Both the position numbers and the translations under genes were made by a program. The notes beneath the pieces were generated by a model, which saw only the letters and a list, made by a program, of their open reading frames with translations, did not search any database and had not been told where the DNA came from. A stretch of 64,000 bases of DNA from contig JAJDCX010000005.1 of assembly GCA_029260615.1 (NCBI GenBank), positions 1 through 64,000 on the forward strand, in the 5' to 3' direction. Each line of letters begins with the position of its first letter. Positions within the stretch are counted from its first letter, which is position 1. This DNA is from Phycisphaeraceae bacterium. GTDB lineage: Bacteria; Planctomycetota; Phycisphaerae; Phycisphaerales; Phycisphaeraceae. This document shows, one piece after another, positions 1-64,000 of this stretch.

Positions 1-2
1 TC

Positions 3-182
3 GATCAGGCACCTGGGTTCCTGCAGTTCGTCGATAAGCACGGCCTGACCCCCGGCGCACCGTTCACCGTCGAATCACAAAGCCCTTCTGCTGACGCCAT
101 CACCGTCCGCCCACACAACCGCGAACCGGTCACACTCGGCCTGGCCGCGGCGGGGAAGATTATGGTGAAGGTGGCGGAGTAA
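3..182 (+). CDS. C-terminal end of a DtxR/MntR-type metal-dependent regulator (partial)
   Basis: Only the last 59 codons are inside the window; the reading frame is open from the first bases and stops with TAA at 180-182. The visible part reads as an SH3-like FeoA domain (PGFLQFVDKHGLTPGAPFTV, later TLGLAAAGKIMVKV), the C-terminal domain of iron/manganese-dependent repressors of the DtxR/MntR family. In that family this domain modulates metal-dependent DNA binding. The helix-turn-helix and metal sites would lie upstream and cannot be checked. A stand-alone FeoA protein is possible but less likely. Confidence 0.6.
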   Translation, partial: DQAPGFLQFVDKHGLTPGAPFTVESQSPSADAITVRPHNREPVTLGLAAAGKIMVKVAE

Positions 183-279
183 GATCGACTTGCACAGTTG
201 AATCGTCCGGCACCGACTCACCGCACTCCGGGCAGCGGTCGATGTTGGCTGCGAGAGTGCCGCGCAGGTCGTAGTCGCA

Positions 280-1020
280 TTATGTGCAGGGAATGCAGCC
301 GGTTATCCGTAAGTGCCGCCGACGCAGGATTGTACGTATCGAGTGAATAATAAATGCGAGGATGCAAAGTTGGATAAGCAACGCACCAACACCTGACACC
401 GGTACGATCCAACGCGGATCAATGCTTGCCGAGTGACGCCCCCAAGCCGTATCAAAGCCAATGGGCATCACAACCCCTGCAAGTAGTCCGGCCCATAGAG
501 CTGCAAAGAAGAGCTTGGCTTTCACCTCCTTTATTCTGACCGCAATAAAGACCAGCCCGAACAAAGCCAACATGCCACAAATCCACGCCCGGCGGTAAGC
601 GGCCGGCCAATTCATCTTGTACCAGTAACCCATATTCGGACCAAAACGGCTGTCCCAGTCGTCTAGTGTGCCTTGGTCGTCGATGCCGTTCTGCCCAACC
701 GCTCGGATGACGATTTGATTCCTATTTGTCGCACTGGGTGGTTCGAATATCAATGGGGAACCGTACCAGTCCAATAGAAAGCGGCCGTCGGATGTTTCCT
801 TGCGGACAATGCTGTTGCTACCGGCGGTTAGTTTTTCGTACCAAGTGCTTTGATTGTCCGTGACCGGGTATTCGCCGTGGTCGTGATGGTAGGCGAATAC
901 GACTACATTCAGGTTCCGAATATCGGCAGCCTGATAGTCAAAGGCGTGAGATGCGGACGCTTGCTGCGCATATGCCAGCGTTAGAATTACGAGCAAGATG
1001 TAGCTGCCGCCGGATCGCAT
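280..1020 (-). CDS. Exported/membrane protein with pseudopilin-like domain and three TM helices
   Basis: 246 aa. An N-terminal signal peptide ends near ASA (residue 24). It is followed by a stretch of the kind found in type II secretion pseudopilin globular domains (ADIRNLNVVVFAYHHDHGEYP, then a DDW segment), and then three hydrophobic helices at about residues 147-162, 170-188 and 203-230. I do not recognise a named family. The gene stands alone between the regulator fragment and gatB, which is on the same strand. The topology suggests an extracytoplasmic domain anchored by a C-terminal membrane bundle. No function is assigned. Confidence 0.6.
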   Translation of the reverse strand: MRSGGSYILLVILTLAYAQQASASHAFDYQAADIRNLNVVVFAYHHDHGEYPVTDNQSTWYEKLTAGSNSIVRKETSDGRFLLDWYGSPLIFEPPSATNRNQIVIRAVGQNGIDDQGTLDDWDSRFGPNMGYWYKMNWPAAYRRAWICGMLALFGLVFIAVRIKEVKAKLFFAALWAGLLAGVVMPIGFDTAWGRHSASIDPRWIVPVSGVGALLIQLCILAFIIHSIRTILRRRHLRITGCIPCT

Positions 1021-1052
1021 GGGTCCATTGTACCTTTGCGAAGCGTGTATTC

Positions 1053-2588
1053 CTACCCCCGTACCTTCCCGATGATCATCTGCGTGACGAGTTTGGGGTT
1101 GGCCTGACCTTTGCTTAGCTTCATTATCTGGCCCATCAGTGCGCCGACGGCTTTGTCTTTGCCGGCCTTGATGTCGTCGATGGCTTTCTGGTTTTTCGCG
1201 TCGGCGAGAACCTGATCGACGAAACCTTCTAACGCGCCGGTGTCGGAGACTTGGAGGAGGCCGTGCTTGTCGGCGAGGGATTCGGCGGGGTCGTCGTGGT
1301 CGCAGCAGTAGGCAAACAGTTCGGCGGCGGCGCTGGAGCCGATCTTGTCGGCGCTGGATAGGTCGGCGATGCCTTTAACTTGCTCGGGGGTGATGCCGAG
1401 TTGGCTGACGCTGGTGTTGCGTTCGTTGGCGAGTTTGGCGGCGTAGTTCAGGAGCATGGCGGCGGCGCGTTTGGGGTCGGTGCCGACGGCGAGGGTGGCT
1501 TCGTAGAAGTTTGTCAGGCCGGGGTCGTCCAAGAGGGAGCCGGCGTCAACGGGGGAGAGGCTGTAGTCGTTGATGTAACGGGCACGCTTGGCGTCGGGGA
1601 GTTCGGTGACGGTTTGTTTGATGCGGTTGAGCCAGTCGTCGTCGATGGCGACGGTGACCAGGTCAGGATCGGGGAAGTAGCGGTACTCATCCTCGTCCTC
1701 TTTTTCGCGTTGTGGGGTGGTGATGGATTTGTTGTCATCCCAGCCACGGGTGGACTTGGAGCGTGCGCCCATGACCTTGCCATCCTCGAGCCAGGCGTCG
1801 ATCTGTCGTTGGTATTCGTGTGTGATCGCGCCGTGGACGGCCTTGAAGGAGTTGAGGTTTTTGATTTCGACGATGGGTGTTTTGAAGGTTTGGCCGTCTT
1901 TTTCGATGATGACGTTGATGTTGGGCTCGAAGCGCATGTGTCCGCGTTGCATGTCGCCCTCGGTGACGCCGAGGTGTCGGCAGATGTGCCGGAGGTTTTG
2001 GCCGAAGGTGACGGCCTGATCGGCGCTGCGGAAGTCGGGCTCGGTGACGATCTCTAGCAAAGGCGTGCCGGCGCGGTTGAGGTCTACGATGGAGTGGTCG
2101 ATGGGTGTGCCGCCGGGGGCTTCGTGCATGAGTTTGCCGGCGTCTTCTTCGAGGTGGGCGCGGGTGATGCGGATGGTGCGACCCCGGGATTCCCCTGAAG
2201 CATCATTCGTTGCGTCGTCGCCATCTACGGGTATGTCTAGCGAGCCTTCGCCACAGATTGGCTGGTCGTACTGGCTGATCTGGTAGTTCTTTGGGAGGTC
2301 GGGGTAGTAGTAGCTCTTGCGGTCCCACTTTGTTTTTTTGGCGATCTCACAGCCGAGTGCAAGCCCGACGCGGACAGCCATTTCGATGGCTTGTTCGTTG
2401 ATCACGGGGAGTGTGCCGGGCATGCCTATGACGACGGGGTCTAAGAGCGTGTTGGGTTCGGCGTCGAAGTAGTCGCGGTGGGCGACGTTGGGAACACTGG
2501 TCCACATCTTTGAGCGAGTGGCAAGCTCGACGTGGATTTCCATGCCGACGATGAGGGTAGTCTTAATGTTAGAAGGAGCGGTGGGCAT
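1053..2588 (-). CDS. gatB: Asp-tRNA(Asn)/Glu-tRNA(Gln) amidotransferase subunit B
   Basis: 511 aa, full length for GatB. The N-terminal catalytic cradle is clear (VGMEIHVEL, KWDRKSYYYPDLPKNYQISQYDQPI), followed by HLEEDAGKL, NRAGTPLLEIVTEPD and a YRYFPDPDL stretch. The C-terminal YqeY-like tail domain ends ALMGQIMKLSKGQANP. GatB recognises mischarged Glu-tRNA(Gln) or Asp-tRNA(Asn), activates the acyl group with ATP and passes it to ammonia delivered from GatA. gatA and gatC are not in the window. The ATG at 2588 follows three GGGTATC repeats in the upstream intergenic region. Identification is secure. Confidence 0.96.
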   Translation of the reverse strand: MPTAPSNIKTTLIVGMEIHVELATRSKMWTSVPNVAHRDYFDAEPNTLLDPVVIGMPGTLPVINEQAIEMAVRVGLALGCEIAKKTKWDRKSYYYPDLPKNYQISQYDQPICGEGSLDIPVDGDDATNDASGESRGRTIRITRAHLEEDAGKLMHEAPGGTPIDHSIVDLNRAGTPLLEIVTEPDFRSADQAVTFGQNLRHICRHLGVTEGDMQRGHMRFEPNINVIIEKDGQTFKTPIVEIKNLNSFKAVHGAITHEYQRQIDAWLEDGKVMGARSKSTRGWDDNKSITTPQREKEDEDEYRYFPDPDLVTVAIDDDWLNRIKQTVTELPDAKRARYINDYSLSPVDAGSLLDDPGLTNFYEATLAVGTDPKRAAAMLLNYAAKLANERNTSVSQLGITPEQVKGIADLSSADKIGSSAAAELFAYCCDHDDPAESLADKHGLLQVSDTGALEGFVDQVLADAKNQKAIDDIKAGKDKAVGALMGQIMKLSKGQANPKLVTQMIIGKVRG

Positions 2589-2593
2589 GGGGT

Positions 2594-2617
2594 GGGTATC
2601 GGGTATCGGGTATCGGG
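2594..2617. repeat. Three tandem GGGTATC heptamers in the VKOR-gatB intergenic region
   Basis: GGGTATC occurs three times in perfect tandem, followed by a further GGG, directly upstream of the gatB start on the minus strand. Just beyond it (2647-2662) is a small GGTTA...TAACC hairpin. The 77-bp gap between the stop of the VKOR gene and the gatB ATG is largely made of these words. Confidence 0.7.
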
Positions 2618-2665
2618 AGGATTTTAGGAGGGGCGGTTAAGAATTGATGGTTAAAAGCTAACCGT

Positions 2666-3985
2666 TCAATCCCGCTTCTTCCCCTTGATAAGGTCGTCGA
2701 TATCCAGGGGGTGTCTCGGGGTACCGTTCATAACGCCGTGCTTGGTAATGAGCATGGGGAGTGCCGAGTTGCCGGCGGCTTTGGCGGCGGTGGCATACAT
2801 CGACACATCGCGGGCGATCTGCTGATTTACCCACGGGTCATTCATGGCGCGGGTCAGGTCTTTTTCTTTAACGAGTTTCCACGCGGCGATTTTGGATCTG
2901 GCGGGGGTGAGGAGTTCTTCGTTAGAGTAAAGCGACTTGTCGAACTGGGCCCACTTGTCGGGGGCGATCTTCCAGAAGGCAAGGGAAATCTTGGCGAGGT
3001 CGCAGGCGTAGCGGTTGGTGGGGCTGTAGCGTTTAATCAGGCGGTTGCACTTGCTGTTCAGGGGGGTTGGGAGGCAGAGGATGGCGAGGTCGTCGCCGTA
3101 TTTTTGCTTGGTCTTCTCAAGCATTTTGCGTGTATCGCGGCAGTGATGGCAGGTGTAGTCGTAGAGGATGAGCATCACAGTCGGGGCGTCGGGGTTGCCG
3201 ATGATGGGGATATTGGTGGTATCGATCACGAGACGTCCGCCGTAGAGTTTGACCTTGCGGGGTGCCGCGGGAGTGTCGGCGGGCTGGTTGGCTACGGTGT
3301 TTTTCGCCGGGGTGGGCGGTGTGGTTTTGGGTGGTTGCTTTGTGGTTGCCTGGTAAGGATTAACGAGCAGTGGGTTTTGGGGTGGGGGCGGGAGCTTATC
3401 TGGTAAAGCGTCTTCGTTCACCGTATCGGAGGCGAACTGAATAAGGGGGGCGGCGGCCTGGGGTGCTTCACCCAATACCTGGCCGACGATCAGGACGCCG
3501 ATGAGTAACATCGCGCCCGCCGAGGCGGACGCCAGGGCTTTGGTCGGCAGGGTCGGCAGGGCCACCATCAGGCACAATACCGAGGCGGCGACCCCGACGG
3601 TGTGCGTGGCCATGCAGTACTTGCACAGTGCGCCGATGGCAAAAATCTGGACACCGACAAACCAGAGGGCCGCGGCGATGGCGGCGAAAGCGCAGGCAGC
3701 CATGGCAACGGTCGCGGCATACTGTGGGCGTTTGGTTTGGGGGTCACGGGAGATAACGGCGGCAAGCATCGCGGTGTAAACCATCATCGCCATCAGGCTC
3801 ACGGGGATGCCTAACCACAGCGACCATCGGCTTGATAAAACCGTGTCACAACTCGACCCGCCGCCACAGCCGGGTAGGGCGTCCTGGGTTTGGGACTGGT
3901 ATAGCAGAAGGCCTGCCAAGCCTGCGGCTAGGCCGGAGAGCAGGACGGTCGCCACTTTCGCGCGTATGAAGGTTGCTGTACTCAT
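2666..3985 (-). CDS. VKOR-DsbA-like thioredoxin fusion, disulfide bond formation protein
   Basis: 439 aa from the ATG at 3985. A longer in-frame start exists upstream, but its N-terminus has no signal-like character. The N-terminal half is a multi-helix vitamin K epoxide reductase domain with a luminal cysteine pair (GCGGGSSC) and the membrane CxxC CKYC. After a Pro/Thr-rich linker comes a DsbA/DsbG-like thioredoxin domain with active site CHHC (YDYTCHHCRDTRK). In such fusions the VKOR domain reoxidises the thioredoxin domain using quinone, replacing the DsbB/DsbA pair in the periplasm. This could serve the many exported proteins in the window. The family call is secure; the exact substrates are unknown. 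Confidence 0.88.
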   Translation of the reverse strand: MSTATFIRAKVATVLLSGLAAGLAGLLLYQSQTQDALPGCGGGSSCDTVLSSRWSLWLGIPVSLMAMMVYTAMLAAVISRDPQTKRPQYAATVAMAACAFAAIAAALWFVGVQIFAIGALCKYCMATHTVGVAASVLCLMVALPTLPTKALASASAGAMLLIGVLIVGQVLGEAPQAAAPLIQFASDTVNEDALPDKLPPPPQNPLLVNPYQATTKQPPKTTPPTPAKNTVANQPADTPAAPRKVKLYGGRLVIDTTNIPIIGNPDAPTVMLILYDYTCHHCRDTRKMLEKTKQKYGDDLAILCLPTPLNSKCNRLIKRYSPTNRYACDLAKISLAFWKIAPDKWAQFDKSLYSNEELLTPARSKIAAWKLVKEKDLTRAMNDPWVNQQIARDVSMYATAAKAAGNSALPMLITKHGVMNGTPRHPLDIDDLIKGKKRD

Positions 3986-4142
3986 AGTAGAACGCTTGAT
4001 TATAAGGGCAAACGGCCAAGGGGGCTGTGGGGTGGTGCCTTTAGACAGACTGGCGGGCTTTGAACAAGACCCGGCCTTGAAGGTCGCGTGAGCCTTGGAT
4101 ACCAACCGAGCAAGACTATCCGTCGCACCAACCAAAAAGAGC

Positions 4143-4170
4143 TTGGTGACATAGACGCGGACGATATACT
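4143..4170 (+). promoter_or_regulatory. Candidate sigma-70-type promoter for the DUF1015-serA-serC operon
   Basis: TTGGTG, 16 nt, TATACT, about 58 nt before the ATG at 4228. It sits in the divergent gap between the VKOR gene and the DUF1015 gene. Assigned by eye only. Confidence 0.4.
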
Positions 4171-4227
4171 TAATCTTAATACGTTCGGTGCTTTTATCGA
4201 ACGCCCTCCCTCATGGACCCCCTTGCC

Positions 4228-5478
4228 ATGGCAGATATTCGTCCATTCCGTGGGCTACGCCCCCGCCCCGAGTTGATCGAGCAGGTCGCGAGCCCGCCCT
4301 ACGACGTGCTCAATGCCCAAGAGGCGCGTCGGATGGCGTCGGGGAACCCCTACAGTTTCCTGCATGTCGTCCGCGCTGAGATCGACCTGCCCGAGGACAC
4401 CGACCCGCACAGCGAGGCCGTCTACGACAAAAGCGCCGCCAACCTCACGGGGATGATCGACGCGGGCACGCTGGTTCGGGACGACCGTCCCTGCTTCTAT
4501 CTTTACCAGTTGACGATGGACGGCCATGTGCAGCACGGGCTAGTGCTGGGTGCCAGTGTCGATGAGTACGAGCACGACAAGATCAAGAAGCACGAGCTGA
4601 CCCGCCGTGATAAGGAAGACGACCGGGCCAAACATGTGGAGAAGTTGATGGCCAACGCCGGGCCGGTGCTGCTTACCTACCGCGCTCAGGGAGAAGTCAA
4701 CGCGATGGTCAAAGAGGTGTGCGATGCGCAGAAACCGGCGTATGACTTTGTCGCAGATGATGGTGTGGGGCATCGACTGTGGGTGATCGACGGCTCTGAA
4801 AAAGTGTCCGGCCTGTGTGAGGCGTTCGCCCGGGTCGATTCCCTTTACATCGCTGACGGCCATCACCGCAGCGCCTCGGCGTTCCGGGTCCGCAACCTCC
4901 TCAAAGACGCCAACCCTGACCACAAGGGTGACGAGCCCTACAACCACTTTTTGGCGGTCGCGTTCCCCGACAACGAATTGAAGATCATGGGGTACAACCG
5001 GGTGGTCAAGGATCTGAACGGGCTGGAGCCGGGGGCTTTCCTGGAAAAAATCCGGGCATCGTTTGATGTGTGTGAAACCCAGACGGCTGAGCCGGAATCC
5101 GCTCGCCAGTTTGGAATGCATCTGGACGGGACGTGGTACCGACTGACACCGCGAGAGGGTGTGGCTGACGGATCGGGCGACACGGTGCGCAGCCTCGACG
5201 TCTCGATCCTGCAAGACCACCTGCTGGGGCCGACCCTGGGGATCGGTGACCCGCGGACAGATAAACGCATCGACTTCGTCGGCGGCATCCGGGGCACTAG
5301 CGAGTTGGAAAAACGCTGTAAGCAAGACATGCGCGTAGCTTTTGCGCTATACCCGGTGAGTGTCGAGCAGTTGATCGCTATCTCCGATGAGCACGCCATC
5401 ATGCCACCTAAATCGACCTGGTTCGAGCCTAAATTGCGATCCGGGGTCGTGGTCCGAAGCCTTAGAGGCGACGGATAG
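4228..5478 (+). CDS. DUF1015 family protein, first gene of the serine operon
   Basis: 416 aa from the ATG at 4228 (MADIRPFRG); an in-frame ATG 15 nt upstream (4213) would add five residues. The protein matches DUF1015 along its length: RPFRGLRP at the start, ASPPYDVLN, HELTRRDKEDDRAKHVE and the IADGHHRSASAF motif. Family members are often next to serine biosynthesis genes. A kinase-like role in serine metabolism has been proposed for some archaeal relatives (from memory), but the function here is not proven. Only about 40 nt separate it from the downstream serA-like gene and serC, which suggests one operon. Confidence 0.85.
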   Translation: MADIRPFRGLRPRPELIEQVASPPYDVLNAQEARRMASGNPYSFLHVVRAEIDLPEDTDPHSEAVYDKSAANLTGMIDAGTLVRDDRPCFYLYQLTMDGHVQHGLVLGASVDEYEHDKIKKHELTRRDKEDDRAKHVEKLMANAGPVLLTYRAQGEVNAMVKEVCDAQKPAYDFVADDGVGHRLWVIDGSEKVSGLCEAFARVDSLYIADGHHRSASAFRVRNLLKDANPDHKGDEPYNHFLAVAFPDNELKIMGYNRVVKDLNGLEPGAFLEKIRASFDVCETQTAEPESARQFGMHLDGTWYRLTPREGVADGSGDTVRSLDVSILQDHLLGPTLGIGDPRTDKRIDFVGGIRGTSELEKRCKQDMRVAFALYPVSVEQLIAISDEHAIMPPKSTWFEPKLRSGVVVRSLRGDG

Positions 5479-5517
5479 TCTTGTTAAGACGAGAGAACTA
5501 TTAAGAGAAAAGAAAGT

Positions 5518-6423
5518 GTGACCGCTATGTTGATCCTGATCTCCGACGCATTTGACTCCACGCTTGCCGACCGGCTTAAAGCCTTTGGCGAGGTCACCGA
5601 CGACAAGGAAAGGCTCGGCGAGGCCGACGTAGTGTTGATACGAAGCAAAACCAAATGCACCCGGGAATACATCGACAGCGCCCCGGAGTTGAAGCTGATC
5701 ATCCGAGGCGGGGTCGGGCTGGATAATGTTGATCGAGCCTATGCCGAGGAACGCGGGATCGAAGTGCGCAACACCCCCAATGCTTCGAGCATCGCGGTCG
5801 CGGAGATGGCGTTTGCGCTGATGTTGGCGGTCGCCAGCCGGGTCACTGAGGCCCACGACAGCATGGCCGCCGGTCGGTGGGATAAAAAACAACTCAAACG
5901 CACCGAGCTGTCGGGCAAGACCCTATGCCTGATCGGGATGGGTAACATCGCCGGCGAGGTTGCCAAACGGGCTTCGGCGTTTGGGATGAAGGTCGTTGCG
6001 TACCGGCAGTCCGGCAAGCCAAGCGAGTTGGCGGAGGTGAAGCCGAGCCTTGCGGAGGCGATCGCCGGCGCCGACTACATCTCCCTGCACACACCGTTGA
6101 CCGATCAGACCCGCGGCATGATCGATGCCAAGGTGATCGTGGGCATGAAAGACGGGGCGGCGTTAATTAATACCGGGCGAGGTGCGGCGGTCGTGGAGAC
6201 GGACGTTGCCTCGGCGCTTCAAAGCGGTAAACTGCGGGCCTACGCCACAGATGTGTGGCCTAGCGACCCCCCCCCGGCCGACTGCCCGATCCTCAAAGCA
6301 CCCAACGTGGTCATGTCCCCGCACCTTGGGGCCAGCACGAAGGAAAACCTGCTCCGCATCGGCGAAGAGGCCCACGGGATCATCCAGCAGTTCGCGAAGA
6401 CCTTCGCTCAAGGAGTCAAGTGA
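5518..6423 (+). CDS. serA: D-3-phosphoglycerate dehydrogenase-like D-2-hydroxyacid dehydrogenase
   Basis: 301 aa from GTG at 5518; the ATG at 5527 (MLILISDAF) is an equally good start and would give 298 aa. It has the D-isomer hydroxyacid dehydrogenase fold: substrate-domain RGGVGLDNVD, the NAD-binding Rossmann motif LIGMGNIAGEVA, a catalytic Arg in NTGRGA, the acid at ATDVWPSDPP and the catalytic His in SPHLGAST. It is short and lacks the C-terminal ACT domain of long SerA, so it is the unregulated short form. The stop codon overlaps the serC start (TGATG). This context strongly supports the first committed step of serine biosynthesis. Confidence 0.85.
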   Translation: MTAMLILISDAFDSTLADRLKAFGEVTDDKERLGEADVVLIRSKTKCTREYIDSAPELKLIIRGGVGLDNVDRAYAEERGIEVRNTPNASSIAVAEMAFALMLAVASRVTEAHDSMAAGRWDKKQLKRTELSGKTLCLIGMGNIAGEVAKRASAFGMKVVAYRQSGKPSELAEVKPSLAEAIAGADYISLHTPLTDQTRGMIDAKVIVGMKDGAALINTGRGAAVVETDVASALQSGKLRAYATDVWPSDPPPADCPILKAPNVVMSPHLGASTKENLLRIGEEAHGIIQQFAKTFAQGVK

Positions 6424-7508
6424 TGAAACGGATCTTCAACTTCAGTGCCGGCCCATGCACCCTGCCGTTAAGCGCCTTGGAACAGGCCCGCGACGAGATG
6501 GTTGATTACCACGGCCAAGGCATGTCCCTGATCGAGATGAGCCACCGCAGCAAGACCTACGACCAGGTCCACCATGAAGCGATGGCTTTGGTGAAAGAAC
6601 TGCTGGGCCTGCCGAATAATTACAGCGTGCTGCTCTTAGGCGGCGGCGCGACGCTGCAATTCACCATGGTCCCTATGAACCTGCTGCACAGCGGCAAGAG
6701 TTGTGACTTCACATTCACAGGGGCCTGGGCGAAGAAGGCCCTGGCGGACACCAAGAAAATCGGCAAGGCCAACGTCATCTACGACGGCACGGACAACAGC
6801 TTCACCGCCCTACCCGACCCCGCCAGCGTCAAGGCGTCCAGCGATGCGGCGTACCTGCACCTGACCAGCAACGAAACCATCGGCGGCGTGCAGTGGCAGA
6901 ACTGGCCGGACGTGGGGAACGTCCCGCTGGTCGCGGATATGTCCTCTGACTTCTTAAGCCGGCAGATCCCAGTCGAGCGATTTGGTTTGATCTATGCAGG
7001 CGCACAAAAGAACGTCGGCCCCGCAGGGCTAGCGGTGGTCATCATCCGTGACGACATTCTGGAAGCCTGCCCGACGGACCTGACGAACTATCTGGGCTAC
7101 GCGAACCACGCCAAGGCCGACTCGATGATGAATACCCCGCCGGTCTTCACCATCTACATGATGAAGCTGGTACTCGAAAGGCTGCGAGATGCCGGCGGGC
7201 TTGACGCAGCTGCACAACTCGCCAAGAAGCGTTCCGACCTGCTCTACGACATGATCGAATCCAACGGCTCGTTCTACCGCTGCCCTGTAGATTCGGCATG
7301 CCGTTCAAAGATGAACGTCGTCTTCCGCCTGCCGACCGAGGATCTGGAAAAACAGTTCATCGCCGAGGCCGGTGCCAAGGACATGAGCGGGCTAAAGGGC
7401 CACCGCAGCGTCGGCGGTTGCCGGGCGTCGATTTATAACGCCATGCCGGTCGAGGGTACCGAGACGCTGGCCCGGTTCATGGCGGACTTCGCCAAGAAGA
7501 ACGGGTAA
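6423..7508 (+). CDS. serC: Phosphoserine aminotransferase
   Basis: 361 aa. The ATG at 6423 overlaps the stop of the upstream dehydrogenase by one base and is preceded by an AAGGAG ribosome-binding site at 6409-6414. It begins IFNFSAGPCTLP, typical of SerC. It carries MSHRSKTYDQVHHEA and YAGAQKNVGPAGLAVVIIRDD with the PLP lysine (AQKN). It is a class V aminotransferase converting 3-phosphohydroxypyruvate plus glutamate to phosphoserine. It also acts in PLP synthesis in many bacteria, and pdxA lies about 1.4 kb further on. Confidence 0.96.
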   Translation: MKRIFNFSAGPCTLPLSALEQARDEMVDYHGQGMSLIEMSHRSKTYDQVHHEAMALVKELLGLPNNYSVLLLGGGATLQFTMVPMNLLHSGKSCDFTFTGAWAKKALADTKKIGKANVIYDGTDNSFTALPDPASVKASSDAAYLHLTSNETIGGVQWQNWPDVGNVPLVADMSSDFLSRQIPVERFGLIYAGAQKNVGPAGLAVVIIRDDILEACPTDLTNYLGYANHAKADSMMNTPPVFTIYMMKLVLERLRDAGGLDAAAQLAKKRSDLLYDMIESNGSFYRCPVDSACRSKMNVVFRLPTEDLEKQFIAEAGAKDMSGLKGHRSVGGCRASIYNAMPVEGTETLARFMADFAKKNG

Positions 7509-7516
7509 ACAATGGT

Positions 7517-7548
7517 CCGCATCTGCGACATCGGTGTCGCAGATGCGG
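7517..7548. terminator. Strong perfect hairpin after serC, no U-tract
   Basis: A 13-bp perfect inverted repeat (left arm 7517-7529 CCGCATCTGCGAC, right arm 7536-7548). The closing A-T pair adds a fourteenth base pair around TCGG. It begins nine bases after the serC stop. There is no T-run on either side, so it may be an RNA-stabilising 3' end or a non-canonical terminator. Confidence 0.6.
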
Positions 7549-7577
7549 GTGCCGCCACCAAATCAACGTACTACACA

Positions 7578-8037
7578 TCAATCTTTATTGGGCCGCCTAC
7601 ACACATATCCCGATGGAGAGGCCTCATCGGTCAAATAGTACAACTCATCGTATCTGCTACCGGATTTCTTCAATTCCCCTGATTCGAGGTGCTGGATAAG
7701 TGATTTTCGAATCACATCTTCACTCAAATAATTTGGATACAGGTCTTTCCTCTGCTCTACATACATGAAAAACCTCCAGCTATCAAAACCTCCGACACAA
7801 AAATTTTGACTAAATTCAAAGTCGATATCTAATTCAAGTGCGTTATTCGAAACACAACAACCACATCCGTGAAAAGTGTATTCACGCCCATCCAAGAGAA
7901 ATCCCTTTTTAGGAATACGTTTCGCCGATATACCATCTTGAAGAGGATCGTAGCCCAGTTCCACAACCATTAAAATCGACCAAATTAATGACGTCAGCAA
8001 TATAGTCTGCAATCAACCGCTTGAATTCGGGCGTCAT
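7578..8037 (-). pseudogene. DUF6896-like small protein interrupted by a one-base frameshift
   Basis: The downstream frame (7578 to about 7975) encodes a cysteine-containing protein (KGFLLDGREYTFHGCGCCV, DIDFEF, GGFDSWRFF) that resembles DUF6896 proteins as I remember them. The natural N-terminus is in another frame: an ATG at 8037 reads MTPEFKRLIADYIADVINLV and runs off frame at an A4/T4 run at 7972-7975. Removing one T joins the two into a continuous 150-odd-residue protein. Either this copy is inactivated or the base is a sequencing error. Codon use and AT content differ from neighbouring genes, hinting at recent acquisition. Relatives may be immunity-type proteins, but that is uncertain. 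Confidence 0.55.
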
Positions 8038-8046
8038 AGTTTGATC

Positions 8047-8784
8047 CTAATTTGATCGCCAGGCCGGGCCGTACCACCGGACCATGGCGGGGTCGGGTTG
8101 GCCGACCTGGTCAAAGGCTCGTATGCGCAGGAGGCAGGCGTCGCAGTGGGCGCAGGGCTTGCCGTCGGGGAGTGGGTCGTAGCAGGAGTGGGTCAGGCTG
8201 TAGTCAACGCCCAACTCGATGCCGCGTTGGATGATATCGGTTTTGGGTAAGTCAATCAGGGGGGTGTGGACATTTAGCTTATGCCCTTCGACGCCGGCCT
8301 TGGTGGCGAGGTTACTCATCAACTCGAATGCGCGGATGTACTCGCCCCGGCAGTCGGGGTAACCGGAGTAGTCGACGGCGTTGACACCGATGAAGAGGTC
8401 GGTGCTACCGATGACCTCGGCGACGGCGAGCGCGTAGCTTAGGAAGATCGTGTTGCGCGCCGGGACGTAGGTGACGGGGATACCGTGGGTCATCTCGTCG
8501 CCGTCGCGGTCCTTGGGGACTTCGATGGCGTCGGTTAGCGCGGAGCCTCCGAGGCTGCGCAGGTCGATATTGATCCAGCGGTGGCTTGCGACCCCGAGTT
8601 GTTCGGCTACTTTTGCGGCGGCGGCGATTTCAGCGCGGTGTCGTTGGCCGTAGTCAAAACTCAGGGCGTGGCAGGCGTAACCCTGGGCGTTGGCGATCGC
8701 CAAGACGGTCGCGGAGTCCAGCCCGCCGGAGAGCAGGACAACGGCGGGCTTGGGGGGCGATGAATGTGTGGTTGGGTGCGTCAT
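8047..8784 (-). CDS. queC: 7-cyano-7-deazaguanine synthase
   Basis: 245 aa. The PP-loop ATPase motif SGGLDS lies near residue 20, followed by [22 protein letters not shown], and the C-terminal zinc site [17 protein letters not shown]. QueC converts 7-carboxy-7-deazaguanine to preQ0 with ATP and ammonia, in the queuosine tRNA pathway. A queD gene and a divergent QueC paralogue are elsewhere in the window. It follows pdxA on the same strand; the gap consists of a repeat hairpin ending nine bases before the ATG. Confidence 0.95.
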
Positions 8785-8792
8785 GGGGGGAT

Positions 8793-8885
8793 CTGGAAAA
8801 CTGGAAAGCTAGAAATAAGGCGTGTGTGCCTGAGAGATCATTGTAGTATTTCCAGCTTCCTAGATTTCCAGCTTCCTAGCTTTTT
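8793..8885. repeat. Intercistronic inverted word-repeat between pdxA and queC
   Basis: One arm (8793-8817) has CTGGAAAACTGGAAAGCTAG; the other (8847-8885) has two tandem copies of the complementary word ATTTCCAGCTTCCTAG. The arms pair with a few mismatches. The right arm overlaps the last codons of pdxA (Lys-Leu-Glu-Ile-stop), so the repeat supplies the stop codon, and the element ends next to the queC ATG. The same words recur between lysS and the ABC permease gene. Confidence 0.65.
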
Positions 8886-9942
8886 CCCCTGCAAGTTTCA
8901 CAGCCAATCGGATGGCGGCTTTCATGCTGCCGGGGTCTGCCCTGTTCTTGCCGACGATATCGAACGCGGTGCCGTGGTCGGGGCTGGTGCGGACGATCGG
9001 CAGGCCGAGGGTCACGTTCACGGCCTGGTCGAAAGCCAAGAGTTTGACAGGGATCAGGCCTTGGTCGTGGTACATCGCAACGACCAGATCGTACCGGCCA
9101 GCGAGGGCGGCGTTGAAGACGGTGTCGCCGGGGAACGGGCCACGTGCATCGATGCCGTGAGACTTGGCGGCCTCGATGGCGGGTGTGATGATGCGTTGCT
9201 CTTCATCGCCGAATCGGCCGTTCTCGGATGCGTGTGGGTTGAGCCCGGCGACGGCGATGCGGGGGTTCTTTATCCCCAACCGTTTGCAGAACTGGTTGCC
9301 CAGGTCGATCGGATCGTAGACCGTGCCGATGGTCAGGATATTGCGGACATCCATCAATGGCACGTGGACGGTTGCCAACGCGACACGGAGCTTGGGGGAC
9401 TCGAACGCCATAACGACGCGCTTGGTGCGTGTGCGTTGGGCGAACATCTCGGTGTGGCCGGGGAACTTGCAGCCGGCGAGGTGCCATGATTCTTTACAGA
9501 TCGGTGCGGTGACCACGGCATCGATGCCGGCATCCTGGATCGGTCGGCCGGTTGCAGCGATGGCGTCGTCGATGAAGGTCAGGCTGGATTGACCGCCCTG
9601 CCGGGTCGGCTTGTGGATCGCGGAGCCGAGTTGGCTGTACTCGTCGTAATCTAGGACGACGACGTGATGGGTCAGGCTGAACCCGGTGCGTGGGGAATCG
9701 TGTTGGACACGCCACCAGTACGGCTCGATCTCCGCGAGGTCGGCGGCGTAGGCCAGCAGCTCGTTCATCCCGTAAACGACGAACCGTGCGAGCGAGCGTA
9801 TCTCTGGATCGGCCAATGCCTTGACCACGACCTCGGGCCCGATGCCGGCGGGGTCGCCCATGGTGATGCCGATCACGGGTTTGCGCCGCCCCGGGGAGGC
9901 GTTGGTGTCGGCCGGGATATCAGGTCGGTCGGTCACGGGCAC
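8860..9942 (-). CDS. pdxA: 4-hydroxythreonine-4-phosphate dehydrogenase
   Basis: 360 aa using GTG at 9942; GTG at 9936 and an ATG at 10023 are alternatives. The family normally starts just before the KPVIGITMGDPAGIGPEV motif, so the longest forms are unlikely. Further PdxA signatures are PGHTEMFA, a metal-binding His in the PLMDV region, and MYHDQGLIPVKLLAFD. PdxA oxidises 4-phosphohydroxy-L-threonine with NAD in the DXP-dependent pyridoxal phosphate pathway. serC, which makes its precursor, lies on the other side of queC. Divergent from the Gfo/Idh gene. Confidence 0.93.
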   Translation of the reverse strand: MPVTDRPDIPADTNASPGRRKPVIGITMGDPAGIGPEVVVKALADPEIRSLARFVVYGMNELLAYAADLAEIEPYWWRVQHDSPRTGFSLTHHVVVLDYDEYSQLGSAIHKPTRQGGQSSLTFIDDAIAATGRPIQDAGIDAVVTAPICKESWHLAGCKFPGHTEMFAQRTRTKRVVMAFESPKLRVALATVHVPLMDVRNILTIGTVYDPIDLGNQFCKRLGIKNPRIAVAGLNPHASENGRFGDEEQRIITPAIEAAKSHGIDARGPFPGDTVFNAALAGRYDLVVAMYHDQGLIPVKLLAFDQAVNVTLGLPIVRTSPDHGTAFDIVGKNRADPGSMKAAIRLAVKLAGEKARKLEI

Positions 9943-10023
9943 ATCGTACCACCGAGTTGCCGCCGGGCGAACGGCGGGCCGCCGGGTGGTGATTCGCTTG
10001 GGCGTACCGCCTTGCCGTAACAT

Positions 10024-11106
10024 ATGTGGATGAGCAGTAACACACAGGACACGGGTACGGCTGTGGCGGTGGTTGGGGTGGGCAGGATGGGCCGACATCA
10101 CGCCCGAACTTATAAGCAGATGCCCGGCGCGGACCTCAAGGCGGTCGTGGATTTTGACCCGGAGCGTGCCCGCGCCGTGGCGGATGAGTATGGCTGTCAG
10201 GCGTATGGCTCGGTTCAAGCAATGCTTGAGGCCCGCCCGGAGGTGTCGGCTGTGACTGTGGCGGTCCCCACGCAATATCACCGGGCGACGGCCGAGCCTT
10301 TATTGAAACGCGGTATCGCCTGCATGATCGAGAAGCCGCTTGCGGCGACCGCCAGCGATGCGCAGGCATTGGCCGATTGTGCCGCAGAACACAACGCGGT
10401 GCTACAGGTTGGTCACACGGAACGGTTCAACCCAGCGTTCCGGGCGGCGGAGGCCTTGAACTTCAACGCACGTTTTATGCAGGTGGAACGGGTCAGCCCG
10501 ATGACGTTCAGATCGCTGGATGTCGGCGTGGTGATGGACATGATGATCCACGACTTGGATATCGTGCTGATGCTGGCGAACTCACCGATCAAGAGCGTGG
10601 TCGCGACGGGTGTGGCGGTATTGGGTGAGCACGAAGATATCGCCAATGCACGGATAACTTTTGAGAATGGGTGCGTGGCAAATATCACCGCATCGAGACT
10701 GGCACTGAACACCGAGCGTCGGCTGCGTGTGTTTTCAGAAAGCGGGTACATCAACCTGAACTACCAGACCCGTGACGGGATCGTGATCCACACAGATGGG
10801 GAAAACCGCGAGGCACTGGCGAAGGTGCGCGAGCAGGTCGCGCAGGGCGTGGACCTTTCGGACCTGGATTACCTTGACCTCGTGCAGGTAAAAAAACTGA
10901 CATTCGACCTGCCACCGGGCGAAGAAGACCAGCTCACAGCTGAGCAGAACAACTTCCTCCATGCCGCCAAGCACGGCAGTCGGCCGGCTGTGGATGGGGC
11001 TGCGGGGTTCGCTGCGGTGGATGCGGCGGAACGTGTTGTCCGTGCGATCAAGGAGCACACATGGGAGGGGATAGAAGGCTCGGCGCTGCTGAACGGCGTA
11101 GACTGA
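10024..11106 (+). CDS. Gfo/Idh/MocA family NAD(P)-dependent oxidoreductase
   Basis: 360 aa; ATGs at 10024 and 10030 are both possible starts. It has an N-terminal Rossmann fold (VAVVGVGRMGRHHARTY), the EKPL motif (MIEKPLAATASDA), and a family C-terminal domain with HDLDIVL. The VERVSP...RSLDVGVVMDMMIHDLDI stretch resembles oxidoreductases found with lipid A genes in some bacteria, such as UDP-sugar 3-dehydrogenases, but no lpx gene is adjacent. The substrate is therefore unassigned. It is followed 28 nt later by two CBS-domain membrane proteins, possibly co-transcribed. Confidence 0.85.
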   Translation: MWMSSNTQDTGTAVAVVGVGRMGRHHARTYKQMPGADLKAVVDFDPERARAVADEYGCQAYGSVQAMLEARPEVSAVTVAVPTQYHRATAEPLLKRGIACMIEKPLAATASDAQALADCAAEHNAVLQVGHTERFNPAFRAAEALNFNARFMQVERVSPMTFRSLDVGVVMDMMIHDLDIVLMLANSPIKSVVATGVAVLGEHEDIANARITFENGCVANITASRLALNTERRLRVFSESGYINLNYQTRDGIVIHTDGENREALAKVREQVAQGVDLSDLDYLDLVQVKKLTFDLPPGEEDQLTAEQNNFLHAAKHGSRPAVDGAAGFAAVDAAERVVRAIKEHTWEGIEGSALLNGVD

Positions 11107-11134
11107 TCGGCCAACGCCCAAACCCACCGATGCG

Positions 11135-12463
11135 ATGATGCTCTTGCCGTTCATACTGATGTGCCTGCCCGTGCTGCTGATTCTGAGCGGTTTTTTTTCG
11201 GGCAGCGAAACGGCGCTATTTAGCCTGACCCGCCACCAGCGTGCTTTACTAAAGGACTCGGGCACCTTCGCGGGCTCGGCGGTCACCACGTTGCTGTCGG
11301 AAACCAGGGGGCTATTGATTACGCTGCTGATGGGGAACATCACGGTCAACGTGCTTTATTTTGTGGTGAGCACGAAGTTGATATTGCACCTACAGGAGGA
11401 GCAACTTCTTGGACCGATGGGGCTGGGTGTCCTGAGTATCGTGCCGTTGTTGACAATCATTATTCTTGGCGAAGTCTTACCCAAGCTGGCGGCGGCGCGG
11501 TCGCCAGTTATTTATTCCCGGCTATCGGCGCTGCCGCTGCTGGCGGTGCATAGGGCTATCACGCCGGTGCGGTTGGTCACGTCGGGACTGGTCATCACGC
11601 CATTGGCGCGGCTGATAGCACCATCGACTCGGCCGGACGCGATTTCGCAGGACGAGTTGGCCTCCATGCTCGAACTTAGCCGGGGCCAGGGCGTGATCGA
11701 TCCGCAGGAGCAGCGGATGTTGCGTCAGGTTTTAGAGCTTGGGCAGGTCAAGGTCGATGGGCTGATGACGCCGCGCGTCGATATCGAGGCGGTGGACGTC
11801 AGCGCTGACCCCGTGGATTTGGTCGAGTTTTTTAAGCGGACAAAACTCCGCTATGCGCCGGCGTACCGTGGTGATTTTGACCAGATCGAAGGGGTAATCG
11901 CCGCCAGGCGTGCGTTACTTAATCCACCGGGCACACGCCAAGAAGTCAATGCAATGATTGAGCCCGTGCTATTCGTCCCACAGCAGCAGCATGCCGACCA
12001 ACTGCTGGCGGAGCTCCGCAACAAGGCCAAGACCCTGGCGGTCGTCGTGGACGAGTACGGCGGGACGGCGGGGCTTGTGACACTGGAAGACGTCGCGGAA
12101 CACCTGGTCGGCGAAATCGCGGGGGGGTATGACAGCGGCGACGAACCCTTGGTCGAGGAGGTTCAGCCGGGCCGCTGGCGTGTCAGCGCCGAGTTGTCGA
12201 CCCGTGACTGGGCTGATGCGTTTGGCCAAAATTCGCCGCCGGATGTGCTAAAGACGCTGGGTGCGGTAAAGACCTTAGGAGGGCTGGTGATGGCCAGGCT
12301 CGGGCGAGCGGCGAAGGTCGGCGACCAGACCACGCTGGGCAACCTGGTCTTGCGTGTCCAAGAGATGGACGGCCGACGGATCGAGGCCGTGACCGTGCAA
12401 CTGGCGGACGAGGCGGGGGTTGAAGTAACAGGACGCGGAGACAAGGCGGTGGCGGATGAGTGA
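11135..12463 (+). CDS. DUF21/CNNM-type transporter with CBS pair and CorC_HlyC domain
   Basis: 442 aa. The N-terminal DUF21 transmembrane domain has the SGFFSGSETALFSLTRHQRA signature. A CBS pair follows (LMTPRVDIEAVDVS; TLAVVVDEYGGTAGLVTLEDVAEHLVGEI), then a C-terminal CorC_HlyC domain (GRWRVSAELSTRDW). This is the CNNM/MpfA/TlyC family, implicated in magnesium efflux or divalent cation homeostasis; older names call them hemolysins. Its last 8 nt overlap the start of a shorter paralogue, implying translational coupling and possibly a heteromeric complex. Confidence 0.88.
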   Translation: MMLLPFILMCLPVLLILSGFFSGSETALFSLTRHQRALLKDSGTFAGSAVTTLLSETRGLLITLLMGNITVNVLYFVVSTKLILHLQEEQLLGPMGLGVLSIVPLLTIIILGEVLPKLAAARSPVIYSRLSALPLLAVHRAITPVRLVTSGLVITPLARLIAPSTRPDAISQDELASMLELSRGQGVIDPQEQRMLRQVLELGQVKVDGLMTPRVDIEAVDVSADPVDLVEFFKRTKLRYAPAYRGDFDQIEGVIAARRALLNPPGTRQEVNAMIEPVLFVPQQQHADQLLAELRNKAKTLAVVVDEYGGTAGLVTLEDVAEHLVGEIAGGYDSGDEPLVEEVQPGRWRVSAELSTRDWADAFGQNSPPDVLKTLGAVKTLGGLVMARLGRAAKVGDQTTLGNLVLRVQEMDGRRIEAVTVQLADEAGVEVTGRGDKAVADE

Positions 12464-13451
12464 TGCGATGCTGATTTTTTGGGTTGTGTTGGCGCTGCTA
12501 GGATTCGCGGGCTCGGCTTTGTACTCAGGGTTGGAAACAGGTGCCTACAGCCTCAACCGCATCCGGCTACAGGTCATGATGCACCGGGGCAACCGCTCCG
12601 CGGTCACACTACACCACTTGGTCACACACCCAACCGAATTACTGACCACCCTCCTGATCGGGAACAACATCACCAACTACCTGGGGACCGCGGCGATGGG
12701 CGTGATCCTCGCATCACGGGGGCTGGGCGATTGGGAAGCTATCACGCTGAATGCTTTGATCGTCACACCCATCTTGTTTGTCGTCGGCGAGACATTACCC
12801 AAGGATCTCTTCGCGGCGTACAGCGACCGGCTGATGTATCGGCTGACCGGTGTGTTGGTTTTTTCCAGGCGGCTGTTCATGTATACCGGGCTGACACCGT
12901 TGATCGGGTTGTTCAGCGGCATCCTGATGAAAACTATCGGTCAAGACCCGCGCGTCGGCGCATTCCACCCGCGCAGGCAGGTCGGCTTGCTCGTCCGCGA
13001 GGGTGTGGGGTATGGGCTTTTGAGCCAGGAACAATCAGCCATCGTTGACCGGGTGCTGGACCTGGCGGGGCGCACCGCGCAGGAAGAGATGACCGTCTGG
13101 CAAGGTGTCGAAAATATACGCTTAAACGACAACCCCCTAATGGTCCGCCGGCTGGCCCAACGCACGACTCACGCACACGTCCCGGTGCTTGATCGAAACG
13201 GGGGTGTCGCCGGGATACTCAGGCTCAACGATGCGCTGACTTACGAGTCCGGGCAATGCCCGCCCATCGGCGAACTCATGAAGCCCGTGCTGACCGTCGC
13301 ACATAGCCTGGGGGTCCGTGATGCACTAAGTATCCTCCAGCGCCATACCACTGGCATGGGTGTCGTCACCGGCAGTCAAGGCGAGCCTGTCGGCATCGTC
13401 ACGGTCAAAGACCTGATCGAACCCATCACCGGCGACCTGGCGCGGTGGTAA
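12456..13451 (+). CDS. Second DUF21/CBS membrane protein, without CorC_HlyC domain
   Basis: 331 aa. The DUF21 domain (SALYSGLETGAYSLNRIRLQ) is followed by a CBS pair that ends at GIVTVKDLIEPITGDL, with no C-terminal CorC_HlyC domain. The start overlaps the previous gene by 8 nt. The acidic/Glu residue in the S-G-x-E-T motif is conserved. Tandem long and short DUF21 paralogues suggest a two-subunit cation transporter or a regulatory partner; this is inference from gene order. Confidence 0.83.
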   Translation: MSDAMLIFWVVLALLGFAGSALYSGLETGAYSLNRIRLQVMMHRGNRSAVTLHHLVTHPTELLTTLLIGNNITNYLGTAAMGVILASRGLGDWEAITLNALIVTPILFVVGETLPKDLFAAYSDRLMYRLTGVLVFSRRLFMYTGLTPLIGLFSGILMKTIGQDPRVGAFHPRRQVGLLVREGVGYGLLSQEQSAIVDRVLDLAGRTAQEEMTVWQGVENIRLNDNPLMVRRLAQRTTHAHVPVLDRNGGVAGILRLNDALTYESGQCPPIGELMKPVLTVAHSLGVRDALSILQRHTTGMGVVTGSQGEPVGIVTVKDLIEPITGDLARW

Positions 13452-13464
13452 ATGAACGGCCGCT

Positions 13465-13938
13465 TTACGCCGATACAGGGATTTTCCCGCGAAACCCAAA
13501 GACTTTCACAAGGAAGATGATCAACAGCACCAGAGAAGCCGGGCCGGCAATATAGTTCAGGCAGGGAACGATCGAGCAAGCGGCGCAGATCGCAAACCAT
13601 AGGCCGACGGCTTTGCCACAGTCTCCTACGCTTGTATCACCGACTGAATCGAAATAACTCTTGTACGACTCGGGGATGCGTTGGAAGACGAAGAAGTTCC
13701 ATACCAATCCGAATAATGGGATCAGCAATAACCAGATCGCTGGGGGAGATATCTTCTGATGTTCAACCGGTACCCGAGATTGCACCATGTGCAGCATCAG
13801 GCAGATCGCAATGGTGATCGCCAGACTAATCAGCAATATAACCATCAAGAAAACGAGCATCACGATAAGCCCCGCGGCATCGCCGCCAGAGGACGAGTTG
13901 CTGGAATGGGCGTAGGACTGTGCCAGTGTGGCGAGCAT
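13465..13938 (-). CDS. Small integral membrane protein, function unknown
   Basis: 157 aa with hydrophobic segments at about residues 22-50, 66-86 and 113-147. Between the second and third lies a conserved-looking IPESYKSYF...GDCGKAVG segment. The composition and layout resemble small membrane proteins without characterised function in diverse bacteria. It is convergent with the DUF21 pair and divergent from the nuclease-like gene. No catalytic motif was seen. Confidence 0.6.
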   Translation of the reverse strand: MLATLAQSYAHSSNSSSGGDAAGLIVMLVFLMVILLISLAITIAICLMLHMVQSRVPVEHQKISPPAIWLLLIPLFGLVWNFFVFQRIPESYKSYFDSVGDTSVGDCGKAVGLWFAICAACSIVPCLNYIAGPASLVLLIIFLVKVFGFRGKIPVSA

Positions 13939-14058
13939 GGGGTGGCTCCAAAACTAGTGAGTCATATGGCGGCCAAAGCGTGTCGGCTTTCCTCTGGTGG
14001 TTAGGACGCGACGAGAATAGGATACCCTCTACGCCGAACCGATCAATAATCACACGCT

Positions 14059-14700
14059 ATGCCTTGGTCCACCTCTGATATCGCGGATGCCGTTGAAGCC
14101 GGACTCCGAAAGTGCGCACAGGACGCCGACCTGGAGCAGGCGGTGTATGGGATCGACGTGCTGGACGAGTTGGGGTTGCACCCGCTAATCGAACAATCGA
14201 TGGCGGACCACGGCTTTGGGGTCTGGCGTGAGCAGCGATACCCCGATGATAGAAAGAAAACCAAACGCAGTGAGGGGCAGCGGTGCGACATCGTGCTGAC
14301 ACCCGACGGATTGCCGCTGCGTGACCCGTTGATTAAAGGAACGCTGTTCGACGACCAGCCGGCGGCCGACCCGCAGGCGGCGTACTGGCTGGAGGTGAAG
14401 AGTGTGGCACAGTTCGAGACGGGCGGGCCGTTCCCGCGTTACTCCGCCGAGCTGCTTTCGCCGGTGGTTAAGGACATCAAAAAAATATGGGGCGACAGCA
14501 CGATCCGCCACGGCGGGCTCCTGTTGGTTTTGTTCACCGCGTCTCAGGAGATCGCCGAACACGATCTAGCAACCTGGCACACCCGCTGCCTGGACAAGGG
14601 TTACCCCGTGGGTCCGCCAGCGGTGCGCGGGTTTGAAATCAATGAACGTATGGGTAATCGGTGGTGCGCGGTAGCGGTGTTTGGGATACGGGGCGGGTAG
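14059..14700 (+). CDS. Putative PD-(D/E)XK nuclease-fold protein
   Basis: 213 aa, no named family recognised. The core contains QRCDIVL (Asp77) and about 35 residues later YWLEVKSV (Glu112-Val-Lys114). This is the spacing and hydrophobic framing of a PD-(D/E)XK restriction-endonuclease fold, with a helix around residues 10-30 that could supply the first acidic residue. The C-terminal half has a SPVVKDIKKIW helix and a hydrophobic strand LLLVLFTASQEI. It stands alone and no methyltransferase is adjacent, so a DNA repair or housekeeping role is as likely as restriction. The fold assignment is by motif only. Confidence 0.6.
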   Translation: MPWSTSDIADAVEAGLRKCAQDADLEQAVYGIDVLDELGLHPLIEQSMADHGFGVWREQRYPDDRKKTKRSEGQRCDIVLTPDGLPLRDPLIKGTLFDDQPAADPQAAYWLEVKSVAQFETGGPFPRYSAELLSPVVKDIKKIWGDSTIRHGGLLLVLFTASQEIAEHDLATWHTRCLDKGYPVGPPAVRGFEINERMGNRWCAVAVFGIRGG

Positions 14701-14704
14701 ATAT

Positions 14705-15826
14705 TTAAACCGACTTGATTTGATCCGTGAGCTTCTCCCAAACCTCATCCACCGTGATCTTGGAGATCAGCGTTGGGTCATCCAGGTGCTTGCGATAGTT
14801 GGACTTGACCTGCTCGGCCTCCGGGGGGCGCAAGACGCTTTTCTCTTTGCGGTACGGCCCAACGGTTGCGGGATCGGTTGGGCCGAAGAGTGCGACGGCC
14901 GGGCGATCAAAGCCAACAGCGATGTGCAGGGGGGCCGAGTCATTGCAGATAAGTACACGGGTTTTACTAAGCAACGCCATCATCTGCCCGACACTTGTGG
15001 CAGGGAAAACCACGCGGTCACGCAGATCGCCACCAGCCGCGCCATTCCCCACCAGCGTTTCGAAGATCGGCATGACTTGGTCGCGCTCGTTGGGTGAGGC
15101 GATCAAAACCAGCTTGTCACCGGCGAGCCCTTGTTCGAGCATCCTTCGTGCGACTTGGCCGTAGCGCTCGATCGGCCAACACTTGCAGCCCCAGCGCGCC
15201 GTTGGCGCAATGCAGGCGTAGCCGGCTTCACCTATCCCGTGGTCGCGTTTGAATGTTTCCAGCCAGGCTGCGTCTTCATTAGCGAGGAACAGACGCATGT
15301 CCTGCACGGGTTCCAAGCCGTCAGCGGCGAGCAGGCCGAGCATGCGGTCGACCGTGTGAAGGTTGGCGTCGATACGGTGACGGGTGTTGTACCCAAGCCA
15401 GCCGGCCTCACGTGCGTTGGCGAACCCGATACGTCGTGGTGCCCTGGTCAGGCGGGTGAACAGGCCGGAGCGGAAGAGGCCTTGCAGGTCATAGACGGCG
15501 TCGTATTTTTTCTCGCGTAGCAGCTTGGCGAAGCGAAGGCCGGCCTTGGTGGCAGAGAGAGACAGGCCAAAGCGTGCAAGTTGCTTACGGTCGAACTCGA
15601 TTACGCCATCAAGCATCGGGTGGTGTCGGACGGCATCGGCGAAGACCTTGGCGACCAGCCAGTCGATGTGAGCGTTGGGGTAGGTTTGGCGGAGCGTGGC
15701 CAAGACCGGGACAGTGCGGGCTACATCGCCCAGCGCAGTGGGTCGGATAATCAGGATGCGCCTGGGGGTGGGACCGGAGGCGGTGCGGTCCGTACAGGTG
15801 GTGGATAGGGCCTTTGGCGTGGGCAT
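14705..15826 (-). CDS. Glycosyltransferase family 9 (heptosyltransferase-like)
   Basis: 373 aa. Signatures are LIIRPTALGDVARTVPVL at the start of the N-terminal Rossmann-like domain, DLQGLFRSGLFTRLTRAPRRIGF, and the C-terminal donor-binding region CNDSAPLHIAVGFDRPAVALFGPTDP, split here by one residue from the usual DSGPMH (DSAPLH). GT9 enzymes add heptose in LPS inner core synthesis. The closest type (WaaC, WaaF or WaaQ-like) cannot be chosen. It supports an LPS-type outer membrane. It is divergent from the phosphoesterase gene at 15993. Confidence 0.88.
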   Translation of the reverse strand: MPTPKALSTTCTDRTASGPTPRRILIIRPTALGDVARTVPVLATLRQTYPNAHIDWLVAKVFADAVRHHPMLDGVIEFDRKQLARFGLSLSATKAGLRFAKLLREKKYDAVYDLQGLFRSGLFTRLTRAPRRIGFANAREAGWLGYNTRHRIDANLHTVDRMLGLLAADGLEPVQDMRLFLANEDAAWLETFKRDHGIGEAGYACIAPTARWGCKCWPIERYGQVARRMLEQGLAGDKLVLIASPNERDQVMPIFETLVGNGAAGGDLRDRVVFPATSVGQMMALLSKTRVLICNDSAPLHIAVGFDRPAVALFGPTDPATVGPYRKEKSVLRPPEAEQVKSNYRKHLDDPTLISKITVDEVWEKLTDQIKSV

Positions 15827-15992
15827 AGGCTCTTAATATAGTCACCACAGCCCCTTGTGCTGGGGATGGGGCCCGGGGCGTTGGCGGTAACAGGCGTGTG
15901 GGCCTAAACTTTGGGCTTGGAATAAAGGCCCCGCACTGCCGCGATTGGCCATGAGCGTGCCGAACAACAACACCTGAAATCCGACTGCCCCC

Positions 15993-16748
15993 ATGACCAT
16001 CGCACTGATATCTGACATCCACGCCAACCTCATCGCCCTCAAGACGGTGATGGCTGACATTGATAAACGTGAGATCAAGCGGATCGTCTGCCTGGGCGAC
16101 ATCGTGGGATACGGGCCGAACCCGTTGGAGTGTCTGGATATCGTGATGGATCGGTGCGAATGGGCACTGATGGGCAACCACGACTTCGCGGCGTTGTACG
16201 AGCCGACCAGTTTTAATACCAGTGCCGAGCAGGCGGCGTTCTGGACACGCCGGCAGTTTGAGTTGGAGCCGGACCCGGCCAAACAGAAGAAACGCTGGGA
16301 GTTCTTGGGTAATCTGCTGATCCGCCAGAAGACCGAGGGGGCGCTGTGGGTCCACGCCTCGCCGCGTCGGCCGATCAATGAATACATCTTCCCCGATGAC
16401 GTGATGACCTCGCCGAGCAAGATGCAGTCGATCTTCGACCGGACTGATGGGCGGTGCTTCTGTGGGCATACCCATGTCCCGGGCGTGTTCACCGATGAGC
16501 CGGACTTCTACCCCCCCACCGACCTGGGCGGGTCACACACCTTCTCCGAGCGCGAAAAAGTCATCGTTAACCCCGGCAGCGTCGGCCAACCCCGGGACCG
16601 CGACCCCCGCGCCAGCTACGCCATCCTCAACGAAGACACCGTCGAGTTCGTCCGTATCGAATACGACATCCAGACCGTGGTCGATCAGATCACAGATATC
16701 TATGACCTCAACGATTTCCTGGGTCAGCGGCTGCTGGAAGGGCGATGA
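15993..16748 (+). CDS. Calcineurin-like metallophosphoesterase
   Basis: 251 aa. All metal-binding blocks are visible: ISDIHAN near the start, CLGDIVGYGPNP, MGNHD, VHASPR and CGHTHVPGVF. The architecture is that of the YfcE/MJ0936-type single-domain phosphodiesterases, some of which act on cyclic nucleotides or bis-phosphorylated substrates. A C-terminal helix contains NDFLGQRLLEG. The substrate is unknown. It is transcribed away from the GT9 gene, and 288 nt separate it from rpsP. Confidence 0.85.
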   Translation: MTIALISDIHANLIALKTVMADIDKREIKRIVCLGDIVGYGPNPLECLDIVMDRCEWALMGNHDFAALYEPTSFNTSAEQAAFWTRRQFELEPDPAKQKKRWEFLGNLLIRQKTEGALWVHASPRRPINEYIFPDDVMTSPSKMQSIFDRTDGRCFCGHTHVPGVFTDEPDFYPPTDLGGSHTFSEREKVIVNPGSVGQPRDRDPRASYAILNEDTVEFVRIEYDIQTVVDQITDIYDLNDFLGQRLLEGR

Positions 16749-16822
16749 CCCCCCTGCCATTGGTGCCATCAAATCACACGCAGGACTGCGGGGTCCGCAG
16801 AAGACGTAGATATAGACGAAGA

Positions 16823-16899
16823 CTCTGATCCTAATCTGTGAACTCTGAGAAATGTGTGGTTACTTCCCCCTCTGCTCCGCCGTCTTCTCTGCGACTCTG
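16823..16899. repeat. CTCTG-rich intergenic element upstream of rpsP
   Basis: Five copies of CTCTG occur at 16823, 16843, 16870, 16887 and 16895 in a gap of 288 nt (16749-17036) that has no gene. Similar 'CTCTGYG' word-repeats occur in intergenic DNA of many bacteria as I recall. The remaining gap holds the rpsP promoter. Confidence 0.4.
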
Positions 16900-16928
16900 A
16901 GCCTCGGCGGTTAAATCCCCGCCCCCAC

Positions 16929-16957
16929 TTGGCCCAATCATCCAAATCGGCTACAAT
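16929..16957 (+). promoter_or_regulatory. Candidate sigma-70-type promoter for rpsP
   Basis: TTGGCC, 17 nt, TACAAT, placing the start of transcription about 70 nt before the rpsP GTG. The predicted leader ends with an AGAGG ribosome-binding site at 17025-17029. Confidence 0.5.
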
Positions 16958-17036
16958 CCTCGATTCGCTGGTCCGGCACGGTGGGTGTCGGCAGCTCCCC
17001 AAGGGGCGCATCCCCAATTAGGACAGAGGTTTAACT

Positions 17037-17300
17037 GTGGTCAAACTGCGATTCAAACGTTTCGGACGCACGCATCACCCGGTCTATCGGCTCAACGCCA
17101 TCGACCAACGCAGCCCCCGCGACGGCCGACCGATCGAGGAACTGGGCACCTACGACCCGACCAACAAGGACGAGTCGATCCAGTTCAGTTGCAAGGAAGA
17201 GCGCGTCAAGTATTGGCTGAGCGTTGGTGCCCAGCCTAGCGAGACCGTTGCCGCCCTGCTGAAAAAAGCCGGCATCATCGAAGCCGCTAACAAGGCCTGA
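17037..17300 (+). CDS. rpsP: 30S ribosomal protein S16
   Basis: 87 aa from GTG at 17037 (VKLRFKRFGRTHHPVYRLNA), the exact family N-terminus, preceded by AGAGG. ELGTYDP and the GAQPSETV...LLKKAGI tail complete the protein. S16 binds 16S rRNA early in 30S assembly. In most bacteria the operon runs rpsP-rimM-trmD-rplS. Here trmD follows directly without rimM, after a long hairpin terminator, and rplS is about 5 kb away. Confidence 0.96.
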   Translation: MVKLRFKRFGRTHHPVYRLNAIDQRSPRDGRPIEELGTYDPTNKDESIQFSCKEERVKYWLSVGAQPSETVAALLKKAGIIEAANKA

Positions 17301-17311
17301 ATACACCTAAG

Positions 17312-17386
17312 CCGTTAGCTCTCGGCTCTCAGCTTTTCTTTGCCGACAGGGCCAAGGGCTGACAGCCATACGCTAACGGTTTTTTT
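17312..17386 (+). terminator. Long imperfect hairpin with seven-T run abutting the trmD start codon
   Basis: The left arm starts CCGTTAGC at 17312 and continues GGCTCTCAGC; the right arm is GCTGACAGCC, four unpaired bases, then GCTAACGG at 17372-17379. Seventeen of the 18 paired positions match. It is followed immediately by TTTTTTT (17380-17386) and then the trmD ATG. The structure is that of an intrinsic terminator or attenuator. It leaves no room for a Shine-Dalgarno sequence outside the hairpin. Confidence 0.75.
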
Positions 17387-18127
17387 ATGCGCATCGACGT
17401 CCTCACCCTGTTCCCCGAGATGTTCCAAGGCGTGCTCAGTTCGAGCATCCTCAAACGTGCCGCCGAACCCATCGCACACCCCGCCGACCCTGAAAACGTC
17501 CGCCCTCCGGTCGTCAGCTACCACGTCACCAACCTCCGTGACTACGCCGACAACAAACACCAGAAAGTCGATCAACCCTCCTTCGGCGGAGGCCCCGGCA
17601 TGGTTATCCAGTGCCAACCCGTCTGGGATGGCGTGCAGGCGGTCCAAGCCATGGACGAACGCCCCGCCACACGCATCCTGTTAACACCTCAGGGTGTACC
17701 GCTGACCCAACCGATCGTCGAAGAACTCGCCGGGCTGCCTCGCCTCTTGATGATCGCCGGCCACTACGAAGGCATCGACGAACGTGTCATCGAAAAACTC
17801 GCCCCCATCCGCGAGATCAGCGTCGGCGACTACGTCTTGTCCGGCGGCGAACTCCCAGCCATGACCCTGATCGACGCCGTCGTCCGCCTGCTCCCCGGGG
17901 CACTAGGCCATCAGGGCTCAGCCCATCAGGACAGTTTTTCCCCCGGCGCCAAACGCCTGCTAGACCACCCCCACTACACCCGGCCCCGCACCTGGGAAGG
18001 AATCGAAGCCCCCGAAGTCCTGCTAAGCGGCAACCACGCCAAGATCGAAGCCTGGCGAAAAGAAGAAGCCCGGAAAAGGACCGAAGAACGTCGGCCGGAT
18101 CTGCTGAAAGATGATCCCCTCGTTTAA
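17387..18127 (+). CDS. trmD: tRNA (guanine-N1)-methyltransferase
   Basis: 246 aa. The N-terminus [13 protein letters not shown] is canonical, followed by FGGGPGMV, the trefoil-knot SAM site motif ([11 protein letters not shown]), [17 protein letters not shown] and a C-terminal HPHYTRP. TrmD methylates G37 of tRNAs next to the anticodon, preventing frameshifts. The start codon directly follows the T-run of a strong hairpin, so expression may depend on read-through or antitermination from rpsP, or on re-initiation without a leader. Confidence 0.96.
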
Positions 18128-18200
18128 CCCAAGCATATGTGCTGCAGTCAAGAGCCGCTCCCCAGCGACGTACAAACAAGCGATGCCAAAAAACGTCGAT

Positions 18201-18473
18201 TCAGAACGGCGCCACGTCGTCGTCAACGCATCTCACCGGTGTCATCGGCTCATCAGCCGACATACCAATAACCAACACAACCGGTCGACTGTGTTCCTGC
18301 CCATCCACGCTGACCACTATACTGGCGTGGTAATCCGGCGGCAGTGTCCTGGCATCCGCTGCGATAATGAAGTCAGGGCCGGTCTGTGCAAGCGGGAATC
18401 GCCCTTCTTCGCATTCCAGCCACAGTCCGATCTCCGCGGAAAACGGCGGAACTCCAAAGGCTGTCTGTGTCAT
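18201..18473 (-). CDS. Small protein of unknown function, divergent with overlapping start
   Basis: 90 aa from ATG at 18473; an ATG two codons upstream (18479) is also possible. The sequence has a consistent beta-rich pattern (EIGLWLECEEGRFPLAQTGP, DFIIAADARTLPP, ASIVVSVDGQEHSRPVVL) that I recall in uncharacterised planctomycete proteins, which favours a real gene. Its start codon shares the CATG at 18471-18474 with the start of the divergent gene at 18472. The two promoters must therefore lie inside each other's coding sequence, or one of the two starts is wrong. No function is assigned. Confidence 0.5.
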   Translation of the reverse strand: MTQTAFGVPPFSAEIGLWLECEEGRFPLAQTGPDFIIAADARTLPPDYHASIVVSVDGQEHSRPVVLVIGMSADEPMTPVRCVDDDVAPF

Positions 18474-18915
18474 GAGCATCCTCCATCCGCAAGCCGACAA
18501 GATTGCTGCACGCTACCTCGCCCCAGACCGCATCAAGTCGGCCATAGGCTCGGGTATTGACGGTATCGTCTATTCGACCACAAGGTCATCAGCCGTCAAG
18601 GTTCACTGTAACCCCGATGGCTATAAAAGGGAACTGACGGTCTACCAGCGCCTCCAAGAATATAAGGTTATCCAGATCAATGGACTCTGGGTTCCCGTAC
18701 TACGTGGGTCAGACGATACAACTCTGATTATCGAGATGTCGATTGTATACCCCCCGTGGGTCCTGGACTTCGCCAAATCTACATTGGACGTAAAGCCTGA
18801 TTTCCCTCCCGAAGTGTGGGACCTCTGGTGGGAGAATATCCGGGAAGATTTTGAAGACGATTGGCCGGAAGCGGAGGCACTGTACTACGCCTTCGAGAAA
18901 CGCTACGGCATCTAG
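18472..18915 (+). CDS. Small truncated-kinase-like protein
   Basis: 147 aa from ATG at 18472. The N-terminal half looks like the first lobe of a protein-kinase-type fold: GSGIDGIVYSTTRSSAVKVH resembles a glycine loop followed by the VxK strand, then YKRELTVYQRL as helix C, and a hinge-like LIIEMSIV. It ends soon after PPWVLDFA with an acidic helical tail and has no HRD or DFG motif, so catalysis is unlikely. Similar short proteins occur in bacterial genomes as uncharacterised families. It is paired divergently with the 90-aa gene. Confidence 0.6.
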   Translation: MSILHPQADKIAARYLAPDRIKSAIGSGIDGIVYSTTRSSAVKVHCNPDGYKRELTVYQRLQEYKVIQINGLWVPVLRGSDDTTLIIEMSIVYPPWVLDFAKSTLDVKPDFPPEVWDLWWENIREDFEDDWPEAEALYYAFEKRYGI

Positions 18916-18992
18916 CACATGGATTTAAGACCACAGAACGTTCACTTCGGCCGTTCTATAAAATAAAACGGCACCACGTTTAGCCCGGATAC

Positions 18993-21900
18993 TTACTCCA
19001 CTGGTTTTTCGCTGATTACCCAAATATCCTCAACCCTGCGTTCAACCGTAAACGTCAGCCCGATCTGCTTAGTCAGGTTGTCAAGGATCGAACGTAGGCG
19101 GGCTTTGTGTTCTTTGACATCGGTCACATCGCGCAGCTTGCTGGAACTGTGCCAACCCCAATTCAGGCGGTCTTGAGGTGGGACTTCAATCTGATTATCA
19201 AATCGCACACCGATGCGCGAGCCGACCGTCGTAAAGAACTCGCCGATGGTACCGCTGCTGCCCCCGGATCCCTCGTTCGGGTCGATTTCGTTCTCGGCGT
19301 AGATGTGGATCCACCTTGGATCATACGAATCGGCAAGCGGTGTAAACTTCCACACACCTTCAGCCACAATCACGTCCCGTTCCATCGGTTGCTGTACCAG
19401 ACGTAGTTGCTTCCCTGTAGCCTCCCGAATCACCCGTATCAAAGCGAGACGCCTCGCAGCATCGTCGGCTTGGATATCGTAAACCCAATCACCTAGTATC
19501 TCGGTTTTAAGCAACTGTCTCTCGAGACTGAATTCGTAGGTCTGCAAACCCAGTATGTAGTTGACGAGTTGTTCGATTCTGGCGTGTCGGCCAAAGTTCT
19601 TCCCCCAATCTTTGAGTCCACCATCCCAGTGGAAGAACATCACCTCCGGCCCTTCGGGGATCGCTCCGGCTTGGTGCGAATCCGTTACGCGGTAATAACT
19701 CATCCGATCGGGAATGAACGGCGGCGCAATATGCTTGACGATTTGCCCCTCATCCAGCCGATAAACCGCATCGAAACGGGCTCGCCAATCGGGGTTGGTT
19801 TCCTGTGTCAGATCAGTTAGCGGAGACTTATCCGTATCAGCATTACCCTCCTGCGATGCTAAGGGCACATCATGGATCGGCTTGCTCGTGGTGGGCCTGT
19901 CACTGAGTTTAGATAACAACACTTCAACCGCTTGATGATTCTCTAATGATGTTTTGACGATCAGGTTGCCGTCTAATTCGCTTACCGAACTGATATCGCC
20001 GCCGCGGGCTTCCCACTCTTCGTAATAGCCCACAGTTTCGCGGATCAGATCGGCGATCTGACCGACCAGTTCTTCGCGCGATGGTTTCGCCTTAGCCGGC
20101 CGTTCCGGGATCGTCCCGTCGGCTCGGGGAGCCAACGGTGCGGGTTTGTAGTCGGGATCGGTGGCCAGCAACAGGTGGCGGATGTCGTACACGCGTGTGT
20201 CCGCCGTACGCATGAAATCGCGTTCCAGGCTGATATTCACAACCCCGTCGATGAGCCGCCAGGACGGCGCGTTGGGGCCTTGCGCATCGGATACCTCTTT
20301 CAATACAAGGCGTAGCGCCTGGTCGCCCGGCACCGAGTTCAGGGTAAGTGTGACCGACGTCTTCGCATCAACCCCCGCCTGCTGCAGGTAGGGCCAATTC
20401 GCAAACACCTGTACGCCCAACCGGTCACGGGTCGCCTGCAACACGTCTTGGAACGGCGTCTGGTCGAACGCCACCGAGATGGGCTGCTTCAAGTTTTGCT
20501 CGGCTAACCGATCGACCTCCGCCCGGACCTCTTCCATCGTCGGTGGTTTCGGCAGATCGCTCGCGGTGCCGATTCGGACGACCCCATCGATCACGCGGTA
20601 CTCGATCCGCTCGGCGGTGAAGTAGGACACCTGGTGGAGGACCAGACGCCATGCTTCACGGGCCTGAACATCATTGAGTGTCAGCGTGATCGGTGTGTCG
20701 CGCTTAACACCCATCTGTTCCAGCGGAGTCCAGTTGACGGACACATCGACACCGGTTTTTTTGCGGAAGTACTCGATAACATGGACTAGGTCATTGCCCT
20801 CGAATTGGATCGGTATCGGCTGGCTGAGTTTACGAAGCGCCGCCGTGGTCGCCTCACGATCGTGGTCCTCCGTCGGTATCTCGATCGGGTAGCTGACCCG
20901 GGCCGTGACCAGGTCGGCCATGGTGCTGACGATGAGAATCTCGCCGCGTAAGCCGTATCTGATAGGCTCGTTCGCGTCGGCTGAAACGGTTTCAAGAATG
21001 CGTGCCAGCGCTGCCCGGCCGGTCACCCCCTCCCCTAGCATCTCCAGCGTGAACTTCGTGTCGGGCGAGACCCCCTGATCCGATAGCGCCCGCCAGTTCA
21101 CATAGATGTTCGCTCCGGTAGTATTTCGCAAATAATCAATGGCGTCCACCAATCGGTTCTCAAAAAAGTTGACCGGTGCGGGCGAGTCGATGGCGTGCCG
21201 CGTTGGATCGCCGGGCGGTGAGTCATCAATCTCAACCACAAGCTCCGGCCTCGGGCCTTCGGTAGACGTCGGGGTTGCCCCATCCTCTAGTGATGTTTGC
21301 TCCGCCGCGTCGGTTAGGCCGATGGCGGCAAGCGTGGCGAGAAGCACGATGCCGATGAAGGTCAGTGCCGGTCGGCGCTTGGGGGCTTGGGCGATCATGC
21401 GTAGTCGGCGCTTGAGTTGGCCCATCCCGTCGCCGATGCCGGCGAGCGCGGGGTTATTCAGGCGTGGTCGGGTGATGCGTTCGAGGGTGTGGATGATCGT
21501 TTGGCCGTAAGCCTGGCTGGCGTTGGTGCCGGTGGTATTAAGGACCATGGCGTCGCGCGCCAGTTCCCGGTCAGCACGCAGGCGGGCGAAGGCAAACCAG
21601 ACAACGGGGTTGAACCAGTGGACCGCCGAAAGCACGATGAGCAGCCAGTTCTGCGCGATGTCGTGTTTCTTCACGTGGGCCAGCTCGTGCAGCAGGATGA
21701 AACGCAACTCTTCTCGCGGCAGATCAGCCAGTAAGCCAGGCGGGATCAGCAGTGCCGGGCGGAAGACACCCGCCAGCGCGGGGCTTGTGGTTTTCGGGTC
21801 GTCATATAGAAGGACTTTTCGGCGGACGCCCATCTCCCGTTTACAGGACTCGACCAGTTCCAGCAGGCCAAAGTCGGTGATCGCGGACCGGCGACACAGG

Positions 21901-22343
21901 CGAAACGTCAGAGCGACGTTGATCGCAATGATGATCAACAAGATCACAGCCAAGCCGGCCAGCCAGACGGCCAGCATGATGTCATCCATGCCCCAGACCT
22001 GGACCGGTTCAACAACCGCTAAACCCGGCCCGCTGAGGTTCAGGTCGTAAGCCACCATCCCGGTCAACACCGGGGGCGGCACCGGAGGCGCAGCCAGAGC
22101 GGTCGGCACGGGATCGCCTCTAAACAGGTTGAATACACTCAACGCGCTGCCCGGCGCAACCGGCATCATCAGCCGTATCACCACAACCGACCACAATGCG
22201 TACCGCCAGCGCGGCGACAACCAGCGTCCCATCGACACCTGCGTCACCAGCACTATCAATGCCAACAACGCCGCCTGACACGAAGCGGTCAATACAGCCT
22301 GCAGCGCGGGCCCGAACCCCAATCCGTTAAACCATACGTCCAT
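18993..22343 (-). CDS. BlaR1/MecR1-type M56 membrane peptidase fused to tandem STN-like modules
   Basis: 1116 aa. Residues 1-270 form the M56 domain: four hydrophobic segments, the zinc motif HELAH at 219-223 and the third ligand Glu in DRELARDAMVL. A further TM helix follows at about 333-350. In place of the penicillin-sensing domain of BlaR1 there are three similar modules at about 395-490, 510-605 and 625-720 (each with a pattern like VIEYFRKKTGVDVSVNW...GV...TLTLN), resembling secretin/TonB N-terminal STN domains. A long C-terminal region follows. It is read with the blaI-like repressor gene 2 nt upstream. It likely senses an envelope signal and triggers repressor cleavage; the ligand is unknown. 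Confidence 0.85.
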   Translation of the reverse strand: MDVWFNGLGFGPALQAVLTASCQAALLALIVLVTQVSMGRWLSPRWRYALWSVVVIRLMMPVAPGSALSVFNLFRGDPVPTALAAPPVPPPVLTGMVAYDLNLSGPGLAVVEPVQVWGMDDIMLAVWLAGLAVILLIIIAINVALTFRLCRRSAITDFGLLELVESCKREMGVRRKVLLYDDPKTTSPALAGVFRPALLIPPGLLADLPREELRFILLHELAHVKKHDIAQNWLLIVLSAVHWFNPVVWFAFARLRADRELARDAMVLNTTGTNASQAYGQTIIHTLERITRPRLNNPALAGIGDGMGQLKRRLRMIAQAPKRRPALTFIGIVLLATLAAIGLTDAAEQTSLEDGATPTSTEGPRPELVVEIDDSPPGDPTRHAIDSPAPVNFFENRLVDAIDYLRNTTGANIYVNWRALSDQGVSPDTKFTLEMLGEGVTGRAALARILETVSADANEPIRYGLRGEILIVSTMADLVTARVSYPIEIPTEDHDREATTAALRKLSQPIPIQFEGNDLVHVIEYFRKKTGVDVSVNWTPLEQMGVKRDTPITLTLNDVQAREAWRLVLHQVSYFTAERIEYRVIDGVVRIGTASDLPKPPTMEEVRAEVDRLAEQNLKQPISVAFDQTPFQDVLQATRDRLGVQVFANWPYLQQAGVDAKTSVTLTLNSVPGDQALRLVLKEVSDAQGPNAPSWRLIDGVVNISLERDFMRTADTRVYDIRHLLLATDPDYKPAPLAPRADGTIPERPAKAKPSREELVGQIADLIRETVGYYEEWEARGGDISSVSELDGNLIVKTSLENHQAVEVLLSKLSDRPTTSKPIHDVPLASQEGNADTDKSPLTDLTQETNPDWRARFDAVYRLDEGQIVKHIAPPFIPDRMSYYRVTDSHQAGAIPEGPEVMFFHWDGGLKDWGKNFGRHARIEQLVNYILGLQTYEFSLERQLLKTEILGDWVYDIQADDAARRLALIRVIREATGKQLRLVQQPMERDVIVAEGVWKFTPLADSYDPRWIHIYAENEIDPNEGSGGSSGTIGEFFTTVGSRIGVRFDNQIEVPPQDRLNWGWHSSSKLRDVTDVKEHKARLRSILDNLTKQIGLTFTVERRVEDIWVISEKPVE

Positions 22344-22345
22344 GG

Positions 22346-22720
22346 CTAGTGCTCCTTGTCTTCAAGGGTTTTCTTGAGCGCCTCGATGTCTTCGTTAGAG
22401 AGTCGGCCGGCCTCCACGAGGTGGGCGAGCAGCAGGCTTGTGTCCCCGGAAAACACACGCCCGAGAAATGATCTGCTGGCGTCACGGACACAGGCGGACT
22501 GGGTCACGGCCGGTAGATAGTGATACCGATTGCCTTCCTGCGTGTACGTCAATGCTCCTTTCTGCACGAGCCGACTGAGCATGGTCTTGATGGTACGCGG
22601 GGACCAGTCCTGCTTACCGGCGAGTCTCTTCACGACCTGGGCGGCATTCAGGGGGGCCTGATCCCACAGAATCTGCATAACTTGCCATTCGGCGTCGGAG
22701 ATTTTGGGTAGGTATGACAT
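22346..22720 (-). CDS. BlaI/MecI/CopY-family transcriptional repressor
   Basis: 124 aa. Winged-helix signature: ISDAEWQVMQILWDQAPLNAAQVV and WSPRTIKTMLSRLVQKGAL, followed by a dimerisation tail. BlaI proteins bind TACA-N2-TGTA dyads and are cleaved by their M56 partner after signal detection. Two such dyads sit directly upstream of this gene and the M56 peptidase gene follows 2 nt after, so autoregulation of the pair is very likely. No beta-lactamase gene is nearby, so the target may be cell-envelope homeostasis. Confidence 0.92.
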   Translation of the reverse strand: MSYLPKISDAEWQVMQILWDQAPLNAAQVVKRLAGKQDWSPRTIKTMLSRLVQKGALTYTQEGNRYHYLPAVTQSACVRDASRSFLGRVFSGDTSLLLAHLVEAGRLSNEDIEALKKTLEDKEH

Positions 22721-22734
22721 GGTGGCTCCTTTTG

Positions 22735-22764
22735 ATTACACATGTAATCTACTACAAATGTAGT
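22735..22764. promoter_or_regulatory. Tandem BlaI-type operators
   Basis: ATTACACATGTAAT at 22735-22748 and ACTACAAATGTAGT at 22751-22764. Each contains the TACA-N2-TGTA core, with centres 16 bp apart. The first starts 15 bp before the repressor's start codon. This matches the established operator consensus of the family. Confidence 0.85.
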
Positions 22765-22849
22765 CGGGTTGCAAGTGCCGCTTAATGGGCTTGAAACACG
22801 GTAGTGGTAGGCGGGGCCAAGCGGGCAACTGTAACCCTGTAAGCCCGGC

Positions 22850-22878
22850 TCGACAGGCAAAATGAGGTGGGATATACT
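22850..22878 (+). promoter_or_regulatory. Sigma-70-type promoter for rplS
   Basis: TCGACA, 17 nt, TATACT: five of six consensus bases in the -35 and a good -10. It gives rplS its own promoter, which fits its separation from rpsP-trmD. Confidence 0.6.
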
Positions 22879-22932
22879 GCTCGGCTCGAATCGGTGGGCC
22901 TTGGGTCTGCCGGGAACACAAGACGGCACCCC

Positions 22933-22979
22933 AGATATCCTCCCTCCGGACACAAACCCCGGACAGACCCCGGATATCT
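22933..22979 (+). promoter_or_regulatory. Structured 5' leader hairpin of rplS
   Basis: AGATATCC at 22933-22940 pairs perfectly with GGATATCT at 22972-22979; inside, TCCGG pairs with CCGGA. It lies in the roughly 125-nt untranslated leader between the promoter and the rplS ATG. Ribosomal-protein leaders are often autoregulatory targets, and that is inferred here. Confidence 0.5.
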
Positions 22980-23010
22980 CGTCAAACCTTTAGAGATGGA
23001 AGGCCTCGCT

Positions 23011-23472
23011 ATGAGCGACGCGATTCTACAAGCGGTCCAGCAGTCCCAGCTTAAAACCGACCTGCCCGTGGTCAGCATCGGCGACACCATTGATGTCCAT
23101 GTGCGGATCATCGAGGGCGCTAAAGAACGTATCCAGGTATTCACCGGCGTGGTCATCAAACGTCAGAACTCCGGGCTGGAGCAGACGATCACCGTCCGGC
23201 GTATCGTCGCCAACGAGGGTGTGGAGCGTACGTTCCCCATCAACTCGCCCCGCGTGGCGAAGATCGAGATCGTACGTCACGGCCACACCCGGCGGTCCAA
23301 GCTCTACTACCTGCGTGACCGGGTGGGCAAGAAGCGTCGTCTGCGTGACCGCAAGAGCGGCCTGGGCTGGCTGAACGAGCAGCAGGGCAAGGCTGACACC
23401 GCCCGCGCTGAATCACAGGCCAAAGAGAAGGCCGCTACGGAAGCCGCCGCCGCTTCCACCGACGCCGAATAA
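23011..23472 (+). CDS. rplS: 50S ribosomal protein L19
   Basis: 153 aa from ATG at 23011 with GGAAGG eight nt upstream. Core: VSIGDTIDVHVRIIEGAKER, QVFTGVVIKRQNSG, ERTFPINSPRVAKIEIVRHG, RRSKLYYLRDRVGKKRRL. The C-terminus has a 35-residue charged, Ala/Glu-rich extension beyond the usual length of about 115-120. L19 sits at the 30S-50S interface. The gene is detached from trmD by the blaI/blaR1-like insertion and has its own promoter, leader and terminator. Confidence 0.96.
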   Translation: MSDAILQAVQQSQLKTDLPVVSIGDTIDVHVRIIEGAKERIQVFTGVVIKRQNSGLEQTITVRRIVANEGVERTFPINSPRVAKIEIVRHGHTRRSKLYYLRDRVGKKRRLRDRKSGLGWLNEQQGKADTARAESQAKEKAATEAAAASTDAE

Positions 23473-23523
23473 ACGCTCAACGGGGCTCGCCCCTGCTGGG
23501 CCCGGCCTACTAGACCTCAACCG

Positions 23524-23558
23524 CCCCGCCGTCCCACAAGGACCGGCGGGGTTTTCTT
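23524..23558 (+). terminator. Intrinsic terminator after rplS
   Basis: Left arm CCCCGCCGTCC (23524-23534), right arm GGACCGGCGGGG (23540-23551) with one bulged C, followed by TTTTCTTT. Confidence 0.85.
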
Positions 23559-23575
23559 TGATAGGATTGCCCGCT

Positions 23576-25153
23576 ATGAGCAAGCCCGTACAGGATGAAC
23601 AGGCCCCCCAACGTTCGGCCCGAGACCTGCTGGCGGACCGGCGCGCCCGGATGGATCGGATGCGCGACGAGTTCGGCGTCGAGCCCTTCGGCAGCCGGGT
23701 TGATGGGTTGACCCCCCTATCAGATGCCAAATCGCAATACGACGAGCAGGCCGACCTCGCCCATAAAGAGAGCCCGGACGATGACCGTCGGCCGGTGGTG
23801 ATGGTAGCCGGGCGCGTGATGCAGCACAGGGTGATGGGCAACCTGATCTTCATGAACCTCCGCGACCACACTGGTGACCTGCAGCTTGCCGTGAGTAAAA
23901 AACTGGTCGGGCCCGAAGCGTTCAAGGTCGCCAAGCTGGTGGAATTATCTGACATCGTCACCTCGCAAGGACCCTTAGCCAAGACCAAGACCGGGGAAAT
24001 CACGGTGTGGGCAACCACGAAGCCTCAAGCGACTGATGGATCGGAAACAGAATCCGAGCCGGCGTTCTCCGTCGCGGTGAAGAGTTTGGCGCTTCCGCCG
24101 AACAAGTTCCAGGGGTTGCAAGACCCCGAGCAGCGATACCGCAAACGCTATGTCGATATGTACGCCAACCCGGAGGTGATCCAGACATTCCAGCAGCGGT
24201 CTAAGATCGTCAGCGAGATACGTCGGTTCATGGACGGGCGTGAATTCATGGAAGTCGAGACACCAATGCTCCAGCCGATCGCTGGCGGTGCGGCGGCTCG
24301 GCCGTTCGACACGCACCACAACGCGCTGGACATCCCGCTGTTTCTAAGGATCGCGCCGGAGTTGTATCTGAAGCGACTCATGGTCGGCGGGTTGCCGCGT
24401 GTCTACGAGATCAACCGCAACTTCCGAAACGAAGGCGTTGACCGCTCTCACAATCCCGAGTTTACCGCGATGGAGGTTTACCAGGCTTTCGGTGATTACA
24501 TGACCATGATGGAGCTGACCGAATCCCTGATCCGCCACCTGGCAACTACGATCAAGGACGACGGCATCATCGAGTGGGATGGCACCGCAATCGACTACAG
24601 CAAGCCGTTCACCCGTGTGACGTATGCGGAGCTGTTCCAGAAGGCCAACGGCTTCGAGATGACCGACTTCGATCGCGTCCGCGAGAAGGCGAGGTCGCTT
24701 GGCCTGAAAGAAAAAGGGATGGACAATTGGCTGGTCGTTAATGAGGTATTCGAGGAGACCGCGGAAGGCGGGCTTGTCCAGCCGACGTTCGTGATGGACT
24801 ACCCAAGCGTAATCAGCCCGCTGACCCGGCCACGCCGTGACAACCCCAATCTATGTGAGCGGTGGGACCTGTTCATCGGCGAGATGGAGATCGGGCCGGC
24901 GTACACCGAGTTGAACGACCCTGATATCCAGGAGGCGAAGTTCAAGGAACAACTCGCCGGTGCGGATGACGAGGAAAGCACGTTCCGCTCACTGGACGAG
25001 GACTTCCTGGAATCGCTCCGTGTGGGGATGCCCCCCGCCGGTGGCTTGGGCTTGGGGATCGATCGGCTGGTGATGCTCCTGACCGGGCAGCGCAGCATCC
25101 GTGACGTGATCCTGTTCCCGTTGATGCGGCCGGTGGAAAAGCTGGAAAGCTAG
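23576..25153 (+). CDS. lysS: Lysyl-tRNA synthetase, class II
   Basis: 525 aa from ATG at 23576. The N-terminal OB-fold anticodon-binding domain (VVMVAGRVMQHRVMGNLIFM) is followed by class II motif 1 (RSKIVSEIRRFMDGREFMEVETPML), motif 2 (VYEINRNFRNEGVDRSHNPEFTAMEVYQAF) and motif 3 (GLGLGIDRLVMLLT). It charges tRNA(Lys). The C-terminus (EKLES-stop) is encoded by the first words of an intergenic repeat that extends to the next gene. Confidence 0.96.
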   Translation: MSKPVQDEQAPQRSARDLLADRRARMDRMRDEFGVEPFGSRVDGLTPLSDAKSQYDEQADLAHKESPDDDRRPVVMVAGRVMQHRVMGNLIFMNLRDHTGDLQLAVSKKLVGPEAFKVAKLVELSDIVTSQGPLAKTKTGEITVWATTKPQATDGSETESEPAFSVAVKSLALPPNKFQGLQDPEQRYRKRYVDMYANPEVIQTFQQRSKIVSEIRRFMDGREFMEVETPMLQPIAGGAAARPFDTHHNALDIPLFLRIAPELYLKRLMVGGLPRVYEINRNFRNEGVDRSHNPEFTAMEVYQAFGDYMTMMELTESLIRHLATTIKDDGIIEWDGTAIDYSKPFTRVTYAELFQKANGFEMTDFDRVREKARSLGLKEKGMDNWLVVNEVFEETAEGGLVQPTFVMDYPSVISPLTRPRRDNPNLCERWDLFIGEMEIGPAYTELNDPDIQEAKFKEQLAGADDEESTFRSLDEDFLESLRVGMPPAGGLGLGIDRLVMLLTGQRSIRDVILFPLMRPVEKLES

Positions 25154-25257
25154 AAATACGGAAAACTAGAGATGTTGATACTCAACAAACGTAACGACGA
25201 CTGCGGCCGCCTTTTCCTATTTTCAGATTTCTAGTTTTCAGGTTTCCCTATTTCCCT
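25134..25257. repeat. Intercistronic inverted word-repeat between lysS and the ABC permease gene
   Basis: Left arm 25134-25171 contains GCTGGAAAGCTAGAAATACG and GGAAAACTAGAG; right arm 25211-25257 contains TTTTCAGATTTCTAGTTTTC. The words pair imperfectly and match those of the pdxA-queC element. The left arm supplies the lysS stop codon (TAG) and the right arm ends directly at the permease ATG. Confidence 0.65.
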
Positions 25258-25258
25258 C

Positions 25259-26902
25259 ATGTACAAACTCACCCTCATCCTGAAATACCTGCGACGCAAG
25301 CTCGGGCCGATGTTTGCGGCGTTGGCGGTGATGCTCTGTACAGCGATGGTCATCATCGTCATCAGCGTGATGGGCGGGTTCCTGGATCTGCTGCAGACCT
25401 CGGCCAAACAGTTGACCGGAGATGTCAGTGTGATCGCACGATCATTGACCGGCTTTGCCTATTACGAAGAATTGGCCGACCAGATCGAAGCGTTGCCCGA
25501 GGTCACGGCGGTTTCGCCGGTGATTGGCACCTTTGGGATGATCAACCTTGATGGGCAGACGATCGGTGTGAACATCATGGGCATCGAACCGACGGACTTC
25601 TCAAAGATCGTCCGGTATGAAAATACCCTGATGTGGTCGGCTGAGGATATCTATGATCGGTACGGCATAGAGCCGAACGGCTCGAACGCACCGACCCCCG
25701 GGGTCGATCTGCACGCCCAGGCGATGACACTCAAACCGGCCGCCATTGACATGCCGGGGGTGGTGATCGGGGTCGAGGTCAACCCTTACCATTACCGCGA
25801 TGAGCAGGGGCAGTACGACTTTAGCAACAGCGCGGTGCAGCATGAGGCCGCGCTAACGGTGCTGCCGTTGACCGAACGCGGAGCGCCGGCAGAGATCGGC
25901 CCCAGCTATCTCAAGGCCGCGGTACTCAACGAGTTCAAGTCCGGGCTTTACGACATCGATAAGAGCCAGGTATTTGTACGTTTCGACGTTCTTCAGAAGT
26001 TGCTGGGGATGGACCGGCGGGAAAGCAAAGTGTTCGACCCCGAGACCGGCAAGGAATTGCCCGGCGTCTCGGTCAGGCCGGCCCGGGCTTCGGAGATCGT
26101 GGTCAAGGGTGCGGAGGGTTACACGCTTGACCAGGTCAAAACAGCGGTCCAAGAGACAGTCACTCGTTTCGCGGAGGCGCACCCCAACGTTGTCCCCCCC
26201 GCTGTGCGGACTTGGGAGCAGCGCCACGCCCAGTTCATCAACGCCGTAAAAAACGAGAAGGGGATGGTGACATTCCTGTTCATCATCATCAGCATCGTCG
26301 CGGTGGTGATGGTGGCAACGACTTTCTATATGACGGTATTGGAAAAGACGCGGGACATTGGGGTGTTGCGGGCGGTCGGCGCGAGCCAGGCCGGAATCAT
26401 GGGCTTGTTCCTGGGCTACGGGTTGGCGGTCGGGGTGGTCGGATCGTTCTTGGGTTTAGCCCTTGCGGTCTCAGTTGTCTGGCACCTCAACGAGATCCAG
26501 TATTGGCTGGCAAACCACCTGGGTGTGAGCGCACATTATGCCTGGTGTGCCGGGGGCGGTGCCCTGATCGGCGCAGTTGTCGGCGGGGCGATCGGATATC
26601 CCAAACGGAAAACGCTGAGGTTCGCACTGATGGCAGCACTGGTACTGTCGATCCTAGGGCTCATCGGTGCGTGGATCATTCTGGATCAGATCGATGACTT
26701 GGCCTACAAACTTAATCACACGATCAGCTTCAAGATGTGGGACCCCCAGACCTATTTCTTTGACCGCATACCCGACAAGGTCAAGTTCTACGACGCGCTG
26801 TTCATTGGGTTGGGTGCGATTTTATCCAGCGTCATCGGGGCCTTGATCCCGGCGATCTTCGCGGCCCGGCTCGACCCGGTCGAAGCGCTGAGGTATGAGT
26901 GA
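25259..26902 (+). CDS. FtsX/LolC-E-type ABC transporter permease
   Basis: 547 aa. An N-terminal TM helix (LRRKLGPMFAALAVMLCTAMVIIVISVMGGF, residues about 12-42) precedes a large periplasmic domain (residues about 45-330). A cluster of TM helices follows (FLFIIISIVAVVMVATTF; LGYGLAVGVVGSFLGLAL; a final segment before AARLDPVEALRYE). The EKTRDIGVLRAVGAS coupling motif and the C-terminal DPVEALR are typical of LolC/E and MacB-like permeases. It is longer than LolC/E (about 400) because of extra sequence between the last TM helices. The adjacent ATPase gene completes the transporter, probably moving lipoproteins or another envelope substrate. Confidence 0.87.
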   Translation: MYKLTLILKYLRRKLGPMFAALAVMLCTAMVIIVISVMGGFLDLLQTSAKQLTGDVSVIARSLTGFAYYEELADQIEALPEVTAVSPVIGTFGMINLDGQTIGVNIMGIEPTDFSKIVRYENTLMWSAEDIYDRYGIEPNGSNAPTPGVDLHAQAMTLKPAAIDMPGVVIGVEVNPYHYRDEQGQYDFSNSAVQHEAALTVLPLTERGAPAEIGPSYLKAAVLNEFKSGLYDIDKSQVFVRFDVLQKLLGMDRRESKVFDPETGKELPGVSVRPARASEIVVKGAEGYTLDQVKTAVQETVTRFAEAHPNVVPPAVRTWEQRHAQFINAVKNEKGMVTFLFIIISIVAVVMVATTFYMTVLEKTRDIGVLRAVGASQAGIMGLFLGYGLAVGVVGSFLGLALAVSVVWHLNEIQYWLANHLGVSAHYAWCAGGGALIGAVVGGAIGYPKRKTLRFALMAALVLSILGLIGAWIILDQIDDLAYKLNHTISFKMWDPQTYFFDRIPDKVKFYDALFIGLGAILSSVIGALIPAIFAARLDPVEALRYE

Positions 26903-26934
26903 GTCGGTGGTTGTTCGATAGTGCTTAGTAACGG

Positions 26935-27699
26935 GTGAATACGATGAACGAACGAGCTTCGACAACTTTAGTGGCACCCCACGCCCAGACCCCAGACCCC
27001 AAACCCCTGATCACCGTCACCGATCTTCACAAGCATTACCACATCGGCGGGCAGGAACTGCATGTGTTAAGAGGCGTGGACGCCACGATCTGGAATGGCC
27101 AGTGGGTAGCAGTGCTTGGGTCATCAGGCTCGGGCAAGAGCACGCTGCTGCATCTGATCGGTGGGCTTGATCGGCCGGATCAAGGATCGGTCTCATTTGA
27201 TGGGCGAGATATCTTCAATCTCCCCGGCGCCGCAATCGACCGGTATCGAAACCGCCACGTCGGGTTCGTCTTTCAGAGTTACCACCTGCTTCCAGAACTG
27301 ACCGCGTTGGAGAACGTGTTGATAGGGGCGATGATCCGCTCTTCAATCCTTGGTTGGTCGGCGCGGCGAGGCGAGGCGAAGCGGCGTGCGGTCGAACTGT
27401 TGGACCGTGTCGGGCTTGGCGACAGATTGAATCACCGGCCAAGCAAGTTGTCCGGAGGGGAGCGGCAGCGTGTCGCCATCGCCCGGGCTCTTGTGAATCA
27501 GCCGGACGTCCTTCTGGCGGACGAACCCACCGGGAACCTTGACGAGAAGACGGGCCAGCAGATCATGGCGTTGATTGCCGAACTACATCAACAGGGCCAG
27601 ACGATTGTGATGGTCACGCACGATCAACAAATCGCTGCAGCGGCCGACCGGCGACTCTGGCTCCATGATGGAGAACTCACCGAGAGCCTGGCGTCTTAA
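26935..27699 (+). CDS. LolD-like ABC transporter ATP-binding protein
   Basis: 254 aa from GTG at 26935, or 251 from ATG at 26944. Walker A GSSGSGKSTL, Q-loop VFQSYHLLPELTALENV, signature LSGGERQRVAIARAL, Walker B VLLADEPTGNLD and the H-loop VTHD. The EPTGNLDEKTG stretch marks the LolD/MacB/FtsE group. It follows the permease by 32 nt. It ends 3 nt from the convergent end of the sigma-54 activator gene, leaving almost no terminator space. Confidence 0.92.
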   Translation: MNTMNERASTTLVAPHAQTPDPKPLITVTDLHKHYHIGGQELHVLRGVDATIWNGQWVAVLGSSGSGKSTLLHLIGGLDRPDQGSVSFDGRDIFNLPGAAIDRYRNRHVGFVFQSYHLLPELTALENVLIGAMIRSSILGWSARRGEAKRRAVELLDRVGLGDRLNHRPSKLSGGERQRVAIARALVNQPDVLLADEPTGNLDEKTGQQIMALIAELHQQGQTIVMVTHDQQIAAAADRRLWLHDGELTESLAS

Positions 27700-27702
27700 C
27701 GG

Positions 27703-29274
27703 TTATTCCGGGCGGATCAGCTTGTACTTCTTCACGCGGTAGCGCAACACGTCGCGCGTAACGCCCAGCTTCCTTGCGGCGGCGGTTTGGTTCCAGCCGG
27801 TCAGGGTCAGGGTGCGGTGGACCAATTCTCGCTCCTGGTTTGCAAGCCGAGACCCGCTTGTTCCAACAGGAGCTTGCGGCGCGGCGTGTGGGGCGTTGGG
27901 GGCGAGCTGTTGCCAGGTAGGCCGGTCGTCTGCCTGGGGCGATTCAGAAGTGACTTCATGGGGCAACTCGTTCAATCCGATCCGCCCTTCACTGAGTAGT
28001 GCCGCGCGTTCGGTGACGTTGCGTAGCTCACGGATATTGCCCGGCCAGTGGTAGGCCGACATCGCACCAAGGGCTTCATCGGCGATCGTGAGTGACTCGA
28101 TGCCGAGTTCAGGGCCTAGCTGCTCCAGGAAGTGCGTCACCAGCGCGGGCACATCTTCCAAACGGTCGGCCAACGGCGGGAGCTCGATCGGGAAGACGTT
28201 CAGACGGTAGTACAGGTCTTCACGGAATCGGCCTAGCGATGACTCTGCCTTGAGATCACGGTTGGTGGCGGCGACCACACGGACATCGCACCGGAGGGTC
28301 TGGGTTCCACCGACACGCATGAACTCCCGCTCCTGAAGCACACGCAGCAGGCGCGACTGGCTGGACAGGCCCATCTCCCCGATCTCATCGAGAAACAGCG
28401 TGCCTCCCTCGGCCAACTCGAACCGCCCCGCCCGCTGCTCGGAGGCACCGGTAAAGGCCCCCTTCTCATGCCCGAACAATTCGCTCTCTAATAAGGTTTC
28501 GGTCAGAGCTGCACAGTTGATGGCGACGAACGGATGATCCCGCCTGGGGCTTAAGCTGTGCAGCGCCCGGGCCATGACTTCTTTACCCGTGCCGGTTTGG
28601 CCGGTGAGCAGGACGCTGGTGCGGGTCGGCGCGACTTTGCGTGCAAGACGCAGTGCCGCACGGATTGACGGGGCGTTGCCCACAACGGTCGGCGGGGGTG
28701 CCGCGTCACGGAGCGTCAGGTTCTCGCGTGTCAGGCGGTCCATAGCCTGGGCATTGCGTGCGGCAGAAGCGGTGAGGTTGGCGAAGAGCTTTAATAGTTC
28801 CAGATCCCGGTCGGAAAATTGTTTTTTCTTCGTGGGGTTGACCACTTCGACGACGCCGATGGCTTCGCCGGCAAAAACCAGGGGTGCAGCCAAGAGGCCC
28901 CGGGTGCGGGTGCGGGTCTTGCGGTCGATGTCGGGGAGGAAGTTGCGGTTCAGGGCGGTGTCGTCGATCCGCGCCGCCCGTTCGGTCTTGAGGACTTGAC
29001 CGGCGATACCCTGATCGATGCCGATGCGTGTGCCGACAAGCCCCCTGCTGCCGGGCCCGACCGCCGCTTGGAACACCAACTCATCCCCCGCATCCGAGAG
29101 CATCAATACGCTAGCACCCTGCGCATTGAGCACCCCCGCAGCACTGCGCACCAATAGCTCAAATACTTCCGCCAATTCCAGGCCACGATTCACGGCGTGG
29201 CTTGCCTCGACCAGTGCCAACAAGGTCTTGCGGTCTAACACTGTGGCAGTTTCAGGCAGCAAGTCATCAGGCAT
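27703..29274 (-). CDS. GAF-domain sigma-54-dependent transcriptional activator
   Basis: 523 aa. An N-terminal GAF sensor domain (about residues 25-175, with ends such as [20 protein letters not shown]) replaces a receiver domain, so it responds to a small ligand or redox signal rather than phosphorylation. The AAA+ domain has Walker A GQTGTGKE (225-232), the sigma-54 contact loop GAFTGA (272-277) and Walker B GTLFLDEI. The C-terminal Fis-type helix-turn-helix is at [20 protein letters not shown]. It is divergent from the CsgG-like gene; a 16-bp motif 37 bp before its ATG recurs upstream of a second operon. It most likely activates both. Confidence 0.93.
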
Positions 29275-29310
29275 GGGCGACTCCGGGGAAAGATAATATT
29301 AGGTCATATT

Positions 29311-29326
29311 ACCCTATATCAGGTTA
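29311..29326. promoter_or_regulatory. Candidate enhancer site of the sigma-54 activator (site 1)
   Basis: ACCCTATATCAGGTTA, an imperfect dyad, identical at 13 of 16 positions to the site at 34099-34114. It lies 212 bp upstream of the -24 element at 29523 and 37 bp upstream of the activator's own ATG. A degenerate half-site (ACTGGGTT) occurs at 29341-29348. Confidence 0.55.
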
Positions 29327-29522
29327 AGATGCACATCAATACTGGGTTGTTTTACTCATTTTTTATCCCTCATCTACATCACTCAGCCAAGCCATTGTGT
29401 GGCAAAGAATTTATAACCACGCCACCGATGGATGTAAGTGATTTACCAAAAGCATCTTAATTCAAAACAGCCCTTCACACCCCATCTATATACCAGCCTG
29501 CCCAGCCGCCTTCGAGTCGTTC

Positions 29523-29538
29523 TGGCACGCCGGTCGTG
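29523..29538 (+). promoter_or_regulatory. Candidate sigma-54 promoter of the CsgG-like operon
   Basis: TGGCACG, 4 nt, TCGTG. The -24 element is perfect; the -12 is weaker (GT where GC is expected). It starts 67 nt before the ATG at 29590, exactly the same distance as the second promoter at 34291. The surrounding gap 29275-29589 otherwise holds only the enhancer site. Confidence 0.5.
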
Positions 29539-29589
29539 ATTACTCAGGCAGACATACAAACCCAACCCCCCCACGAAAGGGACCTGACA

Positions 29590-30627
29590 ATGACGACCAA
29601 GACCCACAAAATTTCGATCCTGACCCTGACCGTTCTGATGTTCACCCTGGGCGCTTCGCCTGCCAACGCATGGTTCAACGACAAAGAGAAGAACCGCAAG
29701 CGTGACAACGATGACATCCAGGTCGAGGCGACCGAACATCTGGCGATGTTGTCCGCCCCACTGCCCACGATCCCCGGCCCCAAGCGGACCGTGGCTGTGG
29801 CTCATTTTGATGCGATCGGCTCGTTTACTTCCGCACACGGCGGCTGGGATGTCGGCGGCGGCCTGTCGGCGATGCTGACCACCGCACTTATCGAATCCGA
29901 CCGTTTCATCGTTCTGGAACGCGGCAGCCTCAGCACGGTCATGAGTGAGCAGCAGCTCGCCGCCAACGGGCTGACCAATGCCCAGAGCGGCGCACAGGCT
30001 GGGAACCTCTTCGGTGCACAGCTTCTGATTATGGCCAGCGTCACCGAGTTCGGGCAGAACAACTCCGGCGGCGGGTTCAGCATCGGCTTTAGTGGCTCTG
30101 ATCTGGGCGGCGCGATCTCCCCCCAGTTCTCCAAGGGCTACGTCGCCATCGACGTCCGCATCGTTGATTCCACGACCGGGCAGGTGGTTAAGAGCTACAC
30201 CGTCCGCGAAAAAATCAAGTCCAGTGCCCTGGCTGGGAACATCAACTTCAAGGGTTTCAGCTTCGGCGGCAACAAATTCAACAGCACCCCACTGGGTGAA
30301 GCCAGCCGACGTGCGATCAACCAGGTTGCACAGCGATTCGCTGCCGAGGCCGGCGCGGTGAAGTGGACCGGCCGGGTTGTGGATGCCGAGCTCGGCGAGG
30401 TCTACCTCAACGCCGGCAGCACTAGCAACATCCATATCGGCGACAGCTTCAAGGTCTACCGGATCACCAAGACCCTGACCGACCCGACCACCGGCGAGCT
30501 GCTGGGCCAACGTAAGCGTCAGATCGGCACGATCGAGATCACCGAGGTCGAAGAGAAGCTCGCGATCGGCGAATTCCACAAGCTCATGGACGTCGAGCCA
30601 CAACGCAACGACCTGGTGATTGAGTAA
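29590..30627 (+). CDS. CsgG-family exported protein
   Basis: 345 aa from ATG at 29590. A signal peptide ends ASPANA at about residue 26; there is no lipobox cysteine, unlike true CsgG. The CsgG core is visible: VGGGLSAMLTTALIESDRFIVLERGSL, LAANGL, AGNLFGAQLLIMASVTEF, YVAIDVRIVDSTTGQVV. The C-terminal part (INIHIGDSFKVYR-type beta segment, residues 275-345) is an extra domain. CsgG secretes curli subunits; family members lacking the lipid anchor may have other envelope roles. It heads the sigma-54-type operon. Confidence 0.8.
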   Translation: MTTKTHKISILTLTVLMFTLGASPANAWFNDKEKNRKRDNDDIQVEATEHLAMLSAPLPTIPGPKRTVAVAHFDAIGSFTSAHGGWDVGGGLSAMLTTALIESDRFIVLERGSLSTVMSEQQLAANGLTNAQSGAQAGNLFGAQLLIMASVTEFGQNNSGGGFSIGFSGSDLGGAISPQFSKGYVAIDVRIVDSTTGQVVKSYTVREKIKSSALAGNINFKGFSFGGNKFNSTPLGEASRRAINQVAQRFAAEAGAVKWTGRVVDAELGEVYLNAGSTSNIHIGDSFKVYRITKTLTDPTTGELLGQRKRQIGTIEITEVEEKLAIGEFHKLMDVEPQRNDLVIE

Positions 30628-30696
30628 CCCGAAAGATCCGTTAGCCGTTAGCACTTAGCCATTAGCACATACACACAAACCATAAGGAATAGAGAT

Positions 30697-32061
30697 ATGA
30701 ACCGCATCGAGAACATCCTCCTGACCCTGGCCGTGGCCGCCGCCCTGCTGCTTGCCTCCACCGCCAACGCGGACCCCAACGACGGCCTACACGGCATCCC
30801 GGTTGTCAAGACACCTAACGGCACACGCATGGCTCGGGACCTGGAACTGGAAGAAGCCAACGCTGATTCAGGCACCAAGCCCGAAGACGGTTTGCCCGGT
30901 CGGCCGGTACTCCGCACGCCCAACGGCACTCGCACCGCCCGCGACCTCGAAGCCGAGCAGGCCAACCACAGCAACGGCCCGTGCCCGGAAGATAACAAGA
31001 ACAACAACCGCAACACCAACGGCACACGGACCCGTGCCGCCGACGAAGCCAGTTCACTGCTTAATCGCAACGAGGGCCTGCCCCTGGACCTCCCTAATAC
31101 CCGCACCAAGGACAGCGAACTGGCCGACCGCGACGCTGCGATAAATTCACTCAAGGACGCGGCGACTCGCAACAAGAACAAGAACGCTGACAACATAACC
31201 AAGAACACCACGCTGGAAAAAGCACTCAAGCGGGCCGGGATCGATCCCAAGCGGCTCAAAGGCGCTAAAACCAAAACCGACAAGTACGGCTCCACCACGA
31301 TCACCCTCGCCGACGGCACGGTCATCATGACCGGTTCGGATAGCGACGGTCTTGGCACCAGCGTCACCAGCCCCAACGGCGACCAGATCGAGGTCTACCC
31401 CGACGGCCGAGTGACCACACGCAAGGGACTTAAGGGCGACACCATCACACACCACCCCAATGGGACCACCACCCTTTACGACCCCAAGCAGGACAGCCTG
31501 ACGATCGTCGATAAGCACGGCCGAGTGATGACCCAGCCACTGGACTTCTTCAAGGGTTGGTACGCCAAGGGCTGGAACGCAGACACCATCCTGGACCTGC
31601 TCGACCCGATCCCGGGCCACAAGAACCCGGACAACACCACGTTCAGCGACACCCTGCGTCGTACGGGGATCAGCGCGGACGACTTGAAGAACGCCACTAG
31701 CGTGGAGACCAGCGAGCACAGCGATTCGGTCAAGATCACGCTCAAGGACGGCACGGAAATCTGGACCGGCCCGGACAACGACGGCTCGGGCTCCAGCGTC
31801 ACCAGCCCCAACGGCGACCAGACCGAGGTCTACCCCGACGGCCGCGTATCAACACGCAAGGGCAAGGACGGCCACACCATCACCACCCTCCCTGATGGGA
31901 TCACCCTGGACTACGACCCTCAGGACGAAACCCTCACCGTCACCGACAAGCACGGCAACAGCGAGACCCGCAACATGGACTACTGGAATGAATGGTTCAA
32001 GGCCGGCCACGACGCCGCCGACCTGCTGCGGATCTATCACGACGTGCCGGAGAACGACTAA
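30697..32061 (+). CDS. Secreted protein with tandem duplication of PNG/PDG beta-repeat modules
   Basis: 454 aa. Signal peptide 1-25 (STANA). Two short units (GLHGIPVVKTPNGTRMARDL and GLPGRPVLRTPNGTRTARDL) occupy residues 30-95. Then two about 140-residue modules, 171-313 and 314-454, are clear duplicates: TTLEKALKRAGI/TTFSDTLRRTGI, SPNGDQIEVYPDGRVTTRKG/SPNGDQTEVYPDGRVSTRKG and a final helix. The strand-NG/DG-turn pattern resembles the G-box beta-repeats of CPAP/TCP10 proteins, which form extended single-sheet fibres. It is the second gene after the candidate promoter at 29523. A cell-surface structural role is inferred, not shown. Confidence 0.7.
   Translation: MNRIENILLTLAVAAALLLASTANADPNDGLHGIPVVKTPNGTRMARDLELEEANADSGTKPEDGLPGRPVLRTPNGTRTARDLEAEQANHSNGPCPEDNKNNNRNTNGTRTRAADEASSLLNRNEGLPLDLPNTRTKDSELADRDAAINSLKDAATRNKNKNADNITKNTTLEKALKRAGIDPKRLKGAKTKTDKYGSTTITLADGTVIMTGSDSDGLGTSVTSPNGDQIEVYPDGRVTTRKGLKGDTITHHPNGTTTLYDPKQDSLTIVDKHGRVMTQPLDFFKGWYAKGWNADTILDLLDPIPGHKNPDNTTFSDTLRRTGISADDLKNATSVETSEHSDSVKITLKDGTEIWTGPDNDGSGSSVTSPNGDQTEVYPDGRVSTRKGKDGHTITTLPDGITLDYDPQDETLTVTDKHGNSETRNMDYWNEWFKAGHDAADLLRIYHDVPEND
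31207..32058 (+). repeat. Two tandem about 430-bp coding repeats
   Basis: Codons 171-313 (31207-31635) and 314-454 (31636-32058) of the secreted repeat protein are homologous along their whole length. They share identical 12- to 14-residue blocks around the PNGD-YPDGR motif. This is a gene-internal duplication. Confidence 0.75.
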
Positions 32062-32166
32062 GCCATGAAACATCACACCCCAAGCCAAAGTGACCTACCC
32101 AAAATGATCGACCCGACCGCAACCCACACACCCGTGTCAAAAGACACAAACTCAAGGAGCAGAACC

Positions 32167-33990
32167 ATGAAGACTCGCAAGACCACTACCGTGACCAAGC
32201 CCAAGCCCGCCATCCTTTTAGCCGCCCTGGCGGCACTGACCCTCGCGGGCACACCGCTGATGGCCAACGAAATCGCCATCGTCACCGGCAACCAGTCCGT
32301 CTACTCCGGCGGCGGGTACGCGACCCAGGCGACGCAAGCCACGCAGGCGAGAGGGTATGTTTCGCCGTTCTCGCCCAGTAATCCTTACAACCCCTCTACC
32401 GCCGGCAATCTGGCGCGGCCTTACCCCGTGAACACCGGCACGATTTACAGTTCGCCGGTAAACACGACCGTCGCACCGCTGACCACCGTGACGAACTCCC
32501 CGGTCATCTACCGCGAAGTGAGTCAGCCCACGAGCTACCGCGTGAACAGCCCCGTGTTCACCACCCGCAACGCCGGGCTGAACACCCGCGTGAATACCCA
32601 GACCGAACCGATGGAAACCCTGCCCGCGACGACTTCCACGACCACTAACACGGCGCCGGCAGTCAACACCCCCCGCCTGAGTATCCCGGTTGCCAATACC
32701 CGCGTTGGCAATCTAAACACCCGTGTCAACACGTCCGTGAACACACAGACCGAACCCGTCGAGACCGTGCCCAGCACGACGCATATGCCGACGCCGGCCT
32801 CAACGACGACCAGCCAGACGAGTAGCCACAACACCCCCACAACCAGCACCACAGCTGGTACCCCAGTTGCGACCACCCCGGCAACAACTCAGACTCACAC
32901 CGAGTCGCAAGCGGCAACACCCGTAGCCACCACGACGACTCACGAAACCAACACCACCACAGAGCCGGCCGTGGCGACCCAGAACCAGCCGGCGACGACC
33001 AGCTACGCGGCGAACAGCTCGCCTTGCCCGAAGGTCAACCGGCACGAAATCAATAACCGGATCGCCAACAACCTCCGCAGCAACGCGGCCGGCACAGCAC
33101 AGTCCCTGATCGCCCGCAGCCAGCCCGGCCACGTTTACGACTACAACTACTACAACACCGCGACCGATGAGCTGGCCACCCGCGCTGCGATCGGCAACCA
33201 GTTGGCGCAGGGATTAACGGTCGCCCACGATTACATCGGCGGGCCCGAGACCCCCAAAACCTATTACCGTGTCGCCGGTGGTGATTTCACAGCCACCACC
33301 GTATCGCCTCCGATCCCCGAGTACCCCCCCACCGTCCGTCCGATCAATGCCGGCGAACTCAACGACGGACAGCTAGCAGGCGCGGTGGAAAGGGGCCCGG
33401 GTCTGGTCAAGCACTACCTGGACCAGGCCGCAGAGCTTCGTGCCGACGCGACGGGTTACCGTGAGCGTGCCGAGCAGTGGCGTGCCGACGCGGCCCGAGC
33501 CCGTGCCAACGCCGAGGCCTCGCGTGAACGTGCCAAGAATGCCAAGACCGATGAAAACCGTGAGTTCCACGAAGGCCAGGCCGAGACCTACGACGACCTG
33601 TCGGACATTCTGGAAGATTCTGCCAGCGGGTTGGATCGTTCCGCGGCGAATGACGACGCGGCTGCCGAGTCGTACGAAGCGGACGCGGCACAGTCTGCGG
33701 CGAACTTCGGTCAGGCCGTGGCAGAGCAGGCCCAGCGTCAAGCCCAGGCTGCGGCGCAGGCCGCACAGGCCCAGGCGGCCCGTGAAGCAGAGGCCGCACG
33801 AGTGGAAGCCGCTCGGCAGGCACGGCTGGATGCGTTGATCCGCCAGTCACAGCAGGACCCCCAGCCGAGCACAACCTCACAGCCCCGGCAGAACACCGGG
33901 CCCCGCCAGCCATCTCGACCCGACGACCGCATCCCCCGTCCCGGTCGCGAGCCCCGCAACGAGACCATCAGGAAGCTGCTGAACGACTAG
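32167..33990 (+). CDS. Secreted Thr-rich/coiled-coil protein
   Basis: 607 aa from ATG at 32167, preceded by AAGGAG at 32154-32159. The signal peptide ends near LMANE (about residue 37). Residues 50-300 are low complexity: Thr/Asn/Pro/Val-rich, with two imperfect copies of an NTRVNTQTEPMETLPATTST-type unit and long TTT runs. A globular middle (residues about 300-430, starting SPCPKVNRHEINNRI) is followed by an Ala/Arg/Glu-rich region (435-570) with heptad character, likely a coiled coil, and a basic Pro-rich tail. No family recognised. It could be a surface filament or stalk component in the same operon. Confidence 0.65.
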   Translation: MKTRKTTTVTKPKPAILLAALAALTLAGTPLMANEIAIVTGNQSVYSGGGYATQATQATQARGYVSPFSPSNPYNPSTAGNLARPYPVNTGTIYSSPVNTTVAPLTTVTNSPVIYREVSQPTSYRVNSPVFTTRNAGLNTRVNTQTEPMETLPATTSTTTNTAPAVNTPRLSIPVANTRVGNLNTRVNTSVNTQTEPVETVPSTTHMPTPASTTTSQTSSHNTPTTSTTAGTPVATTPATTQTHTESQAATPVATTTTHETNTTTEPAVATQNQPATTSYAANSSPCPKVNRHEINNRIANNLRSNAAGTAQSLIARSQPGHVYDYNYYNTATDELATRAAIGNQLAQGLTVAHDYIGGPETPKTYYRVAGGDFTATTVSPPIPEYPPTVRPINAGELNDGQLAGAVERGPGLVKHYLDQAAELRADATGYRERAEQWRADAARARANAEASRERAKNAKTDENREFHEGQAETYDDLSDILEDSASGLDRSAANDDAAAESYEADAAQSAANFGQAVAEQAQRQAQAAAQAAQAQAAREAEAARVEAARQARLDALIRQSQQDPQPSTTSQPRQNTGPRQPSRPDDRIPRPGREPRNETIRKLLND

Positions 33991-34098
33991 TCATCAGACA
34001 CCCGGCTGAATTCCCGGCGGCGCCACAAACGGTGCCGTCGGGGCGGTCGGGCAAGCCTCATGGAAACGACCTGCGGGGATATAGATATAAGTAATTTT

Positions 34099-34114
34099 AC
34101 CCAATATTGGGTTA
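34099..34114. promoter_or_regulatory. Candidate enhancer site of the sigma-54 activator (site 2)
   Basis: ACCCAATATTGGGTTA; its first 14 bases are a perfect palindrome. Identical to site 1 at 13 of 16 positions. It lies 192 bp upstream of the -24 element at 34291, two helical turns less than site 1. A half-site ACCC follows at 34143. Confidence 0.6.
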
Positions 34115-34290
34115 TATGACACTGACAGAATAGAGAATTATTACCCATACAATCGAAGCCTTTACACGAACCGATCCAAGAAAATGACGTTATTGAAGCA
34201 GCCAAATGAATTTTAATTGTCTTTATAAAAAGAAGTTACGGTTCTACATAAGACTTGCTCTTTTAAAAACAATCACCCGACCGAACCCTC

Positions 34291-34306
34291 TGGCACGGCC
34301 ATCGCA
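34291..34306 (+). promoter_or_regulatory. Sigma-54 promoter of the second repeat-protein gene
   Basis: TGGCACG, 4 nt, TCGCA, with the invariant GG-N10-GC spacing. It lies in the 367-bp AT-rich gap 33991-34357 and starts 67 nt before the ATG at 34358. Confidence 0.7.
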
Positions 34307-34357
34307 ACTACACACAAGGACACACGAACCAGAATCACCCAACGAAAGGACCACACC

Positions 34358-35215
34358 ATGAAAGCTTCACAGATCACAACCCGTAACCGCAAGGGCATCA
34401 AGGTCGTCAAGTCACTCGCCGCTGTGGCGGTCCTGACTTTTTTCGCCGCCGCGCCTGCCGACGCTCGATGCAGAAGCCAGGTGCAGCAGGTGCAGATCGA
34501 GTCCCGATACCTCGATGCCCAGAGCCAGGATATCCACGAGTTGGGCGTGCGTGACACCCAAGACCTGTCACACATCCCGCGTGTCGAGGTGCTCCGGGAC
34601 GGGCAGGGCTACTCGGGCGATCGATGGGGCCGAGAGAACATCAACCGACCCATCATTATCCGCGGGCTTGGCCAGCCGATGTATGGCAACACGACCATCC
34701 CCATCAGCAATGACACGGAATACCAGCGAAAGAGGGAAGAAGAACGCCGTCTGCGTCAGCGTATTATTGATGGTCTAAAGGGTGCCGGTGTGATCCGTGA
34801 ACCCGGCCAACCCGCCACCACGACTACCAAACGCAAACGCAAGCCCCAACCCACACCCAAGCCCACGCTCAAGCCCACCCCTGAGCCCAAGCCCCAGCCC
34901 AAGGTCACCAAGCTGCCCAACGGCGATCAGATCACCGAGTACCCCGACGGCCGACGCGAGATCAAGATGAAGAACGGCGACACCGTCACCACCCACAAGG
35001 ATGGCAAGCGCGTCATCAAGAAAGCCAACGGCAACACCACCGTGACCGAGCCGGGCGGCTACCGTAAGACCACCAACCGCTACGGCGACGGCACGGCTCA
35101 CTTCCCCGATGGCACGCGGATCGACTTCAAATCCTCCGGCGAAGCAACCCTGACCCGCCCTGACGGCAAGAAGTTCCACCGCATGCCCGGCAAAGGGTTC
35201 ACACCCGTGGACTAA
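34358..35215 (+). CDS. Secreted protein with C-terminal G-box-like beta repeats
   Basis: 285 aa. Signal peptide to about residue 36 (APADA). A first domain of about 110 residues has no recognised relatives; a short charged helix (EYQRKREEERRLRQRI) and a Lys/Pro linker (PQPTPKPTLKPTPEPKPQPK) follow. The last 100 residues are a regular beta-hairpin repeat with turns LPNGDQ, YPDGRR, MKNGDT, HKDGKR, KANGNT, YGDGTA, FPDGTR and RPDGKK. This is the CPAP/TCP10 G-box pattern and matches the module of the protein at 30697. The second sigma-54-type promoter precedes it. Confidence 0.72.
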   Translation: MKASQITTRNRKGIKVVKSLAAVAVLTFFAAAPADARCRSQVQQVQIESRYLDAQSQDIHELGVRDTQDLSHIPRVEVLRDGQGYSGDRWGRENINRPIIIRGLGQPMYGNTTIPISNDTEYQRKREEERRLRQRIIDGLKGAGVIREPGQPATTTTKRKRKPQPTPKPTLKPTPEPKPQPKVTKLPNGDQITEYPDGRREIKMKNGDTVTTHKDGKRVIKKANGNTTVTEPGGYRKTTNRYGDGTAHFPDGTRIDFKSSGEATLTRPDGKKFHRMPGKGFTPVD

Positions 35216-35250
35216 ACTGTGCAGACGAGACTAAAAAAGACTCACCCACA

Positions 35251-35278
35251 AGCCCAGGGACCACCCCCGGGGCTTTTT
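35251..35278 (+). terminator. Intrinsic terminator after the G-box protein gene
   Basis: AGCCC (35251-35255) pairs with GGGCT (35270-35274) around an inner GGG/CCC pairing, followed by five Ts. It separates the repeat-protein unit from the SH3-M48-cyclase genes. Confidence 0.6.
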
Positions 35279-35341
35279 CCTTTCTATTCACAGCCACTGG
35301 GCTTAACATGTCGGGCCTCAAGGGAGCCACAAGGAGCCGCC

Positions 35342-35890
35342 ATGATGCCTCGCACCGTTACCCATCTCTGGATCACAATGATTGCGATTGGCCTGACCGC
35401 ATCGGTCTTCGCAAAAAAGCAGGCCGACAAAGACATCTCCAAGGACGCCCCTCCGACTATGAACGTACAGGTAAACGACGCAGCAGTCCGCGCCGCGCCC
35501 AGCTTCCTCGCCGAAGTCGCCTCGACACTGGGTTACGGTGACCCGGTCGGCGTGCTGGAAAAAACTGAGGGATGGATGAAAGTACAAACCCATGAACCGC
35601 AAGCGGCCGGTTGGATGCACGCCTCGGCGCTGACAAAGACAAAGATCAGGCTCGACGCCGGGGAAACCGACGTCAACGTCCAGGCGAGTCAGGAAGAATT
35701 GACCGCCGGGGGCCGGGGCTTTAATCAGGAAGTCGAAGATAAATTCCGCGAGGAGAACGAAGAACTCGAAGCCGCCTACAAGCTATTGGATCGACTCGTT
35801 AAAGACCCCGCCGGCCAAGTATCTCGGGCAGAGATGATCCAGTTCATGCATGATGGAACTCTGACGGACAAGCCTGGGGGTGGCCAATGA
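35342..35890 (+). CDS. Exported SH3-domain protein
   Basis: 182 aa from ATG at 35342. An N-terminal signal peptide (ITMIAIGLTASVFA) precedes a bacterial SH3 domain, residues about 38-100 (MNVQVNDAAVRAAPSFLAEV, GDPVGVLEKTEGWMKVQTH, AAGWMHASAL). The C-terminal half is helical and charged (FREENEELEAAYKLLDRLV). Such domains bind cell-wall peptides or protein partners outside the cytoplasm. Its stop overlaps the M48 protease start by 4 nt, so the two are coupled. Confidence 0.75.
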   Translation: MMPRTVTHLWITMIAIGLTASVFAKKQADKDISKDAPPTMNVQVNDAAVRAAPSFLAEVASTLGYGDPVGVLEKTEGWMKVQTHEPQAAGWMHASALTKTKIRLDAGETDVNVQASQEELTAGGRGFNQEVEDKFREENEELEAAYKLLDRLVKDPAGQVSRAEMIQFMHDGTLTDKPGGGQ

Positions 35891-36813
35891 ACACGCTCCG
35901 CCGCCAACGTCGCATGGTGGTCACCCTGCTTTTGGGAGTGGCTGTACTTGTAACACTATCTCAACATAGCTATTCGCAGTTTGGCATCGGGCTTGGTGAT
36001 GACGACGGATTCAGCGTCGACATATTCCAGGCTGGTAAAACCGGCATGAGCCTCGTTGAGGCCAGGCGAAGCTTCACCCTCAAGCATGAGCACTATCTCG
36101 GCCGGGCGGTCGCGGCAAATATCCTCAGTAAATACACCGTGTATAAAGACCCGGCGGCGAACCGATACGTCACCCTGCTTGGTCAGACGATCGCGGCACA
36201 CAGCGATATGCCCCAGACGTTCGGCGGGTACTTGTTCATCCTCCTGGACAGCGACGAGGTTAATGCCTTTGCCGCGCCAGGGGGGATCATCTTTATCACA
36301 CGGGGCATGCTTAGGGCCTGCGAGAATGAGGACCAGTTGGCTGTGGTACTGGCACACGAGATCGCCCATGTACAGGGCCGGCACGGGATCGAATTGATCA
36401 AAGACAGCCGGTGGAAGAAGTTCGGTGCCAATCTCGGATTGCTGATAGTGGCCGGGGTCGATGGCGGGAACCTCGCCCCACTTGTGGATGTGTTCGGCGA
36501 CATGGTCAAGGACATCGCCAACGAGATCATGACAAAAGGCTACGGCAAGAAGCTCGAGAAGCAGGCCGACACCGATGCGCTGACGATCCTGATGCGCGTC
36601 GGGTACGAGCCACACGAGAGCATCACGTTGATGCAAAACATGCAGGAACGCTTTGTTAAAGGTAAAAAAGACTTCGCCAAGACCCACCCCAAGCCCAAGG
36701 ACCGGATCAAGACGATCGGCAAGGCCTTGAAGGGTGAGCCCGAGGCGTCCGAGGTCCCGGCGGTGCGTGTGTCGCGATTCGATGCGGCTATGAGCCAAGC
36801 CCGTGCCCAATAG
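35887..36813 (+). CDS. Exported M48-family zinc metalloprotease
   Basis: 308 aa. Signal/anchor helix at residues 10-25; the catalytic HEIAH at 157-161 lies within LAVVLAHEIAHVQGRHG, and the third zinc ligand is the Glu of EKQADTDAL. DEVNAFAAPGG upstream is the usual M48 substrate strand. The THPKPKDRI motif is the BepA/YfgC/LoiP-type ending, and no TPR repeats follow. Such periplasmic proteases degrade misfolded outer-membrane proteins. It is translationally coupled to the SH3 protein and followed by the CHASE2 cyclase. Confidence 0.88.
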   Translation: MNTLRRQRRMVVTLLLGVAVLVTLSQHSYSQFGIGLGDDDGFSVDIFQAGKTGMSLVEARRSFTLKHEHYLGRAVAANILSKYTVYKDPAANRYVTLLGQTIAAHSDMPQTFGGYLFILLDSDEVNAFAAPGGIIFITRGMLRACENEDQLAVVLAHEIAHVQGRHGIELIKDSRWKKFGANLGLLIVAGVDGGNLAPLVDVFGDMVKDIANEIMTKGYGKKLEKQADTDALTILMRVGYEPHESITLMQNMQERFVKGKKDFAKTHPKPKDRIKTIGKALKGEPEASEVPAVRVSRFDAAMSQARAQ

Positions 36814-36841
36814 CTGACACCCGCCAACACAGACCCTGCCT

Positions 36842-38995
36842 ATGAACACGACCCGTAAGTTGACGGCCGGCCTTGTGATTGGTGCCGCCTGTGCGCTGGC
36901 AGCGTGGGTCGTTGGCCTTGTTGGTTTGCTTAACACACCCGAGCACATCACATGGGATGCACGCCAGCGGTTCTATGCACAGCCCGTCGATAAATCACTG
37001 CCGATCCGGGTGATCCTGGTGGATGAGCAGAGCCTGGAGTGGGCCAAGGCGATGAACCTTCCGGTGAAATGGCCGTGGCCCTACGAGGTGTACACACCGA
37101 TCATCGACTTCTGTCGAACTGGTGGCGCTAAGTCAATCGCGTTCGACATCCAATTCACCGAGCCCGGGCGCTTCGGCCCAAGGGACGATCAGATACTCGC
37201 TGGCACCATCGCCAAAGCACCGGACTTCGTCGCCGCAGTCGCCCCCGGCGTGGAGACCAGCAGCCCGGCATCCTGGCCCGACGACCTCGATCGGCCGGGT
37301 TTTACGGTTAAAGGATTCGAGGGGTATTACAAATCAACCAACGTACAGGGCCTAATAGCAGAACGCTGCCGGTTTCCCTTGGACCTGTTCGCCAAGAGCG
37401 CTACCACACTGGGTCACATCGCAATAGACCCTCAAGCCAAGAAGTCCGCGGTGCGGAAGGTCCGTCCGTTTATCCGCTTCGACGGATCAGACATCCCGAC
37501 ACTTGGGCTCGCGGCCTATCTCATCGGAACGGGTCAGACGCAGGCCGAAGCACGGATCGTAGGCGATGAATTACATATCGGTGAGGTGACGATCCCGCTG
37601 GGTAATGATGGTCGGGCGCATCTGCGTTTCCGTAAACCCAACAAAGCGGAGAATGGTCATCTGTATAAAACATACAGCGCCGCCGCGGTGATCCAGTCCC
37701 AGCTGCGTCTCGCCGCCGGGGAGAAACCGAGCATCGACCCCGCCGAGTTTCGGGGGTGTTATGTTTTCTTTGGCCTAAGCGCGTCGGGGCTATACGACAT
37801 CGTCCCCACACCGGTGTCCCCACTTAGCCCCGGCGTGGAGATCCACGCGACGTTTCTGGACCATGTATTGAACAACGATTTTACCCGCGACGCCGGGCCG
37901 ATGTGGGTGTTGTTGTTTGCGTTGGTGGTTTCGGTCGCGGCCGGGTTGGCGGTGGTTTTTATTCCGGGCTTGTCCCGGCTGCTCGTGGTTTACCTTGTTG
38001 CGTTGCCGGTCCCGGTGGTGATGGGATTCACGATGTTCCGTGGTGGGGTCGCCTGGCCGATCGTGTGGCCGAGCCTTGCGGTGATGATCTCGCTGGTCGG
38101 TGCAACTGTGTTTTCATTGGCAACCGAGGGGAAGCAACGCCGGTTCATAAGGCGTGCGTTTGGGCATTACCTAAGCCCCACGGTGATCGAACAGGTGCTG
38201 GCGGACCCGTCGCTGCTTCGGCTCGGCGGTGAACGCAGGGAGGTTACGGTGATGTTCATCGACCTGGAAGGCTTCACCTCGATCGCAGAAAAACTCGATG
38301 CTCAGGTCCTGGCGTCCCTGCTTAATGATTATCTCTCTGAGATGAGCGAGGCGATCCTGAAAGAGCAGGGCACCCTCGACAAGTACCAAGGCGATGCCGT
38401 GATGGCGTTCTGGAACGCGCCATTGGATCAGCCAGACCACGCACTGCGTGCCTGCCGGGCGGCGCTGCGGTGCAAGGATCGGCTTGCCGCCCTGCGACGA
38501 AACTGGTTCGAGCAGACAGGGCAGGAGCCCCGCATCCGCATCGGCGTACATACCGGCGTGTGTATCGTCGGGAACATGGGCTCCAAGCAGCGATTCGACT
38601 ACACCGTGCTGGGCGACACCGCGAACCTCGCGTCGAGGCTCGAAGGTGTCAATAAGGTGTTCGGGACGACGGTGTTGGTGTCCGAGGATGCCTGGTCACA
38701 CACCGATGGAAAAATAGCCGGCCGCACAATCGGGCAGGTCACAGTAGTCGGACGGGTGGAACCGATCCGTGTGTTTGAACCTTACTCGCTAGACCCCAAT
38801 GCCGATCATGCCACCGGCGATGCGTTCCGGTCGGCGATGTCATTCTGTGGCGAGGGTCGACTCGTGGACGCGATGCACCGGTTCCAGGAGATCGACAACG
38901 ACCCGGCGGCGAGGGCCTATGTGGACAAGCTCGCATCAGTGTTGCAGACAGCCGAACCGAAGTGGGACGGTGTGTGGGAGTTGTCACACAAGTAG
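36842..38995 (+). CDS. CHASE2-domain class III adenylate/guanylate cyclase
   Basis: 717 aa. An N-terminal TM helix, then a CHASE2 extracytoplasmic sensor (about residues 40-345; PIRVILVDEQSLEW, SIAFDIQFTEP, KNPGVEIHAT-like end), three TM helices (about 350-430), and a class III cyclase domain (about 460-650). Catalytic features are VMFIDLEGFTSIAEKL (metal Asp), YQGDAVMAFWNAP and VHTGVCIVGNMGSKQRFDYTVLGDTANLASRLEG. It should make cAMP or cGMP in response to an outside signal. Base-specific residues were not resolved. Confidence 0.9.
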   Translation: MNTTRKLTAGLVIGAACALAAWVVGLVGLLNTPEHITWDARQRFYAQPVDKSLPIRVILVDEQSLEWAKAMNLPVKWPWPYEVYTPIIDFCRTGGAKSIAFDIQFTEPGRFGPRDDQILAGTIAKAPDFVAAVAPGVETSSPASWPDDLDRPGFTVKGFEGYYKSTNVQGLIAERCRFPLDLFAKSATTLGHIAIDPQAKKSAVRKVRPFIRFDGSDIPTLGLAAYLIGTGQTQAEARIVGDELHIGEVTIPLGNDGRAHLRFRKPNKAENGHLYKTYSAAAVIQSQLRLAAGEKPSIDPAEFRGCYVFFGLSASGLYDIVPTPVSPLSPGVEIHATFLDHVLNNDFTRDAGPMWVLLFALVVSVAAGLAVVFIPGLSRLLVVYLVALPVPVVMGFTMFRGGVAWPIVWPSLAVMISLVGATVFSLATEGKQRRFIRRAFGHYLSPTVIEQVLADPSLLRLGGERREVTVMFIDLEGFTSIAEKLDAQVLASLLNDYLSEMSEAILKEQGTLDKYQGDAVMAFWNAPLDQPDHALRACRAALRCKDRLAALRRNWFEQTGQEPRIRIGVHTGVCIVGNMGSKQRFDYTVLGDTANLASRLEGVNKVFGTTVLVSEDAWSHTDGKIAGRTIGQVTVVGRVEPIRVFEPYSLDPNADHATGDAFRSAMSFCGEGRLVDAMHRFQEIDNDPAARAYVDKLASVLQTAEPKWDGVWELSHK

Positions 38996-39060
38996 ATGGA
39001 AAAACGCACAAGCCGCGACGATCCGTGAATGCCCTCTGCTACGAAACTTCTAGGGTACTA

Positions 39061-39468
39061 TCACGGCATACAAAACATATCGAGTGTGGCGTTCTTTAGA
39101 AATTTCTCAAACTCGGCGTCTAGCTTGATGAGCTTGTTGTGGAGCGGGCAGGGTTGGTCAGTTCCACACCAGCACGGACCAAAGGGGCAGATGAGTTTGT
39201 CGCCAACGCGCTCGAACACGGCGGCGATGTCGTAGAGGGATATCTCGGCCGGGGGCTTGGCCAATGAATAGCCCCCGCCGGGCCCGGTTGCCCCAGAGAC
39301 CATGCCGGCCTGTGACAACTGCGTAAGCAGTTTCGCGATAAGGGCCTGGCTTAATTCGCGGGCTTTTGCGATGTCGCGGGACGACAGGCGTGCCCCATCA
39401 TTGTAGGCCTCGGCCAAACGACTCATGGCGGCGATGGCGTTCTGCGTACTCTTGCCGTAACGGATCAT
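39061..39468 (-). CDS. Rrf2-family Fe-S transcriptional regulator
   Basis: 135 aa. The helix-turn-helix region (LSSRDIAKARELSQALIAKLLTQL) and wing (GATGPGGGYSLAKP) are those of Rrf2. Four cysteines cluster late in the protein (C94, C99, C101, C107, in CPFGPCWCGTDQPCPLH) and could bind an Fe-S cluster that senses NO, oxygen or iron, as in NsrR/IscR/RirA. It is the last gene of the cytochrome-Fe-S-cupin-NrfD arm, overlapping nrfD by 4 nt. The perfect palindrome at 42755-42782 is its likely operator. Confidence 0.9.
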   Translation of the reverse strand: MIRYGKSTQNAIAAMSRLAEAYNDGARLSSRDIAKARELSQALIAKLLTQLSQAGMVSGATGPGGGYSLAKPPAEISLYDIAAVFERVGDKLICPFGPCWCGTDQPCPLHNKLIKLDAEFEKFLKNATLDMFCMP

Positions 39469-40742
39469 GTCTGTGATTCACGCAGATTGGAAAGTGATTC
39501 TTTCCCCGTGAAAATGGGGATTCCGATTTTCAACGCGACGGTAAAGACCATCAGCCCAAGCGCCCAGATGCCTGCGGTGATGCGCCACTCGGTCAGGCTC
39601 GGTAAGTACTCGACGATCTCGTGGAGGGTCGAGGGGATAAATGCGGGGACGATCAGGCCCATGCCTTTTTCGATCCACAACCCGACGAACGCGAAGATAC
39701 AAGCAACCACGAGCATGCCGGGCCGCTTGTATATGTTCGGCAACAACAGCAACACGGCGGCGATGATCGTCAACGCAACCGAGGTCCAGATCCAGGGCAC
39801 CAGCGCGTTGTGGCCGTGGAGCCCGAAGTAGAGATACTGGGCGGACGCGGTGTGGCTTCCGCCTGTGTATAGCTCGGTAAAGACCTCGGACGCGAGCATC
39901 AGAAGGCTGATGAGGATGGTGACGCGCATGATGTTGACGAGTGTGCGGATGGGCCGGTCGCCGAATGTCACATCACTGAATCGTCGCAGCACCAACAGCG
40001 AGAGGATGATAAACGCCGGGCCCGAGACAAAGGCGGAGGCGAGGAATCGCGGCGCCATCAGGGCCGTGTTCCAGAGGGGCCGACTGGGGAGCCCGCAATA
40101 GAGGAACGCGGTCACGGTGTGGATCGAAACCGCCCAAGCGATCGACAGGTAGACAAACGGGAGGTACCAGCGCCTAGACGGCCTCTGCCCGCGGAACCGC
40201 ATGTACAATAGGTACCCGGTGATGTGAAGGTTTAATAGCAGGTAGCCGTTAAGCACAAGCACATCCCAAGTGAGTATGGACATCGGCCAGTTAAACCGAC
40301 CGATCCCCGGGATCATGTGCCAGAAACGGTCGGGCCTGCCAAGATCAACCGAAACAAACGCGATACACATCGTGATCGCGGCGATGGCGAGGATCTCCCC
40401 GATTATCACCAGGTCGTGCATGTCATCGTCGCCGTAAAGATAGGCGGGGATGACCATCATCACAGCCCCGGCAGCGACGCCGACCATAAAGGTGAAGTTA
40501 GCGATGTAGAGCCCCCACGAGACGTGGTCGGTCATGTTCGTCATAACCATGCCGTCACGGATCTGGGTTGCCCATGAATGAACCCCCACCAGCCAGACGG
40601 CGGTCAGCAGGATCATCCATCCATAGAACAAAGGCGATCCATCGGTCGCCAGCCGTAACGACCGGACGATGAACCGTGGATAGGTAATCAGGTGGCCAGA
40701 GGAAACTCCGGTCGCGGTCTGGACGGCGGCAGCGGATCTCAT
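39465..40742 (-). CDS. NrfD/PsrC-type membrane quinol oxidoreductase subunit
   Basis: 425 aa with about ten hydrophobic helices; the SWGLYIANFTFMVGVAAGAVM and DLGRPDRFWHMIPG segments are NrfD family signatures. It should carry electrons between quinol and the Fe-S protein encoded two genes upstream. In canonical nap clusters NapC or NapGH performs this role; neither is present here. It overlaps the cupin gene (4 nt) and the Rrf2 gene (4 nt). Confidence 0.87.
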   Translation of the reverse strand: MRSAAAVQTATGVSSGHLITYPRFIVRSLRLATDGSPLFYGWMILLTAVWLVGVHSWATQIRDGMVMTNMTDHVSWGLYIANFTFMVGVAAGAVMMVIPAYLYGDDDMHDLVIIGEILAIAAITMCIAFVSVDLGRPDRFWHMIPGIGRFNWPMSILTWDVLVLNGYLLLNLHITGYLLYMRFRGQRPSRRWYLPFVYLSIAWAVSIHTVTAFLYCGLPSRPLWNTALMAPRFLASAFVSGPAFIILSLLVLRRFSDVTFGDRPIRTLVNIMRVTILISLLMLASEVFTELYTGGSHTASAQYLYFGLHGHNALVPWIWTSVALTIIAAVLLLLPNIYKRPGMLVVACIFAFVGLWIEKGMGLIVPAFIPSTLHEIVEYLPSLTEWRITAGIWALGLMVFTVALKIGIPIFTGKESLSNLRESQT

Positions 40743-41083
40743 GCGGTGTGTTCCTTTACCATCGTCAGAAGGAATCGTGTCGGCTCGACCGCGTCCAAAT
40801 CATGCGGCCTGTCTGGCGGCATAATCAGCCAGTCGTGGGCGACGAGTCTGCGTGTCTCACCATCCACCGTGAAGTTAAGCTCGCCGTCGAGAACCTGGAC
40901 AACCACGACAAACGGCGCACGGTGCTCACTCATCAACTGACCCTTGTCCATGGCAAAGACAACCTGCCGGATGGCGTCGCTATTGACCAACGGCTTGCTG
41001 ACCGTCGCGCCCTGCACGATCGGCGTTAACTCCAACAGGTTGGCGTGATTGACTTGTTCGGTATGGAAGAGAGCTTTGGCCAT
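40739..41083 (-). CDS. Small cupin-domain protein
   Basis: 114 aa. A single double-stranded beta-helix: MSEHRAPFVVVVQVLDGELNFTVDGETRRLVAHDWLIMPPDRPHDL, which contains a motif-1-like His and a motif-2-like His near the C-terminus. The usual full set of metal ligands is incomplete, so binding may be metal-free. Its place between the Fe-S protein and NrfD suggests a role in respiration-linked sensing or detoxification. Overlaps the NrfD gene by 4 nt. Confidence 0.75.
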   Translation of the reverse strand: MAKALFHTEQVNHANLLELTPIVQGATVSKPLVNSDAIRQVVFAMDKGQLMSEHRAPFVVVVQVLDGELNFTVDGETRRLVAHDWLIMPPDRPHDLDAVEPTRFLLTMVKEHTA

Positions 41084-41088
41084 ATTGA

Positions 41089-42027
41089 TTACTTGTCAAA
41101 GAAGTAGAAGAACTGAGGCTTGGTGCCCAATTCTTCCTTGAGCACGAATATACGCTTGTTTTGCAGCACCCAGCGGATCTCCGAGTCGGGATCGAGGATG
41201 TTCCCAAACACCCGGGCCCCGGTCGGGCAGGCTTCCAGGCAGGCTGGCATCTGGCCTTCGCGCGTCCGGTGCAGGCAGAAGGTGCATTTTTCCATCACGC
41301 CCTGCGGACGGATGCGGTTGCTTAGATACCCTTGATCGGGGTTGATTTCCTCGGCTGGAATTTCTGGCTTAGTCCAGTTGAATCGGCGGGCATGGTAAGG
41401 ACACGCCGCTTCGCAGTACCTACAGCCGATGCACCAGTTGTAATCCACCACCACGATCCCGTCGTCTTCTTTCCAGGTCGCCTCAACCGGACACACACTC
41501 ACGCAAGGAGGATTGTCGCACTGCTGGCACTGCACGGGCATGTAAAACTTGTCGTCCTGCGGGACCGGGTGGTCGTAGTCAGCGGTGCCATTTTCCAGGT
41601 TAATACTACCCTTGGTCATCTCCAGGACACGGATGTAGGAGTTGCTGCTTGGACGGTCATGGTTGTTTTCTTCGTGACAGGCCTGGGCGCACTTCCGACA
41701 ACCGATGCAGACCGAGAGGTTCAACGCGTAAGCAAACTTGACCCCGGGCGTGGGTTTGGGGTCGCTGATTTGGACGTCGGCGTTGTATTTTTCTTTGGCA
41801 TCCTCTTCAAGCCGAGCAATCACGGTGTCCATGTCCTCGGGGCCCAGCTCCTTGTAGTGGTTCTGGAGCATCTCATCCATCGACGTTTCCTGCCCAGCCC
41901 ACTCGACGATCGGAGAAATCGCTTTGGCGAACGCAGCGGCACCGAGGGTCGCGCCGGCCACCTTAAGAGCGGTTCGGCGGGTCGGGTTGTTAAGCACCGG
42001 CAGCGGCGTGTTGTTGCCGTCATTCAT
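41089..42027 (-). CDS. Tat-exported four-cluster ferredoxin (NrfC/DmsB-like)
   Basis: 312 aa. The N-terminus carries a twin-arginine stretch (PTRRTALKVAGATLGAAAF). Four cysteine blocks follow: CIGCRKCAQAC, CQQCDNPPCVSVC, CIGCRYCEAAC and CTFC...CLEACP, enough for four [4Fe-4S] clusters as in NrfC/DmsB/PsrB. It should relay electrons from the NrfD subunit to a periplasmic acceptor, here presumably the tetraheme cytochrome or NapA/B. The start overlaps the cytochrome gene by 8 nt. Confidence 0.92.
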   Translation of the reverse strand: MNDGNNTPLPVLNNPTRRTALKVAGATLGAAAFAKAISPIVEWAGQETSMDEMLQNHYKELGPEDMDTVIARLEEDAKEKYNADVQISDPKPTPGVKFAYALNLSVCIGCRKCAQACHEENNHDRPSSNSYIRVLEMTKGSINLENGTADYDHPVPQDDKFYMPVQCQQCDNPPCVSVCPVEATWKEDDGIVVVDYNWCIGCRYCEAACPYHARRFNWTKPEIPAEEINPDQGYLSNRIRPQGVMEKCTFCLHRTREGQMPACLEACPTGARVFGNILDPDSEIRWVLQNKRIFVLKEELGTKPQFFYFFDK

Positions 42028-42676
42028 GGGCGTTCTCGCTGGATTCGCTGCGGAGGAAACGGTCGTTGGGACGAAGCACGGGCATGACTTTCGGGTATTG
42101 CGGGGCGTGGGGGTCGTGGCAATCGATGCAATTGTTTCTTGCCCGGGGCCCGCGTGTCAGATCCCAGTAGCCGGTCATCCCGCCGTGCGCGCCGTGTTGA
42201 TAGTCCTTGAACTGCGGGCCGTGGCACTGAGCACAGAGGGTCATGACGTCCTGAAACTCGACAGGTTTGCCGTCCGCCAAGTGCAGTTGGTTGTAGTCCT
42301 GGGGGTTGTGACAACTCAGGCATGTCCGGTCGCCGTGGTTGGTGGTCAGGCCCAGATGGAAGTCCTTGAGGTCGGCCCCGCTACTGAGCCTGGGGTTGGG
42401 GGGCTTGGTGGTGTGGCAGGTGGTGCAGTTGGCGACGATGGGTCTGCCCCGCTCGTCGAGTTTCCCGGTATCAATAGTGGGTGCCCCGGCTGGCTGGTTG
42501 ATCGTGACCGGGAACTTCACCGGCTTGGGGATAACTTGGGAGCCCTCGCCAGTGGAGTCTTGGGATTGATTTGGCGAATCCAGCGCCCCCGAGGCAAACA
42601 CACCCGCCGCCAATAGCAGCAAAGCCGTCCCGAAAAACCACCCGTTTCGGGTTAATTTAGCGGTTTTTCCAGTCAA
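42020..42676 (-). CDS. Exported tetraheme cytochrome c
   Basis: 218 aa with an N-terminal signal helix (FGTALLLLAAGVFASGA). Four CxxCH heme sites: CTTCH, CLSCH, CAQCH, CIDCH, and several further His that could be distal ligands. It is the first gene of the divergent arm. It may shuttle electrons between the Fe-S/NrfD module and NapAB. It resembles the NrfH/NapC-type tetraheme domain only in heme number; it lacks a full NapC membrane anchor plus heme pattern, so the name is not used. Confidence 0.88.
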   Translation of the reverse strand: MTGKTAKLTRNGWFFGTALLLLAAGVFASGALDSPNQSQDSTGEGSQVIPKPVKFPVTINQPAGAPTIDTGKLDERGRPIVANCTTCHTTKPPNPRLSSGADLKDFHLGLTTNHGDRTCLSCHNPQDYNQLHLADGKPVEFQDVMTLCAQCHGPQFKDYQHGAHGGMTGYWDLTRGPRARNNCIDCHDPHAPQYPKVMPVLRPNDRFLRSESSENAHE

Positions 42677-42754
42677 TTCGAGGGCTCCTGGGTGAGCGGT
42701 TTAGGCCGGGTCATCCGTCTTGGCTTATGAATCTACAGGCCCGGGAAGGAAATA

Positions 42755-42782
42755 TCAAGAATTAAAGGCCTTTAATTCTTGA
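42755..42782. promoter_or_regulatory. Perfect 28-bp palindrome between the two nap arms
   Basis: The half-site TCAAGAATTAAAGG at 42755-42768 is followed by its exact reverse complement, giving 28 bp with no mismatch. The outer AAGAAT...ATTCTT arms resemble the architecture of Rrf2/NsrR-type operators. It lies about 80 bp from the cytochrome start and 124 bp from the napD start, well placed to control both arms. Confidence 0.8.
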
Positions 42783-42905
42783 AATGTCTCCCCGACCCTG
42801 TTAGCCTCTTGTCCAACCACGGGATCCACCCCCGGATTTCACCCGGATTGTTCCCCGATCCCGACCCGGACCCCCGGCCTATCCACGGCCCCCGGAGCTC
42901 GCCTC

Positions 42906-43268
42906 ATGCCCGTCAGCGGACTTGTCGTCACCTTAGACCCGCCCCCCCCGAACACCCCGGATTCCCCGGACACCTCAGAAAAATTGCGCCACCACCACGC
43001 CCATGTGATCGCGCAGATCAACCAACACCCCAATCTCCAAGCCGGGCCACAGCAAGGCCAACGCCTGCCCGTGGTAGTGGACACCCCCGACCGGGGAGCA
43101 GACAAGCAGTGCTGGCAGTGGCTCAACGATCTACAGGGCGTCCACCACGTCGATGTCGCCTTCATTCATTTCGAGGATGAAGACGCGTTCGGTCACGCAC
43201 CGTGCCAAACCCACACCCGCAACCAAACCGATCAACTGATCCAAGCGCCGACCATCGGAGAGACCTGA
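42906..43268 (+). CDS. napD: NapD-like chaperone for nitrate reductase
   Basis: 120 aa. The N-terminus (MPVSGLVVTLDPPPPN) and central DLQGVHHVDVAFIHFED match NapD, which binds the Tat signal of NapA and aids cofactor loading. It is longer than typical NapD (about 85-90 aa) because of an extra segment around residues 15-60. It is followed two bases later by napA. Confidence 0.75.
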   Translation: MPVSGLVVTLDPPPPNTPDSPDTSEKLRHHHAHVIAQINQHPNLQAGPQQGQRLPVVVDTPDRGADKQCWQWLNDLQGVHHVDVAFIHFEDEDAFGHAPCQTHTRNQTDQLIQAPTIGET

Positions 43269-43270
43269 CC

Positions 43271-45784
43271 ATGGAACTGGAACGCCGAGACTTTATGAAA
43301 CTGGCCGCGATGACCGCCGCCACCGGCCTGGCCGGTTCGATGGCCAGCCGGGGCAGCACCGCTCTTGCCAGTAGCCAACCACCCCTACCCGATCGCCCGG
43401 ATATCCCCGGCGTGACGTGGGAAAAAGCACCCTGCCGATTCTGCGGCACCGGCTGCCACGTGCAGGTCGGTGTGCAGGACGACAAGGTCGTCGCGATCGC
43501 CGGCGACCGTCAGGCCGACGTGAACAAGGGCCTTCTGTGTGTCAAGGGCTACCACGTCGGGATGATCCTCTACGGCCAGGACCGACTCACCAAGCCGATG
43601 GCCCGACGCGACGGCGAGCTTGTCGAGATCGAATGGGACGAGGCAATCGATATCGCCGCCAAACGCATCATGGCGTCCGACAAAAAATTCGGCTTCTACA
43701 TCTCAGGGCAGTCCACCGTCCCCGAGGGATACGCAGCACAGAAACTTATGAAGGGCGGGCTCTCCAACAACCATATCGAAGCCAACGCCCGGTTGTGTAT
43801 GGCCTCGGCGGTCACCGGTTTCTTAAGCACCTACGGCGTCGATGAGCCGGCCAGTTGCTATGACGATCTGGACCACTGCGACACGTTAATACTCTGGGGT
43901 AACAACCCCGCCGAGATGCACCCGATCCTCTTTAGCCGGGTCATGGATCGGCAGGCTCGCGGTGAAAAAGTCACCGTGATTGATATCGGTTCACGGCACA
44001 CACGCACCACCGAACGGGCCGACCACTTCCTGCCGATGAAGGCGCACGGCGACCTGGCTATCGCCAACTGCATCGCCCAACAACTGATAGAGCAAGACGC
44101 TTACGACCACGACTTCGTCGAAAAACACTGCAACTTCCGCGCAGACCGCGACCCGTCAGCCAAGTTCGATTCCCTGATCGACCACGACACCTACGTCGCT
44201 TACGTTAAGGAAGAAGGCGCGACCGGCTTGTTTGGCCAGGCGATCAGTTTTGAGCAGTACAAAAAACTCGTCTCCTACTACACACCCGAGAAGACCCAAG
44301 AACTCTCCGGCGTGCCGGCGGAACAGCTACGGATGCTCGCGTCGGTCTTCGCGGACAAGTCACAGAAAATCGTGTCGTTGTGGTGCATGGGGATGAACCA
44401 GCACACCGCCGGGACCGCGGTGAATAACCTGGTCCACAACGTCCACCTGATGTCCGGGCACTGGGGCAAACCCGGGGACGGGCCCCAGTCACTGACCGGC
44501 CAACCCGCTGCGTGCGGGACCGTCCGCGAGGTTGGGACACTGGCACACGCGCTGCCGGGCGGACGGATCGTCGCCAAGGAAGCCCACCGCGAACAGGCCG
44601 AGGGTTTCTGGAACGTCCCCAAGGGCCGAGTCAATCCCAAGCCCGGCTACCACACCGTCAAGATGTTCGAGCAGTTATGCACCCCCACCGATCAGGGCGG
44701 GGACATCGACACCATCTGGGTACAGGTCACCAACCCCGGGCAGACGCTGCCGAACACCAAGAAACTTTTCAAAGCCAAGGCCGATCTCAAAGACAAGTTC
44801 CTGATCGTCTCTGAGGTCTACCCCACCGCGACGACCGAGTTGGCAGACCTGGTCCTGCCCGCCGCCATGTGGGTCGAGAAGAACGGGGTCTACGGCAACA
44901 GCGAACGAAGAACCCAGCAGTGGTTCAAGATGGTCACGCCCCCCGGGGAAGCCCGCGACGACTGCTGGCAGACCCTCGCGGTCGCAAGACGTCTTTATGA
45001 ATTGGGCCACCCCGGCCTGAAAGACAAGGACGGCGAGTACCTGTTCAGCATCAAAGATGACGACGGCAACGAAGTCCCCTACTGGGAATGGGAACACTAC
45101 TACGACATCAACGTCGATAAGGATCTGTTCGACGAGTACCGCCAGTTCACCTTCCTTAAGCACAAGAACGTCGCGCCGTATGACGAGCTGGTCAAACACA
45201 GGGGTATGCGTTGGCCCGTGATCGAAACCGAGCCCGGCACATTCAAGGAAACACGGTGGCGATTTGTGGAAGGGGCCGACGTCTACGTCGAAAAAGGCGC
45301 AGGTATTCAGTTCTACCACTCGGTCACCAAAGACAACAAAGCGCAGGTGTGGTTCCGCCCCCACCAGTGGCCGGCGGAAGTCCCCGATGACACACTGTCG
45401 TTGAACCTGGTAACCGGGCGCGTGATCGAGCACTGGCACTCCGGGACGATGACCATGCGTGTGCCGCAGTTGCGACGGGCCATGCCCAGTGCGTATGTCG
45501 AGATGAACCCCGACGACGCCCGGGACCGGGGGATCAGTAACGGCGACATCGTCCGTGTGACCACACGGCGTGGCGAACTGGAACTCCCCGCCTGGATCAA
45601 CGGCCGGGCGAAACCGTTGCGGGGCAATGTCTTCGTGCCTTTCTTCGATGAGGCCGCACCGATCAATGACCTGACCCTCGACGCGGTCGATCCGTTCTCC
45701 AAGCAGCCGGACTACAAGAAGTGCGCGGTGGAAGTCACCCGCCTGGATCAGCCAAGCCCCTACTCCCTGGAGGATGCTAATTGA
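43271..45784 (+). CDS. napA: Periplasmic nitrate reductase catalytic subunit
   Basis: 837 aa from ATG at 43271. Tat signal RRDFMK at residues 5-10. The [4Fe-4S] ligands C55, C58, C62 and C90 (CRFCGTGC...LLC) and the molybdenum-ligand Cys176 in NARLCMASA are present. Mo-bis-MGD domains follow with LWGNNPAEMHPI and MGMNQHTAGTAVNN, and the C-terminal HWHSGTMTMR segment. It reduces nitrate to nitrite in the periplasm. A catalytic GGAGG-type site before the next gene overlaps its end. Identification is secure as a NapA-type enzyme; substrate certainty is a little lower. Confidence 0.93.
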   Translation: MELERRDFMKLAAMTAATGLAGSMASRGSTALASSQPPLPDRPDIPGVTWEKAPCRFCGTGCHVQVGVQDDKVVAIAGDRQADVNKGLLCVKGYHVGMILYGQDRLTKPMARRDGELVEIEWDEAIDIAAKRIMASDKKFGFYISGQSTVPEGYAAQKLMKGGLSNNHIEANARLCMASAVTGFLSTYGVDEPASCYDDLDHCDTLILWGNNPAEMHPILFSRVMDRQARGEKVTVIDIGSRHTRTTERADHFLPMKAHGDLAIANCIAQQLIEQDAYDHDFVEKHCNFRADRDPSAKFDSLIDHDTYVAYVKEEGATGLFGQAISFEQYKKLVSYYTPEKTQELSGVPAEQLRMLASVFADKSQKIVSLWCMGMNQHTAGTAVNNLVHNVHLMSGHWGKPGDGPQSLTGQPAACGTVREVGTLAHALPGGRIVAKEAHREQAEGFWNVPKGRVNPKPGYHTVKMFEQLCTPTDQGGDIDTIWVQVTNPGQTLPNTKKLFKAKADLKDKFLIVSEVYPTATTELADLVLPAAMWVEKNGVYGNSERRTQQWFKMVTPPGEARDDCWQTLAVARRLYELGHPGLKDKDGEYLFSIKDDDGNEVPYWEWEHYYDINVDKDLFDEYRQFTFLKHKNVAPYDELVKHRGMRWPVIETEPGTFKETRWRFVEGADVYVEKGAGIQFYHSVTKDNKAQVWFRPHQWPAEVPDDTLSLNLVTGRVIEHWHSGTMTMRVPQLRRAMPSAYVEMNPDDARDRGISNGDIVRVTTRRGELELPAWINGRAKPLRGNVFVPFFDEAAPINDLTLDAVDPFSKQPDYKKCAVEVTRLDQPSPYSLEDAN

Positions 45785-46623
45785 CTCAATCCAGCGGACA
45801 GAATGCCGGTTCTGCCGAGCCACAGACCGCATCGCGTGGGTGGGTGACACACGCCGTCCTCGCCGGCGTCGGGGGGATCGCCTTGGCGGGGATGTTGCTT
45901 GGGTTCTACGACTCGGTAGCCCCTAGCGGTCAGCCCGACTACACCACCTATCAAAACGCCGGCCAAGCAGCCAACCAAACGGTGCCCCAGGCGGTGACGT
46001 ATTCCAACATGAAAGACGCCGGGTTCGGTGTTAACGCCTCGTGGGAAACCACTTGGCCCAGAACGCAGGACGACTCGACCAGTTTCTACGACGCCACCCC
46101 CGCCGACACTCTAAGCCGTGAAGCCGCCCTCGCCCAGCGTGCCCAACGCCGCGCGTTCAGCGGTGCCCCGCCGGTTGTCCCCCACGCCATCGATCAACAA
46201 AACGCCGCGTCCTGCCTGGTCTGCCACGGGGAAGGCTTGAGGGTCGGCCAAGTCGTCGCGCCAAAGATGAGCCACGAAACTTATGCCAACTGCACCCAAT
46301 GCCACGTCGAATCTATCAACCGGGCACTGCCGCCGACCACCGGCCCCCGCGCCGCGGCCACGCTTTTTCAAGGCTTAGCCAATCCCGGCCCGGGTGAACG
46401 TGCCTGGCCCGGCGCGCCGCCGACCATTCCTCATACCACCTGGATGCGCGAGAGCTGCACCAGTTGCCACGGAACACTCGCCGACAAAGGGCTGATGACT
46501 AGCCACCCCTGGCGCGGCAACTGCGTGCAATGCCACGGCCTCTCGGCCGGCCTGGACCAGCGGCAACCCTTTAATAACGCCAACCGTCCGCCGGTGATGA
46601 TCCCCCAGGAAGCCACGGAGTAA
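45781..46623 (+). CDS. napB: Tandem-duplicated tetraheme NapB-like cytochrome
   Basis: 280 aa from TTG at 45781, overlapping the napA stop by 4 nt with GGAGG at 45769-45773 upstream. An N-terminal TM anchor spans 24-42. Two NapB-like modules follow: SGAPPVVPH...CLVCH...SHETYANCTQCH (residues about 127-175) and PGAPPTIPH...CTSCH...SHPWRGNCVQCH (about 210-252). Canonical NapB has one module with two hemes; here there are four. It should accept electrons for NapA. Confidence 0.85.
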   Translation: MTQSSGQNAGSAEPQTASRGWVTHAVLAGVGGIALAGMLLGFYDSVAPSGQPDYTTYQNAGQAANQTVPQAVTYSNMKDAGFGVNASWETTWPRTQDDSTSFYDATPADTLSREAALAQRAQRRAFSGAPPVVPHAIDQQNAASCLVCHGEGLRVGQVVAPKMSHETYANCTQCHVESINRALPPTTGPRAAATLFQGLANPGPGERAWPGAPPTIPHTTWMRESCTSCHGTLADKGLMTSHPWRGNCVQCHGLSAGLDQRQPFNNANRPPVMIPQEATE

Positions 46624-46628
46624 ACCGC

Positions 46629-46964
46629 GTGGGCAAGCTATCTCGACGAGAGCTGCTGTTCGGCCGACTCCGCGCCGGCGTCTCACGCGCTGTCCCCTCG
46701 GCATCCACACCCCCACCACCGGACGACGGGCCGAAGGTCGCTGTCATACAGGGCCGACACTGCCTGACGTACCGCGAATTGATGTGTTCGACCTGTTACG
46801 AACGATGCCCGGAAAAAGGCGCCATCGTGATTGAACAGGGTATCCCCCAGGTCGTAAGTGATCTCTGCACCGGCTGCGGGGACTGCCACGACGTCTGCCC
46901 CGCGCCGACCAACGCCATACTCATGCTTGCCCCACGCCCCACAATCAACGAGGGCAAACCATGA
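46629..46964 (+). CDS. napF: NapF-like ferredoxin
   Basis: 111 aa from GTG at 46629. N-terminus SRRELLFGRLR is the NapF twin-arginine-like motif, though it is usually cytoplasmic. Two ferredoxin cysteine sets: CSTCYERCPEKG and CTGCGDCHDVCP. NapF helps insert Fe-S clusters into NapA or mature it. It is shorter than NapF of Proteobacteria, which has four sites. The stop overlaps the next gene start by 4 nt. Confidence 0.72.
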   Translation: MGKLSRRELLFGRLRAGVSRAVPSASTPPPPDDGPKVAVIQGRHCLTYRELMCSTCYERCPEKGAIVIEQGIPQVVSDLCTGCGDCHDVCPAPTNAILMLAPRPTINEGKP

Positions 46965-47263
46965 AAGAACTTCCCGAACTCCACGAGACTATCCTGGACG
47001 ACGCGACCATCGATCAGCTATTCGTCGATATCGCGGAACTGACCCAGGTCATCGAAGTCATCCCCAAGACCACCGGCCGGGGCTATGTCGGCGAACAATC
47101 GATCCCACTGGATCAGGCCCGAGAGATGCTCCGCAACCGGGACTGCCGGGCAATACAACTGCGGTACGTCCACGAAGGTGCCCAGTGGTGGGACACCCTG
47201 ATGCCCAAGCCGCAAGGCACACGTATCGTACGGATAAGACACACCCCAAACGACCATGCGTGA
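46961..47263 (+). CDS. Small nap-operon protein of unknown function
   Basis: 100 aa, overlapping the preceding ferredoxin gene (4 nt) and the following moaA gene (8 nt), so it is firmly within the operon. The sequence is soluble and mixed alpha/beta, with GRGYVGEQSIPLDQAREMLRNRD and AIQLRYVHEGAQWWDTL. It has no cysteine cluster beyond one Cys and no signal peptide. Not recognised. A maturation or regulatory role alongside NapA and MoaA is only suggested by position. Confidence 0.65.
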   Translation: MKELPELHETILDDATIDQLFVDIAELTQVIEVIPKTTGRGYVGEQSIPLDQAREMLRNRDCRAIQLRYVHEGAQWWDTLMPKPQGTRIVRIRHTPNDHA

Positions 47264-48224
47264 CGCACAAGATAGACCGATCCGATACCTGCGGCTCTCG
47301 CTGACCGAAGCCTGTCAGATGCGCTGCGTGTATTGCAGGCCAGCAGTATTAGGCCAATCAACACCGCCAGGACGAATCACCCCAAGCGAGATCGAATCCC
47401 TGGTCCGCCACCTTGTCTCCAACCACGGCCTGACCAAAGTCCGCCTGACCGGCGGCGACCCAACAGCCCGGCCTGACCTCATTAACATCATCGAACGGAT
47501 CGCACGCATCCCGGGCATAAACGACCTAGCGATGACCACCAACGGCCTGTCGCTGGCTTCACACGCCAAAGACTACGCCAACGCGGGCCTTGGACGCGTC
47601 AATGTCAGCCTCGATTCACTTGACCCCAAACGATTCGCGAGCATGACCGGGGTCGATGCGCTTCAACGTGTACTCGCCGGGATCGACGCCGCGATAGACG
47701 CCGGGCTGACCCCGTTGAAACTCAATACCGTCGTCCTGAATAGTGAAAACCTCGCGGACCTCCCGGCACTTGTGGAATACGCCGCGATGCGCGGTGTCGA
47801 AATACGTTTCATCGAGTTGATGCCGATGGGCCCCTTGGCGGAACATTGGGCCGAGCGCTACGTCCCCGCGTCACGGATGCGCAACACCCTGGCCCAAATC
47901 ATCACCGGCTGGCAGACCGCAACCCAGGGCTCGGATTCGGCGCAGACTTACGACGTCACACTCCGCGACGGTCGGCACGCACGCATCGGCTTCATCACCC
48001 CCATGAGTTGCAACTTCTGCTCCGCATGCAACCGCCTACGAATCACCTCCGACGGATCGCTGTACCCCTGCCTGATGGACCAGCCACGCGGCAACCTCAC
48101 CGAAGCGATCCGACCAAAGTTCGACACCCCTCTATTGGACCGGTTACTCTCTGAGGCCATACAGGCCAAGGCCCCGGAACATCCCGTCACCGGCGTCGCG
48201 GTCATGACACAGATCGGAGGCTGA
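47256..48224 (+). CDS. moaA: GTP 3',8-cyclase, molybdenum cofactor biosynthesis
   Basis: 322 aa. Radical SAM motif CQMRCVYC (Cys-x3-Cys-x2-Cys) at residues 23-30 in the N-terminal barrel, KVRLTGGDPTARPDL and the C-terminal cluster MSCNFCSACNRLRITSDGSLYPCL. The protein ends in GG, as required for MoaA function. It converts GTP to cyclic pyranopterin precursor with MoaC. Its presence in the nap operon links cofactor supply with NapA production. Confidence 0.93.
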   Translation: MRDAQDRPIRYLRLSLTEACQMRCVYCRPAVLGQSTPPGRITPSEIESLVRHLVSNHGLTKVRLTGGDPTARPDLINIIERIARIPGINDLAMTTNGLSLASHAKDYANAGLGRVNVSLDSLDPKRFASMTGVDALQRVLAGIDAAIDAGLTPLKLNTVVLNSENLADLPALVEYAAMRGVEIRFIELMPMGPLAEHWAERYVPASRMRNTLAQIITGWQTATQGSDSAQTYDVTLRDGRHARIGFITPMSCNFCSACNRLRITSDGSLYPCLMDQPRGNLTEAIRPKFDTPLLDRLLSEAIQAKAPEHPVTGVAVMTQIGG

Positions 48225-48228
48225 CACC

Positions 48229-48570
48229 ATGAGCCAAAGCGACGCCCCCCTACCCAAGACCTACAAAAACTTCATCACCAGGTTCCCCGCACTGGGCGCG
48301 GCACATGAATCGGTTGCTAAAACAATCGATGATCTGGGCCCGCTGGACGCCAAACAGTGCGCCCTGATTAAAATGGGCATCTGTGTCGGCGCGAACCTGG
48401 AATCCGCCTTCCGCAGCCACGTCCGCAGGGCGATCCAGCACGGGGCCACTACCCAAGAAATCGAACAAGCCATCCTGCTGGGCATGAACACCGTCGGCTT
48501 CCCCCGCACCGTCGCCGCCTGGCAGTGGGCCTGGAAACAGATCGAACGCGACCTCGGTGAGAGTGAATAA
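48229..48570 (+). CDS. AhpD/carboxymuconolactone decarboxylase-family protein
   Basis: 113 aa. CMD-type helical core: CALIKMGICVGANLESAFRSHVRRAIQHGATTQEIEQAILLGMNTVGFP. The CxxC pair of AhpD peroxidase members is missing; only one Cys remains in the conserved region (ICVGANL), with a downstream His. It begins 4 nt after the moaA stop and probably belongs to the nap operon. Function unassigned. Confidence 0.72.
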   Translation: MSQSDAPLPKTYKNFITRFPALGAAHESVAKTIDDLGPLDAKQCALIKMGICVGANLESAFRSHVRRAIQHGATTQEIEQAILLGMNTVGFPRTVAAWQWAWKQIERDLGESE

Positions 48571-48780
48571 GCGGGAAACACGATCCCCTATCTTCTAAGT
48601 AATCACTGAATCGGGGGCCAAAACCACCCGCAGCCAGCCTTGTTTGGGAAGAACTAAAATCGTTTTTAGAGCGAATCTAAGTTAGATTAAGTGTTGTGAA
48701 TACAGATTTTAGCACCTGCCTCCCAAATTATCGGTTGGTTTTTGTTAGTGTGCCTCATTAGGGATAGTCGGATATAGTAC

Positions 48781-48808
48781 TTGACCTCCTGTAATCCGGT
48801 GTTATTAT
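48781..48808 (+). promoter_or_regulatory. Sigma-70-type promoter of an intergenic transcript
   Basis: TTGACC, 16 nt, TATTAT in the 409-bp gap 48571-48979. No ORF of note follows on this strand, but an intrinsic terminator does about 110 nt later. Confidence 0.55.
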
Positions 48809-48814
48809 GTGACT

Positions 48815-48929
48815 GTTGAAACGGTTGACGAGAGGCCGTTACCAACCGATCCGCGTGATGTGGGTTGATAAAATTTGCCCCCGGAAAGGCTCGGCTTGGA
48901 CTTCGGTTCTTGCCGGGCCTTATTTTTTT
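48815..48929 (+). ncRNA. Candidate small non-coding RNA
   Basis: Predicted transcript of about 115 nt between the promoter at 48781 and the terminator ending at 48929. It contains AACGG pairing with CCGTT (loop of 11), a CCAACC...GGGTTG arm pair and the terminal hairpin. It matches none of the RNA families I can recognise from sequence (not tmRNA, SRP RNA, 6S or RNase P as far as I can tell). It points toward the 3' end of queD on the opposite strand. Confidence 0.45.
48886..48929 (+). terminator. Intrinsic terminator of the candidate small RNA
   Basis: AAGGCTCGGC (48886-48895) pairs with GCCGGGCCTT (48912-48921) with one G-U wobble, followed by ATTTTTTT. Confidence 0.8.
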
Positions 48930-48979
48930 GCTTGGGTCCGTCTGCCCTTACTGAGCTCTGCTTCGTGAAGGGTTTCACC

Positions 48980-49357
48980 TCATGGTCGAAACACAGCCGT
49001 ACACCCCTCGGCTTCGCCGACGCAGGTTTCGATGAGGGTGACACCATCAGGTAACTGCCCGGCGACCGCTAACGCGATCTGCTCGGCAACACGTTCGGCA
49101 CTGGGATTGATTGCTTCGTTGGCAAACGGGACCACATCATTGAGATGCTGCTCGTGCCAGGGATCGAGCACGCCATCAACGATTTTTTCTAACACATGAA
49201 AATCCATAACGCAGGCCATCTCGTCGAGTTGGCTACTCTGCACGGTCACCGCGACCGGCCAGTCGTGGCTGTGGGTCGGCTCGTAGCTGCCGTCCGGCAG
49301 GCGTAGGGCGTGGGACCCGGTGAACGAGGTCTCGGTGATGATCTGGTAGGTCGGCAT
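48980..49357 (-). CDS. queD: 6-pyruvoyl-tetrahydropterin/6-carboxytetrahydropterin synthase homologue
   Basis: 125 aa. Zinc-binding His residues are in FTGSHALRL and THSHDW, and a later E-E-like WHEQHLND site provides the catalytic triad region. In QueD the Cys-x3-His-Gly-His motif carries a catalytic Cys; here it reads YEPTHSH, with no Cys and a Glu nearby. That makes a PTPS-III-like (folate-related) or altered activity possible. The context with queC on the far side of the window still favours queuosine, but the chemistry is uncertain. Confidence 0.75.
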   Translation of the reverse strand: MPTYQIITETSFTGSHALRLPDGSYEPTHSHDWPVAVTVQSSQLDEMACVMDFHVLEKIVDGVLDPWHEQHLNDVVPFANEAINPSAERVAEQIALAVAGQLPDGVTLIETCVGEAEGCTAVFRP

Positions 49358-49422
49358 CGGGGGTCTCTGTTTAGGGCGGCTGGGCTGGTCCGGGCAGGAT
49401 GGGTGGCCTACACTTTCGCCCT

Positions 49423-51426
49423 ATGACGGGAATGAAGCAAACTGGACAGCCGGGGCCACCCACAGATCCGATCATCGGGATCGATCTAGGGACGACTAAC
49501 TCGTTGGTGGCGTACTGCGATGAGCGAGGCCCAAGAATACTGGAGGGGCCCGACGGCCAACGGCTGCTGCCCAGCGTGGTGCGATACAACGAAGCGATCG
49601 CCAGCGTCGAAGCAGTCGGGCAGGAAGCAAGCACCCACGCGGTGGAACACCCGCAGAACACCGTATCCAGTTCCAAAAGATTGATGGGCCGATCAATCGG
49701 GGATCTAAAAGATGATCTTGACTATCTACCCTTCGCAGTCGTCGAGGGCGACCACAACACGGCACGAATAAAGATCGGTAAGCACCTGCTGAGCCCGCAA
49801 GAAGTGGCCGCGGTGATCCTCAGTGAACTGCGTGGTTGGGCAGAGGCCACGCTGGGGACCAAAGTACGCAAAGCAGTGGTGACGGTGCCCGCCTACTTCG
49901 ATGATGCCCAGCGCCAGGCAACACGAGATGCCGGGCGAATCGCGGGCCTGCAGGTGGTACGGATCGTTAATGAGCCCACAGCCGCAGCGCTGGCGTATGG
50001 ATTGGATTCGGGTACCGCGAATCGGGTGTCCGGGGTCGGGAAGAAAGAGGATGGAAGTCTTTCACTTAGTACAAAACTCAACCCCCAAGCGTGCGCATCG
50101 GAATCCCAATCACAAGCCACCAACCACCAACCACCATCTCAAACCCTCGCCGTCTTCGACTTAGGCGGTGGGACATTCGACGTCTCCGTGCTTCGGATGA
50201 TGCAGACAGAACAGGGGCGGATCGACCAGGTGCTTTCCACCGCGGGCGACACGCACTTAGGTGGGGATGATGCCGACCGGATGATCGTCGAGCTGATCCA
50301 GAAAGAAGTGCGTGCGCAGTTCGGCGAACAGATCGAGTTCCCCGCATCGACACGCCAGGCCTTCCGCAACCTAGCAGAGGCCACAAAAATCCGGCTATCA
50401 AACGAAACATCAGCCCAGATTGAGGTCGATCTGGGGACGGACGGCGATGGCAACGCACGCGTGTATCAGCGCACGCTTACGCGTGATGAGTTTGAGGAGA
50501 TGATCGGGCTCCTGGTCGATAAGACGATCCGCTGCTGTGAGGATGCCCTGCGTAATGCGAAGTGCAAGACAGAAGACATCGGGCGGGTAGTTATGGTCGG
50601 GGGCTCGACGCGGATCCCGCTGGTGTGTCGTCGTGTGGGAGAGTTATTTTATACCGAGCCGTACACCGCACTGAACCCCGACGAGGTGGTGGCGTTGGGC
50701 GCAGCGGTGCAGGGGTCAATCCTCGCGGGGATCAACCGTGACATGCTGCTGCTGGATGTGACCCCTCTGAGCCTGGGGATCGAGACGATGGGGGGCGCGG
50801 TATCCAAGCTCATCATGGCCAACTCGACGATTCCCGCACAAGCGACCGAGATGTTCTCGACCTATGTTGATGGGCAAACGAACATCAAGGTCCATGTCCT
50901 GCAGGGCGAGCGTGAACTGGTCGGCGACTGCCGATCACTGGGTGAGTTTGAACTCAAAGGCATCCCCCCGATGCCGGCAGGCCTGCCCAAGGTCGAGGTG
51001 ACTTTCCTGGTCGATGCCAATGGCGTGCTCAGCGTGCAGGCGGTGGAAAAACGAAGCGAGAAACGCGCATCAATCCAGATCGTCCCAAACCACGGCCTGA
51101 CCCGCGAGGAGGTCGATCGGATGGAGGCCGAGTCTTACGAGCATGCCGCCCAGGACATGACCGCCCACCGGCTGATCGACCTGCGCAACCAGGCACGTCT
51201 GGACATCCGGGCGATAGAGAAACAATTAGCCAAGGTCGGCGATGAAATGGATGCGGACTACCGGGCCCAGGTCGAAAATAATGTCGCACAGGTCAAGATC
51301 ATGGCGGACGACCCGGGCGCAGACCCCGATCGGTTCCACGAAGCACTCGACAAGATGGACCAATCGACCGTCCGACTCGCGGAGCTAGCTATCACGATAA
51401 CCCTGCGTGAAGAGCAAGGCGCATAA
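49423..51426 (+). CDS. DnaK/Hsp70 paralogue with inserted loop in the nucleotide-binding domain
   Basis: 667 aa from ATG at 49423 (ATG at 49432 also possible). Hsp70 signatures: [30 protein letters not shown] and [14 protein letters not shown]. Between the [14 protein letters not shown] segment and [11 protein letters not shown] there is an extra Ser/Gln/Asn-rich stretch of about 40 residues absent from standard DnaK. The substrate-binding domain and a helical lid follow, without the acidic EEVD-like tail. No grpE or dnaJ is adjacent. It may be a specialised Hsp70 or an HscA-like protein. Confidence 0.85.
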
Positions 51427-51445
51427 TCCGACCGGCCCAACGACC

Positions 51446-52261
51446 ATGCCCGATCTGATACGCATAGAACACGACAACGGCGTAGTGACCTACCAGTCGC
51501 CGCTGCTGCGTGCTGTCGGTGTGCCGCACGGGTTTACGACACGGATTGGTGGGGTCAGTTCACCGCCTTACGCATCGTTGAACCTGGTGTCTTTAATCAA
51601 TGACCCGGAAGCGGACGCAAACACCCGTGTCGCAGAGAACTTCCGCCGAGTACGCAAGGCCCTTGGATGCCGCCAACACATCCGGGTACAGGTCAATCAG
51701 GTCCACGGCCGCGAGGTCTGGCGCCCCCCCTCCGAACCGATCCGTCCGGTCGATGCGCCCCGGGCGGATGCGATCGCAACAGACCGGGCGGGGTTGTTGT
51801 TGATGGTGCGTGTCGCGGATTGTGTGCCGGTACTATTAAGTGATAAGAATGGGCGCGTGGTGTCAGCGGTCCACGCGGGCTGGCGCGGCGTGATCGCGGG
51901 CGTGGTAGCAAGTGCTGTGGATGCTCTGACAAGTCTAAGTGAGATGCAGCCGTCAGGCTTGGTTGCGGCGGTTGGGCCGTGTATCCAGGTGGAACGCTTT
52001 GAGGTTGGGCAGGAGGTGGTCAAGGCGTTCCAGGATGCCGGGCTCGGGCACGCGGTGCGTCAGGATGACACTTGGACAAAGCACCATATTGATATACAGG
52101 CCGCTGTGATCCACCAATTAGATCAGGCGGGTGTCCCCTGCAATCAGATCGACAGGACCGGCCTCTGCACATTCGCCCAGGCTGACGACTTCTTCAGCCA
52201 CCGCCGAGATCAAGGCAAGACCGGTAGGCAGGCAGCGCTAATCGCTATCAAGCCGGAATAA
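51446..52261 (+). CDS. pgeF: YfiH/PgeF-type laccase-domain protein
   Basis: 271 aa from ATG at 51446. Family signatures: GFTTRIGGVSSPPYASLNL, QVNQVHGREVW, the His/Cys metal set VRVADCVPVLLSD and AVHAGWRGVIAGVV, and a C-terminal DRTGLCTF...SHRRDQGKTGRQAALI. These proteins were described as polyphenol oxidases; E. coli PgeF removes L-Ser from muropeptides and some relatives act on adenosine. Its link to the adjacent Hsp70 gene is unknown. Confidence 0.88.
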   Translation: MPDLIRIEHDNGVVTYQSPLLRAVGVPHGFTTRIGGVSSPPYASLNLVSLINDPEADANTRVAENFRRVRKALGCRQHIRVQVNQVHGREVWRPPSEPIRPVDAPRADAIATDRAGLLLMVRVADCVPVLLSDKNGRVVSAVHAGWRGVIAGVVASAVDALTSLSEMQPSGLVAAVGPCIQVERFEVGQEVVKAFQDAGLGHAVRQDDTWTKHHIDIQAAVIHQLDQAGVPCNQIDRTGLCTFAQADDFFSHRRDQGKTGRQAALIAIKPE

Positions 52262-52503
52262 ATTAAACCGCCTAGCCCGTACCGCTTACCACACGTCCTC
52301 ACAACCGTCACAACCGTTCGTTGTCGCAACCGATAACACAATCTAACCAAATCAGATTTGCCCAAGAGGGCATTTGTATTGGATGGTTACCCCGGCTGAA
52401 TTGGCACAATATCCAGCGGTGTGCCCAGCGTTACCAGAGGGGACCGAAATGTATCGGGCGTGAATATTCCATGACGAGGCTGAAAAGGAAGGATGGTAGA
52501 AAC

Positions 52504-53196
52504 ATGAAGAATTACCTTAGGAAGACGACACACAGAAAGTTGATGGGGTTATTGTGTATGGGTGCGGTGCTTGCACCGGCGGCCTGGGCCCAGGCGGGGG
52601 AAGTCATCGACTTTGAGATCAGCGAGGGCCAGGTCGTACCGACCGAAGACTTCGCGGTAAAAGTCTCAGTCCTGGGAGCGGCCATCACCTCCAGTGGCGT
52701 AGACATGCCGGTGACCGTTCTGATCAACATCGCCGGCACATCCTACGAACCATTCGGCGCACACGACGACCCATCCGAGGGCAACGTTAACGACCACTCG
52801 CCACCGCGGCATTTTATCGTGCAAGACACCTTCGACCCCAACGCGACGATCGACGTCACCGGCACAAGCTGGCGGACCAGCGGCAGCATGTACCTGCAGC
52901 GTAACTCATACGAGGAATCGCCCTCGGTGAAGGTGCTGCGGGACGGCGACCCTGTACCGAACATCGATGGATTTGAAGGGCAGGCCGGGGCCGTTGATTT
53001 TGTCGAGGATTACATCGATACCGAGACCGGCACGATGACGATGGATGTCAACCAATCGATCTACCTGTTCGAGTTGGGAACAACCCGGCTAAGCTCCAGC
53101 GCCGCAGACTTTCAGGACCTGGTCGTCCTGGTAACCCTGGGCACCACGCCCCAGGCTCTGGAAGAGGGTGACCTGGCCGACGCGTCGTACGATTGA
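52504..53196 (+). CDS. Exported protein of unknown function
   Basis: 230 aa from ATG at 52504, though longer in-frame starts exist upstream. A basic N-terminus is followed by a hydrophobic signal helix ending AWAQAG at about residue 31. The mature part is acidic, beta-rich and without cysteines, with VIDFEISEGQVVPTEDFAVKVSV and PVTVLINIAGTSYEPFG; it looks like one immunoglobulin/cohesin-like sandwich. No PEP-CTERM motif. It has a strong terminator behind it, and the 240-bp leader before it contains no other gene. Confidence 0.6.
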   Translation: MKNYLRKTTHRKLMGLLCMGAVLAPAAWAQAGEVIDFEISEGQVVPTEDFAVKVSVLGAAITSSGVDMPVTVLINIAGTSYEPFGAHDDPSEGNVNDHSPPRHFIVQDTFDPNATIDVTGTSWRTSGSMYLQRNSYEESPSVKVLRDGDPVPNIDGFEGQAGAVDFVEDYIDTETGTMTMDVNQSIYLFELGTTRLSSSAADFQDLVVLVTLGTTPQALEEGDLADASYD

Positions 53197-53262
53197 TCGG
53201 TTGAAGGTGGGTGCCACCTTTTGATGTGAACGGAGTCATAACAATTCAAATGCCTTTTTTGT

Positions 53263-53299
53263 CAGGCGGCGGGCTTTACGGCCCGCCGCCTGATTTTTT
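53263..53299 (+). terminator. Perfect 12-bp intrinsic terminator
   Basis: CAGGCGGCGGGC (53263-53274), loop of six, GCCCGCCGCCTG (53281-53292), then ATTTTTT. It ends the exported-protein gene and precedes the isomerase gene. Confidence 0.92.
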
Positions 53300-53351
53300 A
53301 TCCGCTCCCCAGCCCAACCCAGTTACTACGAAATCGGTAGAATCATGGACT

Positions 53352-54224
53352 ATGCCTGAGCCTTCACATTCTGGACCCGCAGACCGCATCGGCGTGTGCA
53401 GTTGGTCACTCAAGCCAACCCGCCCGACCGAACTGGTGCACATGCTCCACAGTTTATCTATCAACCGTGTGCAGCTATCCATGAGCCCGATGGTCCAAGA
53501 CCCGGGCGCTTGGGGCGGCGCAATTGATGAACTGCGCACCGCGGGGATAGAGGTAGTCTCCGGGATGTTCATGCCCGTCGGCGAGGACTACTCGACACTT
53601 GACACCATCCGTCTGACCGGTGGCGTGGTCCCAGACGAGCACTGGGACAAGAACCTGACGATCGCAACGGGGGTTGCCGGGATCGCCGGGCGAGAGGGGA
53701 TCAACAAGGTCACATTCCATGCCGGGTTCGTCCCGCACGACAAGACAGACCCGGGACACAAAAATCTTATCTCGCATCTAACCACGCTGGCGGACCTCTT
53801 CGCCGACGCCGATTGCAAACTGCTTTTAGAGACCGGGCAGGAGACGGCCGACGAACTGCTGGCATTCCTGGACTCAATCAATCATCCAAACCTGGGGATC
53901 AACTTCGACCCAGCTAACATGATCCTCTACGGCAAAGGCGATCCGATCAATGCGATCAGAAAGCTCGTCGGCCGTGTGCAGAGCGTACATATCAAGGACG
54001 CCATCGCCGCCACGACGCCGGGGCAATGGGGCGCCGAGGTGCCCGCCGGGCATGGACAAGTCGATTGGGGCCGCTTCTTTGAAGTGCTTGCCGACGCGGG
54101 CTACCAAGGGGATCTGGTCATAGAACGTGAGGCCGGCGAGGACCGCCCCGGTGACATTGCACTAGCACGCGGCCTGATTATTCAACACCTTTCAGGCAAA
54201 GACGCCCCGTCATCTCATCCTTAG
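53352..54224 (+). CDS. Sugar phosphate isomerase/epimerase-like TIM-barrel protein
   Basis: 290 aa from ATG at 53352. The xylose-isomerase-like AP endonuclease family 2 fold is seen from VCSWSLKP, NKVTFHAGF, KLLLETGQET, LGINFDPANMILYGKGDP, VQSVHIKDA and DLVIEREAG. These carry the metal-binding Glu/Asp/His residues. Members isomerise or epimerise sugars such as inositols and tagatose. It lies 11 nt before a Gfo/Idh oxidoreductase, a common pairing in catabolism of sugars and inositol derivatives. Confidence 0.82.
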   Translation: MPEPSHSGPADRIGVCSWSLKPTRPTELVHMLHSLSINRVQLSMSPMVQDPGAWGGAIDELRTAGIEVVSGMFMPVGEDYSTLDTIRLTGGVVPDEHWDKNLTIATGVAGIAGREGINKVTFHAGFVPHDKTDPGHKNLISHLTTLADLFADADCKLLLETGQETADELLAFLDSINHPNLGINFDPANMILYGKGDPINAIRKLVGRVQSVHIKDAIAATTPGQWGAEVPAGHGQVDWGRFFEVLADAGYQGDLVIEREAGEDRPGDIALARGLIIQHLSGKDAPSSHP

Positions 54225-54235
54225 GAAAGCACCTC

Positions 54236-55258
54236 ATGGTCAATGTCGGCGTGATCGGTTTAGGCGTGATGGGGACGACGCATCTGGACGCCTATGCCTC
54301 GGTAGCAGACGCCAGGGTGGTCGCCGTCGCCGACCGTGACCCGGCGAAACTCCGCGGCGAGAAGACCGCCGGGGGCGTCATCCAAGGCCAAGCCCAAGGC
54401 GGGTTCGACCTCTCTAAAGTGAAGCAATACGCCCAGGGAATTGACCTGATCCATGACCCCGCCGTCGATCTGGTGGATATCTGCCTGGCGACGCCGCTGC
54501 ACGCGGAGTATGCGATTCATGCGCTCAAGGCCGGCAAGCATGTGCTGATAGAAAAACCTCTGGCTCGTACCTCCGAAGAAGCAAGTCGCATAATAGAAAC
54601 GGCGGAAACATCTAAGGGCATGGCGATGTGCGCGATGTGCATGCGGTTCTGGCCGGCATGGGTCTGGCTCAAGCAAGCGGTAGACAGCGGGCGCTACGGC
54701 ACGGTGCGGTCGGCTGTGTTCCGCAGGGTTGGCAGCCACCCAGGCGGCCCGTTCTATTCAAGCGGCGAACTATCAGGCGGCGCAATCCTCGACCTGCACC
54801 TCCACGACACCGATTTTATCCAACACCTATTTGGAATACCCCAAGCAGTCACCAGCAACGGGTACAAAAAAATCACCGACCACATCGATCACGTCACCAC
54901 CTTCTACCACTACCCCGACGGCCCGCACGTCGTCGCCGAGGGCGGCTGGGCCATGGCCGATAGCTTCGGATTCAGAATGACCTACTGTGTGAACTTCCAA
55001 AACGCGACCGCGGAATTTGATATCTCTAATGACGAATCACTAACGCTATACGAACCCGGCAAAGAACCCCATACCGTTGGGATAGAAACCGGGATGGGAT
55101 ACGTCCCGCAACTGGCGTACTTCATCCAGTGCATCCAAACCGGTAAACCACCCACACGTATCACCCTTAAAGACGCGGCACAGTCCCTTCTGATCGTCGA
55201 AGCCGAGGCTCGGAGTGTCGAATCAGGTCAAACGCAGAATGTTCCAATACTGGGTTGA
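54236..55258 (+). CDS. Gfo/Idh/MocA family oxidoreductase
   Basis: 340 aa. Rossmann motif VGVIGLGVMGTTHLDAY, EKPLARTSEEA and a C-terminal domain with DLHLHDTDFIQHLFG. It is distinct from the paralogue at 10024. With the upstream isomerase it probably forms a small unit for oxidising and isomerising a sugar or cyclitol; the substrate is unknown. The intergenic stretch 55259-55582 after it has no gene. Confidence 0.87.
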   Translation: MVNVGVIGLGVMGTTHLDAYASVADARVVAVADRDPAKLRGEKTAGGVIQGQAQGGFDLSKVKQYAQGIDLIHDPAVDLVDICLATPLHAEYAIHALKAGKHVLIEKPLARTSEEASRIIETAETSKGMAMCAMCMRFWPAWVWLKQAVDSGRYGTVRSAVFRRVGSHPGGPFYSSGELSGGAILDLHLHDTDFIQHLFGIPQAVTSNGYKKITDHIDHVTTFYHYPDGPHVVAEGGWAMADSFGFRMTYCVNFQNATAEFDISNDESLTLYEPGKEPHTVGIETGMGYVPQLAYFIQCIQTGKPPTRITLKDAAQSLLIVEAEARSVESGQTQNVPILG

Positions 55259-55582
55259 TCCACCGGCAATCGCAAGCGGATAACCCCCTATTCAACCCAA
55301 CCTACCACCTCTGCCCATTACTCCAGACCGCTACATGCGATAGCAAAACGATGCGGGTACGGATAGCCAGTGAAAAACTGTTTAATTCTGCCCAGCCGTG
55401 GTTTATACTAAAAGGGACCCAGTGCCCAGGGTGTTCAGGGGCAGTCCAGAGTAGCGTCTTAGCTTGCTCAGATGATCGGTAGGGCGGGGCCAAAAAGTTA
55501 CAAGGAGGTAACACGATCGGCCAGCCGAGTGTAAGTGTCAGGTGCGCCGCCATCGCGTGGTGCATCAAGGGAGGACCAAAAC
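55259..55582. other. Intergenic region before the PEP-CTERM gene
   Basis: 324 bp without a credible gene. A weak -10-like TATACT occurs at 55404-55409, and an AGGGAGG ribosome-binding site at 55568-55574 precedes the next ATG by 8 nt. Nothing else was recognised. Confidence 0.5.
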
Positions 55583-57463
55583 ATGATGCGTTCCTGGATC
55601 AGTCATCACTACCCCCACGTCCTCCTGCTGGCGGGCTCCGCAGTGTGCCTGTCGATTGCTCTATCGTCCCCCCAACACAAGCACGCAACCCACGACGCCC
55701 AGCCCGATCAGTCCCAGGCCCGGCAAGCATCCCTTGATACATTCACGACCCATTACCCCAGCGCCAAGACCCAGAGCCTGGCCGAATTCCTACACCTGGC
55801 CCGGATCAAATACCAACGCAATCACCCCGACCAGCCCAACGCCGGTAACGAGTCCAACGACGCACAGGCACCCCTTGCACTGACCAACGAAGACGCTTCA
55901 CAGCAGCGTATGATCCAACGCAAAGACTTTGCATCCCTGCCCAAAGTCAACGACCCCTTTGCTATCGATCGCCCAGAGTACGCCTATGTGGTGGACCCCT
56001 TAGCGCTACCCCAGCCGGACGCTTTGCCAACACGTGAATACGTGATCCTGGGCTTCGGCGAAGTTGGACAAGAGCAACCCGAAGATTCGTCATCGGACAA
56101 CGACACAATCCACCAGGCACACCTAACACCAACCCCAGCCGATACATTCGCAACCCTCGACAAGACCAACTCGCCTGACGCCGACCTCGCCCCCCTGACC
56201 GTGCCGCAAACCCAGGCGGTCCCAATCACGCAACTAACCTCCACCGTTGCCCCCGCACCAATTGCTGCGCCCATATCGATCAAGCAAACCGCCAGCCAGC
56301 CGGCCCCGACCCCAGTAGCTTCACGGGCCACACCCCTGACTACCAAATCCGAAACAAACCCCGCCCCCGCGCTGCGCCTACCGAACCAATCGGCCGTAGT
56401 GAACAATCGCCCCGCTTCAACCGACACCCCTGCCACCACCACTCCCCACACTAAAACACCACTCGTCGCTACCCAACTTACCCCCAGTAACAATAACCCT
56501 CGCCCTGCTGCCCAAGGACATACAGACAAGCCGGCCCCCGCTAAATCCGCCGACACCAAACCCCTGTCACGCCCCACCAAGCAGGACAAGCCCAGCCCGA
56601 TCCACGTCACCAACAAGACCCCCGTCACTACCCCCTCAAAAGCCAAGACCCAGACACCCAAACCCGACAGCCGCCCACACCAGCCCACCACGCCAGATAA
56701 ATTCGTGTCAACCAAACCGCTTCACACAAACCCAAACACCACCAAATCCCCGGCGAAAACAACAAGCAAAACGACCAACCCCTTGGTAGTACTCATCGAC
56801 GACTACGACTCCATCGGCTCTGATCGACTCAACGCAATCGACAACGCCCTATCACGGATCAACCTCGCCGCTAAGAAAGCCGACATCGGACTCGAACTGA
56901 AAGTCACCACCGACAAGTACGCCGACCACAACATCCTCTTCCGCGAAAACAACGGCAAAGACATGGGCAACGTCCTCGGCCTCGCACAATTCGCCGTCAC
57001 CGAAGATGCCCAAGGAAACGAATTCTTCCTCGGCGAAAACAGCCACGCACAAGGCGGCATTGCCCAAATCGACATCAATGACTCATTCAACTGGTTCGCC
57101 GGCGAAGACGAAAACGAGATCGGCGACAACCAGTACGACTACCAGACCGCCGTCGAACACGAATTCTTCCACCTCCTGGGCATCGACGACGACTTCGACA
57201 ACCTCGATGCCGTGTCCCACGGCCTACTAGGCCTCGGCGAAACCCGACGTGACTTCGATGACCATGAAATAAACGAGTTGTCCGGTCTCTTCGCATCCCA
57301 CAACGCATGGCAACCCCAACCCAACCCCCCATCGTCACCAGGTAACAGCAAGGGCAAGGTCCGATACAAATCCAAAGCCCTCACCGCCGCCGTACCCGAA
57401 CCGGCAAGTTTGGCCCTGATCGTAGTGGGTGTGGCAGGAGTACTATTGCGGCACAGAAAGTAG
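55583..57463 (+). CDS. PEP-CTERM anchored metalloprotease with long Pro/Thr linker
   Basis: 626 aa. Signal helix at 13-28, then about 350 residues of low-complexity Pro/Thr/Ala/Lys sequence (repeated PATTTPHTKTPL-like words). A metalloprotease domain of matrixin type has HEFFHLLGIDDD, with the HExxH at residues 526-530. At the C-terminus a PEP-CTERM sorting signal (VPEPASLALIVVGVAGVLLRHRK) should be cut by an exosortase and attach it to the surface or extracellular matrix. No exosortase is in the window. Confidence 0.8.
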   Translation: MMRSWISHHYPHVLLLAGSAVCLSIALSSPQHKHATHDAQPDQSQARQASLDTFTTHYPSAKTQSLAEFLHLARIKYQRNHPDQPNAGNESNDAQAPLALTNEDASQQRMIQRKDFASLPKVNDPFAIDRPEYAYVVDPLALPQPDALPTREYVILGFGEVGQEQPEDSSSDNDTIHQAHLTPTPADTFATLDKTNSPDADLAPLTVPQTQAVPITQLTSTVAPAPIAAPISIKQTASQPAPTPVASRATPLTTKSETNPAPALRLPNQSAVVNNRPASTDTPATTTPHTKTPLVATQLTPSNNNPRPAAQGHTDKPAPAKSADTKPLSRPTKQDKPSPIHVTNKTPVTTPSKAKTQTPKPDSRPHQPTTPDKFVSTKPLHTNPNTTKSPAKTTSKTTNPLVVLIDDYDSIGSDRLNAIDNALSRINLAAKKADIGLELKVTTDKYADHNILFRENNGKDMGNVLGLAQFAVTEDAQGNEFFLGENSHAQGGIAQIDINDSFNWFAGEDENEIGDNQYDYQTAVEHEFFHLLGIDDDFDNLDAVSHGLLGLGETRRDFDDHEINELSGLFASHNAWQPQPNPPSSPGNSKGKVRYKSKALTAAVPEPASLALIVVGVAGVLLRHRK

Positions 57464-57494
57464 TAGGAAGAGAACCAAATAACCCGGGCCTTCA

Positions 57495-57776
57495 TCAGCC
57501 GTGGCCACCCATCCCAAAAGAATCGAAGTCTTCTCGTAGGTCGCGTAAAGCACGATCAACAATCCTACGAACCTGCCTCTCCACTTCATCAACGGAACGC
57601 TTCTCGTCTGGCAGCATCATCCAGCAGAACCGGATCGCCTGGCGGATCTGTTGATCAATCTGATCGGGACCAAACATTTTGCGGAAGTTGTCGCCCGCGT
57701 TCGGGTCATCTCCTGAGAATAAGGCCACGGAATATCCTTTCAAATCAGATCGTTTTAGATAGGTCGCTTCCATCAT
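57495..57776 (-). CDS. Small conserved helical protein
   Basis: 93 aa. The central part DQQIRQAIRFCWMMLPDEKR and the heptad-like EVERQVRRIVDRALRDLREDF fit a helical, soluble protein of the kind I recall as widespread in Planctomycetota and other bacteria without function. It lies convergent with the PEP-CTERM gene. No catalytic residues or signal peptide. Confidence 0.62.
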   Translation of the reverse strand: MMEATYLKRSDLKGYSVALFSGDDPNAGDNFRKMFGPDQIDQQIRQAIRFCWMMLPDEKRSVDEVERQVRRIVDRALRDLREDFDSFGMGGHG

Positions 57777-57901
57777 AGCTGACCCCCAACATCACAACGC
57801 CCGATAAACCAACCGCCCCCTAACATCGGTTTTTCCAACCGGCGTGGCTGGCTAACTCGCGCTGAAATATCATCTTGAGTATTTTGGGTTTTCCTCTTGA
57901 C

Positions 57902-57934
57902 GTTCGGTTCTTTTTGGGGTAACGTTTACCGAAC
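57902..57934. promoter_or_regulatory. Dyad GTTCGGT-N19-ACCGAAC upstream of the lexA region
   Basis: A 7-bp perfect inverted repeat with a 19-bp spacer, 702 bp before the lexA start. It sits just upstream of a short ATG with a GGAG-like site. A repressor operator is possible; the planctomycete LexA box is not known to me. Confidence 0.35.
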
Positions 57935-57958
57935 AGATTTTGGAGTCAATGTTAAAGT

Positions 57959-58062
57959 ATGCCAATGCGGTACGTCGAAGGTAAGAGCGGTTCGAGGATG
58001 AAGCCTACAAGATGTGGTGCTTCGTCGAGCTGTTCACCCCTATGGAGGCGATACCGCCATGA
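57959..58062 (+). pseudogene. Possible frameshifted short gene upstream of lexA
   Basis: ATG at 57959 (or 57965) reads MRYVEGK and then leaves frame. The next frame gives ERFEDEAYKMWCFVELFTPMEAIPP and stops at 58060-58062. Inserting one G after codon AAG (about 57985) joins the two. Such a coherent, acidic, Trp/Phe-rich peptide in an otherwise non-coding-looking stretch is suggestive but not proof. No relative is recognised. Confidence 0.25.
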
Positions 58063-58635
58063 CTGTTCCACTGGTAATGCTGGGCCCTGGAGGCGACTTT
58101 ACAACGACCCTGAACGTGCGTGGGCGGGGTTTGACCCGTCAGACCGGCTCAGCACAAGGGCACGACCCGCAGGGGGACTCGGCCGGGGGCTACGCACAGT
58201 GGGGCCGGTGGCGCCGCCCCAAGGGCGATGCCCAAGCCTCGTCAGACGACCAAGGAATCCAGGGGGCACAGACCCCCTATCGGCCAACCCAGGACCGCTT
58301 CGAGCATGTACCAGCCCAAGACCCCACAGACGTCTACACCCCCCAGGGCACACGCCGGGCCAACCCTGGGCGGGCAGCGGTACTCAAAACAGCGCTGCAC
58401 TGGCTAAGCACCCAACAGCGCGCGGTACGCTCCCTGGGCTCGCTGGTTTCCGTGATGCGGCAATCACTCCCGTCCGGGACCGGAAACGACCTCACAGTAA
58501 ATACCCAAGGCCCCAAGACAAACAACCCCAATCAAAACACAACCACCAAGGTGCGGGTCACCGGGCCACCAGCCAAACCGCCCTACCACCCGATTTATCT
58601 CCCGTCCGATCAGCCTAACTTCGCGGAGGCGAACC

Positions 58636-59265
58636 ATGAGCATGAACCTGACACCCAAACAACTGCACATCCTCACCCGGATCCGCGACATCAGGCTGTC
58701 ACGCGGCTATTCGCCGACGATGCAGGAACTCGCCGACGAACTGAACGTCTCCAAAGTCACCGTCTTCGAGCACGTCGAGGCCTTGATCAAAAAAGGAGCA
58801 CTGGTCAGGAAAGCCAACAAGGCGCGCTCTTTGGAGATTAGCCCAAGTGCCGGCCTCCCCGATGAGCAACGCAACAGCCGCCTCCCCCTGGTCGGAACAA
58901 TCGCCGCTGGCTTCCCCATCGAAGCCGTCGAAGAACGCGAACACCTGGACCTCGAAGAACTCTTCGTCCGCTCCTCCTCAAAATCAGGCGAAACCTTCGT
59001 CCTTAAAGTCCGTGGCGACTCCATGATCGACGAGCAGATCCGTGACGGCGACTTCGTCATCTGCGAACAACGCACCACCTACCGCAACGGCCAAACCGTC
59101 GTCGCCCTCCTGGATAACGGCGAAGCAACCCTTAAAAAGTTCTACAAAGAGCGCGACGGCCGGATCCGCCTCCAACCCGCCAACGATTCTTTTGAACCGA
59201 TCTTCGCCAACCCCCAAGACATCACCCTCCAGGGCCTCGTCATCGGAGTCGTCAGGGCGTATTGA
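58636..59265 (+). CDS. lexA: SOS regulator LexA
   Basis: 209 aa with GGAGG eight nt before the ATG. An N-terminal winged helix (LTPKQLHILTRIRDIRLSRGYSPTMQELADELNVSKVTVFEH) and a C-terminal S24 peptidase domain are present. The autocleavage bond is Ala91-Gly92 in GTIAAGFP, with catalytic Ser129 in GDSM and Lys167 in ATLKKF. RecA-triggered self-cleavage should derepress DNA repair genes. An AlkA-like DNA glycosylase gene is nearby but not co-oriented. Confidence 0.94.
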   Translation: MSMNLTPKQLHILTRIRDIRLSRGYSPTMQELADELNVSKVTVFEHVEALIKKGALVRKANKARSLEISPSAGLPDEQRNSRLPLVGTIAAGFPIEAVEEREHLDLEELFVRSSSKSGETFVLKVRGDSMIDEQIRDGDFVICEQRTTYRNGQTVVALLDNGEATLKKFYKERDGRIRLQPANDSFEPIFANPQDITLQGLVIGVVRAY

Positions 59266-59475
59266 ACTGCAACCGACATCACTGCCCATCGCTTAGCGGG
59301 TGATCGCAGATCGCCGGGATTTACCACCACCCATACACGCGGATTTTTGATCCGTCGCCAAACAATGCGATGATTCCAACGCCTCTTGGTTTTTCATTTC
59401 ATTGATGCTATCCCTCGCGATATTGAATCGACCGGATGCTTGGTGGCCCGAGGGCAATCCCCTTATCATCTGTCT

Positions 59476-60309
59476 ATGGAAGATCGACCGATCGGTTTAA
59501 TCGCGGGCGAGGGGCGGCTGCCGGTACTCGAGGCGGCGGGTATCCGTGCAGCGGGGCGGCGGGTGGTCTGTGTGACGATCGGCGAACGATACGACCACGA
59601 CCTGCCGGGGCTCTGTGACGGGTTTGCCCGCGCCGGGGTCGCTCGGCCCGGCCAATGGATAAAGCTGATGAAACGCTGGGGGGCACAACAAGCCGTCATG
59701 GTCGGCGTGGTCAAAAAGACCCGGATGTACGACCCCATCAGGCTCGTGCGTTCCCTACCGGACCTACGGGCGATCCGGCTATGGTATCGTGTGCTACGCC
59801 ACGATCGGCGGAGCCAGACACTCCTGACCGCACTGGCGAACGAACTCTCAACCAATGGGGTCGAACTGATCGACACGACACGCTACATCCCAGACCACAT
59901 GGCCACCCCCGGCGTGCTGACACGCAAACAGCCCAGCACCCAGCAGATGTCAGACATCACCTTCGGCTGGCCAATCCTCATGCAGATGAACGACCTGGAT
60001 ATCGGCCAGGCCATCGCTGTCAAAGACCGGGACGTCATCGCGGTCGAGGCGATCGAAGGGACCGACGGCATGATCCGCCGGGCCGGGGGTTTATGTAAGT
60101 CTGGCGGGTGGGTGCTAATCAAGGGCCCCAAGCCCGACAAGGACCGCCGCTTCGACGTCCCAACCGTGGGCGTTACAACAATCGAAACACTCAAAGCCTC
60201 CGGCGGATCGTGCCTGGCAATCGCCTCGGGTTCGGTGATCCTGGCAGAGAAAGATCAAGTCATCGCCGCCGCAGACAAAGCGGGGATCGCGGTTGTCGGA
60301 ATCAACTAG
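59476..60309 (+). CDS. lpxI: UDP-2,3-diacylglucosamine pyrophosphatase (LpxI type)
   Basis: 277 aa from ATG at 59476. Signatures of LpxI/DUF1009: IGLIAGEGRLPVLEAAGIRAAG, AVMVGVVKKTRMYDP, GVELIDTTRYIPDHMATPGVLT, DIGQAIAVKDRDVIAVEAIEGTDGMIRRAG and a LIKGPKPDKDRRFDVPTVG tail. LpxI hydrolyses UDP-2,3-diacyl-GlcN in lipid A synthesis in bacteria that lack LpxH. It supports a lipid A-bearing outer membrane. Confidence 0.9.
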   Translation: MEDRPIGLIAGEGRLPVLEAAGIRAAGRRVVCVTIGERYDHDLPGLCDGFARAGVARPGQWIKLMKRWGAQQAVMVGVVKKTRMYDPIRLVRSLPDLRAIRLWYRVLRHDRRSQTLLTALANELSTNGVELIDTTRYIPDHMATPGVLTRKQPSTQQMSDITFGWPILMQMNDLDIGQAIAVKDRDVIAVEAIEGTDGMIRRAGGLCKSGGWVLIKGPKPDKDRRFDVPTVGVTTIETLKASGGSCLAIASGSVILAEKDQVIAAADKAGIAVVGIN

Positions 60310-60338
60310 GATCAGGCGAACCCACTGTAAATCTCGCA

Positions 60339-61298
60339 TCACACATCATTAAGTTTATTCGCTGTGAAATCTCCCGCCTCATGTGGGAGCCATTGGGGTG
60401 CGGGCTTGCCGTTGGCGGCCTCGTAGCCACACCACAACTCAAACCAGTAGGCGAGGAACTGGTAGGGCGCATACTGGGCGTAGTGTTTTTCTATGCGCGG
60501 GTGAAGTTTGGATGGGTCTTTGGGGCGATTAACACCATAGGTCTTACAGAAGTGTCGGTAGGTCTCGGTGTCGATGGCGATGCGGTCGTAGTGGCCCAAC
60601 AATTGGCAGATATTAGCCGCGGCGAAGGGCCCCAGGCCATAGATTTTCAGAAGTGCTTTGTAGACATCGTCGGCGGCGTGTCCGGGCTGCTCGAACCACG
60701 AGAGATCGAGTTGGCCGGACTCTACGTCGCGTGCCAGCCGAATAATGCGCTCGGCCCGGTATCCAACCCGGCAATCCGCCTTGAGCTTGGCAGGGGTGAT
60801 GTCGGCGAGTTGCTTAGGCGTCGGGAACGCGCCGCGTGTGCCTACTTTTTCACACAAAAACCGGTTCATTCTGACGGTGTTGGACCAGGTGACGTTGCAG
60901 CCGGTGATGGTCTTGACGATATCTTCGAATAAGGTCGGCGAGCAGAACAGCCGGCCGAACTTCTTACGTCGGGCAATCGGATGCAACTTAAACCAGCCGG
61001 CGAAGTCTTCGTCGATCCGAAGCATCCGGCGGACCTGCGTCTTGATCGCCGAGCGTTCAGGGGTGTCGAGTCGTTTATCGCAGGTGATCTTGAGTATGCG
61101 CCGGCTTGTTTTAGGCTGACTGATCGTGACCCCGATCGCCCTGCCGCGTTTGCCTTCTAATGGGCGGTAGAATCTGCGTGTGTCGGGGTCCCAGCGGTTA
61201 GGCGCAAGGATAAAGTAGCCGTAGCTGCAGACCGCGGCCTGAAGGTCGAACCCGCGCGGGACGGGGATGGTGAGGTTAGAGGCTTGGCGCGGAGGCAT
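60339..61298 (-). CDS. AlkA/OGG1-like DNA glycosylase (HhH-GPD)
   Basis: 319 aa. An N-terminal domain of about 110 residues is followed by the HhH-GPD fold: FEDIVKTITGCNVTWSNTVRMNRFL, the hairpin ALLKIYGLGPFAAANICQLLGHYDRIAIDTETYRHF with the hinge glycines and the catalytic Asp in the IDTET segment. The closest groups are 3-methyladenine and 8-oxoguanine glycosylases. It removes damaged bases. The flanking gene order (lexA, lpxI) does not suggest an operon with it. Confidence 0.83.
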   Translation of the reverse strand: MPPRQASNLTIPVPRGFDLQAAVCSYGYFILAPNRWDPDTRRFYRPLEGKRGRAIGVTISQPKTSRRILKITCDKRLDTPERSAIKTQVRRMLRIDEDFAGWFKLHPIARRKKFGRLFCSPTLFEDIVKTITGCNVTWSNTVRMNRFLCEKVGTRGAFPTPKQLADITPAKLKADCRVGYRAERIIRLARDVESGQLDLSWFEQPGHAADDVYKALLKIYGLGPFAAANICQLLGHYDRIAIDTETYRHFCKTYGVNRPKDPSKLHPRIEKHYAQYAPYQFLAYWFELWCGYEAANGKPAPQWLPHEAGDFTANKLNDV

Positions 61299-61408
61299 AA
61301 GGTGTTTTGGTAACTCGTTGACGATTCACGTCAGGCACCGGACCGCGGATAACATCCTCGGCTATGTAAAGAACAAGTCGGCCACGGATATCGCGGTTAT
61401 CCCAGCGG

Positions 61409-62173
61409 TCAGGACTGCGAGGCGTCGAAGTTGGCGGCCGGGCCCTTGGTGTGGTTGAGCCGATGTTCTATACAGAAAACACAAGACGCCAGGGACTCGC
61501 ACAAACGATCGCCCATGTGGCGGTAGAGGTCGTACTTGGTTTCTGTATCGTGCCGGATCGCATCAAAATCGCCACCAGATTCCTTGATCCAGTTGGCGAA
61601 TTGATCGAGCACGCCATCAATGTCAGGCTTAGTCCACTCGAAGTGGTACTGGAAGCAGTAGGTGGTCAGCCCGACGCGGAACGCTTGGTTCTTGCAAGCA
61701 TCCGTGCTGGCCATCAGCACGCCGCCGGGCGGTAGTTCGGTGACCTGCTGGCCGTGGGTGTGGAACTGATTAGTTGTCCAGGGGATCCCACCGAAGAGCG
61801 TGTCGGGAAATCCGGGACGGAATTGGTTGACCGGGAGCCAGCCGATCTCAGGCGTGTCCATCGCTTCAACTTTGCCACCTAGCGCGTGTGCGATGAGTTG
61901 TGCCCCCAGACATACCCCGACAATCGGGACCCCGGCGTCATGAGCGGCCTTGATAAACACGACCTCCTGGCTGATCCAACCGTGTTCGTCAGCTTGGTCG
62001 ATATTCATCGGCCCGCCCATGGATACAACACCATCGACGTCATCCAGATCAACCGGGACGGCGTCACCTGCGTAAAGACGGATGACCCTCAGTTGATGGC
62101 CGTGATCTCGCAGGGTCTGACCCAGGCGGGCAGAGGTTTCCATCGCGTGGTGTTCAAGGACGACGATCGCCAT
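61409..62173 (-). CDS. Type 1 glutamine amidotransferase domain protein
   Basis: 254 aa. Class I GATase: nucleophile Cys in VGVCLGAQLIAHALGG, the catalytic His/Glu site CFQYHFEWTKPD, and VVSMGGPMNI as oxyanion strand. It is a stand-alone domain like those annotated as GMP-synthase-like or YfeJ/gamma-glutamyl hydrolases; no synthetase is next to it. Substrate unknown. Confidence 0.83.
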   Translation of the reverse strand: MAIVVLEHHAMETSARLGQTLRDHGHQLRVIRLYAGDAVPVDLDDVDGVVSMGGPMNIDQADEHGWISQEVVFIKAAHDAGVPIVGVCLGAQLIAHALGGKVEAMDTPEIGWLPVNQFRPGFPDTLFGGIPWTTNQFHTHGQQVTELPPGGVLMASTDACKNQAFRVGLTTYCFQYHFEWTKPDIDGVLDQFANWIKESGGDFDAIRHDTETKYDLYRHMGDRLCESLASCVFCIEHRLNHTKGPAANFDASQS

Positions 62174-62291
62174 GCCTGGGGCTCCTGTAGGGGTTTGATT
62201 TCCGGTGCGAAAGGGATTCTACACGGATGCGCCGGCATCGGGGAGCCGTGGGTTCTCACGCGCGGTGAGGCCGGTGGCCGATAATAGGTCC

Positions 62292-62933
62292 ATGCCTAAC
62301 CCACACGCCCTCATCCTGCACAGCGGTGGCCTGCGGAGCCTCGTAGCGACCGCCCTGGCCATCGAAAACGACAGCAAGACCCGGCTGTCCCTGCTTTTTG
62401 TCAACGACGGCCGGGACAACACCCACCACCGCCAGGACTATACCCACCGCCAGTCCGAGCACTTCGCGATTGCCCGTGTCCATACGATCGACCTGCCACA
62501 CCTCTACGGCCACGGATTGGGCAAGGGGCCCGAAGGCGAACCGATGGGGGCCCTGGTCGCCCCACAGATATTGCTGGCAGCGCTGGGTTGTGCCCGGTAT
62601 CAGCAAGCAAGCCAGGTCATCTGGCCGGCATCGTATGACGGTGATGTCAGGTTTGTGGCAAGGGCAACGGAACAAACCATGCTCGCGGATCAGTCAAGTG
62701 ACTACGACCAGGGCGACTCGCCACGGATCGACACGCCGTTACTTGAGTTGACCGATCGGCAGGTGGTTGAGCTGGGTGAAGAGCTTAAAGTCCCCTGGAA
62801 CCTGTCGTGGTCGTGCCTGGGTTCCGCGGAAATCCACTGCAGGGCGTGCCCGGGCTGCCGACGTCGCAAAGCGGCGTTCACCTCAGCCGGCATCATCGAC
62901 CCGGTTGAAAAACCGGCGAACGCAGTGTTTTGA
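62292..62933 (+). CDS. QueC-like PP-loop protein with altered P-loop
   Basis: 213 aa from ATG at 62292. QueC-like overall: HSGGLRSLVATALA replaces the canonical SGGxDS motif (Asp to Arg at residue 15). The C-terminal zinc site CLGSAEIHCRACPGCRRR is retained. The change would alter or abolish PPi-loop metal/ATP chemistry. It is clearly distinct from the queC at 8047 and may be a repurposed paralogue. Opposite strand from the GATase gene. Confidence 0.8.
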   Translation: MPNPHALILHSGGLRSLVATALAIENDSKTRLSLLFVNDGRDNTHHRQDYTHRQSEHFAIARVHTIDLPHLYGHGLGKGPEGEPMGALVAPQILLAALGCARYQQASQVIWPASYDGDVRFVARATEQTMLADQSSDYDQGDSPRIDTPLLELTDRQVVELGEELKVPWNLSWSCLGSAEIHCRACPGCRRRKAAFTSAGIIDPVEKPANAVF

Positions 62934-63098
62934 AAATTTCCCGGAATGTTCTGGGGAGTAAGTAGTACTACTACAGTAATGACAATGGATCGTTAAACCA
63001 CAAACGTTGCCCCGCACCAAGTTGCTTGTTACCTGAATCTGCCCGTTGAATACATGGATATCCCGTGTACTCAAAACGGTACGCCCTTAAGCCAGACG

Positions 63099-63764
63099 CT
63101 ACCAGCGGACACCCTCTTGGGTCTCTGGCTTAACGAATTCTTCGAGGCGATCTTCGATCAGTTCATCTCGGTTTTCAGCCCGCTGTTGTAGCTGGTCTTG
63201 CAACTCTTCGATCCGTCCCTCCAGCTTCATCAGCTCGTGCTCGCGGATTTCTTGCCTGACATCAAAGTGGTCCGCAACAATCCCTTCCAAAACCGCCAAC
63301 TCCGCAGCGGCCAGTTCGTCGTCTCCCACACGTTGCGCCTCGTGAAGCCGACGGGCGCTCTGCTGGGATTGCCTGCTCAACGCGAGGTCTTTGATCCGCA
63401 GGTCGAACCCCTCGGGGTCGTATCGGCGCATCGCCAGAAACCGCCCAAGGTTGGGGAAGTTTTCATGCAATGCACGCCCGACCCGTTCGGGGTTTTCATC
63501 GAGGTGTTTCGCAAGTTTGTCCGCTTTTTCAGGGTCAATCTTACGCAGCACCTCCAAGGCGTCACGCACCTGCTGCTCATTCATCGGTGGCCCGTGGCCG
63601 CGATTCCATTTCGGGTGAATGGGCCTATCACCCTCGACTTGCTGGTCCTGATCCGATGCTGGTGGGGGCGGCGAGGAGCCGGGGGAATCGGGGGCTTGGG
63701 CTGTGACCCAGAGGCTTGCCGAAAGAACCAGCAGGGCCGCCAGCGGTATGCTTGCCAATCTCAT
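63099..63764 (-). CDS. Exported helical protein
   Basis: 221 aa from ATG at 63764. A signal peptide ends near TAQAP (residue 23), a Pro/Ser/Asp-rich segment follows, and the rest is charged and helical (VRDALEVLRKIDPEKADKLAKHL, a long Glu/Gln-rich heptad region around residues 150-205). It looks like an extracytoplasmic coiled-coil or Spy-like periplasmic chaperone, but without the Spy LTxxQ motifs. Unknown function; it follows directly behind the partial gene on the same strand. Confidence 0.6.
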   Translation of the reverse strand: MRLASIPLAALLVLSASLWVTAQAPDSPGSSPPPPASDQDQQVEGDRPIHPKWNRGHGPPMNEQQVRDALEVLRKIDPEKADKLAKHLDENPERVGRALHENFPNLGRFLAMRRYDPEGFDLRIKDLALSRQSQQSARRLHEAQRVGDDELAAAELAVLEGIVADHFDVRQEIREHELMKLEGRIEELQDQLQQRAENRDELIEDRLEEFVKPETQEGVRW

Positions 63765-63802
63765 CACGGTGACCTTTCCAGTGTAGACCGTTGACCCAAG
63801 GC

Positions 63803-64000
63803 TTAGAACAACGCCGATCCGTCCGACCAAAGGAACAGTGTATCGTCGCTGAACCGCTGGACCTCCAAGCCCGCGACCGCCTGGCCAATCAAACTGTTGG
63901 TGTCCTGCCCAGCTGCGTCCCAGGCGTCTTCTGTACTCACCAGTTCAACCCGCAAAGCAAACCTATCGATTTGTTCGTCGATCAACGTGTTACCCGGCTC
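63803..64000 (-). CDS. 3'-terminal fragment of an unidentified gene
   Basis: Open from the window edge to the stop at 63803: 65 residues. The last part reads LEVQRFSDDTLFLWSDGSAL. An anti-sigma or periplasmic-domain C-terminus is conceivable, but nothing is recognisable. It lies 38 bp upstream of the exported helical protein gene, likely in one operon with it. Confidence 0.45.
   Translation of the reverse strand, partial: EPGNTLIDEQIDRFALRVELVSTEDAWDAAGQDTNSLIGQAVAGLEVQRFSDDTLFLWSDGSALF

Follow-up and report, generated by a model that had tools for sequence, protein, structure and literature searches.

Gene content and conservation of the locus

The window, i.e., the whole stretch of DNA analyzed here, comprises 64,000 nucleotides from a Phycisphaeraceae bacterium. 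Its sequence establishes four open reading frames on the forward strand, verified at positions 29590 to 30627, 30697 to 32061, 32167 to 33990, and 34358 to 35215, which encode a CsgG-like protein and three proteins designated GB1, Thr, and GB2, respectively. All four N termini are of the Sec type by inspection (PANA/WF in the CsgG-like protein, TANA/DP in GB1, PLMA/NE in Thr, and ADA/RC in GB2). The gene order activator-csgG-GB1-Thr-GB2-SH3-M48-CHASE2 is repeated, within contig limits, in five other genomes of the genus, and the gene set itself is present in all five other sequenced members, which are uncultured planctomycete bacteria. Comparison of the window with a sister species gave dN/dS ratios of 0.15 to 0.28 across csgG, GB1, Thr, and GB2, indicating purifying selection on these genes.

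No occurrence of the gene set was detected beyond the genus in the sampled genomes of the class and phylum. Of 397 genomes sampled from the class, the window's own was the sole one with a GB1 match, and CsgG of the window type (≥86% identity) is restricted to the genus, while remoter relatives, at ∼30% identity, are present both within the genus and in three further genomes. A sample of 392 genomes from the phylum yielded Tcp10_C (G-box) matches in five, and no CsgG relative lay beside the Tcp10_C genes of other planctomycetes in the stretches read. In the comparison of neighborhoods proposed in an earlier, sequence-only reading of this DNA, the CsgG-like gene co-occurs throughout the genus, and the G-box proteins of other planctomycetes have no CsgG neighbor in the stretches read. 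That reading had named a globular domain and relatives lacking both the CsgG-like gene and signal peptides as contrary findings, and neither was encountered within the genus.

The window genes richest in C-ending codons include GB1, Thr, and GB2 (rank-sum P = 0.01), and the dS values of these three genes are below those of most neighboring genes. Both features suggest abundance of the exported proteins and would fit high expression of structural proteins, although recombination could be an alternative explanation for the low dS. The isoelectric points of the three proteins are opposed, GB1 and Thr being acidic and GB2 strongly basic, and each contains at least one conserved cysteine, while the window's CsgG-like protein has none. 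Opposite charge and conserved cysteines would allow GB1, Thr, and GB2 to be joined.

CsgG-like protein

The protein encoded at positions 29590 to 30627 (forward strand) combines a CsgG domain (residues 63 to 259; PF03783, E = 4.8e-33, 114.7 bits against a cutoff of 20.8) with a C-terminal FlgT_C domain (PF16538, E = 4.9e-7), and its orthologs are 86 to 92% identical. A CsgG-family protein without a lipobox had been proposed to head the unit, and this is correct: the sequence at the Sec signal is PANAWF in the window protein and its orthologs, a lipobox cysteine is absent, and the window protein contains no cysteine at all. CsgG of Escherichia coli is an outer membrane lipoprotein. The CsgG-like region aligns with E. 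coli CsgG until the second hairpin, and the structure model, with a pLDDT of 45, is of too low confidence to reveal pore hairpins; a channel is possible.

The protein shares the CsgG domain with the curli channel but differs from it in lacking a lipobox, in carrying the additional FlgT_C domain, and in belonging to a genome without curlin subunits. It falls far below the cutoffs of the CsgG equivalog model NF011731 (30.4 of 505 bits) and the HfaB equivalog model (22.4 of 300 bits). Curlin repeats (PF07012) gave no match at an E value of ≤1 in the genome, which is 94% complete, in agreement with the expectation that curli CsgA/B repeats are missing, and a curli interpretation was dropped for this reason. 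The FlgT_C part matches TsaP (6ve2) in profile comparison (1.5e-8). Like FlgT and TsaP, the protein is nonlipidated with a C-terminal FlgT_C domain; unlike them, its main domain is CsgG, LysM was not found, and flagellar or pilus genes are not associated with it.

GB2 and the G-box fold

GB2 (positions 34358 to 35215, forward strand) is a secreted, basic protein (pI 10) with an N-terminal part modeled at low confidence, a Pro/Lys-rich linker, and a C-terminal G-box sheet (residues 181 to 284; positions 34898 to 35209). The sheet is established by an AlphaFold model of 12 regular antiparallel strands of nine residues (pLDDT, about 95), built on a four-sequence alignment and of low confidence across most of the remaining protein. 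It is a single-layer sheet rather than a compact globular domain, as the sequence-only reading had anticipated. Thin, ladder-like sheets of this type are otherwise familiar chiefly from the centrioles of animals. The 11 best Foldseek matches in the PDB are all CPAP or SAS-4 G-boxes (CPAP, 1e-6). VIA-align superimposes GB2 on the CPAP G-box (4ld3) with a Z score of 12.7 and a root mean square deviation of 2.2 over 111 residues; MORN, OspA, and phage baseplate sheets reach Z scores of about 10.

The G-box-like repeat of GB2 exceeds chance by its glycine phase and by its Tcp10_C and phmmer scores. Ten of the 14 glycines in residues 181 to 280 share one nine-residue phase, a value reached in none of 20,000 shuffles, and phmmer matches GB2 to CPAP chains (1.1e-5). 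Against Tcp10_C (PF07202), hmmscan gave an E value of 1.5e-7, with 31.4 bits compared to a curated cutoff of 36; the genome-wide search gave 36.8 bits, summed over the frame. The modeled fold of GB2 is G-box-like, a single-layer antiparallel sheet, whether through common descent or convergence on a simple repeat. GB2 shares short strands and NG/DG turns with CPAP and SAS-4 but is secreted and bacterial, has a stricter nine-residue repeat, and has unrelated partners. A TonB-plug-like motif (VEVLRDGQG) was also suspected in GB2 and found no support in Pfam.

The G-box (TCP domain) of CPAP is reported to recognize proline-rich motifs and to be predominantly monomeric in solution (PMC3776556), and the presence of a G-box alone is therefore no proof of a fiber. 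The aromatic STIL-binding residues of CPAP are not retained in GB2: in pairwise alignment, in which the repeat register is uncertain, GB2 has L186 and I192 in place of the CPAP contact residues F1015 and E1021. A search of GB1, Thr, and GB2 for the PRxxPxP motif found none, and a STIL-like ligand of this type was rejected on that basis.

GB1 and Thr

GB1 (positions 30697 to 32061, forward strand) is a secreted acidic protein with N-terminal repeats of ∼35 amino acids that vary in copy number, followed by two tandem modules of ∼130 amino acids that are 51% identical to each other. Each module contains a short stretch matching the GB2 repeat (E = 6e-6 and 1e-5; hhalign, 1.1e-6). The Tcp10_C profile matches GB1 with an E value of only 0.012 (0.0029 for an ortholog), and its glycines do not keep the nine-residue phase (3 of 10 to 11). 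The G-box case is consequently weaker for GB1 than for GB2, and the detected resemblance is confined to short parts of the protein. The earlier proposal of G-box-like repeats in two secreted proteins is upheld for GB2 by the modeled structure, with Tcp10_C scores of 31.4 and 36.8 bits on either side of the curated cutoff, and is more doubtful for GB1.

Thr (positions 32167 to 33990, forward strand) is the secreted Thr-rich protein that had been noted between them. It is acidic, and residues 36 to 285 are rich in Thr, Pro, and Asn (25% Thr). The longer open reading frame that begins at 32065 has a poorer Shine-Dalgarno sequence than the start at 32167. Thr carries a conserved PCP[KE] cysteine and an Ala/Arg/Glu-rich region that is probably helical, and its C-terminal RPDDRIPR-GREPR tail is conserved while the rest of the protein varies. 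In one species (G004), the N terminus is replaced by a TonB receptor plug domain.

Regulation and transcription units

The gene divergent from csgG (positions 27703 to 29274, reverse strand) encodes an enhancer-binding protein of the NifA/NtrC kind with GAF, sigma-54 activator (Sigma54_activat, 1.7e-71), and Fis-type helix-turn-helix (HTH_8) domains, which scores 418 of 529 bits against the NifA model. It adjoins csgG in all five genomes in which the junction is assembled and is a probable dedicated regulator.

A candidate activator-binding site, TTACCCTATATCAGGTTA, with the palindromic pattern TTACCC-N6-GGGTAA, lies upstream of csgG at positions 29309 to 29326, and a sigma-54 type −24/−12 element, TGGCACGCCGGTCGT, lies at positions 29523 to 29537 (forward strand), 67 bp before the gene. 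Both are conserved in the five species for which this upstream region is available, at −281 to −283 from the ATG (with four mismatches in the G004 copy) and at −66 to −68, respectively. The same arrangement precedes GB2, with a second candidate activator-binding site, TTACCCAATATTGGGTTA (positions 34097 to 34114), and a −24/−12 element, TGGCACGGCCATCGC (positions 34291 to 34305, forward strand), 67 bp before the gene; in the four species available, these are found at −248 to −271, with zero or one mismatch to the palindrome, and at −65 to −68. All nine upstream regions contain the pattern TGGCAY-N5-TCG, with single departures in two G003 copies. The −12 element reads TCG rather than TTG, in a consensus adapted from these same upstream sequences, which makes the shuffle counts obtained with it generous.

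In searches of six genomes, the composite pattern of operator and −24/−12 element matched only csgG and GB2. It is the composite alone that is specific, as the 18-bp operator pattern, when one mismatch is allowed, recurs at seven further sites in the genome, all without the AT-rich center. The paired operators and promoters, the specificity of the composite pattern, and the presence of rpoN in the genome support a private sigma-54 regulon consisting of csgG-GB1-Thr and GB2, and, together with the adjoining activator gene, they bear out the sigma-54 control suggested earlier. The activator is predicted to bind the TTACCC-N6-GGGTAA sites.

A strong GC hairpin without a T run, kept in four species, lies directly 3′ of the Thr stop codon (positions 34001 to 34051, forward strand) and is a possible end or stabilizer of the first transcript. 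GB2 is followed by an intrinsic terminator, a stem and then TTTTT (positions 35250 to 35280, forward strand), with a predicted energy of −15.3 kcal/mol in the window and of −24.4 and −20.7 kcal/mol at the equivalent place in two sister species. The terminator sets apart from GB2 the genes for an SH3 protein (positions 35342 to 35890), an M48 protease (35887 to 36813), and a CHASE2-guanylate cyclase (36842 to 38995), all on the forward strand. These are syntenic and probably form a separate transcription unit. A single operon extending through CHASE2 was rejected on the basis of the terminator and the lack of a composite sigma-54 site before SH3.

Proposed function and alternatives

We favor, at a probability of about 0.45, a dedicated envelope or surface assembly, switched by sigma-54 and assisted by a CsgG-family protein, in one genus of Phycisphaeraceae-type planctomycetes. 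The divergent GAF-type activator, once triggered, would bind the TTACCC-N6-GGGTAA sites and switch on two transcripts, csgG-GB1-Thr and GB2, and all four products would leave the cytoplasm through Sec. The CsgG/FlgT_C protein would most likely act as an oligomeric ring at the outer membrane and, like HfaB with HfaA and HfaD, either export the other three proteins or anchor them. GB1, Thr, and GB2 would be the structural parts, in which G-box sheets may form stiff, flat rods or provide surfaces for binding, linked by disordered Thr- or Pro/Lys-rich spacers and charge pairing, and perhaps also by disulfides through the few conserved cysteines. We infer that GB1, Thr, and GB2 cross the outer membrane, assemble with one another, and serve in adhesion or at the surface; a location beyond the outer membrane, as opposed to the periplasm, is likewise a prediction.

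A precedent for surface assembly by the CsgG family is provided by HfaB, which places the structural proteins HfaA and HfaD at the cell surface (PMC6707917). As in the HfaABD holdfast anchor of Caulobacter, the window groups a CsgG-family protein with exported proteins, but it lacks a curlin-like HfaA and has other subunits and another regulator, and its CsgG-like protein scores poorly against the HfaB model. The missing lipobox, the low confidence of the CsgG model, the monomeric state of the CPAP G-box, and the absence of curlin repeats are counterpoints to surface assembly.

A purely periplasmic scaffold is, in our view, less likely yet the most serious alternative. In it, the nonlipidated CsgG/FlgT_C protein would be a soluble ring component, comparable to FlgT or TsaP around the machines of flagella or pili, with the G-box proteins as periplasmic adaptors instead of exported material. 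A Sec signal without a lipobox and an FlgT_C domain matching TsaP structures are consistent with such a scaffold, as is the basic Pro/Lys linker of GB2, which recalls TonB-type periplasmic spacers (weak TonB match; E = 0.038). However, no secretin, pilus, or flagellar genes were recognized in the unit, and Thr-rich low-complexity regions are presumably commoner in exported proteins. The G-box parts might instead act as CPAP-style recognition domains for proline- or arginine-rich tails, with no beta-sheet fiber; the ligand could be, for example, the RPDDRIPR-GREPR tail of Thr, which is kept though the remaining Thr sequence varies, or the Pro/Lys linker of GB2 itself. Such an adaptor network would accord with the recognition of proline motifs by the monomeric CPAP domain, but the replacement of the CPAP contact residues by L186 and I192 in GB2 and the lack of PRxxPxP in all three proteins speak against it, and we consider it improbable.

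Least probable is a single signaling system, shared with the SH3-M48-CHASE2 cyclase genes, that would sense or remodel the envelope. These genes keep their order behind GB2 in all genus members whose assembly covers the stretch, but the terminator after GB2 and the missing sigma-54 pattern before SH3 argue against a common system. An M48-CHASE2 pair also occurs in a genome of another genus (its contig ending inside M48), which has no CsgG relative passing 1e-10.

A more specific form of the favored surface or envelope assembly, which we regard as a long shot, would be an extracellular bacterial filament or sheet of centriole-type G-box beta-ladders, with a nonlipidated CsgG/FlgT_C ring as its exporter and a sigma-54 switch of its own. 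Such a filament or sheet would be a noncurli, nonamyloid CsgG-dependent surface structure. The eukaryotic G-box is deemed unlikely to self-associate in an amyloid manner (PMC3776556).

Significance

The gene set is an undescribed combination of individually known parts, and a literature search found no paper on bacterial G-box/CsgG clusters. If the proposed assembly is real, CsgG-family systems reach beyond curli and holdfast anchors. GB2 offers a bacterial, secreted, and easily expressed version of the G-box with which end-to-end assembly of open sheets becomes directly testable, and the private regulator and its operators would provide a clear handle on the timing of production of the structure.

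The ortholog of the Thr-rich secreted protein (32167-33990, +) in genome G004, another species of the genus, encoded at L030:11129-12982, contains the plug domain of TonB-dependent receptors in almost complete form (PF07715, 3.6e-16). The plug domain lies behind the signal peptide, where it replaces the Thr-rich region, and no barrel was recognized beside it in this ortholog. A strong GC hairpin without a T-run (34001-34051) is located immediately 3' of the stop codon of the Thr-rich protein gene and is kept in four species.

The copy number of the N-terminal ∼35-residue repeats of the secreted protein GB1 (30697-32061, +) differs among species. G-box-like repeats are also found in other planctomycete proteins (L099:5879-9292 and L035:6870-9038), one having an N-terminus that resembles a pseudopilin-type secretion protein and another that is secreted and carries a dockerin domain. 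The genus also retains throughout a second protein of the CsgG family, which shares 31% identity with the CsgG-domain protein of the window (29590-30627, +) and is also present in genome G008. On contig C68 of genome G000 (L033:236-1294), its gene adjoins a gene pair resembling cytochrome c nitrite reductase.

A short motif like GCTGGGCTTAACATG (35287-35310), seen in several sister species, lies upstream of the SH3 gene and may represent its promoter region. Relative to G003, another species of the genus, dS was 0.34 to 0.65 for the genes from csgG to GB2 (29590-35215) but 1.1 to 1.4 for the SH3, M48, and CHASE2-guanylate cyclase genes (35342-38995). The lower dS of the former group may reflect either codon bias or recent recombination.
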